This document shows, in pieces, positions 1 through 64,000 of a stretch of DNA of 64,000 nt. The notes below the pieces were generated by a model that did not search any database, was not told where the DNA came from, and saw only the letters and a list, made by a program, of their open reading frames with translations. A program made the translations under genes and the position numbers. The stretch's first letter is position 1. Every line of letters begins with the position of its first letter. The stretch comes from Hyaloraphidium curvatum (lineage: Eukaryota > Monoblepharomycota > Hyaloraphidiomycetes > Hyaloraphidiales > Hyaloraphidiaceae), in assembly GCA_025558095.1 (NCBI GenBank), contig JAIVFI010000040.1, positions 248,001-312,000 of the forward strand, in the 5' to 3' direction.

Positions 1-3000
1 GCGCATCTCGCAGGAGACGGTGCGGCAGCTGGGCCGCGTGCTGGGCAAGGTGGTCCACGGCAACCCCGTGATCGCGTACCCGATCGTCCTGGCCACCATT
101 GAGGAGTACTCCAACTTCATCGCGCCGATCGTCGAGTCGTCCAAGTACGTGACGCACTTCGGAATCGATGTCCTCAGCGACTCGCTGCTGGCCAAGCTCG
201 AGGGCGACCGCGACCGGCTCAAGGCCGACGGCGTGAGCGTGGAAAAGTGGTTCATGAACATCGCGATGTTTGCCTCGGCGGCCCTCAAGAAGCACTCGGA
301 CCGGATGGAACTCTCGGGCTTCCTCAAGCTCGTCTACGACCGCCTGACCGAGAAGGAGTCGGTGGCGGACCTCACCATCCTCGCCGAAATCATCAGCAAG
401 ATGGCCGGCATCGAGAGCATCGAGAGCCTGTCGGACGCGCAGCTCGAGGCGCTCAGCGGCGGCGACACCCTGCGCCGCGAGGGCGTCTACGGCGCCGAGA
501 TCAACCGCAACACGCGCAAGAGCAGCGTCAAGCTCCGCGACACGCTGGTCGAGAACCGGCTGGCAACGGCCATGGCGCTCGCGATCGGCCGCGAACGCGC
601 GGTGGTGGCGCACAGCGACATTGCCGAGCACCTCAAGATGATCTCGAGCATGTACGACCAGTGCCAGGACAGCCTGGTGCAGTACGCCGAGTTCCTTGCG
701 GGCAGCCTGGACGCCGCGGCGTACGGCGAGGTGATGCCCATGCCGGACGAGCTGGTGCTGGACTATCACCTGGAGCCGGACGTGGCCTTCCACCTGGCCA
801 GGCCCAAGCTCAACCACGCCATTCGGGCGGCGGACGCGGCGAAAAAGGCACAGGCGGCGCTGGCCAACGCGACAAAGCCGGCTGTGGCCGCACCGGAGAA
901 GGAAAAGCCGGCGGAAAAGAAGGAGGCCTCGGTCGAGAACGGCACGGACAAGGCGGGTTCGGCCATGGATGTCGACGAACCGGCGGTCAAGGTGGAAACG
1001 GCACCGGTGGAGCAGAAGGAGGCGGACGTGTGGCATCCGGGTCTCCTGGAGATCATCCGTCGGGTCGAACGGATCCTGCCTCAGCCGACGTGGAAGGGCA
1101 TCAGCCCCAACTTCTACGTCACCTTCTGGCAGCTCTCGCTCTACGACATCCACGTGCCCAAAGCTCGGTACCAGAGCCAGATCGATACGGAGCGGCAGAA
1201 GATGAAGGAACTCGACCCGACGGATCAGAAGTCCTTCAAGAGCGACAAGGCGGGGCAGGAGAAGCGGCGCATGTACGAGCGCTCGGCGACCCTCGTCAAG
1301 ACCTTGGAGCAGGAGCTCAGGGAGCAGCAGGAGAACCACAAGAAGGTGCTTGCGCGGCTGCAGCGCGAAAAGGACCACTGGTTTGCGGCGGACGGTGGGT
1401 CTATGAACCGTGTCCATGACGACCTTTTGCTCATGCTCCATGAACGGGATACAGGTCAACGCCATAGCGCCACGAACCTGCTATCGCAGCATTGCCTCGT
1501 CCCGCGGGGCTTCTTTTCGCACACCGACGCCGTATACTGCGCCAAGTTTGTCTTCCTCATCCACAAGATGGGAGCAGCCAACTTTTCCACCATTGCACTG
1601 TTGGATCGGGTGAGTTCTCTCTTGCGACACGCGCCGCCGTTTTTCGGCAACTTATTCAATCGGCAGAGTCTGTCCGACATCACGATCTTCGTGATCGGTG
1701 CCACGGAAAACGAGGCGAGGCATTACGGTCGCTGGCTCTCGGAGGTCCTTCACACGCTGCACCGCTGGTACCTGAGCCGGAAGCTGTTCGAGGAGGAGGG
1801 CAGGGGCCCGGGCGAGGGCTTGCCCGGCCTTGTGATGGTGTCCGGTCGTCGTGGGCCGGACGACAAGACACCTGCCCCGCTGGACTACGCAGGTTTCCAA
1901 AGGATTCACGGCAAGTGGTTCGACAGGATTCAGCTGGTGAGTCCGCCGTAAAGGGTCTACGGGTCACAAGAAGCTGAAGCATCTTCGCAGGCTCTGACCC
2001 ACTGCCTGTCTTCTGGAGAGTACATGCGGATGCGGAATGCCATAATTGTGCTCGACGCCATCATCCCTTTTTTCCCCAACAAGGTTTCGATGCGCAGAAA
2101 GCTCGTCGAGATCGTCGAGGAGGCGATGAAACACGAGGAAGGGCGCAAGGAATCACGCCGGGACATCCTGCAGCTCCTTCGGAACTGTTTGGGCAAGCTC
2201 CAGCAGAAAAAGGACCTCGTCGACGACGAGCCGTCGCACGATCGCGGAGGGGCCGTGCCTGCCGGCGGCGACTCCAAGACTGGAGATCGGGGCTCATCGA
2301 GCTTGCGACCTTCGGTCGATTCCGGTAAAGGGAGGCCAAGTTCGGATAGAGCCCCCTCTCCTCGGCCGCTTCCGCCTCGGACCGCGTCACCTGCGGTCCA
2401 CGATGGGCGGGGTCAATCTTTGAATCCGGAGGCGGTGCCTTTTGTGCCATCGGGGCAGGACAGGCCGTCTTCCACAAAACCGGATGCTGCGCAGCCGCCG
2501 CCACCTCCACCTCCTCCCGCAACGAAGCCGGCGGAATCCGGAGCACGCGATAAACCGCCGGTATGAAGCTCCTCGTGTCGCACAAATCAGCTGCATTCCA
2601 ATGACTTCATTCGTTGCAGGCTGACGGCAGGCGTCCAGGACCGCCTGCTCCATCTCTGCCGAGCCGACCGTCAGTGACCGTCTCTAGCTCCGACCGTGGC
2701 GCAAGCTCCTCATCGAGGCGTGACGGGCCTGCATCCACCTCTGGCCCATCTCGGGAAGCTCGGCCCCCTCCACCTCCGCCGCCTCCGGATGCACCCCGTG
2801 ATCGGGAACGTGACAATGCGGACGCTCGCGACAGTTCCAGATCTCGTCCCGCTCCAGCGGAAAGGAGCGATCGAGAGCGAGAACGCGAGCGCGACCGGGA
2901 CAGGGAGGAAAGAGATCGCCGCAGGGCGCGGGACCCGCGCGAGAAGGACAGATTGGAGCGCGAAGGTGTCCGTGACGGGCGCGATCGCGGCGGGCAACCG

Positions 3001-4681
3001 AGAGACGGCCGCGATGGAAGTCGTGCCGAAGGAGCCGCACATGACAAGCCTCCTCCTCCGCCGCCGCCTCCGCCTCCTCCGGCTGAAAGGCGTGGATCAC
3101 CTGGCTCGCGGGATGGCCCTCGGGACGGCGTGCGACCTGCTGAGCGGGACTCTGGGCGGCGCACGGAGCGGGAACGGGAGCCCGTCCGAGGCGATCGGGA
3201 GGGTGGCAGGCCCGGCGAAAGAGAGGCTGCCCGGCCTTCCGACAGGGAAGCAAGTCGACCTTCCGACAGGGACGGCGGCCGACCTTCCGATCGTGATTCC
3301 GTCCGGGCCCAAGATAGGGACCGAGAACCGGGCCGAGCGATCGAGAAAGAGCCTGCTCGGGAAGCTCCTCGCCCGCCCGAACCAGGTGGCCAAGCTGGCG
3401 ATTCTCGGCCGCCCCCGCCCCCGGGCGGATCGCCACTTTCGCCTTCCGGAATAACGATCGCCGGCCGAGCGAAGAGACCCGAGGGATCCGGGCCCGCGAT
3501 GGACCAGGCTGTTGGCAAGCCAAAGAGCATCCTCGATCGCCTCGGCAGTCGCGTGGGGACCACTGCGCCAGCGGACAGGCCTGACGACAAGTCTCGGAGC
3601 ACGAGTCGTGATCGCGACGAATCCTCTTCCAACCGCGATCGCGATCCCCGGCGAGGGCGGGAGGACGAAAAGGACAGGGAACGCACCCCGACGAGGCGCC
3701 GTGATGAGCCGTCTCGGAAGGACTTGCCGTCGAGCGCGCGGGAGGATTCGCTATCCCGGAAAGAGAAGGAGCCGGCGCGCGATGACAGGGAGAAGGACAA
3801 GGAGAAAGACAGGGACAAGGACAAGGATCGCGGGCGACGGCGGCGGTCAACTTCGCGGTCTCGGTCGTCCAAGGACAAGCCTGGTCGAGGGCGAAGCCGG
3901 AGCCGAAGTGCGGATCGTCATCGAGACCGTGATCGGCATAAGTCTGGCCGCGAAGGCCAGGACAGCGATCGCGAACGTGCCGAAAAGGCAGCGGAGAAGA
4001 AGGACCCGGCGAGTTCGCGGAAACGAACCGACAGGGTGGGTGTCTGGCTCATCGGCAGTGCTGCACGCGTTCGTGAACTTCCTTTTTCTTGTACAGGAAA
4101 CTTCGCCGGATGGTTCCAAGGACGATCGTCGGCGGGAAGAAGCCAAGAGGATCAAGGAGGATGAACCGTCGCCAGGCGGGTCCGGCGATGGTGCAGGGGC
4201 CGGCAGAAAGCGGCGCGCGGCCGAGATCTCGACTGGAGCCGACGCGGCCCCGCCGCCTGCGCCCGAGGTCGATAGCCCGGTCGACAGCGGTGGCGACCCG
4301 GCGACCAAGCGGCGGAAGCTGGACCGCAACCCCAGCTACGGCCGTGCGCTGAACGTCGCCATGACCGAGGCCTCGCAGCAGAGCCCTTCGTCGGGCAAAG
4401 GCGAGAGCAAGAACGCGGCCCCTCCGCCGCCTCCACCGCCGCCGGAACGGACGGCGGACAGGCGCACGCCGCCCTCCGAGCAGCCTCGGCGCCCGGCAGC
4501 CCCTGGTGATCGGCCTCCGCCTCCGCTACAGCCCCAAGGCGGCGATCCGGGCTCCTTGAGAGGTTCCCCGCGAGACGACGGTCCTCCGCGGAGCACCCGA
4601 GAGTGAGTGATCGGGGCGATTCCTTGTGATAAGCTCTCGTGCTCACGGTGTTCCCCTCGCAGATCGAGAAGGAAGCGCTAA
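1..4681 (+). CDS. THO2: THO complex subunit 2 (THOC2/Tho2), 5' truncated by the window
   Basis: Large scaffold subunit of the nuclear THO/TREX complex, which couples transcription elongation to mRNA export. The reading frame is already open at base 2, so the N-terminal half lies upstream; 1442 residues are visible. Modelled exons are 1-1394, 1455-1609, 1667-1936, 1991-2560, 2620-4035, 4097-4602 and 4663-4681, all with GT-AG introns of 54-61 nt. Family hallmarks are YDQCQDSLVQYAEFLA, the ISPNFYVTFWQLSLYD block, DAVYCAKF and TENEARHYGRWL, in the same order as animal THOC2. Removing the introns is needed to join ATENEARHYGR to the CLSSGEYMRMRNAIIVLDAI block. The C-terminal third is an expanded tail of RD/RE/RS dipeptides and proline runs. 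The last exon adds only six codons (ending SRRKR); without that intron the frame stops at 4606. Confidence 0.9.
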
Positions 4682-4928
4682 TTCAATACCATGATTCCAT
4701 CTTACATGTACATTGATACCACTTGAGCAATGGAACTGACTCGTTCGTCTTGAGTGCCCGATCACATGGTCCGCTCAGCCACGGTCCCTGTCGACTCCGT
4801 TTCTCGCCCGGCATTACCCAGGCTGTCGTCCCTGCAAACACATCGCAGGTCAGCTACCGCTGATGTCGAAGTTGCGACTCGCTCGGCCGACCGGGATTCC
4901 CGTCTCTAGACACCCTTGAACCGGAGCC

Positions 4929-5660
4929 ATGGCCGCTGCCGCGAAATCGACCGAGGGAGGCAAGGGCGCTGACGCGACGACCGTGGTCGGCGCGGGCGGG
5001 CTTCTCGGCTTTGCTAGTGGGCTTGGCAGTTTCCAGGCCGGTGGCCGGGCCCTGACCAGGTCCATGTCGTGCCCCCTGCCCCATCCCGCTTCCGCGACCC
5101 CACATCGACACCTCATCGCGCTCTCTTGCTCCCCCACGCGACTCCACGTCGACACCTCATCGCGCCCTCCTGCTTCCCTGCCTCCGAATCTGAATCAAAG
5201 CGGGATATTTCTTCAAAAAGGTAATCGATTTTGGTTCGTGGGCTACGAATCTTCGCTAATAGTTCCAACAGCTCGGGAAAATGGCTCTGTTCGTTACAGG
5301 AGCTGGAGTCGTGGCTATCCAGGCAAGTGTCCTTTCATTCATGCCTTGGGACGGAGGCGACAGTCGTTTTGGATCACGGATCACTGACGGGGCAGTCGTC
5401 ACAGTTCCTCGCACACAAGGGTGTCGTGGAGGTCGACTGGACCAAGATCGGGAACAGCGTCGAAAAGGCGCTTGATTCCGACGGCGACGGGAAGCTGACG
5501 CACAAGGACGTCACGAGCGAGCTCAAGAAGGTCGTCTCGTTCGCCTCGTACCGGATGCCCTGGGCAGCAGCCTTTTCCGTCGGCTTCTACGCCGGCATCC
5601 GGTGAGCTTCCTTCTTTTCGAGCTCATGACGAGGTCTGACGCCTCCGCAGCTACGGGTAG
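4929..5660 (+). CDS. FUN14 domain-containing protein (FUNDC-like)
   Basis: Small mitochondrial outer-membrane-type protein; animal FUNDC1 is a mitophagy receptor, but most FUN14 proteins are of unknown role. Spliced product is 121 aa from exons 4929-5016, 5201-5220, 5272-5322, 5405-5601 and 5651-5660. Joining a 20-nt microexon yields GFATGYFFKKLGKMALFV, the canonical first FUN14 segment; the last ten bases complete the family ending GFYAGIRYG. The intron at 5323-5404 begins GCAAGT, so it is a GC-AG intron. A DSDGDGKL segment resembling an EF-hand loop precedes the last hydrophobic helix, as in many fungal and plant members. No LC3-interacting motif like that of FUNDC1 is evident near the N-terminus. 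The first intron (184 nt) is longer than the local norm. Confidence 0.85.
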
Positions 5661-6041
5661 ATCACGGTCAATCCGCTCGACTGGCATCTTCTGAGCTATT
5701 GGCCATCCTGTGACCCCGTATGTAAAACGGCTGTCCTTTGTATCATGAGTGAACAGAATTTCGAGTGAATTGGTCCAGCATCCAGTCCAGCGGCCAGGCG
5801 AGCCCGGTTTTCGGGGCTTCGAGGAGGGTCCGCCTTCCGCGGCCCCGGCCCGCCATCAGGGACTGAACACGGCCTGAGCAATCCCGGCCCCAACCCCGAC
5901 GCGTCGGTCCTGACACATCCCTCGAACTTCTTGCAAGGTAAGCTCCACATCCCATTCGGCGGACTGCGCGAAACGGGCGGCTCGCGGCGGCGCTTCCTCC
6001 GTCCTCGGGACTCATCGGTACCTCTCCTCAGCAACCCGAAC
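5661..6041. other. Gene-free stretch between FUN14 and LOR-WW genes
   Basis: No recognisable coding segment, repeat or RNA is seen here. It must hold the 3' UTR of the FUN14 gene and the promoter of the next gene on the same strand. Confidence 0.4.
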
Positions 6042-7624
6042 ATGCTGCGCGGACGCGGTGGAGCCGGCGGCGGCCCTCTTGGTGGCGGCCCTCTCGGTGG
6101 CGGAGGCGATAAGCGGTACAAGGTTCGCGGACCGGAGCCGGGCGGCGCCACCGGGAACGGGTGTTGACCATTGGCCTTCCGCCGCCTTCACCTCCGTGTC
6201 ATCCGGACTGATTGTCGCCACGCTGCCGCGTCTATCGAATCCTTTTCGGACGTCATCAGATGAGGCAGAACCTCGTTTCCCTCGGCGACGACTTCTGGAT
6301 CGAGAACATGCGCGGCCAGAGAATGTTGGTCGTGCCCTCCTGCGCTTGCGCGTCCCGCTCACCGATGCCCCCGCCAGGTTCAAGGTCAACGGCAAGGTCC
6401 TCACCATCGGTGCGTGCTCGCCCGCGGACGGCGTGGATTCGCATCGCCCGCTCACGGTTGCGGGCCCGTCCCAGCCAACACGCTGGTCTTCGAGACGCCG
6501 CGCGGGGAACCCCTGTGCCAAATCCAGGCCAAGGTCATCACCATCAGGAGGACCATGGACATCGAGCGCCACCGCGGCGCGGGCCCCCCGTTCGCCACGG
6601 TCAAGAAGGACCTCATCAACGTCGTCAGGTGCTCGCGGCTTTTCCCGGCATCCCCCGTATCCTGATCACGCCAAACACAGGGACGAATACGACGTCATGG
6701 TAGCCGGCAAGCCGCCGCTCCAGGTCCGCGGCAACATCCTGGACCACGAGTACAGGATCCTCGGCCAGGGCGGGAGGCAGATCGCCGAGATCAGCAAGAA
6801 GTGGATCGCGCTGGTGGACACGTACGTGATCGACCTGGAGGACAACAACATGTACGACGACTGGTGGGTCTCCCGAAGTGCAGTGTCTGCGGATCCCGGG
6901 CCGGGACCGCCGCGGTTTCCGCCCTTTGTTCCGCCGCGATCGGCGCTGACCCCCGCCCCCGCAGGCTGATCCTGGCCATCTGCGTCGCCGTGGACCAGAT
7001 GTCGCACGACGAGCGCGTCTCCGAGACCCCCGGCGTGCACACGGTCGACCAGGGCAACCACCTCGGCGGCACCGTCGCCGCTGGCGCGACCGCCGCGGTG
7101 GTCAACAACCCGGTCGCCGGCGCGGTCGCGGTCGGCGCCGCCACGGGCAGCGTCGCCGCCGGCGTAGCCACGGCCGCGGTGGCGAGCTCGGTGCAGCAGC
7201 AGCCGCAGTACGCGCCCCCGCCGCGCGCCGCCCCGCCGCCGGCCGCCCCCGCGGCGCTTCCTCCTGGGTGGATCCAGCAGAAGGACCCCGCATCGGGAGC
7301 CTACTTTTTCGTTGATACGACGCGCAACTTCACCACCTGGGTTGGTTTCTCGTTGCTCTGAATTCGGCGGGAGCTGACCTTCCTCGCCAGGACGACCCCC
7401 GCACCGCCGCCGTCGAAACCGGCCCCGCTCCCCCCGTCCCCGTGCAGCAGGCTCCCCCGCCGCAGGCCGCCTACGCCCCGCCGCCCGGGCCCCCGCCGAA
7501 GCAGGGCCCCGGGCTCGTGGCCACGGTCGCCAAAGGCGCCGTCGTCAACGCGGCGCTGGGAGGCAAGGGCGGCGTCGGCGCCGCGCTGGTCACCGGGTCG
7601 ATCCTGAACGCCGGCAAGAGGTAA
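6042..7624 (+). CDS. LURP-one-related (LOR/scramblase-like) protein with C-terminal WW domain
   Basis: Spliced 374-aa protein from exons 6042-6122, 6260-6324, 6378-6409, 6475-6628, 6681-6863, 6965-7340 and 7391-7624; all junctions keep frame. After a Gly-rich start the LOR (tubby-like C2) barrel runs from about residue 28 to 195, with MRQNLVSLGDDFWIEN, NTLVFETPRG, LQVRGNILDHEYRI, AEISKKW and LILAICVAVDQM in family order. An Ala/Gly/Val-rich linker leads to a WW domain at about residues 270-302 (LPPGWIQQ through TTWDDPRT, both Trp present), split by an intron. The tail is Pro-rich and ends in a Gly/Ala/Val hydrophobic segment. LOR proteins are structurally related to phospholipid scramblases, but substrates are unknown. 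WW domains bind Pro-rich ligands, so an adaptor role is inferred; the protein's own Pro runs could engage it. Confidence 0.85.
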
Positions 7625-7812
7625 ACGGGGTTGGACGGGAGGAAAAGGCGTGGGGATCGTAAAATATTGGCATGGGCGTCTCCGAGCAAGTTCATTCCAG
7701 TTATGCCAAATCAATAAAGGCTACGGCCGACATTCCAATCCGTCCCCGGGCCTCGGTAGACACGCTCGCACTGGCCGTCCACCTCGTCCCCGTCCCCGAC
7801 CCCCCCGAACCA

Positions 7813-8313
7813 TCAGGAAAGGCACAGCCAGCTCCTCGACCCGTTCACGACCCCCCAGCTCTCCACGGAATCCCACGCCCCCGCCAGGTAGGCGATCCGC
7901 ACGGCCGCGAGCAGCACCGAGCAGCCGAGGTTCAGCGCCACGCCGGGCTTGTTCCAGCTGGTCTGGGGCGGGGCCTTGGCGACCAGGGGCGTGCACCAGG
8001 TGAAGCAGTGCAGGTAGTCCGAGACCAGCTTCACGCCCAAGACTATCTTCTTGAGCATCAACGGAACGTACACTATGGCCCCGGAGAAGACGCAGAAGTT
8101 GATGGCGCAGAGGGTGCACAGGATGCAGCCGTAGGAGCGTGCCCAGAAGATCGTGACGATCTGATCGACCTCCGGGGGAGGCAGGATGGAGTAGTGCATC
8201 TCGAAGAACTTCAGTGGGAGCACGAGGGCGAAGAGGGCGGCGAACAGGGTCGTTATCGGCTCGAGCCAACCGAAGAGGATGGTCGGGAGGGTGACGGGGA
8301 ACGGGGAGGCCAT
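7813..8313 (-). CDS. Small multi-pass membrane protein, function unknown
   Basis: Single-exon 166-aa product. About four hydrophobic segments are visible: one near residues 12-35 (ILFGWLEPITTLFAALFALV), one around residues 60-85 (YGCILCTLCAINFCVFSGAI), and others near residues 90 and 135-150 (LNLGCSVLLAAVRIAYLAG). The opening LFGWLEPITTL pattern resembles uncharacterised small fungal membrane proteins, but I do not assign a named family. It is transcribed divergently from the aldo-keto-reductase-like gene, 314 bp away, and convergently with the LOR-WW gene. Confidence 0.6.
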   Translation of the reverse strand: MASPFPVTLPTILFGWLEPITTLFAALFALVLPLKFFEMHYSILPPPEVDQIVTIFWARSYGCILCTLCAINFCVFSGAIVYVPLMLKKIVLGVKLVSDYLHCFTWCTPLVAKAPPQTSWNKPGVALNLGCSVLLAAVRIAYLAGAWDSVESWGVVNGSRSWLCLS

Positions 8314-8627
8314 TCCCGCCGGTGGCGCGGTATCCCGGCTGATGCAAACGGTGTCTCTGAGGAGGCACGAAGCCGATCCGGGCAGCGATGGCGCGGCCGG
8401 GGGTCACGGGGTGCCTGGGAGCCAGGGAGCGTCGGCGGGGCGGTGGCCCGGTCCGTGCGGCCTGTCTGCGCCCGCCGGCGACGCGATCCTCCAAGAAAGC
8501 TGCAAATTTAGCTGTTGAGCGGGCCTGCCGGAGCCGCGGACGCCCGCCGAGACGTTCCACGGATTTGTTGACCACGGCCAGCAGGCCGCGTCCGATCACC
8601 GCCGCGCTCAACCACTCAGGGCCCGCG
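8314..8627. promoter_or_regulatory. Intergenic interval between two divergent genes
   Basis: The small membrane protein gene (minus) and the aldo-keto-reductase-like gene (plus) start at its two edges, so both promoters must lie here. The reading frame of the plus gene is open upstream of the chosen ATG, so the true start could be slightly further left. No clear TATA element is seen. Confidence 0.4.
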
Positions 8628-10499
8628 ATGCCCCTCGCAGCGGCCCGCTCGGCCCAGGCTCGCGTCAGTCGCACCGTGCGGAATTGCCATGGCGTGCCGC
8701 GGCGCCTCTTCGGGGCGTCGGCGGCGTGTTCTGCGCGCTATCCGGGCGGGGCCGCGCCGGCCAAGAGGGGGCCGCCCGCGCTGTTCGCCGGCCACGCGAC
8801 GGACGACGCCACGCGCGACTACGCGGCGTTCTTTGCCGGGCTGCCGTTCCACCGCGTGCCGCTCGCCGCGCTCACCGTGTCGCGCGCGGGCTTCGGCGCG
8901 CACCGCGTGGCAGGCAACCCGAGGGAGACCGCCGCGCTGTCGCTCGCATTGCGCGGCGGATTCAACGTCGTCGACACTTCGAGCACCTTCGAGCAGGGCA
9001 GGTCGGAAAAGGCGGTAGGCAGGGTGCTCAAGGACCTGCTGGACCCCGCAAAGCCCGCTTCGCTATCGCGCGAGCTGCTCGCTCGGCCCTCGGACGGCGC
9101 GCCCAAGCTGCAGCGCGCGCACATCGTGCTGCTCTCCAAGGCCGGCCCCGTGCCGCCGTCCATCGCAGCCGACCTGCCGCCCACAATCCCGACATACAGC
9201 CTGCAGGGCAACCCGGCCTCGCGCCACTCGATCGACCCCGACTTCCTCTCGTGGTCCATCGACCGCAGCCGCAAAGCCATGGGCGTCGAGACCATCGACT
9301 GCTACGGCATCGACGGGCTGGAGCAGCTGTTCAAGGGCAGCGGCCTCTTTGAGCAGACCGTGTGGGACCTCTTCGAGACCGCCGCCGCCTTCCTCGAGGA
9401 CGAGTGCGCAAAGGGCACCCGCATCCGCCGCTGGTTCCTCGCCAGCACCTCCATTCCCGCCGCCTCCCTACCCAACTCGGACCGCACGAAGGACGGCTCG
9501 CTATCGCTGCACCGCGTCCTGGAGGCCGTCGCCTCCGCCGTCCGCCGGCGCTCCCCCTCCTCCCCACCCCTCGGCCACCTCATTGGGATCCAATACCCCT
9601 CCAACCTCTTCGAACGCCAGGCCTACCTCCCCGGCGGCCTCGGCGCGCAGTGCCGCGCCGCGGGCCTGTGGCAGCTCGCCAACCGGCCCCTGAACGCAAT
9701 CACCCACTCGGGCAAGGTGCGCACGCTCTCGGACGGGCCGGACGCGGTGCAGGGCTGGTTGTCCGGGGACCCGGACGCCCCCGCGGCGTATGCCAAGCGG
9801 AGCGAGGACGCGCTGCCGGCGCTCTTTTCCCTGCTCGCGGCGCACGAGGAGCTCCTCAACGCCGCCGACGCCTCCCTCGCGCTCTCGTGGTCCTCGGTCG
9901 TACTCAAGAACCTCGACGCGCTGGCGGGGAACTTCCTCGCGTGCAGGGCGTGGGTGGACCGCAAGCTGATCCCCAACGTGCGCGAGACGCTGGACGGGCA
10001 CCTGATCGACCCCGACGAGCCGCCGCCCGGGCCCGGGGACAGGATGCCGGCGGAGGATCTCGAGAGCATGGAGCCGGAGGAGATGGACGCGCAGGCGGTC
10101 TATGCGGTCGCGCGGTCGTACGCGTACCTGCTCTACAGCGAGCTGCCGCCGGCGCTGTTCGCCGTGGCGAGGCGCAATTCGGCGCTCGAGAACGCCGAGC
10201 TCGCCGAGGAGCTGGGGAAGATGGTGGCGCCGGAAAAGAGGATGGCGAGGAGGTGGGGCGCGCAGGGGTGGGCGCTCGAGTTTGGGCTGGGGACGGAGCC
10301 GGGGGACCCGGTGCTTGCCGGGGAGGGGCCGAGCGGAGAGGTGGAAGGGGGGGCGACGACCACCCTCATCGGAATGAGGGACCCGGCATACGTGAGGATG
10401 GCGGCGGAGGTGCTGCAGGTCGCGGCGGATCCGGGCAAGCGGCTCGGCGAAAGGGAGTGGAAGAGGATCATGGACGATTGTGCCGCGCTCCAGGCCTGA
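8628..10499 (+). CDS. Aldo/keto reductase-like protein, probably mitochondrial and possibly catalytically degenerate
   Basis: Single-exon 623-aa protein. The start at MPLAAARSAQARVSRT gives an Arg/Ala/Ser-rich presequence typical of mitochondrial import. The AKR fold is recognisable from LTVSRAGFGAHRVAGN, then LRGGFNVVDTSSTFEQGRSE and HIVLLSKAG. In active AKRs the second block normally reads D...Y followed by G.SE; here the catalytic Tyr position is Phe, and the later segment that normally supplies the His reads DCYGIDG. Asp and Lys of the tetrad remain. The protein is about twice the usual AKR length (roughly 300-350 aa), the excess being a C-terminal helical region. An intact reductase with a shifted Tyr, or a binding or structural pseudo-enzyme, are both possible. 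Confidence 0.7.
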   Translation: MPLAAARSAQARVSRTVRNCHGVPRRLFGASAACSARYPGGAAPAKRGPPALFAGHATDDATRDYAAFFAGLPFHRVPLAALTVSRAGFGAHRVAGNPRETAALSLALRGGFNVVDTSSTFEQGRSEKAVGRVLKDLLDPAKPASLSRELLARPSDGAPKLQRAHIVLLSKAGPVPPSIAADLPPTIPTYSLQGNPASRHSIDPDFLSWSIDRSRKAMGVETIDCYGIDGLEQLFKGSGLFEQTVWDLFETAAAFLEDECAKGTRIRRWFLASTSIPAASLPNSDRTKDGSLSLHRVLEAVASAVRRRSPSSPPLGHLIGIQYPSNLFERQAYLPGGLGAQCRAAGLWQLANRPLNAITHSGKVRTLSDGPDAVQGWLSGDPDAPAAYAKRSEDALPALFSLLAAHEELLNAADASLALSWSSVVLKNLDALAGNFLACRAWVDRKLIPNVRETLDGHLIDPDEPPPGPGDRMPAEDLESMEPEEMDAQAVYAVARSYAYLLYSELPPALFAVARRNSALENAELAEELGKMVAPEKRMARRWGAQGWALEFGLGTEPGDPVLAGEGPSGEVEGGATTTLIGMRDPAYVRMAAEVLQVAADPGKRLGEREWKRIMDDCAALQA

Positions 10500-10577
10500 A
10501 AGCGATAGATTCTGTGGTTCGTCGAATCAAGACGCAAGATACAGATGGCGCAGATCAACACCCCGGCGCTTGTTGGT

Positions 10578-11378
10578 TCACCGGCGCCTGTCGCGGCTGC
10601 GGTCCCGGTTCCTATCCCGGCCGCCCCTGTCTCGGCTGCGGCTCCTCTCCCTTCCGCGGTCGCGGTCCGCCTCCCTGCTGCGGCTCCGCTCCCTCGGTTT
10701 CGCGTCCCGGTCCCTGTCCCTGCTTCGGCTCCGCTCGCGCCGCTTCCCGTCGCGGCGGTCGTCGCGCCCTTTGCTCTTCTTCCTGCGGTCGTCCTCCGAC
10801 CTCGAATCCGTCGACTCGGAGGAAGAAGGCGACCTCCGCCGCTTGGAGCTCCGCTTCTTATCCCCCGACCCCTTCCGCTTCCTCTTCCGGCGGTCGGAAT
10901 CCGAGCTGTCCGAGGAGGAAAAGTCCGAGGAGCTGCTCGAGTCGCTCTCGGAGGTCGACCCGAGCGAGTCCGACGAGCTCCCGCTGTCCGACGAGCTGCT
11001 GCTCGACGCCCGCCGCTTCTTCGGCTTCTTGGCCTCCTTCTCCTTCGGCTTCTCCTTCTCCTTCGGCTTCGGCTTGGCAGCCTGCGCCTCCCTCTCCCTG
11101 GCCTTCTCCGCCATCGCCCTCTCAACCGCCATCTTCTGCGGATCCAGCACCCCCCCTTTCGGCACCACCACCCCCTTTGGCGGCGGCAACCCCCTGCCCC
11201 CGGCCACCTGCGGCGCCGCGGGTTTCTTGAGCGGGATCGTGTTGCGGCACTGGAACGCAAAGTGGCCCGGCTGGCCGCACTTTTTGCAGCCGCCGGGCTG
11301 GATCTGCACGGCGTCGCGGCCGGCGGCGAGGCGCGCGAAGGCTTCGGCGCCGCGTTGCTGCAGATCCGAGGGGTCCAT
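10578..11378 (-). CDS. CCHC zinc-knuckle, Arg/Ser-rich protein (SREK1IP1-like)
   Basis: Single-exon 266-aa protein with one zinc knuckle near the N-terminus, GCKKCGQPGHFAFQCRN, which closely matches the knuckle of SREK1-interacting protein 1. A Lys/Glu-rich segment follows, then a long Ser/Asp run and an extended RS/RD/RE tail (RERSRSRDRDRD). RS tails of this kind mark nuclear pre-mRNA splicing factors, so a spliceosome-associated role is inferred. I chose the ATG at 11378 (MDPSDLQQRGAEAF), as in the animal relative; an in-frame ATG at 11492 would add 38 uncharacteristic residues. It is divergent to crotonase 1 with only 142 bp between starts. Confidence 0.8.
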   Translation of the reverse strand: MDPSDLQQRGAEAFARLAAGRDAVQIQPGGCKKCGQPGHFAFQCRNTIPLKKPAAPQVAGGRGLPPPKGVVVPKGGVLDPQKMAVERAMAEKAREREAQAAKPKPKEKEKPKEKEAKKPKKRRASSSSSSDSGSSSDSLGSTSESDSSSSSDFSSSDSSDSDRRKRKRKGSGDKKRSSKRRRSPSSSESTDSRSEDDRRKKSKGRDDRRDGKRRERSRSRDRDRDAKPRERSRSREADRDRGRERSRSRDRGGRDRNRDRSRDRRR

Positions 11379-11520
11379 TCTTCCCGGCGGGGTGGAAGAG
11401 GAATGGGAACAGCAGGCCGTTCCCACGAAAAGGGAGTGTGTCGGCTTGCCGCCAACTCCAGCTTCCCGCGAGGCGACAGCACTTTCGGCCACTAATCGGA
11501 GCCTCTAACATTACGGAGAT

Positions 11521-12706
11521 GGCGTTCAACTACGACAACGTGCGTCTCCGTCGCGCGATTCGCCCCGCGATCTCCCGGGACTTACTTCCGAGCCTGTCTC
11601 CCGTTCACTCGGCAATGTCGGAAACACGGCCCGCCCGGCCTACCAGTTCACGGACATCAAGGTCACCCGCGACGAGAAGGACGGGCGGATTGCGATTGTC
11701 ACGCTCAACAGGCCGGACAGGATGAACGCGTGGCGCGACCTCGGCCTGATGGGCTCGGACCTAGTCCGCGCCTTCAACCAGTTCGACCAGGACGACTCGG
11801 TGCGCGTCGTGGTGGTCACCGGCGCCGGCAAAGCGTTCTGCGCGGGCGCGGATCTTCAGCAAGCCGACAACCCGTTCGGCGACCGCGGCAGGGGGAGGAC
11901 GCTGCAGAACGCCAGGGACGGGGGCGGGCAGGCGGCGCTGGCGATCTCGAGGTGCAGGAAGGTGGTGATCGCGGCCGTCAACGGGGCAGCCGTCGGCATT
12001 GGGATCACCTGTGGGCTTTCGGTGCCGCCAGCTTTGGCATGCCGGGCTGATATCTCTTCAGGCACCCTGCCGATGGACATTCGCTTTGCCTGGAAGGACG
12101 CCAAGATCGGGTTCGTCTTTACCCGCCGCGGCATCGTTCCCGAGGCTACCTCGACCTACCGTGGGTGCTACTCTCGGCCCTTTCGAAACAGCTCGCCGTC
12201 TTACTCCTGCTTCTCGCCTCAGACCTCCCGCGCCTGATCGGCCACTCCAAGACGATGGCCCTCATGCTCACCGGCGAAGTGATCCCGGCTTCCCACAGGT
12301 GGCTCGAACCCCTCTGGGCGGACCTGCTCCCCCGGCCCGAGGACGTCCTCCCCGCCGCCCTTGACATGGCCCGCACCATTGCGACCAAGACCTCGGCGCT
12401 CTCCTGCGCCATGGTCAAGGCGCTCGTCTGGCGCGGGGCCGGCACGCCCGAGGAACAGCACCTGCTCGACAGCAGGGCGATGTTCGCCACGGGCTTGGGG
12501 CCGGATGCCGCCGAAGGGGTCAGGTCGTTCCGGGAGAAGCGGGACGTCAAGTTCGAGGGATCCGTGACCAAGGACATGGGAGCGGGGACGAACTTCTCGG
12601 GATTTTACCCGTGAGTTGTCTTCTCGGCGGCGTCGGGATCGCCGGCTGATGTTCGTGCAACAGGTGGTGGCGCGCCGTCGAAACCGACGGCGTCCCGAAG
12701 CTTTGA
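11521..12706 (+). CDS. Enoyl-CoA hydratase/isomerase family protein (crotonase 1)
   Basis: Spliced 304-aa crotonase from exons 11521-11541, 11647-12010, 12062-12160, 12223-12610 and 12664-12706. Conserved features are LNRPDRMNAW, the first oxyanion-hole block GAGKAFCAGADL, the second block AAVNGAAVGIGIT and the DAKIGFVFTRRGIVPEA segment, which carries the Glu used by hydratases and isomerases. Three crotonase genes occur in this window and end similarly; here the last exon supplies PWWRAVETDGVPKL. The first exon is only 21 nt. The N-terminal peptide lacks an obvious mitochondrial presequence and the C-terminus does not end in a standard SKL, so compartment is unclear. The substrate cannot be read from sequence; fatty-acid or aromatic acid degradation is typical. 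Confidence 0.85.
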
Positions 12707-12834
12707 GCAAAGCTTACCGACGCGTATGCTCATGGGTCTCGCAAGGAATAGATCTTGCCCTTTTGGCGCCTCAGATCGTGCTATGGTCGTGCGAATGAGG
12801 CAGCCGCCACAGGCGGAGAACCAAACAAACCCCA

Positions 12835-15780
12835 ATGTCCCCGGCCGGGGCCATTCTGAAGCGCCACCGGGCGGCTATAGAGACACTGAGCTCCAATTCA
12901 GATGATGCGGAGCCATATCTTTACCACTGCAGCCCCGCCGGCTCGAGATTGGGGCCCTTTCCGGGGCTGCGAACGCTCGGATCCAGGGAAGGCGATGGCG
13001 GCCTTGTCGTGCGGTACCTCAGCCTGCGGACGCTCCTGCGAACAGCTTTCACGATTGCCGAGAATTTGGGGCTCCTGAGCGTCAGCCGCGAAGGCACGGA
13101 AGGACGTCAGCGGCAGGAGAAGGTGTACGACGAGTCGCGAGGGGATCCGACGCCCGTTGCGGTGCTCGTCGATAGCGGACCCCTCCTGGCTGCTTTGGAA
13201 CTCGGCGTTCTCTTTTCCGGACGCCCGTTCATGCCTCTCGATGCTGGGGACCCTCGTTGCGGTCTAATTCTGGCTTCAGTCCGGCCTGCGGTCGTGGTTG
13301 TGCCCGATTCCAGCGTCGCAGCGGAGCTCGCTTTTCGGGATCAGACGGCACGGACTGTCCGCCTTTCCGAGCTTCTCAGCTCGCCCACGGCTTGTACACC
13401 TCCGTCATTGGACGATTCTGGACGCTGCGCCCACATTTATCACACCTCGGGATCGACCGCGCTGCCGAAAGGCTGCCTTGTCTCCGATGCCGCTCTCGCC
13501 ACCTATGCCGAACGAAAGCCGGTGCTCCATGGGATCGGCGCCGCTTCGACGGTCATGATCACGAGTCCCATGACCTTTGACCCGCAATGGGGCGACCTGG
13601 TGTCGAGTCTGGCCGCTGGGGCGAAAGTGGTCACGATCGAAAAGGAGGTGCTGCTGAACGGGGAGTTGCTGTTTGCCGCTATGGAGAGGACCGGTACAAC
13701 GCACGTGTGCACGACGCCTTCCGTCTGGAGGAACGTGCCCGTGCCGCGCGAAACGGGGTACCTGAAGCTCCAAGTTGTCGCTCTAGGAGGGGAACGGACA
13801 CCACGGAAGCTCGCCGAAGCCTGGCACAACGCTGGAGTCAAGGTCCTGAACACTTACGGAGTGACGGAATGCTGCGTCTACCAGGCTGTCGCCGAGTTTC
13901 GGTCCGATCTTCCCGGGAGTGAGAGGCTGTTGGGTGTGCCTGTGGACCCCGGCGGCATCATGCTGAGGAAGCTCGGCAACGGGGAGGCCGATGCAGACGC
14001 CATGGATCGCACCTTTGCCGATCATGAGCTGCTGGCCCCGGACGAGCTGGAGCGGCTGTCATCGGCAGGCACTTTGGCCGAAATTGTGCTTGTTGGGACG
14101 ATGGTTGGTCGGTATCTCGGCGATCCTGCTTCCGAGCCTGTCGGCGGCTTTGTAGAGCATTCCAAGTATGGTCGGTGCTTCTATACCGGCGACCTCGTTT
14201 CCATGTCTCCCCGGGGCGCCTGGTTCCTTGCCGGACGGCACGCTAGCGACACGCGGATCAAGCTCGTTGGTCGCAGAGCGGACATCCTCGAGATCGAGGC
14301 CACTCTTTCAAAGGCTTGGATGGGAATTGTCAAGGACCTCTGCGTGTCCCTCGTCGGGTCAACGGCGGCAACGGTGCTGGCCTGCGCTTGCGTCGCGGCC
14401 GAGCCAGTGTCCGTGGAACATGCGACGCTCTGGGAGCGGTTGCTGAGGGAACTGGCACTGCCCGCACTGCCCAGCCATCTGGTCCCCGGGCACTTCATCC
14501 TCGTTGAGGGTCTCCCAATAGCTCGGACCGGGAAGCTGGACAGGAAGGCCGTGCGATGCCTGTTGGAGGAGCAGGTACGGCAGCGCGAGGACCAGGAATT
14601 GGAATCGGGAGACGGGACCGGACACGGTCACGCGGGCTGGCTCGCAGCAGTGACTTCGACGTGGCGTTCGGTGTTGAACATCGCGCACGATCCGTCGCCG
14701 AAGTCGCTGTTTGCAGAATGGGGAGGTGACTCTTTTGCTTGCACACGGGCGTGTGCTCTCCTGTGGACCGAGTTTCGTCGGAACCGAGCCCCCCGGCAGG
14801 ACACTGAGGATGGCGTAGTTGATGATGAGGATGCTGGGAAGTGGGGCGAGAAGCTCCCGGCTTCTTTCGGCCCGGGCGAGCTGATGAAGCAGCCCCGGCT
14901 CACTGATTGGGCGGCTCACTTTCGGGATCGATTTGGACCTTTTGCTGCGACTACATCCGACGCTGATGGTGCACAAGATGGACCTCCGAACATGTCTTCA
15001 TTGAGCATCGGCCCGCGGCATGCGCTCTCGGAACTCGACGCCCTCTTTCGGCACGCCTGCACCCTTCCCTCTCTCATCCTTGCAGCCTTTCTACTCGAGC
15101 GCGGGGTTATGCCCGATCTGGGTCTGCTCAATGGCTCTGCGACTCCGCTTCACGCCTCTCTCAACCTCGGACACGCAGCGATAGCCCTCCTGCTGCTGGA
15201 TCGCGGCGCCGACCCGCTCCGTCGGGGGCCGGAGGGCATGCTGCCTGTGCATTTCGCGGTCCATGGCTCGTTGAACTGTCCCGCAAAGGAAGCGGAAACC
15301 GTCCTCCGCGCGCTACTGGCGCGCGGGGCGAGGATCGATGCTCGGGATTCGGACGGGGGCGGGACGCTGCACCATGCGGCGCGGGCGGGAGTATCCAGAG
15401 GGATGTTTGGCCTGTTGGTTTCACTGCACCTGGACAACGGTGGCCCGCGCAAGGGTGGGAAGAAGGCCACACCTGCAGGTGCCGCACATCCTTTAGCAAG
15501 CAGGGACTCTCACGGCCGAACGCCTCTCCACTGGGCCACCCTCAACGGGCACCGGACGCTCGTGCAGCTCTTGTTGGAGCAGTACAGGGACGTTTGCTCG
15601 GTCGACGCCAAGGACAATGACGGGGAGACGGCTTTGGCCATGGCGATGCGAAGGGCGAGATGCGGCGCGGAGGAACGAGGAGGGAGGGGCGGAGCAATGG
15701 TCTGGGGCGACATTGCGGGATTGCTGGGCGGCGGAGGCTCAACGAAGGAGGTAAAAGGGTTCGCCAAAGCTGCCCACTAG
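12835..15780 (+). CDS. Adenylation domain - carrier domain - ankyrin repeat protein (AASDH/NRPS-like)
   Basis: Single-exon 981-aa protein. Residues about 1-600 form an AMP-binding adenylation domain: A3 core YHTSGSTALPKG (about 201), A5 NTYGVTE (about 339), A7 YTGDL (about 447), an A8-like IKLVGRRADILEIEA and A10 RTGKLDRK (about 564) with the catalytic Lys. A carrier domain follows at about 610-690 with the phosphopantetheine site FAEWGGDSF. Residues about 740-960 carry ankyrin-type repeats (ATPLHASLNLGH, GRTPLHWATLNGH). The A-carrier part resembles AASDH/U26 acyl-CoA synthetase family proteins, where the C-terminus is a PQQ beta-propeller rather than ankyrins. No reductase, condensation or thioesterase domain is present. 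Likely it activates an amino or carboxylic acid and loads it on its own carrier; substrate and acceptor are unknown. Confidence 0.8.
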   Translation: MSPAGAILKRHRAAIETLSSNSDDAEPYLYHCSPAGSRLGPFPGLRTLGSREGDGGLVVRYLSLRTLLRTAFTIAENLGLLSVSREGTEGRQRQEKVYDESRGDPTPVAVLVDSGPLLAALELGVLFSGRPFMPLDAGDPRCGLILASVRPAVVVVPDSSVAAELAFRDQTARTVRLSELLSSPTACTPPSLDDSGRCAHIYHTSGSTALPKGCLVSDAALATYAERKPVLHGIGAASTVMITSPMTFDPQWGDLVSSLAAGAKVVTIEKEVLLNGELLFAAMERTGTTHVCTTPSVWRNVPVPRETGYLKLQVVALGGERTPRKLAEAWHNAGVKVLNTYGVTECCVYQAVAEFRSDLPGSERLLGVPVDPGGIMLRKLGNGEADADAMDRTFADHELLAPDELERLSSAGTLAEIVLVGTMVGRYLGDPASEPVGGFVEHSKYGRCFYTGDLVSMSPRGAWFLAGRHASDTRIKLVGRRADILEIEATLSKAWMGIVKDLCVSLVGSTAATVLACACVAAEPVSVEHATLWERLLRELALPALPSHLVPGHFILVEGLPIARTGKLDRKAVRCLLEEQVRQREDQELESGDGTGHGHAGWLAAVTSTWRSVLNIAHDPSPKSLFAEWGGDSFACTRACALLWTEFRRNRAPRQDTEDGVVDDEDAGKWGEKLPASFGPGELMKQPRLTDWAAHFRDRFGPFAATTSDADGAQDGPPNMSSLSIGPRHALSELDALFRHACTLPSLILAAFLLERGVMPDLGLLNGSATPLHASLNLGHAAIALLLLDRGADPLRRGPEGMLPVHFAVHGSLNCPAKEAETVLRALLARGARIDARDSDGGGTLHHAARAGVSRGMFGLLVSLHLDNGGPRKGGKKATPAGAAHPLASRDSHGRTPLHWATLNGHRTLVQLLLEQYRDVCSVDAKDNDGETALAMAMRRARCGAEERGGRGGAMVWGDIAGLLGGGGSTKEVKGFAKAAH

Positions 15781-15868
15781 GCAGAGTAAGGCTACATTAG
15801 GCAGAGCGTGGCTGCACTTGATCTAGCCCGCTCGGCAGAGTGTGGCTGCATTAGGCAGAGCGTGGCTA
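15781..15868. repeat. Short direct repeats between convergent genes
   Basis: The 88-bp gap between the stop codons of the adenylation-ankyrin gene and the PP2C gene is built of diverged copies of a roughly 20-bp motif, best seen as CATTAGGCAGAGCGTGGCT near 15796 and again near 15850. Further partial GGCAGAG copies sit at about 15778 and 15833. Confidence 0.6.
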
Positions 15869-16963
15869 CTATCCATCGAAGGTGTAAGGCGGCGGCCGGA
15901 AGAAAACGACCATGACCGAGAGATTGTCCATGCTCACTGAACCCCGCTTCATGGCTTCGTTTGTGGCTTCCGCCACGAGCATCTTGGCCGTCTGCTTCAG
16001 CCTCTGCCTCAGCACGCTCTCCTGCATCGGCAACAAAGTCGGCGCCGTCACGTGCTTGTACACCAAGCGCACGGCGTCCGCCGGAGAGAGAAAGTCCCAC
16101 AAGCCGTCGCTGGCGAGGACGACAAAGTGGGCGTCCGGGCCGAGGTCCCTGCGAGCGACGTGGGGAATGCAGCTGACCCACGGCTTGCACCGAAAGTCGC
16201 CCAAAGTCCGGCTGGGAAGGAGCGTCCCCATGGCGCGATGGTGGCCCATCTGGTCGAGGGACACGAAGCCCCCGCGCTGCTGGATCGCGGCTTGCTCGAC
16301 GGCACTTGAGGAGTCATGTTTGGTTGTCAGCAGATCCGGCTTTCCGCCCACCGCCATCACGGCCTCGCAGTCGCCGACGTTGCCTACATAGAGGCTGATG
16401 GGCGCTGCACGGGCCGAGCCCCAGCGCACGTAGATGAAGACGGCTACAGCGCCCTGGTCCTGCGCGAGGGACCAGCGAGTGGGATCCGAGGAAAGGGCCT
16501 TCTCGAGGGCGAGGAAGGATCCGAAGAGAGGGTCGCGTACGCCGCCTTCAGCCACGGGAATGTGGGCCGCCTTGGCCTCGAGCGCGTGCGGGCGAGGTTT
16601 ATCCAAAGGCAGCGTCGCCAGGTCGTGGAAATGTCCGTAGAAATGATCGCGAACGTACTTGGCCACATCCACGCCGCCGTGTCCGTCCACGACGCCGAAG
16701 AGAGCCGAGAGCGAGTGCAGTTCGGGGTGCTTCACGGCCGGCGGCGGCGTGCTTCCGAGCGGACACGCGTCCACAAAGACCGACTTGTCTTCCATGTAGG
16801 CTCTATCGTTCTGAACCTGCGCGTAGCTGACTTCGAAAACGGAACGAGGAACGAAGGTATCGCTCCCAATCGGCTGCGATGCCGCAGCAGGGCCGTAGGA
16901 GCTCGGATGGCCATAATGGAAAGACACTTGACTCGCGCCGAACAGCGTGGAAGTCGACGCCAT
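15869..16963 (-). CDS. PP2C-type (PPM) serine/threonine protein phosphatase
   Basis: Metal-dependent protein phosphatase, 364 aa, single exon. PPM motifs appear in order: RAYMEDK (metal Asp), VVDGHGG, LYVGNVGDCEAV, RTLGDF, VLASDGLWDFLS and DNLSVMVV, covering all metal-coordinating aspartates. I start at MASTSTLFGAS; the frame stays open for another 370 nt upstream without family resemblance. The catalytic domain occupies nearly the whole protein, as in short fungal Ptc-type phosphatases; the insertion VFIYVRWGSARAAPIS before LYVGNVG is slightly longer than usual and could hide a short in-frame intron. Convergent with the upstream adenylation-ankyrin gene. Confidence 0.85.
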   Translation of the reverse strand: MASTSTLFGASQVSFHYGHPSSYGPAAASQPIGSDTFVPRSVFEVSYAQVQNDRAYMEDKSVFVDACPLGSTPPPAVKHPELHSLSALFGVVDGHGGVDVAKYVRDHFYGHFHDLATLPLDKPRPHALEAKAAHIPVAEGGVRDPLFGSFLALEKALSSDPTRWSLAQDQGAVAVFIYVRWGSARAAPISLYVGNVGDCEAVMAVGGKPDLLTTKHDSSSAVEQAAIQQRGGFVSLDQMGHHRAMGTLLPSRTLGDFRCKPWVSCIPHVARRDLGPDAHFVVLASDGLWDFLSPADAVRLVYKHVTAPTLLPMQESVLRQRLKQTAKMLVAEATNEAMKRGSVSMDNLSVMVVFFRPPPYTFDG

Positions 16964-17243
16964 TGAATTAAGCGCGCTAGAACGGCGCCAGAGGCCTCCA
17001 GGTTGTGTTTGCCGGACCGCCCGGTACGTGTGTCCTGTCTTCTCAGAAATGGCACTGTAAGCCTGGTCTATCTCCGGTGCCGGTCCCCGCGGCATTCTCC
17101 TCATATCGCCAGAGAAAGCCGAGCCAATTGCGATACTGAAGGGCAAAACTGCCCACACCGGGCGGTGGATTCGGATTAGTCGTCCTCCCTGGCCGTACCT
17201 CCCCAAAACTTGCCGGAAGCCCACTTCCCGCCGCTGGCTCTCA

Positions 17244-17742
17244 ATGGCGGCCGATTCGGACGCGGACCTGCCCGAAACCGCACTCTTAGGACTCCTTCTA
17301 CCGCAAGCACAGCCACACCCCGCCCTCCACCTCATATTGGACCTCTCGATTCCGTGGCTTCGCGATCCCCGAGATCTCGCCGCTCTGGAATGCTCACGCG
17401 CCTTGCGCGTCCTGGTCTCGGACCACCCGCGATGGCGGGAACTCGTGCTGAGGCAGTTTGCGGGGGAGGTTCTGGCGCCAGACGGGGACTGGAAGCGGGC
17501 GTACAGGTGCTGCGGGCCTGCTGTCCAGTTTGCTAGCTACTGACAGTTACCGTTCCTCCTCCCTCTCTCCTTCTTCCCCTTCTTTTCCTCTCCTCCCCAG
17601 GGAAGCGGACGAGGAACGGAAGCGCAAGATGGCGGAGCCGTTCGAAGGGGGGTTATCGGCCGTTTTCTGGGCCGCGATATCGAGGGGCGTCGTCGGCGCT
17701 ATAATCTGGGCTCAGCGGATGTGGGGTCAGTTTAAGGTTTGA
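17244..17742 (+). CDS. Small F-box-like protein
   Basis: Two exons, 17244-17506 and 17601-17742, give 134 aa. The N-terminal half (ILDLSIPWLRDPRDLAALECSRALRVLVSDHPRWRELV) has the Leu/Trp spacing of an F-box with following SCF-type helix, though it is divergent. The second exon adds a basic stretch, KRKM, then a hydrophobic segment FWAAISRGVVGAIIWAQRMW that could be membrane-associated. Joining exons restores DGDWKRAYREADEERKR. A decayed second copy of both exons lies 1.2 kb downstream. If it is an F-box protein, it lacks a substrate-binding repeat domain. Confidence 0.5.
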
Positions 17743-18037
17743 TCTTGATTCCTTGTAGATGTTGTAGATGAGAGACTACTTCTTTTGGATGCCTTTTCCC
17801 GTTTGGGCGGAGTTCTTGTCGTCGTCCAGGGCGTGTCGCGTGCTGATCGTCCGATCCACGGTCCTGCGTCTTTGTCTTGCAATAGAGCACAACGCTGCAA
17901 CGAAAAGAACAACACTGCTATACGTGAAAGACGGCGAACTGATCGGCGGAGTTTGCCACATCCACGCAGGGCACCGCCGATCGTTGCCCGCGTCCTCGAA
18001 TCAACAAACCGTTCCACATCAGTAATCCGCACCGAAA

Positions 18038-18722
18038 ATGAGCGCCACGCCCGCCGTCCGCGAAGTCTCTGCATCGGACGCAACAGTACTCGCCGCCATC
18101 TCGCGGCTGCGCGTTGCAGTGTGGACGCACGAAACCTCCCCCTCTTCCTCCCCTCCCTCCTTTCCTCCCTCTCTTTCTCCCTCTCCTCTCCCTCCTTCTT
18201 TTTCTTCTTCTTCCATACTCCCCCTCCTCCCCCCCCCTCTCCTCCCTCCTCCCTTCTTCCTTCCCCTCTTCTTTCCTCTCTCCTCTCCCTTTCTCTCTCC
18301 TTCCTCTCCCTCTCCTCCTTCTTCTCTTCGATGCGCCCGATGGATCCGGGGAGCTGGTCGCGTGCGCTAGGTTGACGGTCCACGAACGGGCGGAGGACTC
18401 GCCCGACGGCAGATACTGGATCGAGAACGGCCTCCAGCTACCTGGGCCCGTCGGAAACATTTCAAAGCTCGTCGTGGACCCCTCCTGCCGCGGCCAGGGA
18501 CTCGCCTCGCGTCTCAACGCAATCCGTCTGGACGCCGCAAAGGACATGGGATGCCGGACCATGACCGTCACGGCGTCCGAGAGCAACGCGCGGCTGCTGG
18601 CAAAGCTCGGCTTTGTGGACACGGGCGTCCGGATGGAGTTTGACAACAGGCCCGGCGTCGAGTTCCGGGCACTGGAGCTGGATATGGACAAGTGGAAGGC
18701 GGCTGGAGTGCCAGGGCCTTAG
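18038..18722 (+). CDS. GNAT-family N-acetyltransferase, interrupted by a polypyrimidine tract
   Basis: The C-terminal part encodes a clear GNAT acetyltransferase: NISKLVVDPSCRGQGLASRL holds the acetyl-CoA pyrophosphate-binding motif (RGQGLA), then a LLAKLGFVDTG motif B. The N-terminal part begins at 18038 with MSATPAVREVSASDA and reads LRVAVWTHET. Between them is about 190 bp of nearly pure C/T. One splice model (exons 18038-18118 and 18354-18722, intron GT at 18119 and AG at 18353) keeps frame and gives 149 aa, but removes residues that look coding on both sides (VWTHE and FDAPDGSGE). So either the gene has an odd long-pyrimidine intron or an expanded repeat has damaged it. Acetyl acceptor unknown. 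Confidence 0.55.
18139..18330 (+). repeat. C/T-only low-complexity (polypyrimidine) tract
   Basis: About 190 bases consisting almost solely of C and T (purine-only on the minus strand), with CCTCC, CTCTC and CTTCTT sub-repeats and a single A in the middle. It sits inside the GNAT gene. Such tracts can adopt triplex structure and expand by slippage. Confidence 0.9.
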
Positions 18723-18747
18723 CGGAGAATGGAGGGTGGACAAAGCC

Positions 18748-18918
18748 GGTGCCCGACGGGAGCTGGAAGCAGGCGTACCGGTGAGTGCGGAACCACGTCA
18801 GGTCGGGCGGAAGGCATCCCACACGCTTTTCAGGACCGCAACTGAGGAACTCTTCTCTTGGGCCGCACTATCGAGGGCGTCGTGGGCGCAATCATCTGGG
18901 ACAGTTCAAGGTTTGAAA
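18748..18918 (+). pseudogene. Decayed duplicate of the small F-box-like gene
   Basis: Two segments match the gene at 17244-17742. The stretch GACGGGAGCTGGAAGC at about 18756 parallels GACGGGGACTGGAAGC at the end of that gene's first exon, followed again by GCGTAC and a GTG donor-like site. A second stretch at about 18860-18918 (TGGGCCGCACTATCGAGGG through CAGTTCAAGGTTTGA) parallels its second exon including the stop codon. The intervening and upstream parts are lost, so it cannot encode the whole protein. The rest of 18723-19047 holds nothing else I can identify. Confidence 0.65.
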
Positions 18919-19047
18919 GCCTTCTAAGTTCGGTACATTTGATCTTTGAACCATGATTTCTAGAGTCTAGCATACACGAGAGTGTCCAGATTGATGTCTG
19001 AGAATGTCAAGAAGCTCCGTTGCCGTCACCCGAGCCCGCCCATACCC

Positions 19048-20580
19048 TCACAGCCTCGGGCTCCCGTTCGCCTGCACGGCCGTCCCATTCTGCGCCTCCT
19101 CCCCCTTCTGCTCGTCCGTCTCCTCGTCGATCCTGTCCATGCCCCTGCCCTCCTTATCTTCCTCCTCCTTGTCCCTCTTTTCCGCCTCGGGAAGCGGCAG
19201 CACCGCGTCGCCCTCCCCGGCAACGAGCACCGCGTCCCCGTCCAGCGTCTCGCCGACGAGGTAGCCCTCGTACTCCTTCGGAACCAGCCCGCGCGCAACC
19301 TCGGAGCCGAGGCGCAGCCGGAGGAAACCGAGGGCGGCCCGGTTCTGCGCCCTCGCCGCCTTCACCGGGTCCGCCTTGCCCGCCATCCCCGTGGCCCTGA
19401 TCAGGGTGGGAAGGAGCAGCGGCAGGTCGCTCGCGTTCTGGTGCGCGGTGTCGGGGAACGTGAGGAACGCCGAGTCGCGCTCCTGCGCCGGCATCGGGGA
19501 ACCCGGCATGAGGTGCGGGAAGAGGGCGTGGAGGCGGACGAGGTTGGCACGCCAGTGAAAGGAGGAAGAGTTGAGGCTCAGCAGGGGAACAGAAAGGCGG
19601 GTGTCGGCGGGAACGGCAAACATCCAGGCGTCCAGAAGGATGCCGCAGCGGAAGCGGGAGCCGAGGAGCGGGGAGCCGAGCACGTTGAGGGCGGTAGCGG
19701 CGCCGAAGCTATGGCCGGCCATGGCGGCGTTGGAGACGTCCAAGCGGCCCTTGAACTGCGACCAGTCGAACGCGTCTGCAGCCTGGCCCCCGGTAGCAGC
19801 TAGACCGCCGTCGTAGGTGCCAGCATCGAGCTTTTCGAGAAAGTCGAGGCACTGGCCAACCTGATCGGTGCGGAAGGCGAGCTGCGAGGAACGGAACAGC
19901 CGGGCCTTTTCCCACTCGGCCGCGTCCTCGAGCTTGAAAGGCGGGCGCCGGTAGTGGATCGGATACCGCCCCGAATCGATCGCCGTGGCGCACGCCGAAG
20001 AGTCGGAATGCTCGAGCGCAGCGACCACGAAACCGTAGCTCGCGAGGGTGCCGCAGAAGTAGCTGTACGTTGAGCGACAGCCCCCGAGGCCGTGGCTGAA
20101 CACGATGACCGGTAACTTGTCCATGCCGTTGGCGGGCGGCGCCAGCGGGGTCGACACCCAGTCCCAAGTCCAAGTGAGCGCGAACAGGGAGCGGAACGCG
20201 GCCGCGGCGAGCGACGCGGGCACGCCGATGAAGGATCCGTAGCCGCCGCCGTACAGGCCGGGCGGATCCGGCAGCCAGCCAGCCCTTTTGGCGCCCGGCG
20301 TTGGCTTTGTCGGGTAGAACAGCCGCACGGAAAAGCCCTCGACGGGGTGAATGGCCGAGGTCCAAAGCGCGGCGTCCGTGGCGGTTGCGGGCACCGACTC
20401 GGGCCGTGGCGCATCGGCGGCGGCGCAGCGCCGCGATGCAATGTGCTCGTGGTCGCGCACCGCGACCTCGTGCGGGCCTGGATACGCCGGCAGGTTGGGG
20501 GTGAAAAGGCGCGCCGCGCTGCCGACCAAGCGCGAGAGCAACGACGGAGACGTCGCGGAAGGCATGCTGGAGTCGCCCAT
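19048..20580 (-). CDS. Platelet-activating factor acetylhydrolase-like serine esterase
   Basis: Single-exon 510-aa alpha/beta hydrolase of the plasma/type II PAF-acetylhydrolase family, which cleaves short or oxidised sn-2 acyl chains of phospholipids. Hallmarks are VIVFSHGLGGCRSTYS (oxyanion loop), the nucleophile elbow AMAGHSFGAATAL (Ser near residue 290), GILLDAWMFAV with the acid residue and DTAHQNASDLP with the His. An N-terminal hydrophobic-free, Ser-rich start argues against secretion, matching intracellular fungal members. The last 60 residues are a charged low-complexity tail (EKRDKEEEDKEGRG). An alternative ATG five codons in is equally plausible. Confidence 0.8.
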   Translation of the reverse strand: MGDSSMPSATSPSLLSRLVGSAARLFTPNLPAYPGPHEVAVRDHEHIASRRCAAADAPRPESVPATATDAALWTSAIHPVEGFSVRLFYPTKPTPGAKRAGWLPDPPGLYGGGYGSFIGVPASLAAAAFRSLFALTWTWDWVSTPLAPPANGMDKLPVIVFSHGLGGCRSTYSYFCGTLASYGFVVAALEHSDSSACATAIDSGRYPIHYRRPPFKLEDAAEWEKARLFRSSQLAFRTDQVGQCLDFLEKLDAGTYDGGLAATGGQAADAFDWSQFKGRLDVSNAAMAGHSFGAATALNVLGSPLLGSRFRCGILLDAWMFAVPADTRLSVPLLSLNSSSFHWRANLVRLHALFPHLMPGSPMPAQERDSAFLTFPDTAHQNASDLPLLLPTLIRATGMAGKADPVKAARAQNRAALGFLRLRLGSEVARGLVPKEYEGYLVGETLDGDAVLVAGEGDAVLPLPEAEKRDKEEEDKEGRGMDRIDEETDEQKGEEAQNGTAVQANGSPRL

Positions 20581-20796
20581 GCGTTCGAGCGGAGCTTTGT
20601 TTCGTGTTTCCCGCTGTCACGAGCTGAGCGGGAAAACGTCGGCACTCGTCCCGCTCACTTCCATCTCCGCTCACGCGCAGAAGACTGCGCGAAGAGATGA
20701 TTCTGCAAAGGAATCTGGCCATTGATTGATGCCTGGACTGATTGACTGCCTCAGACACTCTATATTTTGCCTAGGACACTTCACACCCCGAGAACC

Positions 20797-22282
20797 TCAA
20801 AGCTTCGACTTGTTGACGAGCCCGGCGAGGTTGGTGAGCACCTTCTGAGCACCGGAAACCATCTCCTGGACGATATCAGCTGCAGACTTAACGTCCTCGA
20901 TGTTTCCAGCGACCTGACCCTGTTGCCGGACGGGCGTTAGCTCAAGTTGGGCACGCCCAGTACCCGGACCCACCATAAGCATGGGCTGGAAGTCGATCAT
21001 CTGCTGCGGCGTAAGCTCCTTGCCGCCAGTGGTCATCTTCTCGACGAGGTCCTGGTGCGGCAGAACGCCGGCGCCGGTGAGGCGCTTGATGTCCTCCTGC
21101 TTGGTCTCTTCCCACTCCTTGACGTCTGGAAAATGGGGGGGCGGTTAGTCGGGCCGGGGTCGGATTGGGAGACAGGTTCGCCGTACAGGGAGTCGCGAAG
21201 ACGCGCATGGGGCGGCCGGTGTAGATGACGGTGCGGACAGTGTCGTGGTGGGTGGCCTTGATGACGTGCTGCTGGTGCCTCGGGCTCGCGCCGGCCTCCT
21301 TCGCATTGACAAAGCGGGTGCCGACCCACACGCCGGCAGCGCCGAGGGCGAGGGCCATGGCGAGGCCGCGGCCGTCGCCGATGCCGCCAGCGCCGACGAC
21401 GATGATGTCCTTGCCGGTCAGCGGGCTCTTCTTGCCCTTGCAGATGTCCACGACCTTGGGGATCAGAACGGAGGTGGCGACCTCGCCTGCACATCACGTC
21501 AGAACTCGTCAATTGCGTTGCCCGCAAAGACCAACCGGTGTGGCCGCCGCCCTCGGAGCCCTGGGCGCAGATGATGTCGACGCCGACGTCGAGCGCCTTG
21601 AGCGCGTGCTTGGCGGCACCGATCATGTTCATGACGGGGATGCCGGCAGCGTGGAGCTTGTCTACGGCCCACTTGGGGGGCACGCCGACGGCCGAGACGA
21701 AGAGCTTGCACTTCTCCTCGATCATGATGTCGACGAGCTCGGGGAGGGTGCCGCCTAGACGGAGGATCGGCAAGGGTCAGCGCGCCGCAATGGCTACATA
21801 TGGAGCGACCAATGCCCACCGGTGTAGTCCTTGTTGGTCTTGCGGGCGTTGCCGCCGACCTGGGGCAGGAGAAGGTCAATGCCCCAGGGCAGGTTGGGGT
21901 TCTTGAGCTCGGCCTTGATCTCCTTGATCTGGCGCCTCACTGCAGGTGCCCATCCATCAGCGATGCTTCCAGCACATCCGGTGCCGAGGAACCCACGCAT
22001 GGCGGGGGTGAACGAGACACCACCGAGCACACCGATGCCGCCGGCGTTCGAGACGGCCTGTCGGGAACAATCGCAGTCAGGACGCCGTCGGACACGAACC
22101 AGCAACAGCGGATGACGTACAGCGACGAGCTCAGCACCGGCGACGGCACCCATGCCGGCAAGCATAATCTGCGGGGACGGCGGATCAGACGGGAAACAAA
22201 GCCGAACCGGGGCCGAACGCACCGGGTGCTCCATCCCGAAGAGGTCCGTGAGGGGAGTGCGGATGCTGGGAGTGACCGACAT
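20797..22282 (-). CDS. Nitronate monooxygenase family protein (NMO 1)
   Basis: FMN-dependent TIM-barrel oxygenase of the 2-nitropropane dioxygenase family, oxidising nitronates such as propionate 3-nitronate. Eight exons (minus strand): 22282-22223, 22168-22121, 22057-21997, 21939-21820, 21754-21536, 21486-21187, 21125-20974 and 20919-20797; 360 aa, all in frame. Markers: IMLAGMGAVAGAELVA, SNAGGIGVLGGVSF, DLLLPQVGGNARKTNKDYTG, AQGSEGGGHTG with the conserved His, VVGAGGIGDGRGLAMALALGA for FMN phosphate binding and GRPMRVFATPYVKEWE. It is a paralogue of the gene at 26837-28066 but has four additional introns in its N-terminal half. It starts 610 bp from the divergently transcribed CMD-like gene. 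Confidence 0.9.
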
Positions 22283-22892
22283 GGCGGGCGATGTCTGTTC
22301 CCAGCGAGCGGGGCGCGGCGGGGGAGATGCGGCGTGGGAGGCGGGTCGGCGTTCGGCCCGGGGCGGCGGCGGCAGGCGGTGAGGGGACCGGCGGGGGACG
22401 CCGCGGGACCGCGATGGAGACGTACAAAGTTCGAAGATAGGATGCCGAAGACTCAAGAACGACCAGCGACGCGGCAGTCGGGGAGTGAAGAGAAGCAAGG
22501 GATGTCCGGCCGCACGTTTACCCGCGCGCGTTTCGTTCTTCTCGGGCTCTGCCCGAAACCGAACCCAATCCACGCTGCATCCCATCTGGATCAGCGCTTT
22601 GCCGACCAGCAGAGGCTCTTTGCGAACTTTTCAGAATCCACAGGCGGCTTTGAAACTCCATCCACAGGCCTAGAGCCGGGCAAAGTGTGTAGGCTGTCAA
22701 TCGCAGCAGACGGTCCTCGAACGCTACAGATAATACTTGTCGGAGGTATTCACATCATTTGCATTTGTTTTCTTAGCCGGAAAGCCGGCTGTTCGTCCTC
22801 GATCGCGGGTACGGCGCGGGCACGGCGGTGATTGTCGCACGCCGGAACTTCCGTTGTCTCCCACATCATTCCGTCGGACCGCAATCACAATA
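22283..22892. promoter_or_regulatory. Divergent intergenic region between NMO 1 and the CMD-like gene
   Basis: 610 bp separating two divergent start codons; no coding segment, RNA or repeat recognised. Both promoters must lie here, so shared regulation is possible. An AT-richer stretch at about 22690-22765 (CAGATAATACTTGTC, TCATTTGCATTTG) is the best candidate core-promoter side for the CMD-like gene. Confidence 0.35.
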
Positions 22893-23640
22893 ATGGCGTC
22901 AAAGCCTACGCGTCTCGACATGACAAAGCTTCCGTCGTGGGGCAAGCGCTTTCCCCCCGCCGATGGAGATCGCGGAACGCCGGAACAGCGTGAAGCGCTA
23001 GACAAGATGTTCTCGGTCGGCCGGAGGAATACCATCTTTGGGCCCACGTCGGCGCTGCTCCGGTCGCCGCAGATGATGCTGCGGGCACAGGCATTCTCGG
23101 ATTTCGTGTCAGGGTTCGGCGACCCGAGTAGCAAGGTCCCTGCCAACCTCCGCGAGATTGTCGTCCTCATGACGGGCGTGTTGTGGTTCGATCATTCGCG
23201 ATCTTCGGTTTGCAGCTCTGACATGACACGTGTCGTAACAGGGAGGCCGAATTCGAGGTCTACGCTCATGAGGTGATGGGGCGAGCGGCCGGCTTGTCTG
23301 AGGACACGATCGAGGCATTGCTGGCGGGCAAAAGGCCGCCAAAAATGGATGCCACCGAGACGGCGGTGTGGACTTTCTTCCGTGAACTGCTGTACGACCA
23401 CCGAGTCTCGGACGAGACTGTCGCCGCTGCACGCAAGGCGCTCGGGGGGGACAAGGAGATCATGGAGCTCGTTGGGCTGTCGAGCTACTACACGCTGGTG
23501 AGCTTCTCGCTCAACATCGACGAGATGCCGCTTCCAGGTTAGTTTCGCGTGGGTGCTTCTCGGATGGGCCGTTCACGGTGCCTCCTCTGCCATAAGCGGG
23601 CGCGCAGCAGCGCTTCAAGAAGGACAAGAGCAAACTCTGA
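22893..23640 (+). CDS. Carboxymuconolactone decarboxylase (CMD/AhpD)-like protein
   Basis: Three exons, 22893-23179, 23242-23537 and 23597-23640, give about 208 aa ending FKKDKSKL. The first junction could instead be 23177/23246, shortening the protein by two residues. The core VPANLREIVVLMTG, then EAEFEVYAHEVMGRAAGLSEDTIEALLAGKRP, is the CMD-like helical repeat with its conserved Glu and His; the CxxC of AhpD peroxidases is absent, so peroxidase activity is unlikely. Fungal relatives act as decarboxylases or cyclases in aromatic catabolism and polyketide tailoring; the reaction here is not known. It stands between a nitronate monooxygenase and an FMN oxidase. Confidence 0.75.
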
Positions 23641-23811
23641 GCCCGTCAAACGCAGACCCTTGTAAATTTCCATCCGATTGAAGCACTACCTCCTCCAATA
23701 ATGATGCCGATCTACGTCGTGATACGCGACGCGCGATCGGCGCTCCAAACGGAGCAACACCATACGCCCGGATTATCTCCCACGACCCCCGTCCGCGGGA
23801 AGATCGACTGA

Positions 23812-25166
23812 ATGTCGAGCAAACCATCTCCGCGTGTATCCGTCCGAATCGATTTTGGCCCCGAATCGGCTTCCGGCCGCGATGCACCTGTTGCGGACGC
23901 GGCAACGGAGGACCTGACAAACCCCGTCTGCATTCGCGACTTCGAGCTCTGGGCGTCGCGAAACACGCCGTACGCGACATGGGCGTACTGGTCGGCCGTA
24001 GCCCTGGACGGGGTGACTTATCGCCTGAATCTTTCGGCCTTTGACGCTCTGCGGATCCTGCCCCGAGTAATGCGCGATGTTTCCCGGATCGACACTCGGA
24101 CGCGGCCCATATTCGGGCGCTACGTCTTTTCGAATCCGATTGGGATCAGCCCTACTTCGGAGATGAAGCTCGCCCACGAGGATGGAGAGCGAGGAGCAGC
24201 GCGGGCGGCGGCCAGAAGGGGTGTGCCTCAAATCATGAGCACTATGACAACGATGGGCTTCGAAGAAGTAGCAGGAGGCGCCCGAGAGGTGCTTGGAGAC
24301 TTTCGCGGCTCTCACGGAGAGGTTCCAACGTGCTGGTTCCAGCTTTATCTCGGCAAGGACTGGGAAGACACCGCGCGCTTGATCAAGGGGGCAGAAGAGG
24401 CCGGCTACGCCGCTGTTGTCGTGACGGTCGACTTTCCGAAGTGGGGTCGCCGGCTCCACGCCCTCCGCGAACCCTTTGTTATGCCCGAAGGTATGACGCA
24501 CGCCCTCAAGGCTGCACCGGCAAAGGTGCTCCCTGGGCGCGCGACGGATGACGATTCGCTAGCCGCGTCGAAGGAGGTTTCGCTGCTAGAGACAATGACA
24601 TGGGAGCGGGACATACCTATGCTGAGGAAGATCACGAAACTGCCCATCGTGCTGAAGGGGATAATGCATCCGGCGGATGCAGTCAAAGCAATGGAAGTCG
24701 GTGTCGAGGGCATCGTCGTCTCCAATCGTGAGTCTATGCTGTCTCGCGTGCCATGTTCGCTGCTCACCGACTATCTCCAGATGGTGCACGACAGCTTGAC
24801 ACGGTCCCGGCAACGATCGAAGCCCTCCCCCACATCGTCCATGCCCTCCGAACTCGAGTAAAGTCTTCGGGACTCCTTCAACCCCACGTCTTTCTCGATG
24901 GCGGCATCCGGCGCGGTACGGACGTGTTCAAGGCACTCGCTTTTGGTGCCGAGCTCGTTTTTCTTGGGCGGCCGTCGCTGTGGTCTCTGCGGTGGGGCGG
25001 AGAAGCGGGAGTTTCCAAGATGCTCGAGCTTCTGGACGAGGAGCTGAGGAACGCGATGGCCTTGGCTGGGCTGGCCCGTCTGGAGGAAGTGGACGAGATG
25101 TGCGTGGTGTGGGAGCATGAAATCCGGGCCCGACCCGGCCGAGGACCATTGAGTCCGGGATTGTGA
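23812..25166 (+). CDS. FMN-dependent alpha-hydroxy acid oxidase/dehydrogenase
   Basis: Two exons (23812-24727, 24781-25166) give a 433-aa TIM-barrel flavoenzyme of the glycolate oxidase/L-lactate oxidase/flavocytochrome b2 family. Visible features: GISPTSEMKLAHEDGERGAARAA, IMSTMTTMGFEEVA, WFQLYLGKDWEDT, VVVTVDFPKWGRR, LPIVLKGIMHPADAVKA (FMN-binding Lys), VSNHGARQLD with the catalytic His-Gly-x-Arg (formed only after splicing) and FLDGGIRRGTDVFKALAFGA. No cytochrome b5 domain precedes the barrel, so it is not a flavocytochrome b2. N-terminal 40 residues are unlike the family and lack a clear presequence. Substrate (lactate, glycolate, mandelate or long-chain hydroxy acid) cannot be told. Confidence 0.85.
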
Positions 25167-25442
25167 GTTGTGGAAGAAGTAAACTGCTGGTTGCTTGTGT
25201 TGGTGTGGAACGATGACTGTCCCAGCGTTGAAAAGCCTGGTTCTGGTTTCTAGACTCTGATTCTCTGAAAAAGCCTTGGCATCGACTCTGCAAAAACCTT
25301 GGTATCGAATCGCTGCTCCAGATTCCAAACCACATTTGTATTGCTTCATTACAGCTTCCCCTTCTGGTTCTTGGGCCCGCGCAACTCCACCAGGAAAGGC
25401 TGTTTTGCGACGTCAGATCAATCGACGGGCAGACAACGCGTC
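25167..25442. other. Convergent intergenic gap with short imperfect repeats
   Basis: Between the stop codons of the FMN oxidase and crotonase 2. It contains near-copies of AAAGCCTTGGCATCGACTC and AAAACCTTGGTATCGAATC in tandem at about 25270-25310, plus AAAGCCTGGTT just before. No gene is seen. Confidence 0.5.
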
Positions 25443-26648
25443 CTAACCGACCTCGAACTCCTCCAGGTTCTTGACGGGCACGTCCGGCCAGTTCTTGCCC
25501 GTCGGGTCGTTGGTGTTGACGTGCCGATACCAAGGCCAAATCTGAGGCATCCCGTACTCTCCACCGTTGGAACCGTTGCCGACCTTGGTGACATTGCCCA
25601 CGAACTTGGGATCGCGCTTCTCCAAGAAGCTCGCGACGCCCTCCTTGCTGTCCGGACCCGTTCCCACGTGCCACAGGGCAGCAGAATCCAGGAGGTGCTG
25701 CCCATCCGCCGAACCCGCGTCGTGCCACACAAGATCCTTCGTCAGTGCGATCGAGACGGGCGAGCAGTGGGTGGCGATCATCCGCGCGAGCTCCTTGGCA
25801 GCAGGGAGGACCTGCTCGGGGGTGTCGACGAGGGTGTGGAACAGGCCGTCGAAGAGGCGGTGGGAGGCAGGGAGGACTGCCAAGAGGGAACGTGTTGAGT
25901 GAAGTCGAAGATGGAAAGAACAGTTGTTGGAGCCCACCCTCGCCGGTCAAGAAGAGGGACAGAGTCCGCGACTTGCCGATCAGCTGCGGCAAGTAGTAGG
26001 AGCTGCAGGCATCCGGAACAATACCTGATCCCGTTTCATGTCGTCAGTTTGGCCCGAAGCAGTCCACTGACGCCCCAACCTCTCCTCGCGAACACGAAAC
26101 CGATCTTGGCATCCTTCCACGCCACTCTTATGTCGCACGGGAGGGTAACTGTTATTCCAGCGCCCACTGCTGGCCCGTTGATCGCCGCAATGACTGGCTT
26201 GGTGAAGTGGGAGATGGCGACGACGCCGCGGCCCGTTCCGTCCCGGTGCGCGTGCTGCGTCACGGCCGAGTAATCAAAGGCCTTGGCACCCGCAGTATGA
26301 AACGAGGCTCCAGCAGCAAAAGCTCGGCCACGACCAGTGAGAATGACGGCTTTGACGCGGTCGTCGCGCTCGAGCATCCAGAAGGCCTTGATGTACTCGA
26401 GAGTCTGGAGCTTCGTCACGGCGTCTGGAGCGGCGTACGGTCCCCAAACAGACCCAAAAAACATAATGAGCATGATCCAGGCGAAGCGGGAGAGGAACCG
26501 GGACGATTCAGAGCCGGGAGACGGAGGGAGACGCTGGAGCCAACGCACTCAGTCTCTCCGGCCTGTCGAACCAGATAATGGCAATCGACCCGTCGAGCTC
26601 GATGCTAATGTCTCTGAAGTCTTCCGCAGCATAGTCAAAGTCGGGCAT
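25443..26648 (-). CDS. Enoyl-CoA hydratase/isomerase family protein (crotonase 2)
   Basis: Four exons (minus): 26648-26549, 26424-26080, 26024-25938 and 25876-25443; 321 aa. The first splice creates the canonical RPERLNAV. Other features: ILTGRGRAFAAGASF (oxyanion block 1, with Ala in place of the usual Cys), AAINGPAVGAGITVTLPCDIR (block 2) and [28 protein letters not shown]. The C-terminal half (LVWHDAGSADGQHLLDS) parallels the other two crotonases. A 45-nt in-frame segment near 25555 with GT/AG ends might be a further intron. It is convergent with the FMN oxidase and is followed downstream on the same strand by none; NMO 2 lies upstream on the same strand. Confidence 0.85.
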
Positions 26649-26836
26649 TTTGGGCTCAGGAAGGCGCAAGGAGGCGAGGAACTCGGCAATGTTTACGCGG
26701 CCGCCGACGCTGCGCGCCCCCAGCCAGACCGGGCCCCCAAGGCTAACCTCTTCGGATCACTTCCACCTAATCATCACGTCGAGACTTTGTGTGCTCACGA
26801 CCGTACCGCGACTTCTTTGCACCGTACAAGAACAGC

Positions 26837-28066
26837 CTAAAGCTTCGCGACAGAACCACTCATCCGCTTGATGGAAGCCACCGCATCCCGCATCATGTTC
26901 TCTACGATGGCCTTTGCCGGCAGGACGTCGCTTATGTTGCCTGCAGCTTGCCCTAATGCGCCCCATCAGAAGTCAACGAAAGAGCCCGGAGGGCGATCAG
27001 AACCGCTTACCCATGATGAGCGGCATCGTCTCGATCATCTGCTCCGGCGTCGGCTCCTTGCCCGTCTTTTTCAGCTCGTCCATGGTGTACATGTGGGGGA
27101 CGTGGCCTTGCCCGGTGAGGCGAGCGATGTCGCCGGCCCGCTTGGATTCCCCTGAAGAGGGCGAGAGTCAGCGGCTGCACCCAAGACATGGAGACACACC
27201 CACAGTTGTCGACGTAGGGCGTCCTGAGCACGCGCATCGGCCGCCCGCTGTAGATCAGCGTCCGCACCGTGTCCCCGTGCTCCGCCTTGATGATGGCCTC
27301 CTGGAAGCGCTTCGACACCGAAGCCTCCTTGCTGTTCACAAACCGCGTGCCGACCCAGACCCCCGACGCCCCCAGGGCCAGGGCCATGGCGAGCCCGCGC
27401 CCGTCCGCGATGCCACCGGCGCCGACCACGACGACGTCCTTGCCCGTCAGGGGCGACTTGGTGCCGCGGCACAGGTCGACGACCTTGGGGATGAGGACGC
27501 TCGTGGAGATGTCGCCTGCAGGTCCGCTTCAGCTTTCCGATCTCGTTGACGCCGGAAAAAAACGCACCGGTGTGACCGCCGGCTTCGGAGCCCTGCGCGC
27601 AGATGAGGTCCACGCCGACGGAAAGCGCCTTGGGGACGTGTTTGGGCGCGCCGATCATGTTCATGACGGGGATGCCGGCCTTGTGGAGCTTCTCGACCGC
27701 CCATTGCGGCGGGATGCCGACGGCAGACACGAACAGCCTGCACTTCTCCTCGATCATGATGTCGATGAGCTCGCCGAGCTTGCCCTGCGTGTAGTCCTTG
27801 TTGGTCTTGCGCGCGTTGCCGCCGACCTGGGGGAGCAGGAGGTCGACGCCCCACGGGGCGTTTTTGTCTTCCAGATACGACTTGAGCTCTTTTATGTTGC
27901 GGCGGAGCATGTCCGGAGCGAACGAGACGCCGCCGATGACTCCAATGCCCCCGGCGTTGGTCACCGCGGCAGCGAGCTCGGGGCCCGCCACGTTGCCCAT
28001 GCCGGCGAGCATGATGGGCACCTTGATGCCGAACAGGTCGGTCAGGGGCGTCCTGATGGTCTCCAT
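26837..28066 (-). CDS. Nitronate monooxygenase family protein (NMO 2)
   Basis: Four exons (minus): 28066-27568, 27515-27204, 27151-27011 and 26952-26837; 355 aa. Same architecture as NMO 1: IMLAGMGNVAGPELAAAVTN, GGIGVIGGVSFAPDML, DLLLPQVGGNARKTNKDY, CAQGSEAGGHTG with the conserved His, VVGAGGIADGRGLAMALALGA, GRPMRVLRTPYVDNW. The intron after GGHTG sits at the identical codon phase as in NMO 1; the next two are within a few codons. The product ends RMSGSVAKL, which, like NMO 1 ending NKSKL, resembles a weak peroxisomal (SKL-like) targeting signal. It probably detoxifies nitronates; the duplicate may have a different substrate range. Confidence 0.9.
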
Positions 28067-28652
28067 GACGAGAGCTGGTCGTGCCGGTGCGGGATTTCCC
28101 GGTCGGGGAGACAGTGAGACCGGCGGGTCTCCTAGTGCAGGACGGACCCGAGCGCACCGGTGATCTTCAAGAGAGGAAAATCCGAGTACGGAGACTGTGC
28201 CAGAAGGCGCTAAACGCGGGCAACGAGCTAACGGAGTCGGAGTGGTCCGGCGCCAATGTCGAGCCGCGCACTTGCCACCGAGGCAAGGACCAGTGGGCCG
28301 AGTCATCTTTCCGTCGATTGAGCTGCAAATCATCCGAATGAAGCATCAAGATCGATCCAAGCAAAGTGTTGGAGAGCAGTTAGATGGGATTCTTGCCGCT
28401 TTTTATTACCCCTGTCTTCTAGTCTTGTTGGACGAGAGCGATCCGGCCTTCCGATAGAGCCACAGCGCAGCTAGTGCCATCCGGTCAAGCGTGTGGAAAA
28501 TCACTTGTTCGAATGAAGCCAGTCCATTGATCTAAAGGATGACTCCATGTCGTCTGGCGTCTCGATGGAAGTGGGGTTCAACCAGGGACTCAGGGTCTGT
28601 CACCGACTGCCGCCCGCTAGGGGACGCCGCTATCCTCGCCAGCATCCCACCC
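28067..28652. promoter_or_regulatory. Divergent intergenic region between NMO 2 and GH16 genes
   Basis: 586 bp without a recognisable gene. The GH16 frame is open back to an ATG at 28539, so part of this stretch may be coding; otherwise it should contain the two promoters. A separate upstream exon carrying a signal peptide for the GH16 protein could also hide here, but I could not identify one. Confidence 0.35.
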
Positions 28653-30121
28653 ATGGCGCCGCCGACCGCCGGCCTGCGGCTGTGGCTCGATGCGGCGGAC
28701 GCCGCGACGCTGACCGTCGCCGACGGCAAAGTGACGCAGTGGAAGGACAAGTCGCCGGACGGGCGGGCTGCGATGCCGCGCGGCCCCGGCGCCGCGGCGG
28801 TCGCGGCGGGCGCGCTCGGCGGGCTGCCGGTCGTGCGGCTCGCCGGCGGCACCGCGTTCGACGTGCCCGAGATCAGGCCGGCCGCCGGCCCGGCGGCCGT
28901 CTTTGCCGTCGTCCAGCGCCTGCCCGAGCAGGCGTCCGACGCGCAGTGGCAGCGCGTCCTGTCGGTGCCGGGCCCGGAGTCCGACACCAAGGCCCCCGGC
29001 TTCTGCATGACCGGCGACGCCAAGGGAACCGGCAAGGAGTTCGCCGCGACGATCATGTCGACTTCGAATCAGTCCGTGGTCCTGGCAGCCCTCGCAATCG
29101 GCGGCCAGCGTAAAGGCAACGGCCAGTTCCTCAAGGGCGACATCGCCGAAGTTCTCATCTACGATCGCACGTTCCTGACGTGGGACGAGAGTCATCAGGT
29201 GATCGAGTACCTGAGCACCAAGTGGGGCATCGCTCTCGGGGCGGAGGACCGCAACTGGACCCGTGCCGGGCCCCTCGGCGATCTGCCCCAGCGCACTTCA
29301 GACGTGCTGCCGCTTTCGGACCAGGCCAATGCCGGCGGCTGGGTGCGCTACGACGCGATGTGGGACGAGTTCGACGGCCCGGCGCTCGATGCGGCGAAAT
29401 GGCGGCCCTCCTTACCGTGGTGGCAAGGTCGTCCGCCGGCCTGGTTCGATCCCAAGAACGTGGCCGTGCAAGAGAGCTGCCTGACGCTCACCATGAAAAA
29501 GGACAACCCGCCCGAGATGCCCAAGGACGGCGGGTACAAGGACTACACGAGCGCCATCGTCTCGAGCCTGACCTCGGTCTTGTATGGCTACTTCGAGGTC
29601 CGCGCCAAGCCCATGCGCTCCGCAGGATCGAGCTCGTTCTGGTGGGTGCCCGGCGCTCCGAAATTGCGTCCGTAGCACCCCCTAATGTTCGGCTCAGGTT
29701 CCAGTGCGCGCCCGAAGATAAGCCCAAGGATTTCAAGGAGATGGTCTGCGGCAACGAGATCGACGTCTACGAGATGGGCGGCGGCGCCCCCGGCTACGAG
29801 CAAAAGTACAACATGAACGCCCACGCCACCCGCCCCAAGGGCGGCGGCACCTGCGAGAGCTTCGGCTGCGGCGGGTGTTGGGTCGCGCCGTTCAAGCTCG
29901 CGGACGACTTCCACGTCTACGCGCTCGAGTGGGACGACAAGTGGATGACGTACTACGTCGACGGGGTGGTGGTGCGCAAGGCAGAGAACCAGTGCTGGCA
30001 CTTCCCGCAGCGCATGATCTTTGACAGCGAGACCATGCCGACCTGGCTCGGGATGCCGAAGGACGAGGACCTGCCGTCGACCTACTACGTGGACTACGTC
30101 CGCGCCTGGAAGAAGCCTTGA
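28653..30121 (+). CDS. Glycoside hydrolase family 16 protein with N-terminal ConA-like lectin domain
   Basis: Two exons, 28653-29641 and 29698-30121; 470 aa. Residues about 1-200 form a laminin-G/concanavalin-like module (GLRLWLDAADAATLTV, VLIYDRTFLTWDE) of the sort attached to bacterial polysaccharidases. The GH16 jelly roll begins near residue 230 (YDAMWDEFDGPALDAAKW) and carries the catalytic motif EIDVYE (E-x-D-x-x-E), formed after splicing, plus FHVYALEWDDKWMTYYVDGV. GH16 enzymes cut beta-1,3/1,4-glucans, agarose, carrageenan or porphyran; the arrangement is most like agarase-type members. No signal peptide is evident at either candidate start (28539 or 28653), which is odd for such an enzyme and suggests a missed first exon. 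Confidence 0.75.
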
Positions 30122-30527
30122 TGGAGAGGAGAGGGCGACGAAATAGCGGGATAGACGCGAAACTGCACTTCTTCGTAACAATCACTACAGACCTTTACCT
30201 TGCACGAGACCCATGCATCCCAGGAGATGATCACTCGCTGACGTCCCCAGCCTCCATCGCAGCCGCGGGCCTGTAGGCGCTCACGGCCTTGATGACCAGC
30301 ACGCACACCCCCGTCGTCGCCATCAGCGCGGCATTGACGGCATGCCCCGTTTTGTAAAACGGTCCGTCCGACGCGAGGTACACCTGCCCGCCCCGGACGT
30401 ACTGCCCGCCCCGGACGCTTCGAAAAGCTTTCAAAGGCATGCGATGGTTCAAAGGTTCTTCCCATTACTTTTCGGGCGGGAGGGTGCGTGGTGCGCGCTC
30501 GTGCTACGCAAACCGGCCGCCTCCCCT
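30122..30527. other. Intergenic region holding an MFS transporter relic
   Basis: Gap between the convergent GH16 and ABCG 1 genes. Apart from the minus-strand MFS-like fragment at 30231-30452 nothing else is recognised. Confidence 0.4.
30231..30452 (-). pseudogene. C-terminal remnant of an MFS (anion:cation symporter-like) transporter
   Basis: A minus-strand open frame encodes VYLASDGPFYKTGHAVNAAL, then one hydrophobic helix LMATTGVCVLVIKAV and a short tail. The D-x-P-x-Y-x-x-G-H block just before the last transmembrane helix is typical of the fungal Dal5/Tna1 allantoate-nicotinate permease group of the major facilitator superfamily. No upstream MFS sequence exists: it abuts the end of the ABCG gene. 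The fragment also contains a duplicated 18-bp unit (GTACTGCCCGCCCCGGAC-like, encoding repeated RGGQ), consistent with neutral decay. Confidence 0.45.
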
Positions 30528-32829
30528 TCACCTCCTCCTGTGCATCCGCGCAAAGTAAAGCCCGACGAGCGACCTGCAAACCGAACGCGTCAACCACGGC
30601 GACGCGAGAGATGTGGCAACACTGTACCCACAGCAAAGTCGTGCACGCCAACAACCCCCCCAATGCCGCGTATGCTTGACCCACCGAGGCGCCCTCGAGA
30701 TCAAACAGCGCGCTCAAGTACGAATACGCGGAGTCGTCCCCGTACACGCAGTACTCGGCCACGGCGAGGTCGCCACCGCCGGGTGCCAGGGCGGCAAAGA
30801 TCGCCGAGGAGCCTTCGCGCATGGGGAGGAGGGAAAGGGCGGCGGGGAGGGAAAAGTTGGCCGGGTTGGGGACAAGCCCCGTCGGGAGGGCGTCGGTGAG
30901 GGAGGAGAGGGAAGCCACGACGGAAGCGGGAGTATTGCTTGAACTTGCCAGCTCCGCGCGGGCATTCGAAACGCGTGAGACGAGGGTAGCGCGGTCCCAG
31001 AACGCATTCGCGGCGTCGGGGTTGGCGAACGGAGCACTGAGTGCGTTGAGAGTCCCATTGGCAATCGCCGCGGCCATCCCCTGAATTCCGACCGGTGGGC
31101 ATATGTAGCGACCCACGTACGGCACGGCGGCCAGAAGGTAAATTTGGTGGCCCCATCTTTCGAAGTTCACGTTCCGCACCCAAGAGGCGATTGGGAGGGC
31201 ATAGTAGTAATTCGAGCTCAGCGTCTGGGTTGCGGTGAACACCATGCTGAAGAACATGGTGATTTGAAAAGCCTGGAAGGCGTTAGAGGACCATGCGGCA
31301 GTAGCCTGGACCAGCGAGGTCGCGCAGAGGATGCACAGCAGAATCATGGGGTAGATGGTCCCGTAGAATCCCGGGGTGATGCCAGTCAGGATGAGCGTGA
31401 AGAAGATTCCCAAGGATGCGGTGGCAAGGACCAGTATGCACTCGACGAGGAAGTAGCTAGCCCAGTAGGCGAAGGTGCTGTAGCATCCGACCTCCACTTC
31501 CTGGAGGAAGACCTCCCTGTCGCCAATGAACTGGGGAATGGCGCTTGCGGCGAGGAAGAGGACGAGGTTGAGGTTGATTGAAACGGCTGCAGCCTGGTTG
31601 GTGATGCCAAACAGGTCGTTGCCGCTGTCCCGGTAGAAGACGCCGAAGATCACAGAGATAGCCATGAAGATGATCGTGCGGCCCCACGACGTCGCCGGGT
31701 TCCTCCAGTAGCGGAGTAGGCATCGGTCGCCCAGAAGCCTCAGTTGTCCAAAGAAGCCTTGGCCCGTCGGCGGTGCACGTTCAGAGTTGTCGGTTAGCTC
31801 CGCGAGGCTTTTGTTGAGCTTGGCGATGGTGCCCATCGTAGACGCAGCCAAAGGCGAGGCCCGATAAAGCTCTGCCCAGGTTGCGGGATCGGCCAAGACG
31901 GCATCGAGGAACGCTTCCACGGGGTTGGGCTGCTTCGCGGCGTTGAGGCCGAGAGCTGCAAAGTAGCTCTCCATGGAGCCCGAGGGCCCAAAGTAGCACG
32001 TGCGGCCGCCGCCGAGGAGGAGGCACTGGTCGAACAGGGCAAGGATGCGCGGGCCGGGTTGGTGCACGACACAGATGACGCAGACGCCCTCGGCGCGTGC
32101 GCACTCGAGAACCTGCTCCATCAGCAGCAAAGCCAGGTGTGCGTCCAGGCCAGACGTCGGCTCGTCCAAGATAAGTGTTTTGGGCCGGCCGATGAGCTCG
32201 ATGGCGACCTCGACGCGCTTGCGCTCGCCCGTGGAGACGCCCCTCGCGACCTCGTCGCCCAGCCGCGTGTCCCTTGCCTGCCCAAGGTGCAGCGCGGCAA
32301 TAACCTCATCGACACGGGCCGAGCGCTCCGCGGCGGTGCACGATCGGGGCATCCGGCACGCCGCTGCGAATTCCAGCGTTTCGCGCACGGTCATGGAGGG
32401 TATGCAGGCCATGCGGGCGTCGACGATGCCGAAGTGGGTGCGCAAGGCGCGGGAGGACGGAAGACCGTTGACACGAACGTCGCCGGTCCAGGCGCCGCGG
32501 GCCTTTCGGCCGGCGAGGATATCGATGAGCGTGGTCTTGCCGGCGCCCGACGGCCCGATGACTGCCAGGGCGCGGCCCGGTAGCGCGAACGCGGAGCAGC
32601 CGAGCAGCGCATCGGTCTGCGTGCGCTTTTCGAACCAGCCGCCCGACGACACGCGGCAGGAGAGCGATTCCCAAGTCAGAGTGAAGCCGCGGGGACCTTC
32701 CGGAGGGGCTGCAGGAGGGGCTGCTCGCTCGCTCTTCGCCGCGAGCGGAATGTCCTCCATTACTGCATTAGCGTCGGCATTCCCAATGTCCGCCGACGCC
32801 GTGCTGGCTGCCCGAGTGGAGCCTTCCAT
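30528..32829 (-). CDS. ABCG-type half transporter (ABCG 1)
   Basis: ATP-binding cassette subfamily G (White-type) half transporter, 747 aa, two exons (32829-30632 and 30573-30528). The nucleotide-binding domain is N-terminal: Walker A GPSGAGKTT, signature VSTGERKR, Walker B LILDEPTSGLD, then HQPG switch. Six hydrophobic segments follow (for example WGRTIIFMAISVIFGVFY, FLVECILVLATASLGIFF). Splicing restores the ending ACTTLLSLVGLYFARMHRRR, the expected last helix and basic tail. A long extracellular loop of about 120 residues precedes the last helix. ABCG half transporters dimerise and export lipids, sterols or xenobiotics. It lies head to head with ABCG 2, 212 bp between start codons, suggesting coexpression and possibly heterodimerisation. 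Confidence 0.9.
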
Positions 32830-33041
32830 GGGGAATGACGTCGTGGGGCCAGCGGGGAATGTGGCGAAGCGCGGAACCTTCGATTTCGCCCCCACTCGCA
32901 GCCGACGTCGGTCGCGGGATTCCGCGTTGCTTTGAGCTAGGAGACCATTCCGGAGCTGTGAAGCGCGGGACAGGAGGCACGCCCGCCCCGTGCGGCGGTC
33001 GGGAAGGGAACCTGCCTCTCCGCGGACCTTCGGACGAAATC
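32830..33041. promoter_or_regulatory. Bidirectional promoter region of the two ABCG genes
   Basis: 212 bp between divergent ABCG start codons; this is the only place for both core promoters. No TATA-like element is obvious. Confidence 0.5.
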
Positions 33042-35647
33042 ATGGAAGCCGAACCTGCTCAATCCAAGGCCGCGAAGATGCGGTCGTGGGCCAGCTGGGG
33101 CGACTCGGGCGCTGCTTTGACATTCAGGGACGTGGCGTGCTCCGTCGGGCCCCGCGCAAAGCCGAAGGTGTTGCTCGAGGACGCTGCCGGCTTCTGCGGG
33201 GCAGGACAAGCGCTGGCCATCATCGGCCCCTCGGGCGCCGGCAAGACCACGCTGCTCGACGTCATAGCCCGCAGAAAGACCAGCGGCCGATGGACAGGCG
33301 ACGTGCGGCTCAGCGGCCAGCACCTTTCCGACGCCGCGTTCCTCGCGCATACGGGCTACGTCGGCGCAGGCGACGTGCTCACTGCACACTGCACCTGCAG
33401 GGACGGGCTCTCATTCGTCGCTGTGCTGCGCCTCCCTCGGAACGCGTCCAGCGCGAGTCGCCGCGAATGGGTCGACGGAGTTCTTGCGGCCATGCGCCTC
33501 GAACACCGCGCGGACAGCCGCATCGGCAGCACCCTCGTCCGCGGCATCTCCACGGGCGAGCGCAAGCGCCTGCAGGTCGCCTGCGAACTGCTGCCCTCGG
33601 TCCGTCTGCTCCTCATGGATGAGCCCACTACGGGCCTTGACTCTGCGACGGGCAAGGAGGTCATTTCCTGCGTGCTGGAGGCCGTCCGGCTGCGCAAGCT
33701 GGCCTGCGTCGCGGTCCTCCATCAGGCGTCGGGCTCGATCCTGGAGCAATTTGACCTCATCATGGCCCTGGCCAACGGGCACATGTGCTACTTTGGGCCG
33801 ACCACGGCTGCGCCACGGTACTTTGAGCTTACGGGCACGCCGATCGAGGGGAACCCAGGCGATTGCTACGCTGAAGCCCTAGCCATGCGGTCGTCGACCA
33901 TGATCGAGGCGTGGAAGGGCTCGGAAGCCCGGGCAGCCCTGATGCAGCGCCTCGACGCGCTTCACTCCGAAAACCCCGCCGCGGAAAGCGACGGCCCGCT
34001 CGAGGTGCCGAAAGGCCTCGTATCCTGGGGCTGTGGTGGCGCGGGCCCGCCAGCCCTGTGGCCCACGCAGTTTTGGCGCATCTTCCGGCGCGAGTTTGGC
34101 GCGACCGTGCGCGACCGCTCCCTGGGCCTCTTCCTCATCCTAACGGCCCTCATCGGTGGGCTGTTTATTGGGTTGATGTTCTACGGGTCATCGAGGACTG
34201 ATTACCGTAGGTGTCTGCTTCGCATGATCAACTGACATCGCTAAGCTCCCTTGAACTGCTCTTCAAGGCGGCACCAGCGCCCGCATCGCTGCATCAACAA
34301 TGATCGTGGCAATCCTTGCTTTGTTGTCCTTCTCCTTTGCCTCCCACGTGATCGAGCAGCGCAAGCAGTACTATCATGAGCTAGCAGCAGGCTGCTACGT
34401 TCGCAGTGCGTACCTCGCTGCCGTTTTTGCGAACTGGCTAGCATGGCAGTGCCTTGTCGTGGTGCGTTTCCCGTTCGCGACCGCACGCTTCGATTCTGAC
34501 GATTCGGCCAGGCAATTTTCATGGTCATTGCACTCGGCATGGCTGGCTGGAACCCGGCAAATTTGGGCCGCTACATCGGCTACGGGCTTTCGGCGTCATT
34601 CCCCGCCGCGGTTGGTTCCCCTTGCGCACGTGCACGGTGCCAAAACTGAACATGACACATGCAACCCAGGCCCTTGCACTGCTGATCACCAACGTTTCCC
34701 CCACCACGACCTTTGCCAGTGCTGTGCTTACCCTAGTGGCCTTTACTGTTTGGATGCTCGGGTGAGTGGCTCGCCGCCCTCATTCTTTTGTCTGAAGCTG
34801 AACGTGCGCCGTGGCAGGGGCCGTCATCCAACCAACTCGACACTGTACACTATGCACCCGTCTGTCAAGGTGTTCTGGCAGTGGTTCAGCTACGTCAGGC
34901 TGTGGTATATCCCCGCGGTTCGGGAGGAGTGTGCCGACATGAAGTTCACGTGCCAGCCACAGGACATGCTGCAGTTGCCCATCGGGAAGATGTCGGGGCA
35001 GGGCTCCAACAGAACGGCGGCGGCACGGCTTCAGGCAGCGGCGCGGGGAAACGTGACCCTGCTGCGTATTCTGAACGCCTTCCCCGGGGTGGAGGAGGCG
35101 CACGCGGCGGCGACAGATTTACTGGCGCTGAGCGAGCGGGTGCGGGACTTTGAGGCCGCCGCGGCGGCAGTGCAGGGCGGCGGCGTGCCCGATGCCGCTG
35201 AAGCGGCTTCCACGCTCGCGCAGGCCGCCTCGATCGCCCGCTCCGCCTTCGCTTCCGCAGTCAATGCTACCGGGGAAGCCGCCATCTCCGCAGCGCTCGG
35301 CGCGGCCTTTGCAGCGCACGGTCTGCTTGCCTTTGCCTCGTCGGTGGCGCCCGGCGTCGGAACCGTGCCTCATTGCAGGTTGACCACCGGAGACGAGTTT
35401 CTTGCCATCCAGGCTGGATTCGACTGGATCCACTGGGACGATCATGGAATCATTGTTGGGCACGGCGTGGACCATCCCAACGTCACCCCCACGGGGTTCT
35501 ACATCGCAGGCGAGCCTTTTCTCTCGAGGACGTCGAGTCGATCGCGTGCTGATCCCCGTGCGACCCGCAGTTGCCTTCATCACGGGCATCGGGTGGCTTT
35601 TCATGGCGTACATCGCGCTGTGGTTCTGCAACTTCAGGTCCAACTGA
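33042..35647 (+). CDS. ABCG-type half transporter (ABCG 2)
   Basis: Six exons (33042-34206, 34268-34461, 34512-34610, 34670-34761, 34818-35454, 35510-35647) give 774 aa. The nucleotide-binding domain shows Walker A GPSGAGKTT, signature ISTGERKR, Walker B LLLMDEPTTGLD and HQASG in place of the usual HQP. Membrane helices include LGLFLILTALIGGLFIGLMF, MIVAILALLSFSFASHVIEQ, AIFMVIALGMAGWN, FASAVLTLVAFTVWMLGG and a final FITGIGWLFMAYIALWF. A large extracellular loop (about 34940-35390) contains an alanine-rich helical insert. The position of the last intron is the least certain but keeps phase. Compared with the single-intron partner ABCG 1, this gene has five introns, so the pair is not a recent inverted duplication. 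Confidence 0.85.
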
Positions 35648-36072
35648 AGGTGCGAGGCGCATGTGAGGGGAACTGGATCCGACGTCGCGGCAGAGGCGCT
35701 GGCCGGGGCCGGGTGGAAGCGGCGGGGCGAGGCGGGCCTGCGGGGCGGGTTGTCGGCGGAGCTGGTGGAGGCGATCGCCATGGATCGCTTGGAACTGCTG
35801 TGTGTGCTTTAATTTATGAATTTGACGTCTTGATGTGGAGGCCTGCGCGAGCCCGTGATGATCGATGGAGGTCGTGTCGACGTCAGAAACAAAAGCCATG
35901 AACGGACCTGCGTTGCCCGCACCCGCGCCGGTTCAGACCGGCGTCGGACTCAACCCGCTCAGCAGCGCCCGGATCATCAGCATGCGCGGGCCGGGCGTGG
36001 AGTTTGTGCGTCCTTCCCAGCGGCGGCCGCTTAATCGACGCGTCACCCACGCTCCCGCTCCCCAGCCCATCT
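35648..36072. other. Gene-free stretch upstream of the MYND-finger gene
   Basis: An open frame from 35899 (MNGPALPAPAPVQ) overlaps the start of the next gene in another frame and lacks similarity to anything I know, so I do not call it. The stretch presumably holds the ABCG 2 terminator and the promoter of the MYND gene. Confidence 0.35.
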
Positions 36073-37428
36073 ATGACGAACGCGGCAAAATTCGACCTCA
36101 CCGGGGACCCTGAAGAGCCGGACGCCCTTGCGCTCGGCCTGGTACGCGCTTCTGCCTCCGTCGCTGGGGGCTTGTGGTGACGTGGACGCTCCCGCAGCAG
36201 GAAACGACGTACACCCGCGAGGTCTCGATCAAGGACACGTGGTCGACGCCTTCCTTCGTGCGGTTTCTTCGCCACTGGATCGTCGAGGAGGACGCGTCGC
36301 TCGGGTTCTGGGAGGGGCTCGGGGCGTTCAACGAGGTGACGCCCCTCCAGGTGCTCCAGAACCTCTCGCAGAAGCTGCGGCTCCACGCCGAGTACGCGCG
36401 CATCGCGGCGGATCGGGGGCTCTGCGACCTACTCGCCGACGTGCTGGATCGGTTCCGCCGCTGGATCGATCTGCCCGCGGGAAGCCGCGACGAGGGCCAC
36501 GAGCGAGCGATGCGGGTGACCACCCTTTCGAATCCGCGGTCATTGTCTGATCGTTGCGTTTGCAGGCCAGAGGAAGCTCTCTCCGTTGCGTTCGAGCTGT
36601 GTCGGTACCCCGACGGCGCGGCCGCCGTGGTCGACTCGCGCCTCTTCACCTCGGTCCTCGGTTTCCCCATCGAGCGCGTCGCATCCGCCGCTTCCAAATC
36701 TCCCACGGTGCCGCCGCAGCTCTCGCACAAGTGGGAGTTCCTGCAGGTCTGGATCGATCTCCTGGCACGCTGCATCTGGGCGCTCCGGGACCGGCCCGAC
36801 GATCTGTTGTTCGCCGCCCCCGCGATCCTCAAGAGGCTCGAGGTCGCTGCCGCCCGAGACGTGGATCGGAGCTTCCAAAGCGCACCGAGCGACAAGCACT
36901 TCAACATTCGTGCGGGTTTCGAGGACCTACGGCGGCTGGCTCGCTTGATCTGCGACGAGGGCGAGTTCCCCGAGGCGCCGTGGAAATCCTTCTTCTACAT
37001 GGTCGGTCCGGCGGATACCTGATGGAAGTGCGCTTACCGGCCCCGCCGATAGTTTTGCAGGAGAGGGGATGGTACCCGTCGCGGGACGAGCTCAAGGACC
37101 GGGTGGATCCCAAGCTGCACGAGCTGGGCGAGAAGCTCAGGAAGCAGAACCTGGAGGACGGCCGCGGGCGGGATCCCAAGTCCGAGGTCATGTACTTCTG
37201 CTACGCCTGCGGCCATCAGAAGCACGGGCACAAGCGCTGCGGCCGGTGCAAGACGTACATGTGGGTGTTCGTGCGGTCGTCTTCGCCGCACTCAATCCAA
37301 TAAAATAAAACAGCTACTGCTCGGCCGAATGCCAGAAGTCGGACTGGGCCGAGCACTCACGGGACTGCGTGCCGATGGATTTCTCGGTGAACCCGGTCAA
37401 AAACCTCGGGATGTTCGGGCGTGGGTGA
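36073..37428 (+). CDS. MYND zinc-finger protein
   Basis: Four exons (36073-36141, 36198-37001, 37061-37260, 37314-37428) give 395 aa. The C-terminus is a perfect MYND finger created by the last splice: C-x2-C-x9-C-x2-C-x5-C-x3-C-x7-H-x3-C, from CYACGHQKHGHKRC through YCSAECQKSDWAEHSRDC. MYND domains bind Pro-rich peptides or partner with SET and other domains. The central 270 residues are helical with no family I recognise (VSIKDTWSTPSFVRFLRHWI, PPQLSHKWEFLQVWIDLLA). A segment near 36512-36565 reads MRVTTLSNPRSL and could be an unspliced in-frame intron, but no clean GT donor in the right phase exists. Such MYND proteins are numerous in chytrid and basidiomycete genomes. Confidence 0.75.
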
Positions 37429-37642
37429 TTGTCGAAGCGAAAACGAGAAGTAGCTGTTCCAGATCGGAGGGAATGCTTCCGTATATTCCAAAAGACGTAC
37501 GATCGACTGCTTTTCATCGTTCTACGGGTGCCAAGGGTCCGATCGGCGGGCGGCGGAACCGCAATCGGTTTTCAGCCGGCCGGCCGGGTCCAGCCTCTGC
37601 GGCGGCCGTTGCCGCCGACCGCAATACCCCGAGCCACCGACG

Positions 37643-39752
37643 ATGACGACCGGCGAGCCCTGGCAGCCCGCGGCAATGCCCGCCTGTGTGATATGTCAAG
37701 GCATCAAAAAACCGTGCCGGCGTGACCCGGGGTCGGCGGCGTGCCGGCGGTGCCTCCGCCTTTCGCACCGCTGCGAACTGCCCGAGCCGGGCCGCAGCCG
37801 TCGCGAGCGGGAGCGCGAGCGCCGGGCGGCGCGGGCGCTGAGCGGTTTGGGGGGCGCAATTGCGGTGGCGCCGTCGCGGACACCCTCGGGCGAGTCGTGG
37901 TCGGGGGCCGACGCCGGCGCCGCTTCCCGGGGTCCGCGGTCGGCCGGATCGTCGGCCTCGTCGCGCTCCGAGTCGCCCGGATATTTGCCGCTTCAAAATT
38001 GGCAAGTTTCTCAGCACCATGTCGGGGTGCGCTGGGAGCCGGTGCCGCTGCCGCTGGCCGACGGCGGCGGTTTGCCGGTGCTCCCCCCAGGCTTGGACCC
38101 CGCGGCGCTGGTGCTCCCCGCCGTCGCCCAGTTCTGGGAATCGTTCCACCCGATCATGCCGCTGCTGCACAGGCCCTCGCTCGAGGCCTCGTTTACCTCG
38201 CCGCCGGACCCGCTCGGTGCGTTCCCGGCCGCCGGGGGCCGGCCGGCCGCCCTGCTCTACGCGGTCGCGGCCACGGGCGCCAGGGACCTCGAGGGCCACG
38301 GCCTGATCGAGCGCGATCGCTGGCGTCTCGCCGCTCACTACGTTTCCCGATCCGTGGAGTTGCTGGCCGCCGGGTACCTGCGGCGCGACGAGGGGCAGCG
38401 GCCCATTTCGGACCTCGAGGCGCTGATGGCCGTGGGCCTGATGCTCCCAGTGCTCGTCGCCGCGGCACCCATGACGCGCTGGTTCCCGCTGCTCCGGGCA
38501 GCGCTGGCGGTTTCGCGCCGGCTGGCGAACGAGACCCGCACCTCGGTCGAGAAACCGGACGCGGGCTGGGGAGCCTGGGCGGCGCGGGAGATGGTGACCC
38601 GCATGCGCATCTCGTTGGCGGCGCTCGACGTGGGCATCGCATCCATGGCAGGGACCGATCCTATCGACACTTCGTTGTTTTCCGCGCACCGGATGGCACT
38701 CCCCCTGCACGAATCCTATTTCGACCACCCGGATCCCGCGGTCGGGGCGGATGCCGCGCGATCTCCCGACCCTGCCTCGAACCCGTCCCACTCCGGCCCG
38801 CCCTTCGCGGACTTTGGCCAGCCGGACGCCATGCGCGGCGCCCAGCTCGTCCGCGCGCTCGTGACCCCCGCGCTCACGGGCCGGGCATCCGTGCTCGCGC
38901 TCAACCTCCTGGCGACCTTCATGCGCCACCTGTGCCTGCAGATCCACCGCCACGCGCTCGACAGCAACCTCGCCGCCGGCGACGTCATGCGGACCGCGCC
39001 CGACGCCCGGACCCCCGCGGCCCGGATCCTCGCCGCGCGCCTGTCCCTCTTCTCCCGCCTCGCCGCCGAGATCCCCCGCTCCATGCCCCGGGACCTCGCC
39101 CCCTTTGCCGACGGCGACCCGCTGCCCCTCCTCCGCTCCCCGGCCTTTGCCCACCCCGGCGCCGCCTCGGCCGCCCTCGCCGCCCTCGTCGCCTCGCTGG
39201 CCACCGCCGCCGACCCCTTCCTCCCCCCGACCTTCCGCCCCTCCCCCCTGGACCCGCGCGACCTCCCCGCCGCGCTCGCCTCCCTCCGCCCCGCCGCCGC
39301 CCCCCTCCGCGCTATGGTGGCCTGGGATCCCAAAGGGCGGTGGGCGCACTACTCGCTCCTCTCGGTGCTGCACCGGCTCGGCACGGTGCTGGTCGCGTGC
39401 ACCGGGCTCGGGGGGGGCGCGGAGGCGGGGTGGATGCTGGACGCGGTGGCGGGGGCGCTGGACGCCGTGGGGGACCGGTACGGGCCGCACTGTGGGTTCC
39501 TTTTGCGTGCGCGGCCACCGTCGTCCAGGCACGGAACTGACACGGTCCCCCGGATGCGTTGCAGCGAGGCTGATCGCCGGCGCCTTCCGCGCGCACGCGT
39601 CCGCACGGGGCCTGCTGGCGCCGCCGCCGCTGCCGTCCGCGGGCGCCGAGGCCGCGGTGCGGGCCAAGGAGGCGGACGTGCCGGAGGGCGCGGTGGCGGT
39701 GGAGCCGGAGGAGGCGCCGCGGGCGCGGTGGTTCGCGGTGGAGGCCGCCTGA
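37643..39752 (+). CDS. Zn2Cys6 fungal-type transcription factor
   Basis: Two exons (37643-39491, 39565-39752) give 678 aa. The N-terminus carries a binuclear cluster with exact fungal spacing C-x2-C-x6-C-x8-C-x2-C-x6-C, from CVICQGIKKPC to CLRLSHRCE, followed by a basic linker (GRSRRERERERR). The middle fits the fungal-specific transcription factor domain, starting AVAQFWESFHPIMPLLHRPS, with helical Ala/Leu-rich sequence to the end. Start could also be the second Met (37676). These factors bind CGG-type DNA sites and commonly regulate adjacent metabolic or transport genes; the nearest candidates are the ABCG pair and the sulfotransferase/GH172 trio. The family is the best evidence that the host is a fungus. 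Confidence 0.88.
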
Positions 39753-39848
39753 GGCGTTGCGGCGTGCGGCTTTCGGGATGCACTGGACGGTCGATGCTCG
39801 AATCTGATGCCCTTTTCGATCTTGACGTGAACCCTCCGCGCGCTGCGG

Positions 39849-41057
39849 TCAGGCCAAGCACGCTGCGGCGACCTGGGCCGAAGCCTCGGCGAGCACCCCC
39901 GCGAACCTCCCCGGCTCCCTCCCCACCGCCTCCCTGTCCACCTCGCAGTACACTGCCCCAGCGCCGTCCTCCGGCTCCGGCAGCCGGATCTCCCCGCCCT
40001 GTTTGCCGAAGCAGACCAGCTCCAGGCGGTCCCCGATCTCGGAGCGCAGCCACCGCAGCGCATCCAGGTCCTCGGCGTCCGCGGCATCCGCCTCGGAGGC
40101 GAAGGAGCGGCACGCCACGGGCAGCCGGCCGCGGAGCAGCGCGGGGGCCATGGCTGCAGCGCAGTGCCGTGCCGGGCGGGCGGTCCAGAGCCGCGCGGCC
40201 GGTCCCCCGGGGCCCGCGCTCCCGGTGAGGTTGCCCAGCATGGCCCACTCGAGGAATGAGGCGTACGTGGCGTTGGAACCCAGCACCGAGACGTTGCTCC
40301 GGTTTGCGCGCGCCGGTGCGGCCGTGGCGTTTGCCATCCACGCCGGGGCGCGGGAGCCCAGCGCGGCGGCCAGCGCGGCGGGGACCGGGTCCTCGTGCAG
40401 AGCGGCGCAGCCCTCCAGCGAGGCCACGACGAAGCGCGCGTCGGGGAAGGCGGCGAGCCAGTTTTGCAGGATGGCGGCGTAGGGCACCGCGCGGCCCGAG
40501 GCCACGAAGGGGAGGAAGGCGGGGCCGCCAAAGTCGGTGCGGTGGAAAGAGAGCTGCGCGTACAGCGACGGCACGCGGGCTGCGAAGCGGCGGTGCACGG
40601 CGACCACCGCGATCTCGGCGTGCTCTGCCGACGCTGCCAGGGGTTTTAAGTGGATTGCCGCGCACGCGTCGAACTCCTCGCTCGAGACGACCAGCGAGGC
40701 GTTGCCGCGCACTCCAGACACTTCCGCGAGCAGCCCAGCGAGCACGCCGCCGTCGCCGTTGGCGTGGCCGCGCAGGGCAAACGCCGCCGGCGCGACGGAC
40801 TTGCCGCACTCCTCGCCGGCCGCGGGGGCAAACACGCCGACGCCGTCCGCCGCCAGCCCGTCCCGCCACGCGCACAGCGTATCCTGCAGCGTCGTGCTGC
40901 CCGTCTTGTGCGGCCCGACGTGGACCACGACGAGCGGGCGGCCCTCGCCTCCCGGTTCCCCGTCCCTCCAAGGCGGCACACGCCGCAGCGCCGCCGCAAG
41001 CAGCACCAGCGTGGCCAGCAGGCCGGCACGCAAGGAGCCCACCGTCCGCGGCTGCAT
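39849..41057 (-). CDS. Type II membrane sulfotransferase-like protein 1
   Basis: 402-aa single-exon protein. A short cytoplasmic start (MQPRTVGS) precedes one hydrophobic segment (RAGLLATLVLLAAAL), the signal-anchor layout of Golgi glycosyl- and sulfotransferases. The 5'-phosphosulfate-binding loop HVGPHKTGSTTLQ begins near residue 46, and SLVVSSEEF resembles the 3'-phosphate strand-helix. Several N-glycosylation sequons are present (NAT, NRS, NVS, NAT, NLT). It probably transfers sulfate from PAPS to a glycan in the secretory pathway; the acceptor is unknown. It is followed 161 bp upstream on the same strand by a second sulfotransferase. Confidence 0.75.
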   Translation of the reverse strand: MQPRTVGSLRAGLLATLVLLAAALRRVPPWRDGEPGGEGRPLVVVHVGPHKTGSTTLQDTLCAWRDGLAADGVGVFAPAAGEECGKSVAPAAFALRGHANGDGGVLAGLLAEVSGVRGNASLVVSSEEFDACAAIHLKPLAASAEHAEIAVVAVHRRFAARVPSLYAQLSFHRTDFGGPAFLPFVASGRAVPYAAILQNWLAAFPDARFVVASLEGCAALHEDPVPAALAAALGSRAPAWMANATAAPARANRSNVSVLGSNATYASFLEWAMLGNLTGSAGPGGPAARLWTARPARHCAAAMAPALLRGRLPVACRSFASEADAADAEDLDALRWLRSEIGDRLELVCFGKQGGEIRLPEPEDGAGAVYCEVDREAVGREPGRFAGVLAEASAQVAAACLA

Positions 41058-41218
41058 GGAGAGAGAGCAGTGTTCAAGCAGGTGATCAAACACGGGATTG
41101 CATCCGTTTATTGTTCGGCGCCGACCATCCCCAGGATCGATCGAGCCCCACGACCGGCACACAAGCCGCACCTCGATGTCGATTCTCATTACACGGAAGC
41201 CTGCCGGGCGCCTACCGA

Positions 41219-42379
41219 TTACCGATTACGCCCGTCTGCTCTCGCGGATGTCCATTCGCGGTCCGCGTCCGGATCGAGCCCCAGCTGCACCCGCACGCGC
41301 CTTCTGGCGTACCGGTACAGCGCCTCGTCCTCCGCCAGCGCGGCCCTCACCATCCCCTCGGCGCGCTCCCCCAGCGGCACCCTCTCCTCCTCGGCCCTGG
41401 CGTTGACCGTCCGGGAAGCGTTCCACGCCAGCCAGGGCAGGTACCTCGCCCTCACCTGCTCGAGCGAGGCCGGGTCGGAAAAGTCCAGCACCACGCACCC
41501 GTCGAGCGTGCGCCGGACCAGCGCCGGGTCCGCGGGCGCGGTGCGCGCGAGCCGGTGGCGCTCGGGGATCCACGGGTGCGGGACCGGGGCCGGGGCGCCG
41601 GTCAGGGTGCGGAGGAGCGAGTTTGTGGGCCCGCCGAGCTCGGCGAACCAGGCCGCGCGCGATGGCAGCGACAGGTCCGGGTCGGCGGGCGGCGGCGCGG
41701 CGGGGTCCGTCGCTGATGCCGTTGCAATTTCCAGCAGTTTTGCGGCGCCGGTGCGCGGGTCCAGCAGCGCGGCCAGCTCCTCCGCGGTCAGGTTCTCCGG
41801 CGATCGGAAGCCGCCCCCGGGTTTCGGGAACGGGCACCTCGTCGCCGCGTACGCCATGAACGCATCCGACGGCTTCCGCACGCCGACGAGGCACGACGGC
41901 GGCCGCAGGCCGCGGGCTTTCCGCGCTTTTGCCACCGCGCGCAGGTCGTGCCGGCTGAAGTGCCCCGCAAACACCGCGACCGCGGCCATCTCGTCCTCCG
42001 CCAGCCCGTCAACGGCGTACACGCGCGCGGGCATCCTTCCGGGGGGCCCGTCGGGCTCGGGGCTTCTGAACGGCGAGGAGTCCCACGCCGCGCGGCCGAA
42101 CCGCTCCACGGCGTCGCCCGCGAGCACCGCCCGCAGCGCCGAAGACACCGGCGCATCCGGGACGAACGCCGGCACCCCGGCCTGCGCCGCATGGGCCCAC
42201 AGCGCCGTCCTCAGCCCGGTGCCGCCGCACTTGCGCACGTGCAGGAAGACCAGCGGCGCCGCGGGGGACGGGGGGGGGATCGGCGGGGGCGCCGGGGCGT
42301 CGCCCTGCGGAAGCGCCGCGAGGCCGGTGGCCGCCGCCAGGCATACTGCGAGCAGGGCGCGGCGGAAGCGGCCGGACAT
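41219..42379 (-). CDS. Type II membrane sulfotransferase-like protein 2
   Basis: 386-aa single-exon protein with an N-terminal signal anchor (RRALLAVCLAAATGLAAL) then a Pro-rich stem. FLHVRKCGGTGLR matches the PAPS 5'-phosphosulfate loop of the Sulfotransfer_2/heparan-type group (usually F-x-H-x-K-x-GGTS), and CLVGVRKPSDAFMAY fits the 3'-phosphate-binding motif with Arg and Ser. It is only distantly similar to its neighbour at 39849-41057, so the pair is not a simple tandem duplicate. Function inferred: Golgi glycan sulfation. Confidence 0.7.
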   Translation of the reverse strand: MSGRFRRALLAVCLAAATGLAALPQGDAPAPPPIPPPSPAAPLVFLHVRKCGGTGLRTALWAHAAQAGVPAFVPDAPVSSALRAVLAGDAVERFGRAAWDSSPFRSPEPDGPPGRMPARVYAVDGLAEDEMAAVAVFAGHFSRHDLRAVAKARKARGLRPPSCLVGVRKPSDAFMAYAATRCPFPKPGGGFRSPENLTAEELAALLDPRTGAAKLLEIATASATDPAAPPPADPDLSLPSRAAWFAELGGPTNSLLRTLTGAPAPVPHPWIPERHRLARTAPADPALVRRTLDGCVVLDFSDPASLEQVRARYLPWLAWNASRTVNARAEEERVPLGERAEGMVRAALAEDEALYRYARRRVRVQLGLDPDADREWTSARADGRNR

Positions 42380-42626
42380 GGTGTTGTTTGGATGGCCGGT
42401 GGGGGATCCCTGCGGTATCCCTACATGAGTCGCATGCCCCGGCGGCAAAGACGCTCCCTTTGCCCGCTCCCCGGTGCGCAGAAGAACACACCGGACCAGT
42501 CCTATTGCCAACATGTGCTCATCCCGCCCCACTCGACAGGAGCCGGTGCGACCAGCGCGTTGCATGCCAGGGAGCACCCCCCCCGCCACCACGGATACCC
42601 AAGCCGTTGCGCCCCGGGTTCCGGCA

Positions 42627-44498
42627 CTACGGCACCTGCCCTGCGGCCTCCCCGCACGCACCTTCCACGACCCGATGCGCCCCGGCCAGTCCGACCCCCT
42701 CCCAGCCCGGCGGCCCGGCGTACTCCCGCCCCACCCCCGTCCGCTCGACCTCGACCAAAACCGCCCACGCCCTGCCGTTGGCGTTGCGCAGGTTGGCCAC
42801 CTTGCACACGAGCAGCTGCCTCCCCCCCGCCATCTCCAGGTCCGCGTACCCCGCCCCGAACCCGAACCGCTCCCGCGCCTCGAACACGGCCCGCCCGTCC
42901 AGCCAGCACCGCACCCAGTCGTCGTGCACCACGCGCAGCCGCGCCGGTCCCGCCGGCCCCGTGATGTTGGCCAGGATGTAGGCCGCGGCGAACATGGGCT
43001 GCGCCTCGTTGGATTTGGCCTCGCCGTAGGAGGGGAAGAAGCGCGGGCCGAGGTGCAGCCACCCGTACGCCGGCCGCAGGCGGTGCCACTCCGTCGCGCG
43101 GTCCCGGAACTTGAAGAAGGTCAGCCGCTCCGAGTAGGCCGGATCGTGGCCGCGCTCGGGCGGCCAGCTTTTCCCGAACTCGTCCCACGTCGCGGCGGGG
43201 AAGGGGCCCGCGGAGAGCCACTCGGGGATCAGGACAGCGCGGGGGTGGTCCGGCGCGTACCGGGACCAGAAGGGCACGGGGAGGTCCAGGGCGGGGCTTG
43301 CGGTGCCGTTGTAGCGGGACGGTGCGGGCGGCACGCCCGAGACGATGCGGTCCCGCGGTCCGGAGTGGTAGAACATGAGCACCGTGGCCACGTCGTTCTC
43401 CGGGAGGCGGCCCATGTCGAACACGAACGAGGTCCGGAACGGGATCCGGTCCGAGAGGTAGAACCTGTAGGCGGCCCCGCGCACGGGGAACTGCGGCCCG
43501 AGGTCGCCAAACTCGGAGTGGTGCATCCCCTGGTCCGCGTGCCCGAACGGGCGGGTCGTCCAGCACGACTCCCCGAACAGGTCCTCCCCGCCCGTCCCCT
43601 TGAGCACCCGCGGGTGCGCGGCCTCGCCGTCCAGCATCAGCACCTCCCCGCCCCCATGGTACCAGTTGTCCTCGGCCGTGCCGGACGAGAAGCCCAGGGT
43701 CAGCCCGACGACGAAGCCCCGCCCGCGCGCGTGGCCGAGCCGGTGCAGCCGGCCGCCGGCGGACCCCCCGGGCTCGCGCCTGTACACGGCGCGGAACCGC
43801 AGGGGGTCCACGCGCGCCGACGCGGGGTAGGCGTGCACGGCCGTCTGGATCCACACCCGCATCTTGGCCGCCGCGGGGGGCGAGTCGTTCTGCAGCGTCA
43901 CGCGGGCGCCGCGCTCGAACGGCATGGGCACCGAGAGCGTGTGCGCGCCGTTGGAGGTGCTCTGCACCACGGGCGTGTCGAGGGGCAGGCCCCAGTCGTC
44001 GCCCTTGGGGTGGAAGCGGCCGAACAGGGGGCCGAGCGGGGTCTCCACCGACGGTTCGGCGTCCCCGTCGAAGTAGATCCGCAGGGTCATGTTGATCGCG
44101 TCCTCGGTGTAGGTGCAGAACTGCGGGCGCGCGGGATGCGTGCCGACGCCCGTGACGAGGAAGATCCGCCGGATCGCGCCCTTGCCGCCGACCTCGGCGA
44201 CGACGGTCTCCGAGCCGTAGTCCACGCAGGTCGAGTAGGTGATCCGGTGCGCGGCGTACTCGGTCGGCAGCCGGAGCATGTTGTGGAAGTCCGGCTCGTA
44301 GTCCGGCACCGGCGGCCCGCGCTCCCACGCGTTGTCCGCGGCGCCGGCAGCCACCGGAGCGCCGTCCGGTGCCGACGCGGCCCGCGAGCGCAGGGCGTCG
44401 CTCGCCCCCCAGCGGTACGCGCCCGCGACCGCCGCGAGCAGCACGGCGACGGCGAGCACCGCGGGGCCGCCGCGGGGCAGCGGCACAATGCCGGGCAT
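42627..44498 (-). CDS. GH172 / DUF2961 family protein with N-terminal membrane anchor
   Basis: 623-aa single-exon protein. A hydrophobic segment (AVLAVAVLLAAVAGAY) near residue 15 gives a signal anchor. The body matches DUF2961, now glycoside hydrolase family 172: DYGSETVVAEVGGKGAIRRI, TLRIYFDGDAEPSVETPLG, SGTAEDNWYHGGGEVLMLDG and GTGGEDLFGE are the characteristic double jelly-roll motifs. Known members act on fructofuranosides and arabinofuranosides. The C-terminal 200 residues may form a second lectin-like beta domain (VRVVHDDWVRCWLDGRAVF-type strand pattern). The family is mainly bacterial, so lateral acquisition is possible; codon use looks like its neighbours. Same strand as both sulfotransferases. 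Confidence 0.78.
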   Translation of the reverse strand: MPGIVPLPRGGPAVLAVAVLLAAVAGAYRWGASDALRSRAASAPDGAPVAAGAADNAWERGPPVPDYEPDFHNMLRLPTEYAAHRITYSTCVDYGSETVVAEVGGKGAIRRIFLVTGVGTHPARPQFCTYTEDAINMTLRIYFDGDAEPSVETPLGPLFGRFHPKGDDWGLPLDTPVVQSTSNGAHTLSVPMPFERGARVTLQNDSPPAAAKMRVWIQTAVHAYPASARVDPLRFRAVYRREPGGSAGGRLHRLGHARGRGFVVGLTLGFSSGTAEDNWYHGGGEVLMLDGEAAHPRVLKGTGGEDLFGESCWTTRPFGHADQGMHHSEFGDLGPQFPVRGAAYRFYLSDRIPFRTSFVFDMGRLPENDVATVLMFYHSGPRDRIVSGVPPAPSRYNGTASPALDLPVPFWSRYAPDHPRAVLIPEWLSAGPFPAATWDEFGKSWPPERGHDPAYSERLTFFKFRDRATEWHRLRPAYGWLHLGPRFFPSYGEAKSNEAQPMFAAAYILANITGPAGPARLRVVHDDWVRCWLDGRAVFEARERFGFGAGYADLEMAGGRQLLVCKVANLRNANGRAWAVLVEVERTGVGREYAGPPGWEGVGLAGAHRVVEGACGEAAGQVP

Positions 44499-44703
44499 GC
44501 CGTCCCGCTCCTCCGCTCGACGCCCGCTTCAACGCCGGCAGCGCACGTCCACGTGGGCGGATCCGGCGCGCGTCCTTGTTTCCGGTTCCCAAAACCAGGA
44601 TGCACCGGCCGTTGCCGCATGAGCCGACGGACCGGCCGTCCCGACGAAAACCCGGCCGCCTAGTAGGTGAGCCAAGGATTCCCAACTAACTCTTGCTGAA
44701 TGG

Positions 44704-46228
44704 ACCTCCGTAGTTCACATGTCTGTCACAGTGTGCGGGGCTTGAGCCGCGCTTTCCTGCCCACATCGGGCAGCGGCCAGAAAGGATCGATCGAGGATCT
44801 TTGGAGGCGGTCCCCTCCGGGGCGCCTGAGGCGTCCCCTGGCCCACCGCCCGACAAACCATCTCCTTCGTCGCCATGTGATGCTCACGGCACGTCGTGCA
44901 CGCAGGGAAGCGGAGCTCCCTTTGGTCGGCGGGGTGGGGTGCAGTGCGCATCGGCGAGGGCGCCCGGCCTCGCCTGGCCGCGCGGACAACTAGCCCCCGG
45001 CCCCCGCTTAAGCTGCTGTTGAACCTCCGTAGCTCAATGGCAGAGCGTGTAAGACTTTTAGCCGCGGTTTCCTGCCCCTCTGGGGCGGCAGCCGGAAAGG
45101 ATCGATCGAGGATCGGCCGAGGCGCTCCCCTCCGGCGCGCCTGAGGCGTCCCCTGGCCCACCGCCCGACGAACCATCTCCTTCGTCGCCATGTGATGCTC
45201 ACGGCGCGTCGTGCACGCAGGGAAGCGGAGCTCCCTTTGGTCGGCGGGGTGGGGTGCAGTGCGCATCGGCGAGGGCGCCCGGCCTCGCCTGGCCGCGCGG
45301 ACAACTAGCCCCCGGCCCCCGCTTAAGCTGCTGTTGAACCTCCGTAGCTCAATGGCAGAGCGTGTAAGACTTTTAGCCGCGGTTTCCTGCCCCTCTGGGG
45401 CGGCAGCCGGAAAGGATCGATCGAGGATCGGCCGAGGCGGTCCCCTCCGGCGCGCCTGAGGCGTCCCCTGGCCCACCGCCCGACAAACCATCTCCTTCGT
45501 CGCCATGTGATGCTCACGGCACGTCGTGCACGCAGGGAAGCGGAGCTCCCTTTGGTCGGCGGGGTGGGGTGCAGTGCGCCTCGGCGAGGGCGCCCGGCCT
45601 CGCCTGGCCGCGCGGACAACTAGCCCCCGGCCCCCGCTTAAGCTGCTGTTGAACCTCCGTAGCTCAATGGCAGAGCGTGTAAGACTTTTAGCCGCGGTTT
45701 CCTGCCCCTCTGGGGCGGCAGCCGGAAAGGATCGATCGAGGATCGGCCGAGGCGGTCCCCTCCGGCGCGCCTGAGGCGTCCCCTGGCCCACCGCCCGACA
45801 AACCATCTCCTTCGTCGCCATGTGATGCTCACGGCACGTCGTGCACGCAGGGAAGCGGAGCTCCCTTTGGTCGGCGGGGTGGGGTGCAGTGCGCCTCGGC
45901 GAGGGCGCCCGGCCTCGCCTGGCCGCGCGGACAACTAGCCCCCGGCCCCCGCTTAAGCTGCTGTTGAACCTCCGTAGCTCAATGGCAGAGCGTGTAAGAC
46001 TTTTAGCCGCGGTTTCCTGCCCCTCTGGGGCGGCAGCCGGAAAGGATCGATCGAGGATCGGCCGAGGCGGTCCCCTCCGGCGCGCCTGAGGCGTCCCCTG
46101 GCCCACCGCCCGACAAACCATCTCCTTCGTCGCCATGTGATGCTCACGGCGCGTCGTGCACGCAGGGAAGCGGAGCTCCCTTTGGTCGGCGGGGTGGGGT
46201 GCAGTGCGCATCGGCGAGGGCGCCCGGC
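44704..46228 (+). repeat. Tandem array of 315-bp units derived from tRNA-Lys
   Basis: Near-identical units start at 45023, 45338, 45653 and 45968 (period exactly 315 bp), preceded by a diverged 319-bp unit from 44704 and ending in a truncated unit that diverges at about 46228. Each begins ACCTCCGTAGCTCAATGGC, a tRNA 5' acceptor/D-arm with a good Pol III A box (TAGCTCAATGG), then GCGTGTAAGACTTTTAGCCG and TTTCCTGC, the anticodon side and intron also seen in the tRNA-Lys pseudogene at 48386. A proper T arm is not present (GGATCGATCGAGG stands in its place), so units are not intact tRNA genes. The spacer ends with a purine/pyrimidine-mixed GC-rich block CTAGCCCCCGGCCCCCGCTT. The minus strand is open through the whole array only because the period is a multiple of three. 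Confidence 0.85.
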
Positions 46229-48157
46229 CACCAAGGCGATCTCCCTGCCATCCTCTGCGTAGCTATCCTCGTCCTCCTCGTCATCCTCTCCTTCATCCGA
46301 TTCCTCGTCCTCCGCGTGATTATGTGTCCTCCATCGTCGGGTGCCTCTGTTTCAACACGAACTTCGAAAGCCTGTATCATCTGCGCAGAATAGAGTCAGC
46401 TGCTGGTGGCAATGTCAATCCGGAGATGGACTGACCTCGTTGTACTGGTCCACTGTAAACGAAAGGTTACACGGGTGCGATGCGGCCGAGCTGGCTGGGG
46501 TGAGGAGCAACGGCCGAGGCTGCGAGACCGAAAAGGAGGGGGCAAAGAACGCTGTGAACTGGGACTCCGTTAACAACACCACCGGCCACCCCGTTCCCAC
46601 GTACGTTCTAAGGAGATTGGCGAGGGCTCGAGAGCGGGAAGGCCGTCTGGTGGAGCATCCCTCGCGTTGATGACCACCACAGATCACAATGTGCTGGAAC
46701 ACCTGCCTTCGTCAGATTCCGCTTCGCCTGTACCGTCCACCTCTGTTGGGCCACGTAACCCACCCTGGTAGTCGGAGCCATCGGAAACATGGATGCTAGG
46801 CTGGTCATCGTGATCGATGCTGTGAATCTTGCCGGGCAAGATGTGCAAGCTGACTCTTGCTGTTGGCACAGACACTGGATATTGATGCTCCGGCTCAGGA
46901 AGCTATTTTTCAGCGTGATTATGATCGATGTTGGGATTGATTCCTGGCTTCCTTGTCGTTAAGTGCCGTATTCACGGCCTCCAATACTGCCTCTCGCAGG
47001 CAACGTTACCAGAATCTCGATGTGCCCCAGATTTTCATTCTTGCTGCATTGAACGTGGAGAAATTATCAACCAAAGGCCTACGATGCAATCGAAGAAGGC
47101 GTGCGGCACCAATCAAGACACCTAGATGGGATGGTAGCTTAGACTTTCGAAGCACATCGTTAGTTTTCCTAGCTTGACCATGACATCTGCCACTATTTCT
47201 GCCATTGATGTGGACCATCCACACAATGATACGGCAGAATCGAGCATCGGGAGGCCTGGTCCGTGTTTGATGCACTGGCTCTCCCGTAACGGCACTGACG
47301 GGAACGGGTTCGAGCCGTGTGGCGAAATGCGTGACGCACGAAGCAGCATGGCAAGGGACATGCAATGAAGATTCGGTTACTGCACTAGCGTGTGATCTTC
47401 GTGGTCAACGGGCCCATGTGAATGTGTCGGCGGGGCGGTATGCATGAGTGAGGAGCAAGAATGGAACACGTCAAGCCTGTCAGCATCGCCGCTATGATCC
47501 CATCGCGTATCCACACTCCGGAAACTGGACAATCATGGCACCTGCTTTGTTTTCCGTGTCATCGCTTTCTTTCTCACGCCCGTGGCGTCCGTAGATTGAA
47601 GCGCGGCGATCCTTGTAAAGGGAATCCGCCCCGAGACCCTGACCGCCAGGGCCCATCGTCATCGCCGTTCCACGGCCATCGCGCGGCCGTCCCGCACTCG
47701 ACGCCGCGCGCGAAAGATGCCTCGCAACAGCGATGGCAACTCGAGCAGGCGACGGGTTCGGAACGCGGCACGGGCCGCGCGGGGACACCCCTCCCACATC
47801 GTCCAGGCGCGCAACTCGGGCGGCGGCCACGGCCGCCCTAACGCGCGCCAGACTGCGGTGTCATCCTCCGCCGGCCCGTCGTCGGCCGGTCCGTCCGCAG
47901 GTTCGTCATCGCGCACTCAGGCGGCCGAGGCGCCGCGGCCTTCGTGGGGACCGGACGCAATGCGCGGGATGCCCGCCGCCCATTCGGGCTAATGTCTGGC
48001 ACGAACCTCTTCTATTTCTGTCTGCCACGCGTCCGGGCCAAACGGCGTGGGCGCGCCTCTTCCGTGGGTGTTGCAGCGACAGTTTAGATCGCCCACTCTG
48101 AACAAACCGGAAGCTAGCGGTTATATCGGCCTACAACGCCTCTAAAGGAAAGTCTGG
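46229..48157. other. Gene-poor, lower-GC stretch between the array and tRNA-Lys
   Basis: About 1.9 kb with visibly more A/T than the rest of the window, mostly between 46330 and 47560. I see no conserved protein, RNA gene or terminal inverted repeat. Short open frames exist on both strands but lack any recognisable motif. It may be old transposon-derived or simply intergenic sequence. Confidence 0.4.
47717..47992 (+). CDS. Possible small hypothetical protein
   Basis: An ATG-started 91-codon frame encoding a Ser/Ala/Arg-rich, Pro-containing peptide (MPRNSDGNSSRRRVRNAA) without hydrophobic segments or known motif. It is in the only GC-rich patch of this gene-poor stretch, so an open frame by chance is likely. 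Listed only for completeness. Confidence 0.15.
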   Translation: MPRNSDGNSSRRRVRNAARAARGHPSHIVQARNSGGGHGRPNARQTAVSSSAGPSSAGPSAGSSSRTQAAEAPRPSWGPDAMRGMPAAHSG

Positions 48158-48253
48158 ACCTTCGTAGCTCAATTGGTTAGCAGCGTGTGACTTTTAAATA
48201 GGCTTGTCCCTTAAGAGATCACAAGGCTGGGGGTTCGAGTCCCCCCGAAGGTG
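48158..48253 (+). tRNA. tRNA-Lys (anticodon TTT) with intron
   Basis: Acceptor strands ACCTTCG (48158) and CGAAGGT (ending 48252) pair over seven bases, followed by discriminator G. The anticodon stem TGTGA/TCACA encloses C-T-TTT-A-A, giving anticodon TTT (Lys), with an intron of about 21 nt directly 3' of position 37 (starting AATAGGCTTG). The T arm GGGGGTTCGAGTCCCCC is perfect and contains a consensus B box; the A box is TAGCTCAATTGG. The D stem is slightly irregular (GCTC against CAGC with an extra base), so some doubt about function remains. CCA is not encoded. Confidence 0.8.
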
Positions 48254-48378
48254 TTTCAGTTTTTCTTGACAGGGCATGCAGTCATCAATTTTTGCTTCTC
48301 TTCCAACGCTCTCTGGATGCTGCCGGCCAGGTTAACGCTCGAAGCTGGTTAGCAACCAAAGGCGTGAGGAAATTCAGA

Positions 48379-48473
48379 GCGTGTGACTTTTAGCCGCATT
48401 TCCTGCATATTGGAGCGTTCACCCGGCGAGAGGTTATCACAAGGCTCCGGGTTCGAGACCCGGCGGGGGTGCA
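48379..48473 (+). pseudogene. tRNA-Lys pseudogene, 3' half intact
   Basis: GCGTGTGACTTTTA followed by an intron of about 50 nt (GCCGCATTTCCTGC...) and ATCACAAGG repeats the anticodon stem-loop of the tRNA-Lys just upstream. The T arm CCGGGTTCGAGACCCGG is perfect and the 3' acceptor strand reads CGGGGGTGC. The 5' acceptor strand and D arm are missing or scrambled, so no cloverleaf can form. Its intron shares GCCGC and TTTCCTGC with the units of the 315-bp array. Confidence 0.75.
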
Positions 48474-48479
48474 CTATTT

Positions 48480-48765
48480 GTTTTCCCTTCGCCCGGCGTC
48501 ACTTTTGCTTCTTTTGTCGACGCTCCTGTTGGGTGCGCACTCCGTTGGGTGCTGCGCACCCAACGTCCTTCTAGGTGAGCGCCCGACCTGGTGAGCACCC
48601 AGCGGTGAGAGGACAAGGCCGCGGGCCGAGCCCCGCCGGGTGCGGATTCGTTCTCCAGTCGCCCAGCATCACTTTTGCTTCGTTTGTTCAACGCTCCGTC
48701 GTGTGCGCTGCGCACCCAACGTCGCTCTAGGTGAAAGTCCAGGGTAGTGGGAGAAGGAACGCTAG
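48480..48765 (+). repeat. Degenerate tRNA-flank repeats with hairpin
   Basis: Two diverged copies of a unit: TCACTTTTGCTTCTTTTGTC...AACGTCCTTCTAGGTGA and TCACTTTTGCTTCGTTTGTT...AACGTCGCTCTAGGTGA, about 175 bp apart, with a still weaker copy near 48280. Between them GACAAGGCCGCGGGCCGAGC at about 48611 is a ruined copy of the tRNA-Lys 3' half. A 9-bp hairpin GTTGGGTGC/GCACCCAAC with TGC loop lies at 48544-48564. The series looks like successive decay of a tRNA-bearing tandem unit. Confidence 0.65.
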
Positions 48766-49162
48766 CTACAGAACTCGATGCCGCCGTGCCATCCAGGATG
48801 CCACATACGAAGCTGTCATCATCTGACGATGAAGATTGAGGGATGAGAGCGCCGATTTGGATCGCGTGGTGCTGATGGGACAAGGTGTGACACAAGGGCA
48901 GTCAGCGGCGCCTACCCCGCCCAAACCTCATTCAACCCCGAAGCCGTTCATTCCGGACCATAGTTCGGCATCCTGCCAACTACTTTGACGTCGAATACGT
49001 CCTGGAGTTTTCGGCCGCGGCCGCCTCCACGGTGGAGGCGGGTGCGGCCTGCGGCGGGCCCAGCCCCGTCACTCGTCATTGATTCTCCCGCAGCGGATCT
49101 TCCGCCGACCCAACAAAAACGCGTTGCCGCAGCTGCAGCCCAGAGACGACCCGCAGACACAC
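48766..49162. other. Gene-free stretch upstream of the transglutaminase-like gene
   Basis: No RNA or conserved coding segment is recognised; the frame of the next gene is open back to 49079 but the signal peptide starts at 49163. Confidence 0.35.
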
Positions 49163-51344
49163 ATGCGCCTCACTCGTGCTCTCATTGCTACCCTCGTGGC
49201 CGGGGCGCTGCTCCTTGCGGTGGCCGCGGCGGCGCCGTCGCGCGGAGAAGCGGCCGCGCCCCGCCGCGCAGAACCAGGCAGCGACCTCGCGGCCGCGCTG
49301 GACGCGCCGGTCGCGCCCGGCGGGCACCGCTTGGATGTGCGGCAGGCGAAGAGCACGTCCCGCCGGCGGCGCACGACAACGAAGCGGAAGCGCCGCACGA
49401 CGACGAAGAAGCGACGCACCTCCACCAAGCGGCGCAAGACGACGACGCGTCGCAGGCAGACCACCGTCCGCGCGTTTTCTTCGACCTCGACCGCGGCGCC
49501 TTTCACGCGGACGGTGCCCGTGCGCCCGACGACCACCCGGACGCTGCCCCGCCCCACGATGGCGCGGGCTCCCCCGTCCTACCTCAGCCCCCAGCAATAC
49601 GCGATGATCCAGAAGACCTTCGTTGCTCCGACGTGGAACCCACTGCTCTACATCCCCGAGCCCAGCAAGTACACGATCAGGCCGCCGCCCCGGACGCTCC
49701 GGCCGCCGTGGCTCACAAAGTGGACCAGCACGACCTCGCGCACGCGGACCACCACCGTGACAAAGACGGCCACGCGTACGAGCACCACGAGGACCACGAC
49801 GCTGCCGCCGGATGCGCCGGGTTACGTGCCCAAGAACTGCCTCCCCGCGGACCCGAATGTGAACCCCACGCTCCTGGACTGCTTCATCACCTCTATCCCC
49901 TCGCTACGCTACACCATCATGTTCTATTTCTGGGACGCACCCGGTTCGAGCACCTCCTCCCCGCGCTACTTTGACGCGACGGGCTCCACGGCCATGACCG
50001 CTGCGGAGAAGCAGGACGTGCGGACGGCCTTCCGGCACGCCTGGAACTGGCTTTCGGTGGGGTCGACGGACTACGCCAACAAGCCGTATCCGGGCTGGAC
50101 GACCAACCTGACCGTGGGCGGCAACATCGCCAAGGTTCTCCCCAACGGCGGCGCGGAGACGCTCTGGGACCAGACCGACCAGGCCTGGCCGTGGTTTTGC
50201 GCGCAGGTCGGCCATGCCTACGCCGTCGAGATCCTCGGCCTCGTCCCTTGGACCCTCCGGAGCCTCCCGTATCAGGCCATCCAGAATACCATCACGGGGA
50301 ACATGATGTACATCCACCAGAGCGGCCCGGGGGACGCCATCTTGCCCTATGGTCACCAGGCCCGGAGCCCGGACACCAGTCCCGCCCACCCGGCCTACAT
50401 CTGGACGTGGTTGCAGAGCATTGGCGTCCTGGCCGCCATCAAAACCGCCGCGGACAAGCAGGATGCTCAGGTCAAGGCGATTGCCAAGGTCTTGGACTGG
50501 GGAAGGTGGCACATGGCCCACTTCATGGGGCACCTGTCGTCCTGGGAGAACTACAACTACTACTGGGGATTGCGGAAGCCGGCCGCCGGACAGATCATCG
50601 AAGGCACGGTGGTACGTGGTCGCTCGTGCTTCCGTCTCCCCGGAAACGTCGATTAGTAACCTGCCGGCCCGCCAGTCCACGGAGCCGATGCTCGCCTACC
50701 TCAACAACACAAAGTTCGGCTGGACTGCGGGCTGCTTCGGGACCTCGGCCTTTCTCCAGCACGTCATCCGCCCCCTCAACATCCCCGTCGACAATTTCGC
50801 CGACATCGACAAGACTTGCAGCCACTTCACGGTCCATTTCCCCTCGATCGACGCCTACCTCACCCACGGCGACGACCCGTACGCGGACACGTGGGGTGTC
50901 GGCCCCTACGTCGCCCCTGCCGAGCTCCTCCTCGTGCCCGGCAGCCAGTGGCAGTCTTGGTTCGGCGTCGACCGGGCCACCTCGTGCCGCAACGTGGGCC
51001 GCCGCCCGATGGACCTGCAGACCGTGTTCGGGTACCCCTCGCTGCGGACCTTCACCCGGTACTGCTACGACCACCAGCGCGGGATGGGAGCCGACGCCGG
51101 CCCTGACGCGCTTCGGGACGGATCGGTGATCAACTCGTTCATGTACTACGACAACCCCACAGCGACGTACAAGCGGCACTACGAGCCCGAGGAGCTGCTG
51201 GCGAACGGGTTCTACTCGATGCTGGAGACCTACAGGACCACGATCGGGGGGTGCCAGGACTGGTGGTGCTGGGACAGCCAGTGCAGCGACGGGTCCATGA
51301 AGTGCGCGGCGTGCATGAAGACGTTCGTGCCTCCGGGGCCTTGA
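49163..51344 (+). CDS. Secreted transglutaminase-like protein with basic Arg/Lys/Thr-rich region
   Basis: Two exons (49163-50608, 50676-51344) give 704 aa. The start MRLTRALIATLVAGALLLAV is a clear signal peptide. Residues about 65-110 are an unusual basic, Thr-rich tract (TTTKRKRRTTTKKRRT), then Thr/Pro-rich mucin-like sequence to about 240. The C-terminal half has a Cys in GWTAGCFGTSAFLQHVIRPL followed by HFTVHFPSIDAYLTHGDDPY; a Cys-helix then His and Asp in this spacing is the pattern of transglutaminase-like cysteine enzymes. Family assignment is inferred from that pattern only. Numerous Cys in the last 60 residues suggest disulfides. A wall-linked crosslinking or peptidase role would fit; substrates are unknown. 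Confidence 0.65.
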
Positions 51345-52045
51345 ACTTGAAAAAGTACAGCAGTGGTGCATCGTAGAGGTAGTCTAATGTGCCCGGGATA
51401 CCAATTTGATGGAAATTGGCGCAACGAATGTGCCCCGGGCTAGCCAGGTGAAGGAACGGGTTGGCCGTCAGAGTTAACCTCATGTACGGAAAACACATCG
51501 CCAAGCAAGCTTGAGAAGCACATTCGTCTGAAGACCCTAGGAAAGGTATCGATCGCCGTCAGCCGGACTTGATCTCGGAACGGGGCCGCCGGTGCCAATC
51601 AGAGCCAAGCGCGGATCCTCGTCCTCCCTCGAGCGGGTGGATGCGGTCACCACGATGATGTTTGGCGTCCGTCGGCCGTCCTCGAAACTCAATCTTTCGG
51701 AGCCGCGGGCGGGCCTTGAGTCAACCGCCCGCCACCCGCCTACTTCGGCCGCATACGTGCCTCGGCCAGCGACCCGCCGCGCAGGCCGGACCCTTGCTCG
51801 AGGTTCGTACGGTGCACGGCAAAGTGCCCCGATTTGCCGCGGTGCGTCGTGCATGTGCCGCGATACACGGGGGTTGGATCGGCCATGCGCGGCCAAGCGG
51901 CGCTGACGCACCGCCCCCACCTGCGTCCTTCGGGTCCAACGCCCTTGGGACCGGCATTAGGCTCGCACAGGACCGCAACCAGACACCAGCAGCGCCAGCA
52001 TCGACACCGGCGCTTTCGCGACAGGATTTCCCGCACGGAACGGAC
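51345..52045. other. Gene-free stretch
   Basis: About 700 bp with only short overlapping frames and no recognisable motif. The frame of the next gene is open from 51662, so its true start could be upstream of 52046. Confidence 0.3.
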
Positions 52046-52543
52046 ATGCGCCCGCCGCGCTCGCCGCGCCCCGACGGCGAGGGCAGCCCCGCCGCCGACG
52101 CCCTCTTCCTCGACGCCGTCGCGGCCTCGCGCGCCGACCCCTCCCCGCCTCCTCCCCCTCCCGACCCGCCCTCGTGGGACCCCGCCTTGCCCGCGGGCTC
52201 GGGCGACCCGGAGCTGAGCTTCACGTCCATCACGGACAGCGCGGCGTCGACGGACCTGTCGTGCGCGACGACGGCGTCGCTGGCGCCCACGCGGCGGCTT
52301 GCGTTCGGCCCGCTGGGGGAGTACGGCATGCGCAGCTTGCCCCGCGGCGCGGCGGCGCCCCTGAAGAGGAAGCCCGCGGGTCCCGGGGCGGTGCCCAAGC
52401 GGCGCAAGGGGGAGGCGATGGGGGTGCTGGCGCCCAACGGGATGATCGGGGAGGGGCCGTCGGTGTTTCCGGACCTGAAGAGGTACTGGGGCGGGCAGCA
52501 GGGGGCGGCGGATCGGGCGGGAGCGGGGGGGACGGTGGCATGA
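52046..52543 (+). CDS. Hypothetical low-complexity protein
   Basis: 165-aa single-exon frame from MRPPRSPRPDGEGS. It has a Pro run (SPPPPPPDPPSWDP), a Ser/Thr-rich middle (LSFTSITDSAASTDLS), a bipartite basic cluster LKRKPAGPGAVPKRRKGE that could be a nuclear localisation signal, and ends with LKRYWGGQQGAAD. No known domain. The presence of ordered, non-random composition blocks argues weakly for a real gene. Confidence 0.4.
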   Translation: MRPPRSPRPDGEGSPAADALFLDAVAASRADPSPPPPPPDPPSWDPALPAGSGDPELSFTSITDSAASTDLSCATTASLAPTRRLAFGPLGEYGMRSLPRGAAAPLKRKPAGPGAVPKRRKGEAMGVLAPNGMIGEGPSVFPDLKRYWGGQQGAADRAGAGGTVA

Positions 52544-53432
52544 GGCCGGCCGGGAGGGCAGCCAGAGAGGAAGGATGATGGGTTGACGGGGAGTTCGTAG
52601 GTCTGCATAGTGTACATTTGCCATTTTCGTTGCGTTCGCGGTACAGTACATCGGGATCTTCAGCATTTTGGCTACCTTCGACAACGCAGCCTTCCGGTCC
52701 CTTTTCGGGATTATTCTGTCGACGAGCGAAGGGCCCTTTCTCCATAGCTGGCCTTTGTAGCGCACGTCGATCGGCGCCGTCTTCCACAAGCCCGCTTCGG
52801 GGTGGCGCGGGTCACACCCCTTTTGGGACCGCCACGCGAAATGAGGGACTGACCACGCGACGGACCTGGCTTGGCGATCGGGCCTGCGACCGGCATGAAC
52901 GATGTGTCTCGTCCATAAATGTGCTGGTAACTCTTCCCCTTCGCATTCGCTGCCGCCGTCCGGGTCTGCGCGCGAGGCCTGCTTCTTCGGGCGCCGTACA
53001 GAAGCCAAAAAGCCGCCAGGCGCACCGCACACCGTGATCCTCCATCACCCCGCCGTCCACACGAAAACCGAATATATAAATCGGAAAAATACTTTCGGAT
53101 GTCGAGGGAGGCCGAGGGATGGGCCAGAGGTCGTCCTCTCCCGGCCGATCTCTGCGGGGCGCCCCCGACCCAATGGACCCGATCCACGCCTTCCGGGCAG
53201 CGCATCGCGGCTCCCGGGCGCCCCGCCACCTTTTCCCTGCCGCATCCGGCCGGAATTCCGGCCGCGCGTCTGGTGCTGTGCGGTTGCTGGGGACCCAGCG
53301 GCCCCCGCTTTGGACTCAGCAAAGCTCCAGGGCTGCTCCGCCGCAAAAGCGCCTGCCGCCAGAACCCCGTGCCACGCATCGTCCCCCGAACACATCTCTA
53401 GACCGCTCCCCCCACATCCAGACCCCGCGACA
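52544..53432. other. Gene-free stretch upstream of the C2H2-UBA gene
   Basis: About 890 bp. A TATA-like AATATATAAAT sits at 53070-53080 within a partly symmetrical CCGAATATATAAATCGG, the most AT-rich point here and a candidate core promoter for the gene at 53433. On the minus strand a frame encodes GLWKTAPIDVRYKGQLWRKG and IPKRDRKAALSKVAKMLKI, which looks less random than usual but matches nothing I know. Confidence 0.35.
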
Positions 53433-55921
53433 ATGCACCCGATGAGCGCGCAGCTCGCGTCGGCGGGCGGCTCCGCGGCGGACGCCCTGCACGGCGGCCA
53501 GCCGGCGCTTGTGCTGCAGCCCGACGTGTACGCGCAGCTCGCGAAGCTGCTCGGCCTCGAGCCGGCCGCCGCCGCGCTGCCGGTGCCCGCCGCGTTCCCC
53601 GTCTTCTCGGCCGCCGGCGCGCTGATCCCCGGCCTGCTGACCGACGGCCTCGGCAACTTCTGGCAGGTCGTCGAGGACGCCGCGGACGAGGTGCCCGACG
53701 ACCCGCTCAACACGCGGGAGCTCGAGGTGGCAAAGGGCGCAGACGCGCTGCTCGACCAGCTGCTGGCTGGCTACCCGGACGTGCTCGGCGACGTCGCGCA
53801 GGCGCCCGCCTGGGTCGACAAGTTCGGCGCACCGCACGGCTCGGCGTCCGCAGGCTCCGGCTCGCCCACCGCCTACTCGCCCGCCTCGTCGGCCGTCGAC
53901 GCCGCCTCGCCGGCCTCGTACGCCGACATCGACTGGGACGTCTACCGCTCCGACGAGATCGACTTTGCCCCCGCCTCGATCGGCTCGGCAGCCTCGGGCG
54001 CCACGCTGGCGCACTTCGACGCCGTCAAGACCCGCCCCGCCGCCATGTACCCGCAGGCCGTGCACGCCGTGCACCAGGAGGTCGCCGCCTACGCTGTCGA
54101 CGGCACCGCCCCCGCGATGTCGAGCATCGACGGCCTCTACGAGAGCGTCGACACGGCCGCCTTCTTCGCCTCGCTGGGCGGCCAGGCCCGCCAGCCCGCC
54201 CCCGCCCCCGCGTGCGGCCCGCTCGGCCACTCGCACGCGCACGCCCACGCGCACCGCAACCCCCTGAGCACCATCTCGCACCCGTCCCTCTCGGGCTCCC
54301 CGGACCGCTCCGACCGCGCCAGCCCCCCGCGCGACGACGTCAGCTACCCCTGCCCCGTCCCCGGCTGCCCGGCCTCGTTCCGGTGCGCCTCGCGCGGGGT
54401 GGTGTACTCGGCCGCGCGCATGCAGCTGCTCTACTCGGACTCGGTGGCCGCGGACAGGCTCGGCACGGGGGACGAGGACGGCGAGGTGGTGAGCGACAGG
54501 GACTGCGAGTTTGTCAGGCACCTGTTTGCCGAGCACGAGGCCGAGCTGAGCAGCAAGTGGGTTGCATGCGGGTCCCGCGCGCGCGTCGCACTCTCTGACG
54601 CACCACGTTCCTCCGCAGGGAACCCAACCCCAAGACCGCCCGCCCCGAAAAGACGTGGCGCTGCCCCCTCTGCGCCTACCGCAGCAAGAAGTGCAACGTC
54701 GAGGCGCACATGCTCTCGGCGGGCAGCGGCCACCACCCCGCCAAGCACCTCTACTGCGCCGCCTGCCACGGCGCCGACGGCCGCACCGTGTGGCTGTACA
54801 ACTACCAGAGCGCCGTGAACCACTTCGAGGAGCGGCACGGGGTCAGGGTCGGCAAGCGCGGGCCGGGGAGGCGGAAGGAGACGGTCAAGGGGGAGGGCAG
54901 GGTGAGGCGGGTCGAGGTGGCGCCCGGCAGGGGGCGCAGGGAGGCGGGCAGGCAGTGGGAGGCGCCCGGCGAGGTCGACGGCGAGGTCGATGGTGAGCTG
55001 CGGCGTGGGTTCGCTTTCGTTGTGCACCCGCTGACCGTCCCGGCCCCTGCAGACGAAGCCGGGCCCGCGCCGACCTACAAGCCCATCCTCCCTCGGCCCC
55101 CCTTCCCCGCCGGCTTCTCCTTCCCCGACCTCGACCCCGCCTCGCTCTCTGTCCGCGAGGCCGGCGAGGTCCCCCCCGCCGTCGAGCCCGCGGAGCTGCT
55201 CCCCGCGCCCGGCCCCGAAGGCGCGGGCTGGTTCGTCAGCCCGCGGTGGATGGTGCTCGAGGACGGCCGCGCGGTGCAGGTGGTCGCCGATGCCGCCGAG
55301 CCCAAGCCCAGGGAAGGCGGCCCGGCGAGGATCGTCAGGCCGGGGAGGGCGAGCGGTGTGCAGGCGCTCGGCGAGTTTGCGGAGCCGTTCGAGATCGAGG
55401 GCGCCAGGTTCGAGGCGCTCGAGGGCGAGGAGGAGGTCAAGGTCAAGAGCGAGCCCGGGACCGAGGCCGAGGAGCAACCCGCTGCACCCGCGCCCACGCC
55501 TGCCGCGGCCCCGGCGCCATCGAGGACCTCGTCCGCCGCGCCGCCGCCGGCACCGACGCCCACTGCCGCCCCCGCGCCCGTGCCCGAGGTCGACGAGCTG
55601 GCCGGCCAGCTCGAGGCGCTGGACATCGCCACCCCTCCCGCCCCGCTCGCCTCCTCGCGGCTCTCCGAGGTCGCGCAGATGCTCGACGGCCTCGGGGGCG
55701 AGCAGCTCGCGGCGCTGGGCAAGTTCCTGGACTCGCTGAGGGACGGCGTGCGCCGTGCCGAGGGCAAGCTCGCGGCAACGCAGCAGCAGGCGGACAACGC
55801 CTCGGTGGTGCAGCTGCTCGAGATGGGGTTCGACCATGCGGATGCGGTGGCTGCGCTGGCGAGGTGCGGCGGCGATGCGGGGAGGGCGGTGGAGGATCTG
55901 CTGAGCAGGGGGGCCGAGTGA
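53433..55921 (+). CDS. C2H2-type zinc-finger protein with C-terminal UBA domain
   Basis: Three exons (53433-54556, 54619-54992, 55053-55921) give 788 aa. A long Ala/Asp/Ser-rich N-terminal half contains a His-rich run (HSHAHAHAHRN). Cys-rich YPCPVPGCPASFRCASRG may be one finger; the first splice forms WRCPLCAYRSKKCNVEAHML...H, a C2H2-like finger, followed by YCAACHGADGRTVWLYNYQ. The tail carries Pro/Ala/Thr low complexity and ends with a UBA domain (VQLLEMGFDHADAVAALARCGGDAGRAVEDLL) that would bind ubiquitin. The middle intron is 60 nt and in frame. The domain combination suggests a nuclear or ubiquitin-linked adaptor; function unknown. Confidence 0.7.
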
Positions 55922-55990
55922 AGAGTCTTGCCATTTTGTTGCCGCGCGGAAGCGATTAAACATTTACGCCTGCCGAGACTTCGCACCGCC

Positions 55991-56673
55991 TCAGAGTTTC
56001 GCTTCCGATCCGTCCACAGCCGCCTTTCTCATTGGCCTCGCCGGCGTCCCGATCCACGTCAGGCCCGGCTCGGTGATGTCCTTTGTCACCGTTGCGTGCA
56101 TGCCGACGGTCGTCCACGCTGCGATCAAAGTTCCCTCCTTGGCCACGGCTCCGAGGCCGATCACGGCGCCCTCGCCGAGCCTGGATGCGCCTCCGACCGC
56201 CGCCCCCCCGTTCGCTTGCGCAAAGTCCGACAGCACGCAGTCGTGGCCCACAGGCAGAAGCTGCCGATTCTGGCGGCGTTGCCGACGCGTGCAAGGGCCC
56301 CGATGAATTTGCCCTCGCCCAGCTGTGCCGCGGGCGCCACCGAGGCGTGCTGGTGGACGGCGTTGGGGAAGACCACAACGCACCCGGCCAGCTCCCGCCG
56401 CAACTCGGCCAGCAGCCGCTTCCGCACGGCGGGCACGCCGTGGGTGATGAACACGTCGACGGTCGGCGCGCGGGCAGCGAACTCGCGCGCCTCGGCGGCG
56501 GTGCGGAGGTGGACGAAGCCGGCCAGCGAGCGGTGCAGCGTTTCGCCGTCTTCCCACGCCGCGGCCCGGCCCGCGGCCACCGACGCCTCGTACGCCGGGC
56601 CGACGACCTCCCACACCACGCCGGCCTGCTTGCCGCCGCAGCGGAGGAGGACGAGGGGCGGCGCGGACGGCAT
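55991..56673 (-). pseudogene. Hexapeptide-repeat (NeuD/PglD-like) acyltransferase with a frameshift
   Basis: From ATG 56673 the frame reads MPSAPPLVLLRCGGKQAGVV (Rossmann-like N-domain), then ELAGCVVVFPNAVHQHASVA, GEGKFIGALARVGNAARIGSF, the start of a left-handed beta-helix. Near 56250-56262 the match jumps to another frame: VGHDCVLSDFAQANGGAAVG, GEGAVIGLGAVAKEGTLI, MHATVTKDITEPGLTWIGTP, ending KAAVDGSEAKL at 55991. Both parts are well preserved and typical of bacterial sugar N-acetyl/formyl transferases. No intron of normal size can bridge the shift, so this is either a recent one-base disruption, an assembly error or a programmed event. The family is bacterial-type, suggesting transfer. Confidence 0.6.
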
Positions 56674-57106
56674 GGGGGAATGTCGGGTGACTTGAACGCG
56701 GAGCCCCAGAGACCTCATCCCCACACCGAGAAGCAAACGACGATGGATACATGGCGGGTTTGGCGGAAAACCATCGGCCATCGTTTGTTTGGCTCCTTGC
56801 CCCGATTTCAGGGGTCGGGATCCAGAGCGGATCCGCATGAGGGACGTCAGTGTCGTTTCCCGCGGCGGCGGCCGCGCAGCGCCAGGACAGCACCGGATCT
56901 CAGGCCGGGTCCTGGCACCGAGTGGTCTCGAGCCGCATCGAAGCTACGAGTCTCCTGGTCCGACAGCGAGGAGTTGTCCAGAATGAGTCAAGGGCTGGAG
57001 TCAAGGGGCGAGCAAACCATGGCGAAGGGTCCCGAACAGGGGACGCAATGACGACCGCCGAGTCAAAAGTGCACGGGGCCCACGCCCACCTCCTATTGAT
57101 AGGACA
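56674..57106. other. Divergent intergenic region
   Basis: 433 bp between the acyltransferase and the surface-protein gene. Nothing conserved is recognised; both promoters are expected here. Confidence 0.35.
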
Positions 57107-60100
57107 ATGACAACAAGCACCATGGAACCGGATCTCACGCCCGCTTGCCGCCGCCGACCGTCCCCGACCGTCGCAGGGGCCTCCGTGCGGAACCGCCGGG
57201 TCCGGCGTCGCATGCCGACCGCCGCCGCCGCCGCCGTCGCCGCCACCGCCGTGTTAGCTGCTTTCCTCGTCCGCCCGACGGTGGCGGCACTCAGCAGCTG
57301 TGCTGACACCTTCACGCCGACCATCGGACACCCCGCCGCGGCGCCCGTCGGCGTCACGTCGAGCCCCAGTCTGCTGCTGCAGTATGTCACCTCGTACGAC
57401 AAGGACTTCGCCTTCATCGCCGCGACCTCCCCCCCCGTCGGCCCGTCCTCGAATGACTCCTTCACGCGCAAGCTGTCGCTCGTCGTCGGCCCTCGCTCGG
57501 CCGGCACCTACGCCGCCGCGGCGGCCCTCGTTCCCACCGCCTGCAAACGACAGTTCGACCGATGGGACTACTCCGGGAGCCCAGCCCTGCCCGCCGACAC
57601 GTTCGTCACCGCTGCCGGGTTTCCCAGCCTCGAGGTGCCCACCAGCGGCGACTCGGCGACGTGCCGTTTCCTGCAACAACTGAAGATATCGTGGGGCAAT
57701 TGGGCGCACGACGACTTCGACATGAACGCATGCGGCTTTGCCTTGACGCCGCGCGCCGAGGTATACGAAGGAAAGGAGTGGGTCTCCCGCAGCAGGCCCA
57801 CATGCTGCCGCCCCTGACAGGTTCGACTTCCCCTTCCGCAGCACTTCACTCTGGGAGGGACGCGTATACGTCGCCTACGATGACTACGATTCGATGGCCG
57901 CATCGTCGCCCGTCAGCACCGGCACGGCACAGTGGAACGTCGCCGTGCTCGACAACACGCTCTTTAGGTGCGAGGACTTCAGGCTACCGACCCTTGGCGA
58001 CGACGCAACCCCGGGCTACATCCCCGCGGGGCCAATCCTCAGGAGCCCGGGGGACGACGGCTACCTCTACGTGATTGACTCGAGCACGGATGCACTTACA
58101 TTCTACTTCACCAGCTATCCGGGTATAGGCCCGGTCCACGGCGATGACACCATCGGCTCCTTCACGAGGTGCTGTACGTGCTGCCGGATGCAGAGGGCGC
58201 CATGCTCATGAGCATGTTCGTTCTCAGAACCATGGACATTGTGCTTTCCAGCCCCGACGTGGTCAACTTCGAAGCCGCATACGCGCTGCAGGCCTTGTAC
58301 GACGGATGCAGGGCGACCGTCCCGCGCTTCGCCTTCCCCGACGTGCCCGGCACGGTGCTCATCACCAAGACCGGCAACATCTCCGGCGAAGCGGCATCGA
58401 GCAGCTCCACGTCCTGCTACGTGCACACCAGGCTCTCCGTGCCTTGGGAGGACATGCGGAGCTACTACCGGACCTGCGGCTTCGTGCAGTCGCGCAACGA
58501 CACAACCATGGCCAACGGGACCTACATCCAGTACAAGGGGCGCGTGCACGTGCGCTGGTGGGACTACGACAGCATGAGCGCCGCGGATCCGGTGCGGACC
58601 AACATGTCTACCTGTTCGTGCGCCTTCTTCCTGCACGAGGGACACTGTGCTGACTGATTGGATTCCGTTCCCGCGCAGGGTACGACGTCGTTGTCCGGAT
58701 CCAGGCTGCTGCGAATGACACCACAAACTCGACCGCAAACCCGGAGAGTCCCTGTGCGCCTTCACCCTGGCTCTTCTTGCTGTGAGAAGAAACGACTGAT
58801 GTGGCTCCTCACCTGGGCAGATGATGCCAACTTCCAAGTCACCAGCGTCACGTACGAGAAGTCCGAAAGCGGCCAGGTCCAGGCCCATATTGCCTACCAG
58901 GCTTCGACCAAGTTCCCGTACTATGCGAAGCTGCCGTTCAGCGAGCCCAACGCCAACAACTTCCTCTTCAACGATGGCTCCGACACCTACGCCGGCAACG
59001 ATCTCACGGACACCACAGTCTATCCCAACGGCGTCTTCACCAACGAGTTTTCGGTGTCGGGTGGAGCCCAGGACGGCTATCACACGGCCCAGGGCCTGCC
59101 GTGCAACACGGTCGGCCAGACGTGTTCCGTCAGCGGGATCCTCACCTACACGTGGGACCCACGGCCGGCCAACCCCCTGTCTTGCACGATCTCGTCGGAC
59201 CAGAACTACCAGTTCCGGTTCAAGCTCGACTGCAACTCGACCTACAACGGCACCACCAACTACGGCTGCGGTGAAACCGACATGCGCGACGCAATCGGCA
59301 GCCCTGACTTCGGTGCCTTCCGCTTCACGGGCAACATTGATTTCTGCAAGAGCGCGCAGACCGACTTCCCCATCACGTGGACCACCGCCTTTGACGTCCT
59401 GGAGTGAGTCTACCGCGCGGCGTTCCATCGCTTGGTCTCATCCGCGCCCGCCCGTTCCAGCACCTCGCGCGATATCGGCCAGACGATCGAGGCCAACGGC
59501 GTCTTCACCACCAACAAGCAGCTGGATGCGGTCGCCATCAAGGAGTATCGCGTTTCGCGAGGCGATCTCGAACAGTACTGGAGCTTGTGGACCAAAGCGG
59601 ACGACATTGCTTCGGTTGGGCAGCCTGCGAACCCTGCGGCTGTTGAAGGAGGAAGGACAGCCGTCGGCGAAAAGGTCAACTTCGTCAAGGCCATCAGCTC
59701 GGAAAGCGACGGCACGAAGTGGACCATCCGGACGTCCTTCACCCCCAACATCAAGCTTTACAGCACCGAACAGGCCAGCTTCGGCACGACCTCGGCCCGC
59801 GGCGAGTACATGATCTCGCTGCCCAACGACCGCAACCTGCCCCTGTCCTTCACCATCACCGTGCTTGTGCGGATGTACGCCGACACAACGATGAGCTTCA
59901 CGGAGGGGACGGTCGGGCGCCGCCGGGGCCGGCGCCTTCTCTACCGCGACTTTGAGGTGCAGGAGATCGACAGGGCGCCTGCGGTCCACGACGCCGAGCT
60001 CGTCACCAGGCCAGTGAAGATCCGGGTTCCGGAGAACGTCCAAGTTTCGACCGACGGCACCGTCACTGTGCTCAACGTCTCGTCCCAGACGCTGTCGCCC

Positions 60101-60298
60101 GGCGCGATCGCGGGCATCGCGGTCGTCGGAACCGCACTTGCTGCGGCTCTGGTGGCCGCAGGGGTGCTGCTGGGACGGCGTTCGAGGCGGCGGAGTTCCC
60201 AGATAAAGGCGGATGCGGAGGCCGCCGGTGCATCCGCTGACGAGATCCTGGCCGCCGCCAAGATCCCCAAAACACACTCGGCGCACATCGTCGCCTAG
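57107..60298 (+). CDS. Large single-pass cell-surface protein, function unknown
   Basis: Six exons (57107-57777, 57821-58168, 58228-58613, 58679-58753, 58821-59403, 59461-60298) close in frame to 966 aa. A hydrophobic signal segment (AAAAVAATAVLAAFLV) follows a basic start; an ATG at 57212 directly before it is an alternative start. The ectodomain has many Cys and N-glycosylation sequons (NDT, NST, NGT, NMS) and repeated short strands such as RVYVAYDDYDSM and RVHVRWWDYDSM, suggesting duplicated beta-sandwich modules. One helix near the C-terminus (AIAGIAVVGTALAAALVAAG) is followed by a basic stop-transfer GRRSRRRSS and a 40-residue cytoplasmic tail ending HIVA. I recognise no named domain; the form fits a type I surface or sensor protein. 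Confidence 0.7.
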
Positions 60299-60370
60299 AT
60301 GGACGGAAAAGCCTAGAGTGAGCGCAGCTTGGGGAAGCACATGTTCTAGAAGGCTTGTACATAGACTCTG

Positions 60371-61469
60371 TCACAGCTTCGGGATGCCAAAGTCGTCCTT
60401 GAAGAACCAGTCCGGCAGGTCTTCCGGAATCCGCGTGGTGAAGTTTGGATCCCTCTGGAGAACGGGAGCAAATGAGCTAGGAGCCACAATGCCCAATGTC
60501 GGCCCACCTTCTCCATGAAGGCCTTCCCGCTCTCGATCGAGTCCGGCTTCCCGCCCTGCCACGCCAGCATCTTGCCCTCGAGCAGCGTCTGCTCCTCCGG
60601 CGTCTCGCGCGGGTGCCACACGAGGCTCTTGATGAAGGCGTTGGAAAGCGGGCTTGTCTTCTTGGCGATCTCGCGCGCGAGGTCCAGGGCGGCGGGGAGG
60701 ACGGCGTCGGGGGAGTCCACGATGCGGTTGAAGGCCGGGGCGATCCTGGGGTCCGAGGCCTCGATGGTGTCGCCGAGGATGAAGACCTCGAGCGCCTTGG
60801 CGGCGCCGATGAGCCGGGGGAGGAGGAAGGAGGAGGCGGCTTCGGGGACGATGCCGCGGCGCGAGAAGATGAAGCCGATCTTGGCTTTGGAGTATGCCAC
60901 CTTGACTGGAGCCGCCGGGGGTGGAACAGCCAAATGAGAAAAGCCAGAGGAACAGCAGGAAAGCACCCACGATCGCAAGTGAGCGGCATCGTGATCCCAA
61001 CGCCGATAGCCGCTCCTTGGATCGCGGCAATGGTGACCTTGGACGAGCCGAGGGCAAACAGCGCGCCCCTCCTCTTGTTGGACGCCGGCGGGGGCGCGGG
61101 GCCATCGTCGCTCCTCTTCAACGAGGAGAAGTCGCTCCCGCGGAAGTCGAAACCTGCCGCCGAGGGAGGGTAAACACGGCGCGGCGAACAGCCGGGCGCG
61201 GCTCGCCCCACCCGCGCAGAAGATCCTCCCCGAGGCACCCAGCACAATCACATTGACCCGCGGGTCGGCCTCGAGGTCGGCAAAGGCCTTGCTCAGCTCG
61301 GCGCTGGGGACAAAGCGCGCCTGAGCATTGGGAGACACGCCTGCTCTTCGGCGGCCAGTAAATACCCCATGGTGGGATTATAAGCGTTCTGGGCGTCCGG
61401 GCGATGAAGCTTGATCACTCCGACGCGGTCCGCCTCGAGGATTTCGACCTGGATCGTTTGGTAGGCCAT
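60371..61469 (-). CDS. Enoyl-CoA hydratase/isomerase family protein (crotonase 3), one junction unresolved
   Basis: Exons on the minus strand: 61469-61366, 61320-61212, 61153-60971, 60905-60508 and 60454-60371. Crotonase features: IKLHRPDAQNAYNPTMG, VIVLGASGRIFCAGG (oxyanion block 1 across a splice), AAIQGAAIGVGITMPLTCD (block 2) and SKAKIGFIFSRRGIVPEAAS. The product ends LPDWFFKDDFGIPKL. All junctions but the first keep frame; between 61366 and 61320 the only GT...AG pair (45 nt) leaves the frame off by one base, so there is either a non-standard splice, a sequence error or a real frameshift. Related to crotonases 1 and 2 but with entirely different intron positions. Confidence 0.7.
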
Positions 61470-61709
61470 CGCGGGGGGTGGGGTGTTGAGCCTGCTTCGG
61501 CGGGCCTTTGCCACATCGCCGGCGCCACCAAACTTCCAACGACCGCGACAAGCGATCGCGACTCCGTTTCGCAAGTTCGCATGTCAATTACAGGCATGGC
61601 ATTCCTAAGGAGCTTGTAGTTGATTTGCTCGCGGCCTGAGAATGGACAGGACCCTCACTCTCCTTCCTTCGCCTCGAGTCGTGCCGTTCCACTGCCTGAC
61701 TCTCCCAAG

Positions 61710-62132
61710 CTAGTCATCGTCCGGCATACTTTCGGGCACGAACGGTTCCCCCTTGCTGTAGGTCGCCCCCAAACCCTCGTCGGTGAGGAACCGCCGGAAC
61801 TCGAGCCGCCGCGTGTGCCGGGACTTGTCGGTCCCAAAAGCGTCGGCGAGGAAGCAGTGCAGCCGGCGCATCACCGCAGCGCGACCGAGCGGCGGGCGGC
61901 CGACGCGCTGGACGATCCGCTCAATCCGCACGAGCGACATGCGCCGCGGGAGGAGCAGCGCGTGGAGGCCGCGGGAGGCGAGCGAGAGGCGACACACGGT
62001 GCGTGACGTGGGAGCCAAGAAGCCGGCCACGACGGCGAAGAGCTCGAGGGGGAGCGGCGGGCCCGTCGCTGCACTCCGGCAGCCCGCTGCATGATTGTGC
62101 TCGATGCGACGGCGCTTACGCGGCGGGGGCAT
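61710..62132 (-). CDS. F-box-like protein
   Basis: 140-aa single-exon frame. LPLELFAVVAGFLAPTSRTVCRLSLASRGLHALLLPRRMS has the Leu-Pro start and spacing of an F-box, the Skp1-binding motif of SCF ubiquitin ligases. It is preceded by a basic RKRRRIEHN. The short C-terminal half has no repeat domain. Fungal genomes hold many such short F-box genes. The locus is AT-poor and not shared with any conserved neighbour. Confidence 0.5.
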   Translation of the reverse strand: MPPPRKRRRIEHNHAAGCRSAATGPPLPLELFAVVAGFLAPTSRTVCRLSLASRGLHALLLPRRMSLVRIERIVQRVGRPPLGRAAVMRRLHCFLADAFGTDKSRHTRRLEFRRFLTDEGLGATYSKGEPFVPESMPDDD

Positions 62133-62957
62133 CGCTTCGTTGGTTCGACTGGTTTGCGTGCTTGGTGGCCGGTCGACCAGTCATCGATCGGCGTCCATGG
62201 GCTTGAGTGCTCGAACCACGTAGCGTCGCGTCTGACAAAAGCGTCGCTACTTTGGATGGATTGCATACTCGTGGAAGCGCGTCTGCTATGGTCCAAAGTA
62301 GTAAGAGCAAGTTGCCGGAGGCGATCCTCAACCCGTCGCGCGACCGACTGATCGCAGGAGGATATCGGAAGCTTGCGGATCCGATCCACTTCGCAATGGC
62401 GCGGTCTTGCATCGGGTGAGCGGGAGGTGGCCAGTGCGATACACAGCAGTGGCCGCGCGGGGGGATGCGGACCTCCGGCCCGGCCCTGGGTGGGACGGAG
62501 ATTCATCGCGCTGCGGCCCCGTCCTCAAACCGGATTCCCGTGCCGAAACCCGAATCGTCCGAAACATCGCTTGGCCATACATGGCCGAGTACCGACGGCG
62601 GCCGGAGACTTTTGGCTCAGCCGGCCGGTCCCGCGCAAGGACGCAGGCATATGAGGCGTCGGCGCAACGCCCCCCGGACAGGACGTGCATCCTGGGTGAA
62701 CCCTCCCGAAGGGAGAGACCGGATCCAAGTCGGAGTGCAATGCTTGGATTCCGCCAGCATTTGCTGCGAGATCGGAGCGTTCGAGGTATCGGGGGGACCA
62801 GCGGCGGTTCCGGCCGCGGAACGCTCCACCCGCTGCCCTTCCGCAGGCGACGCCGCGCGCAACCCGCCATGCAACGCCGCCGCCCGGCCCGGGCTAAAAG
62901 AACGCGCCTTGAGACGGGAGAACGCGCCTCCCGCGCCCGCCGCCGCCGCCGCCCGCC
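62133..62957. other. Gene-free stretch upstream of the calcium ATPase
   Basis: About 825 bp with no conserved coding segment or repeat recognised. It should contain the promoter and 5' UTR of the calcium ATPase gene on the plus strand and that of the F-box-like gene on the minus strand. Confidence 0.35.
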
Positions 62958-64000
62958 ATGACCGCCGCGGATCCCGCGAAGACGAAGGCCGCGCTCGCCC
63001 CGCCGGGCCCCGCGTCCCACGCCGCGGACGTCTTCGCGCTCTCGACCGCCGACCTCTCGAAGATCATCGACTTCGACAGCCGCGGCGACGCCGACTACGT
63101 GCAGCGCGTGTTCCACGCAGAGGCCGGCGGCCAGGCCGGGCTCGCGCAGGCCCTGCGCACCGATTTTGACAGGGGCCTCGACTGCTTCGCGCCGGGCGAG
63201 GCCGGTGCCGCTGTGCCGCAGGCAGCAGCCCGCTCCGGCTTCCTCGGGGGTCTGTTCGGGGCCGGGACAGCCAGCGAGAGCTCGCAGGCGCTGCAGCCCC
63301 GCGACGCCGCCGAGCGCGTGCGCCTCTACGGCATCAACAAGGTCGAGGTGCCACCCAGGCCCTCCCTGCTCAAGTTGATCTGGGACTTCATCAAGACCGA
63401 TGTGCGTTCCGTGTTGTCTGCCGTCTGCTCTGCGCACCTGACGTCGGATCCGCCACAACCCCTCAGGTCATCGTGCAAGTGCTCCTCGTCGGAGCCACCA
63501 TCGTCCTTATTCTCGGCACGGCCACCAACCCCGAGCGCGGATGGTACGAAGGGACCGCCATCTTCGTCGCCGTCGGCATCGTCCTGGTCGTCACGAGCCT
63601 GAACGACTACATCAAGGAGGGCAAGTTCCGCAAGATGATGGAGCTGGGCAACGACAGGACGGTCGGTGTTTGCAGAAGCCGAGGCTGCCATTCGCATTCC
63701 GACTCAAAAGACGTCTGCAGATAAAGGTCATTCGCGGCGGGCAGTCCATCACCGTCTCGACCTTCGACCTCCTCGTCGGCGACGTCGTCATCCTCTCGGT
63801 CGGCGACGAGATTCCCGCCGACGGCTTCGTCATCAGCTCCTCGCGCCTGGCCGTTGATGAGTCCCCGCTCACGGGCGAGCCCATCGCCGTCAAGAAGGAT
63901 CCCGTGTCGGCACCCTTCGTGTTCGGCGGCACCTTTGTCGGCGAGGGCTCCGGCACCATGTGCGTCACCGCCGTCGGCCGGCATTCTGCTGGCGGCAAGA
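62958..64000 (+). CDS. Plasma-membrane-type Ca2+-transporting P-type ATPase, 3' end beyond window
   Basis: First three exons (62958-63401, 63467-63661, 63721 onward) of a P2B calcium ATPase. Markers: a long cytoplasmic N-terminus, the cation-ATPase N-domain RLYGINKVEVPPRPSLLKLI, first helices VIVQVLLVGATIVLILGTAT and GTAIFVAVGIVLVVTSLND, then the actuator domain IKVIRGGQSITVSTFDLLVGDVVILSVGDEIPADGF with VDESPLTGEP. Fungal homologues (Pmc1-type) load Ca2+ into the vacuole; plasma-membrane members export it. The phosphorylation DKTGT site and C-terminus are outside the window, so subtype cannot be fixed. Introns are 65 and 59 nt. Confidence 0.9.

Follow-up and report, generated by a model that had tools for sequence, protein, structure and literature searches.

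The locus at 12835..15780 of the window, by which we mean the whole 64,000-nucleotide stretch analysed, raises the question of whether an adenylation (A) domain, a carrier (T) domain and ankyrin repeats (ANK) are encoded there as one protein and, if so, what kind of enzyme such a fusion would be. The gene is the following:

12835..15780, plus strand: single-exon A-T-ANK gene, 981 aa (ATG at 12835, stop ending at 15780)

The 981-codon ATG-to-stop frame lies within a 993-codon stop-to-stop frame (12799-15780), whereas each of the remaining five frames carries 14-26 stops across 12835-15780 and stays open for no more than 217 codons at a stretch. Among 200 mononucleotide-shuffled controls of 20 kb, the longest open run was 429 codons. 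The frame is therefore not due to chance, and a chance frame or an artefact as origin of the ORF was ruled out on these stop counts and shuffles. GC content was low at the second codon position in 10 of 10 blocks of 100 codons, those of the ankyrin part included, which indicates that this part is coding and shares its frame with the enzyme part. A scan of the frame for in-phase introns (donor GTRNGT, acceptor YAG, 40-320 bp) found none, and a hidden intron of this kind splitting the frame was thus rejected. The neighbours leave scant space for additional exons: upstream, the last frame of an enoyl-CoA hydratase gene stops at 12614, and downstream, a PP2C gene on the minus strand has its stop at 15869. 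A-T-ANK is one intact gene, uninterrupted at the DNA level; the single adenylation-carrier-ankyrin frame proposed in the preliminary description held in its exact coordinates, in its uniform codon-position signature and in the lack of a fitting intron.

The N-terminal part of the protein contains the following features:

13012..14589, plus strand: A domain, aa 60-585 (Pfam, TIGR01733, PDB phmmer, AlphaFold2)
13444..13473, plus strand: A3 core TSGSTALPKG (P-loop), aa 204-213 (invariant alignment columns)
13849..13869, plus strand: A5 core NTYGVTE, aa 339-345 (N, Y, G, T and E invariant)
14182..14193, plus strand: A7 core YTGD, aa 450-453 (G and D invariant)
14233..14298, plus strand: A8 core/hinge GRHASDTRIKLVGRRADILEIE (alignments)
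14524..14553, plus strand: A10 core RTGKLDRKAV with catalytic K567 (K invariant)

Pfam AMP-binding matched aa 107-356 with an E-value of 2.6e-29 and NCBIfam TIGR01733 (amino-acid adenylation) matched aa 105-493 at 1.7e-47, under its curated cut-off of 317 bits, while the top PDB sequence match by phmmer was to the A domains of the linear gramicidin synthetase LgrA (1.4e-36). In the full-length AlphaFold2 model the A domain is confident, with a pLDDT of 75-90 in most blocks, and its fold gave a VIA Z of 38.7 to DltA (3e7w) and of 37-39 to TycA and LgrA. The motifs were compared in an alignment of 14 rows, the A-T-ANK protein and 13 bacterial A-T modules. All five cores named in the preliminary description (A3, A5, A7, A8 and A10) were recovered there with their key residues invariant, the conserved set being T204-K212, D249, E345, D453, R468, D472, K476, K567 and, in the carrier, S633; the GR-D-K of A8 spans aa 467-476 and has two extra residues after GR compared with the bacterial rows. 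The N-terminal part is an NRPS-type amino-acid adenylation domain with intact A3, A5, A7, A8 and A10 residues, and the retention of T204-K212, E345, D453, R468, D472, K476, K567 and S633 makes a dead enzyme unlikely. The specificity pocket, whose prediction had been suggested earlier, gave a more limited answer: D235 and K517 are retained, which is what a domain that takes an amino acid should show, but the code DPGCAGTVYK, hand-read from motif positions and not from a superposed structure, names no particular substrate.

Downstream of A10 the carrier was assigned as follows:

14623..14949, plus strand: carrier (T/PCP) domain, aa 597-705 (alignment with bacterial T domains; sub-threshold Pfam)
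14722..14733, plus strand: GGDS phosphopantetheine site, S633 (G and S invariant in the 14-row alignment)

The claim of a carrier with a GGDS site stood as far as the aligned site, the flanking helices and the position after A10 are concerned, on which the assignment is based, but Pfam PP-binding reached only 15.6 bits (E 0.02), below its cut-off of 20.8. The domain alone had no match among PDB sequences, carries an acidic insertion at about aa 648-675, past the second helix, and was modelled with its helices at a pLDDT mostly <50. The carrier domain is divergent.

The C-terminal part is occupied by a single feature:

15013..15729, plus strand: ankyrin stack, aa 727-965 (Pfam Ank_2, AlphaFold2, Foldseek)

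Pfam Ank_2 matched at 4.1e-18 in the whole protein and at 1.6e-23 when the ankyrin part was scanned alone. The full-length AlphaFold2 model is poor over the carrier and ankyrin part, unlike the A domain, and a second model (aa 590-981) gave the ankyrin part a pLDDT of about 65-95 over most of its length. The stack comprises six pairs of helices, corresponding to some five to six repeats of which the first and the last are degenerate, and Foldseek matched it to DARPins and ankyrins at an E-value of 5e-9, so that the C-terminal ankyrin repeats were confirmed by family, model and fold search. The carrier-ankyrin interface proposed for prediction could not be drawn from these models, the carrier being unreliable in both and the interface of low confidence. 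An in-frame internal ATG lies near aa 721, directly ahead of the ankyrin part.

The host genome is eukaryotic, GC-rich and 32 Mb in 55 contigs, and the A-T-ANK gene is single copy in it at the sensitivity used. It also encodes LYS2 (A-T-reductase, contig C23), an Sfp-type phosphopantetheinyl transferase (PPTase, contig C41) and a true AASDH (A-T-propeller) on contig C4 at 190829-193997 (L029:3130-6297), the latter being the sole match above cut-off to PF13570, the ACSF4 propeller, with 270 bits. The presence of LYS2 points towards a fungal host or one from a different lineage that has the aminoadipate pathway. The A-T-ANK protein is a third A-T enzyme, with the ankyrin stack occupying the effector position. 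The AASDH gene is split across several frames by introns and can serve as an internal control for the A-T-ANK gene. A large condensation-domain NRPS was sought in the genome and none was found; the Condensation family matched only once and partially, its 31.3 bits barely exceeding the cut-off of 30.6, in a sequence that also resembles a wax-ester synthase. Elsewhere in the genome, one frame on contig C17 (709791-712976, L023) joins the C-terminal part of an adenylation domain, a carrier (35 bits) and a membrane-type tail, and by eye it is like Pls/PosA-type enzymes. Two near-identical AMP-binding genes were also noted at C10:39506-40651 and C51:7684-8829, one with an in-frame TAG and the other open; contig C51 is small (21.8 kb) and is perhaps an allelic or duplicated copy.

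We consider it likely that A-T-ANK is a eukaryotic stand-alone enzyme of the A-T type that follows the AASDH plan, with the propeller replaced by an ankyrin stack, and that combines aminoacyl loading with partner docking. Sequence and models show the parts and their order, the intact catalytic residues, the single copy and the presence of AASDH, LYS2 and a PPTase in the same genome; activity, substrate, docking role and product are what we infer. The genome's Sfp-type PPTase would attach phosphopantetheine to S633, the A domain would convert an amino or beta-amino acid into aminoacyl-AMP and load it as a thioester onto the carrier arm, and the ankyrin stack would dock a partner, which might be an enzyme acting in trans or else a protein or an amine to which the aminoacyl group passes. 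Priming and loading follow what is established for A-T enzymes together with the intact residues, while the docking step is suggested by the absence of condensation, reductase and thioesterase domains from the chain; the earlier proposal that the ankyrins recruit the acceptor is plausible.

The AASDH-like plan was borne out: an A-carrier core is followed by a C-terminal module, in a gene distinct from the genome's own AASDH, and the A-T-ANK protein may work like AASDH. Pfam found no PF13570 propeller in it and ankyrin only at the C-terminus; by its defining feature it is therefore not an AASDH. A divergent AASDH paralogue, in which the A-T part was duplicated, the propeller was exchanged for ankyrins and beta-alanine or a similar substrate was kept, is a possible but somewhat doubtful alternative. 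In a maximum-likelihood tree of 24 rows the window A domain pairs with the A domain of its own AASDH at 85/90, a pairing that is not established because both branches are long and the tree program flags long-branch joining; once AASDH is omitted, the window row moves close to the bacterial rows, as part of a starred set of five. Both proteins have FDP at positions 235-236, found in no bacterial row, as well as LGGE and the A8 insertion, which is two residues long in each; the hand-read pocket code of AASDH, DPVFVGIVWK, agrees with that of the window at 5/10 positions (D, P, G, V and K). Against this, half of the pocket positions are unlike, D and K are general, the D-P pair is also present in LYS2 (HDP), and the two A domains are only 27% identical by BLAST, compared with 25-29% between the window domain and bacterial NRPS A domains. 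A common origin of the A-T-ANK and AASDH A domains is, on these sequences, possible.

An NRPS-like A-T module of bacterial origin, or the remnant of an old eukaryotic NRPS, which became fused to ankyrins and serves a trans-acting secondary-metabolite pathway of the type proposed for the single domains of dinoflagellates, is another tentative explanation that we hold to be on the unlikely side. Bacterial NRPS A domains are the best matches both in the PDB and among prokaryotes, where A domains of the NRPS type, about 26-37% identical, headed the matches in 297 genomes of one bacterial phylum, and single NRPS domains fused to repeats have been reported from Symbiodiniaceae (PMC6361889). The identified neighbours, however, are ordinary eukaryotic genes with no obvious metabolite cluster, condensation domains are nearly absent from the genome, and whole-domain identity to the bacterial rows is at most about 32%, which excludes a recent transfer. 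The divergent carrier and the ATG near aa 721 would fit a regulator or scaffold whose A-T part is vestigial, or two separate products, an A-T enzyme and an ankyrin protein; this reading is improbable, given that the catalytic residues and S633 are all retained, no stop separates A-T from ANK and the coding signature is uniform.

The preferred reading, a stand-alone A-T enzyme with an ankyrin effector, can be placed among known systems. AASDH (ACSF4-U26, beta-alanine-activating) is likewise a stand-alone A-T enzyme with one repeat-type C-terminal domain and no condensation domain, and it shares the FDP pocket start and the neighbouring position in the tree; it differs in having the PF13570 propeller where the window protein has the ankyrin stack and in its A domain, as given above. 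LYS2 (alpha-aminoadipate reductase) has the same A-T core but ends in a reductase; it has next to no BLAST similarity to the window protein (28.5 bits, E 0.14), and no NAD-binding reductase was found by Pfam after the carrier of the latter. Ebony also combines an A-T core with a C-terminal domain acting on an amine, in its case an atypical, amine-selecting condensation domain, whereas the C-terminal part here is ankyrin by Pfam and by fold. DltA and stand-alone NRPS A domains share the A-domain fold, as the Z of 38.7 indicates, in a chain without T or ANK, and, unlike modular NRPS, the A-T-ANK chain had no Pfam match to a condensation domain.

The preliminary description had regarded the ankyrin fusion as an unknown arrangement, a claim that was not supported in this general form. 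For Symbiodiniaceae, fusions of ankyrin, HEAT or PPR repeats to single, trans-acting domains of PKS or NRPS have been reported (PMC6361889), and for Gambierdiscus a trans-AT that carries ankyrin repeats (PMC7159223), so that eukaryotic biosynthetic domains joined to ankyrin repeats already exist as a general kind of fusion. From the single domains of the dinoflagellates the present protein is set apart, going by their descriptions, by its A-T pair with a C-terminal stack and by its compact genome of 32 Mb. The ankyrin proteins of fungal clusters AsaA, FGM4 and KK-1 orf(-5) were considered as precedents and rejected, as they are separate proteins with no fusion. No described A-T-ANK protein was found in the literature, a search outside which eukaryotic protein collections lay, and many uncharacterised ones may exist; exact peptide patterns searched in prokaryote genomes and viral contigs returned no A-T-ANK relatives, only ankyrin matches in two Acidobacteria. 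A-T-ANK combines known parts in a new way.

To our knowledge, it is not settled to what acceptor AASDH-type enzymes pass the aminoacyl group bound to their carrier; one suggestion for ACSF4 is a protein-modification role (PMC10531068). An enzyme of the AASDH plan with a classical protein-binding effector, present beside a true AASDH, would offer a direct handle on this partner or acceptor. In a bolder version, to which we give little credence, A-T-ANK might be a self-contained protein aminoacylation enzyme that passes the (beta-)amino acid of its carrier to an ankyrin-bound protein in a ligase-like manner without ubiquitin-type parts.

Other observations concern the surroundings of the gene in the window. 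The stretch 15776-15870, which separates the stops of A-T-ANK and PP2C, contains four short imperfect 'ggcagag..tggct' units, which are absent from the output of the tandem-repeat finder. On the minus strand, 10578-11492 encodes a zinc-knuckle protein with an Arg/Ser-rich tail, likely a splicing-related factor. Further downstream, at 30097-34232, a minus-strand frame of an ABCG-type transporter and a plus-strand frame of a second ABC ATPase overlap at 32772-33039.
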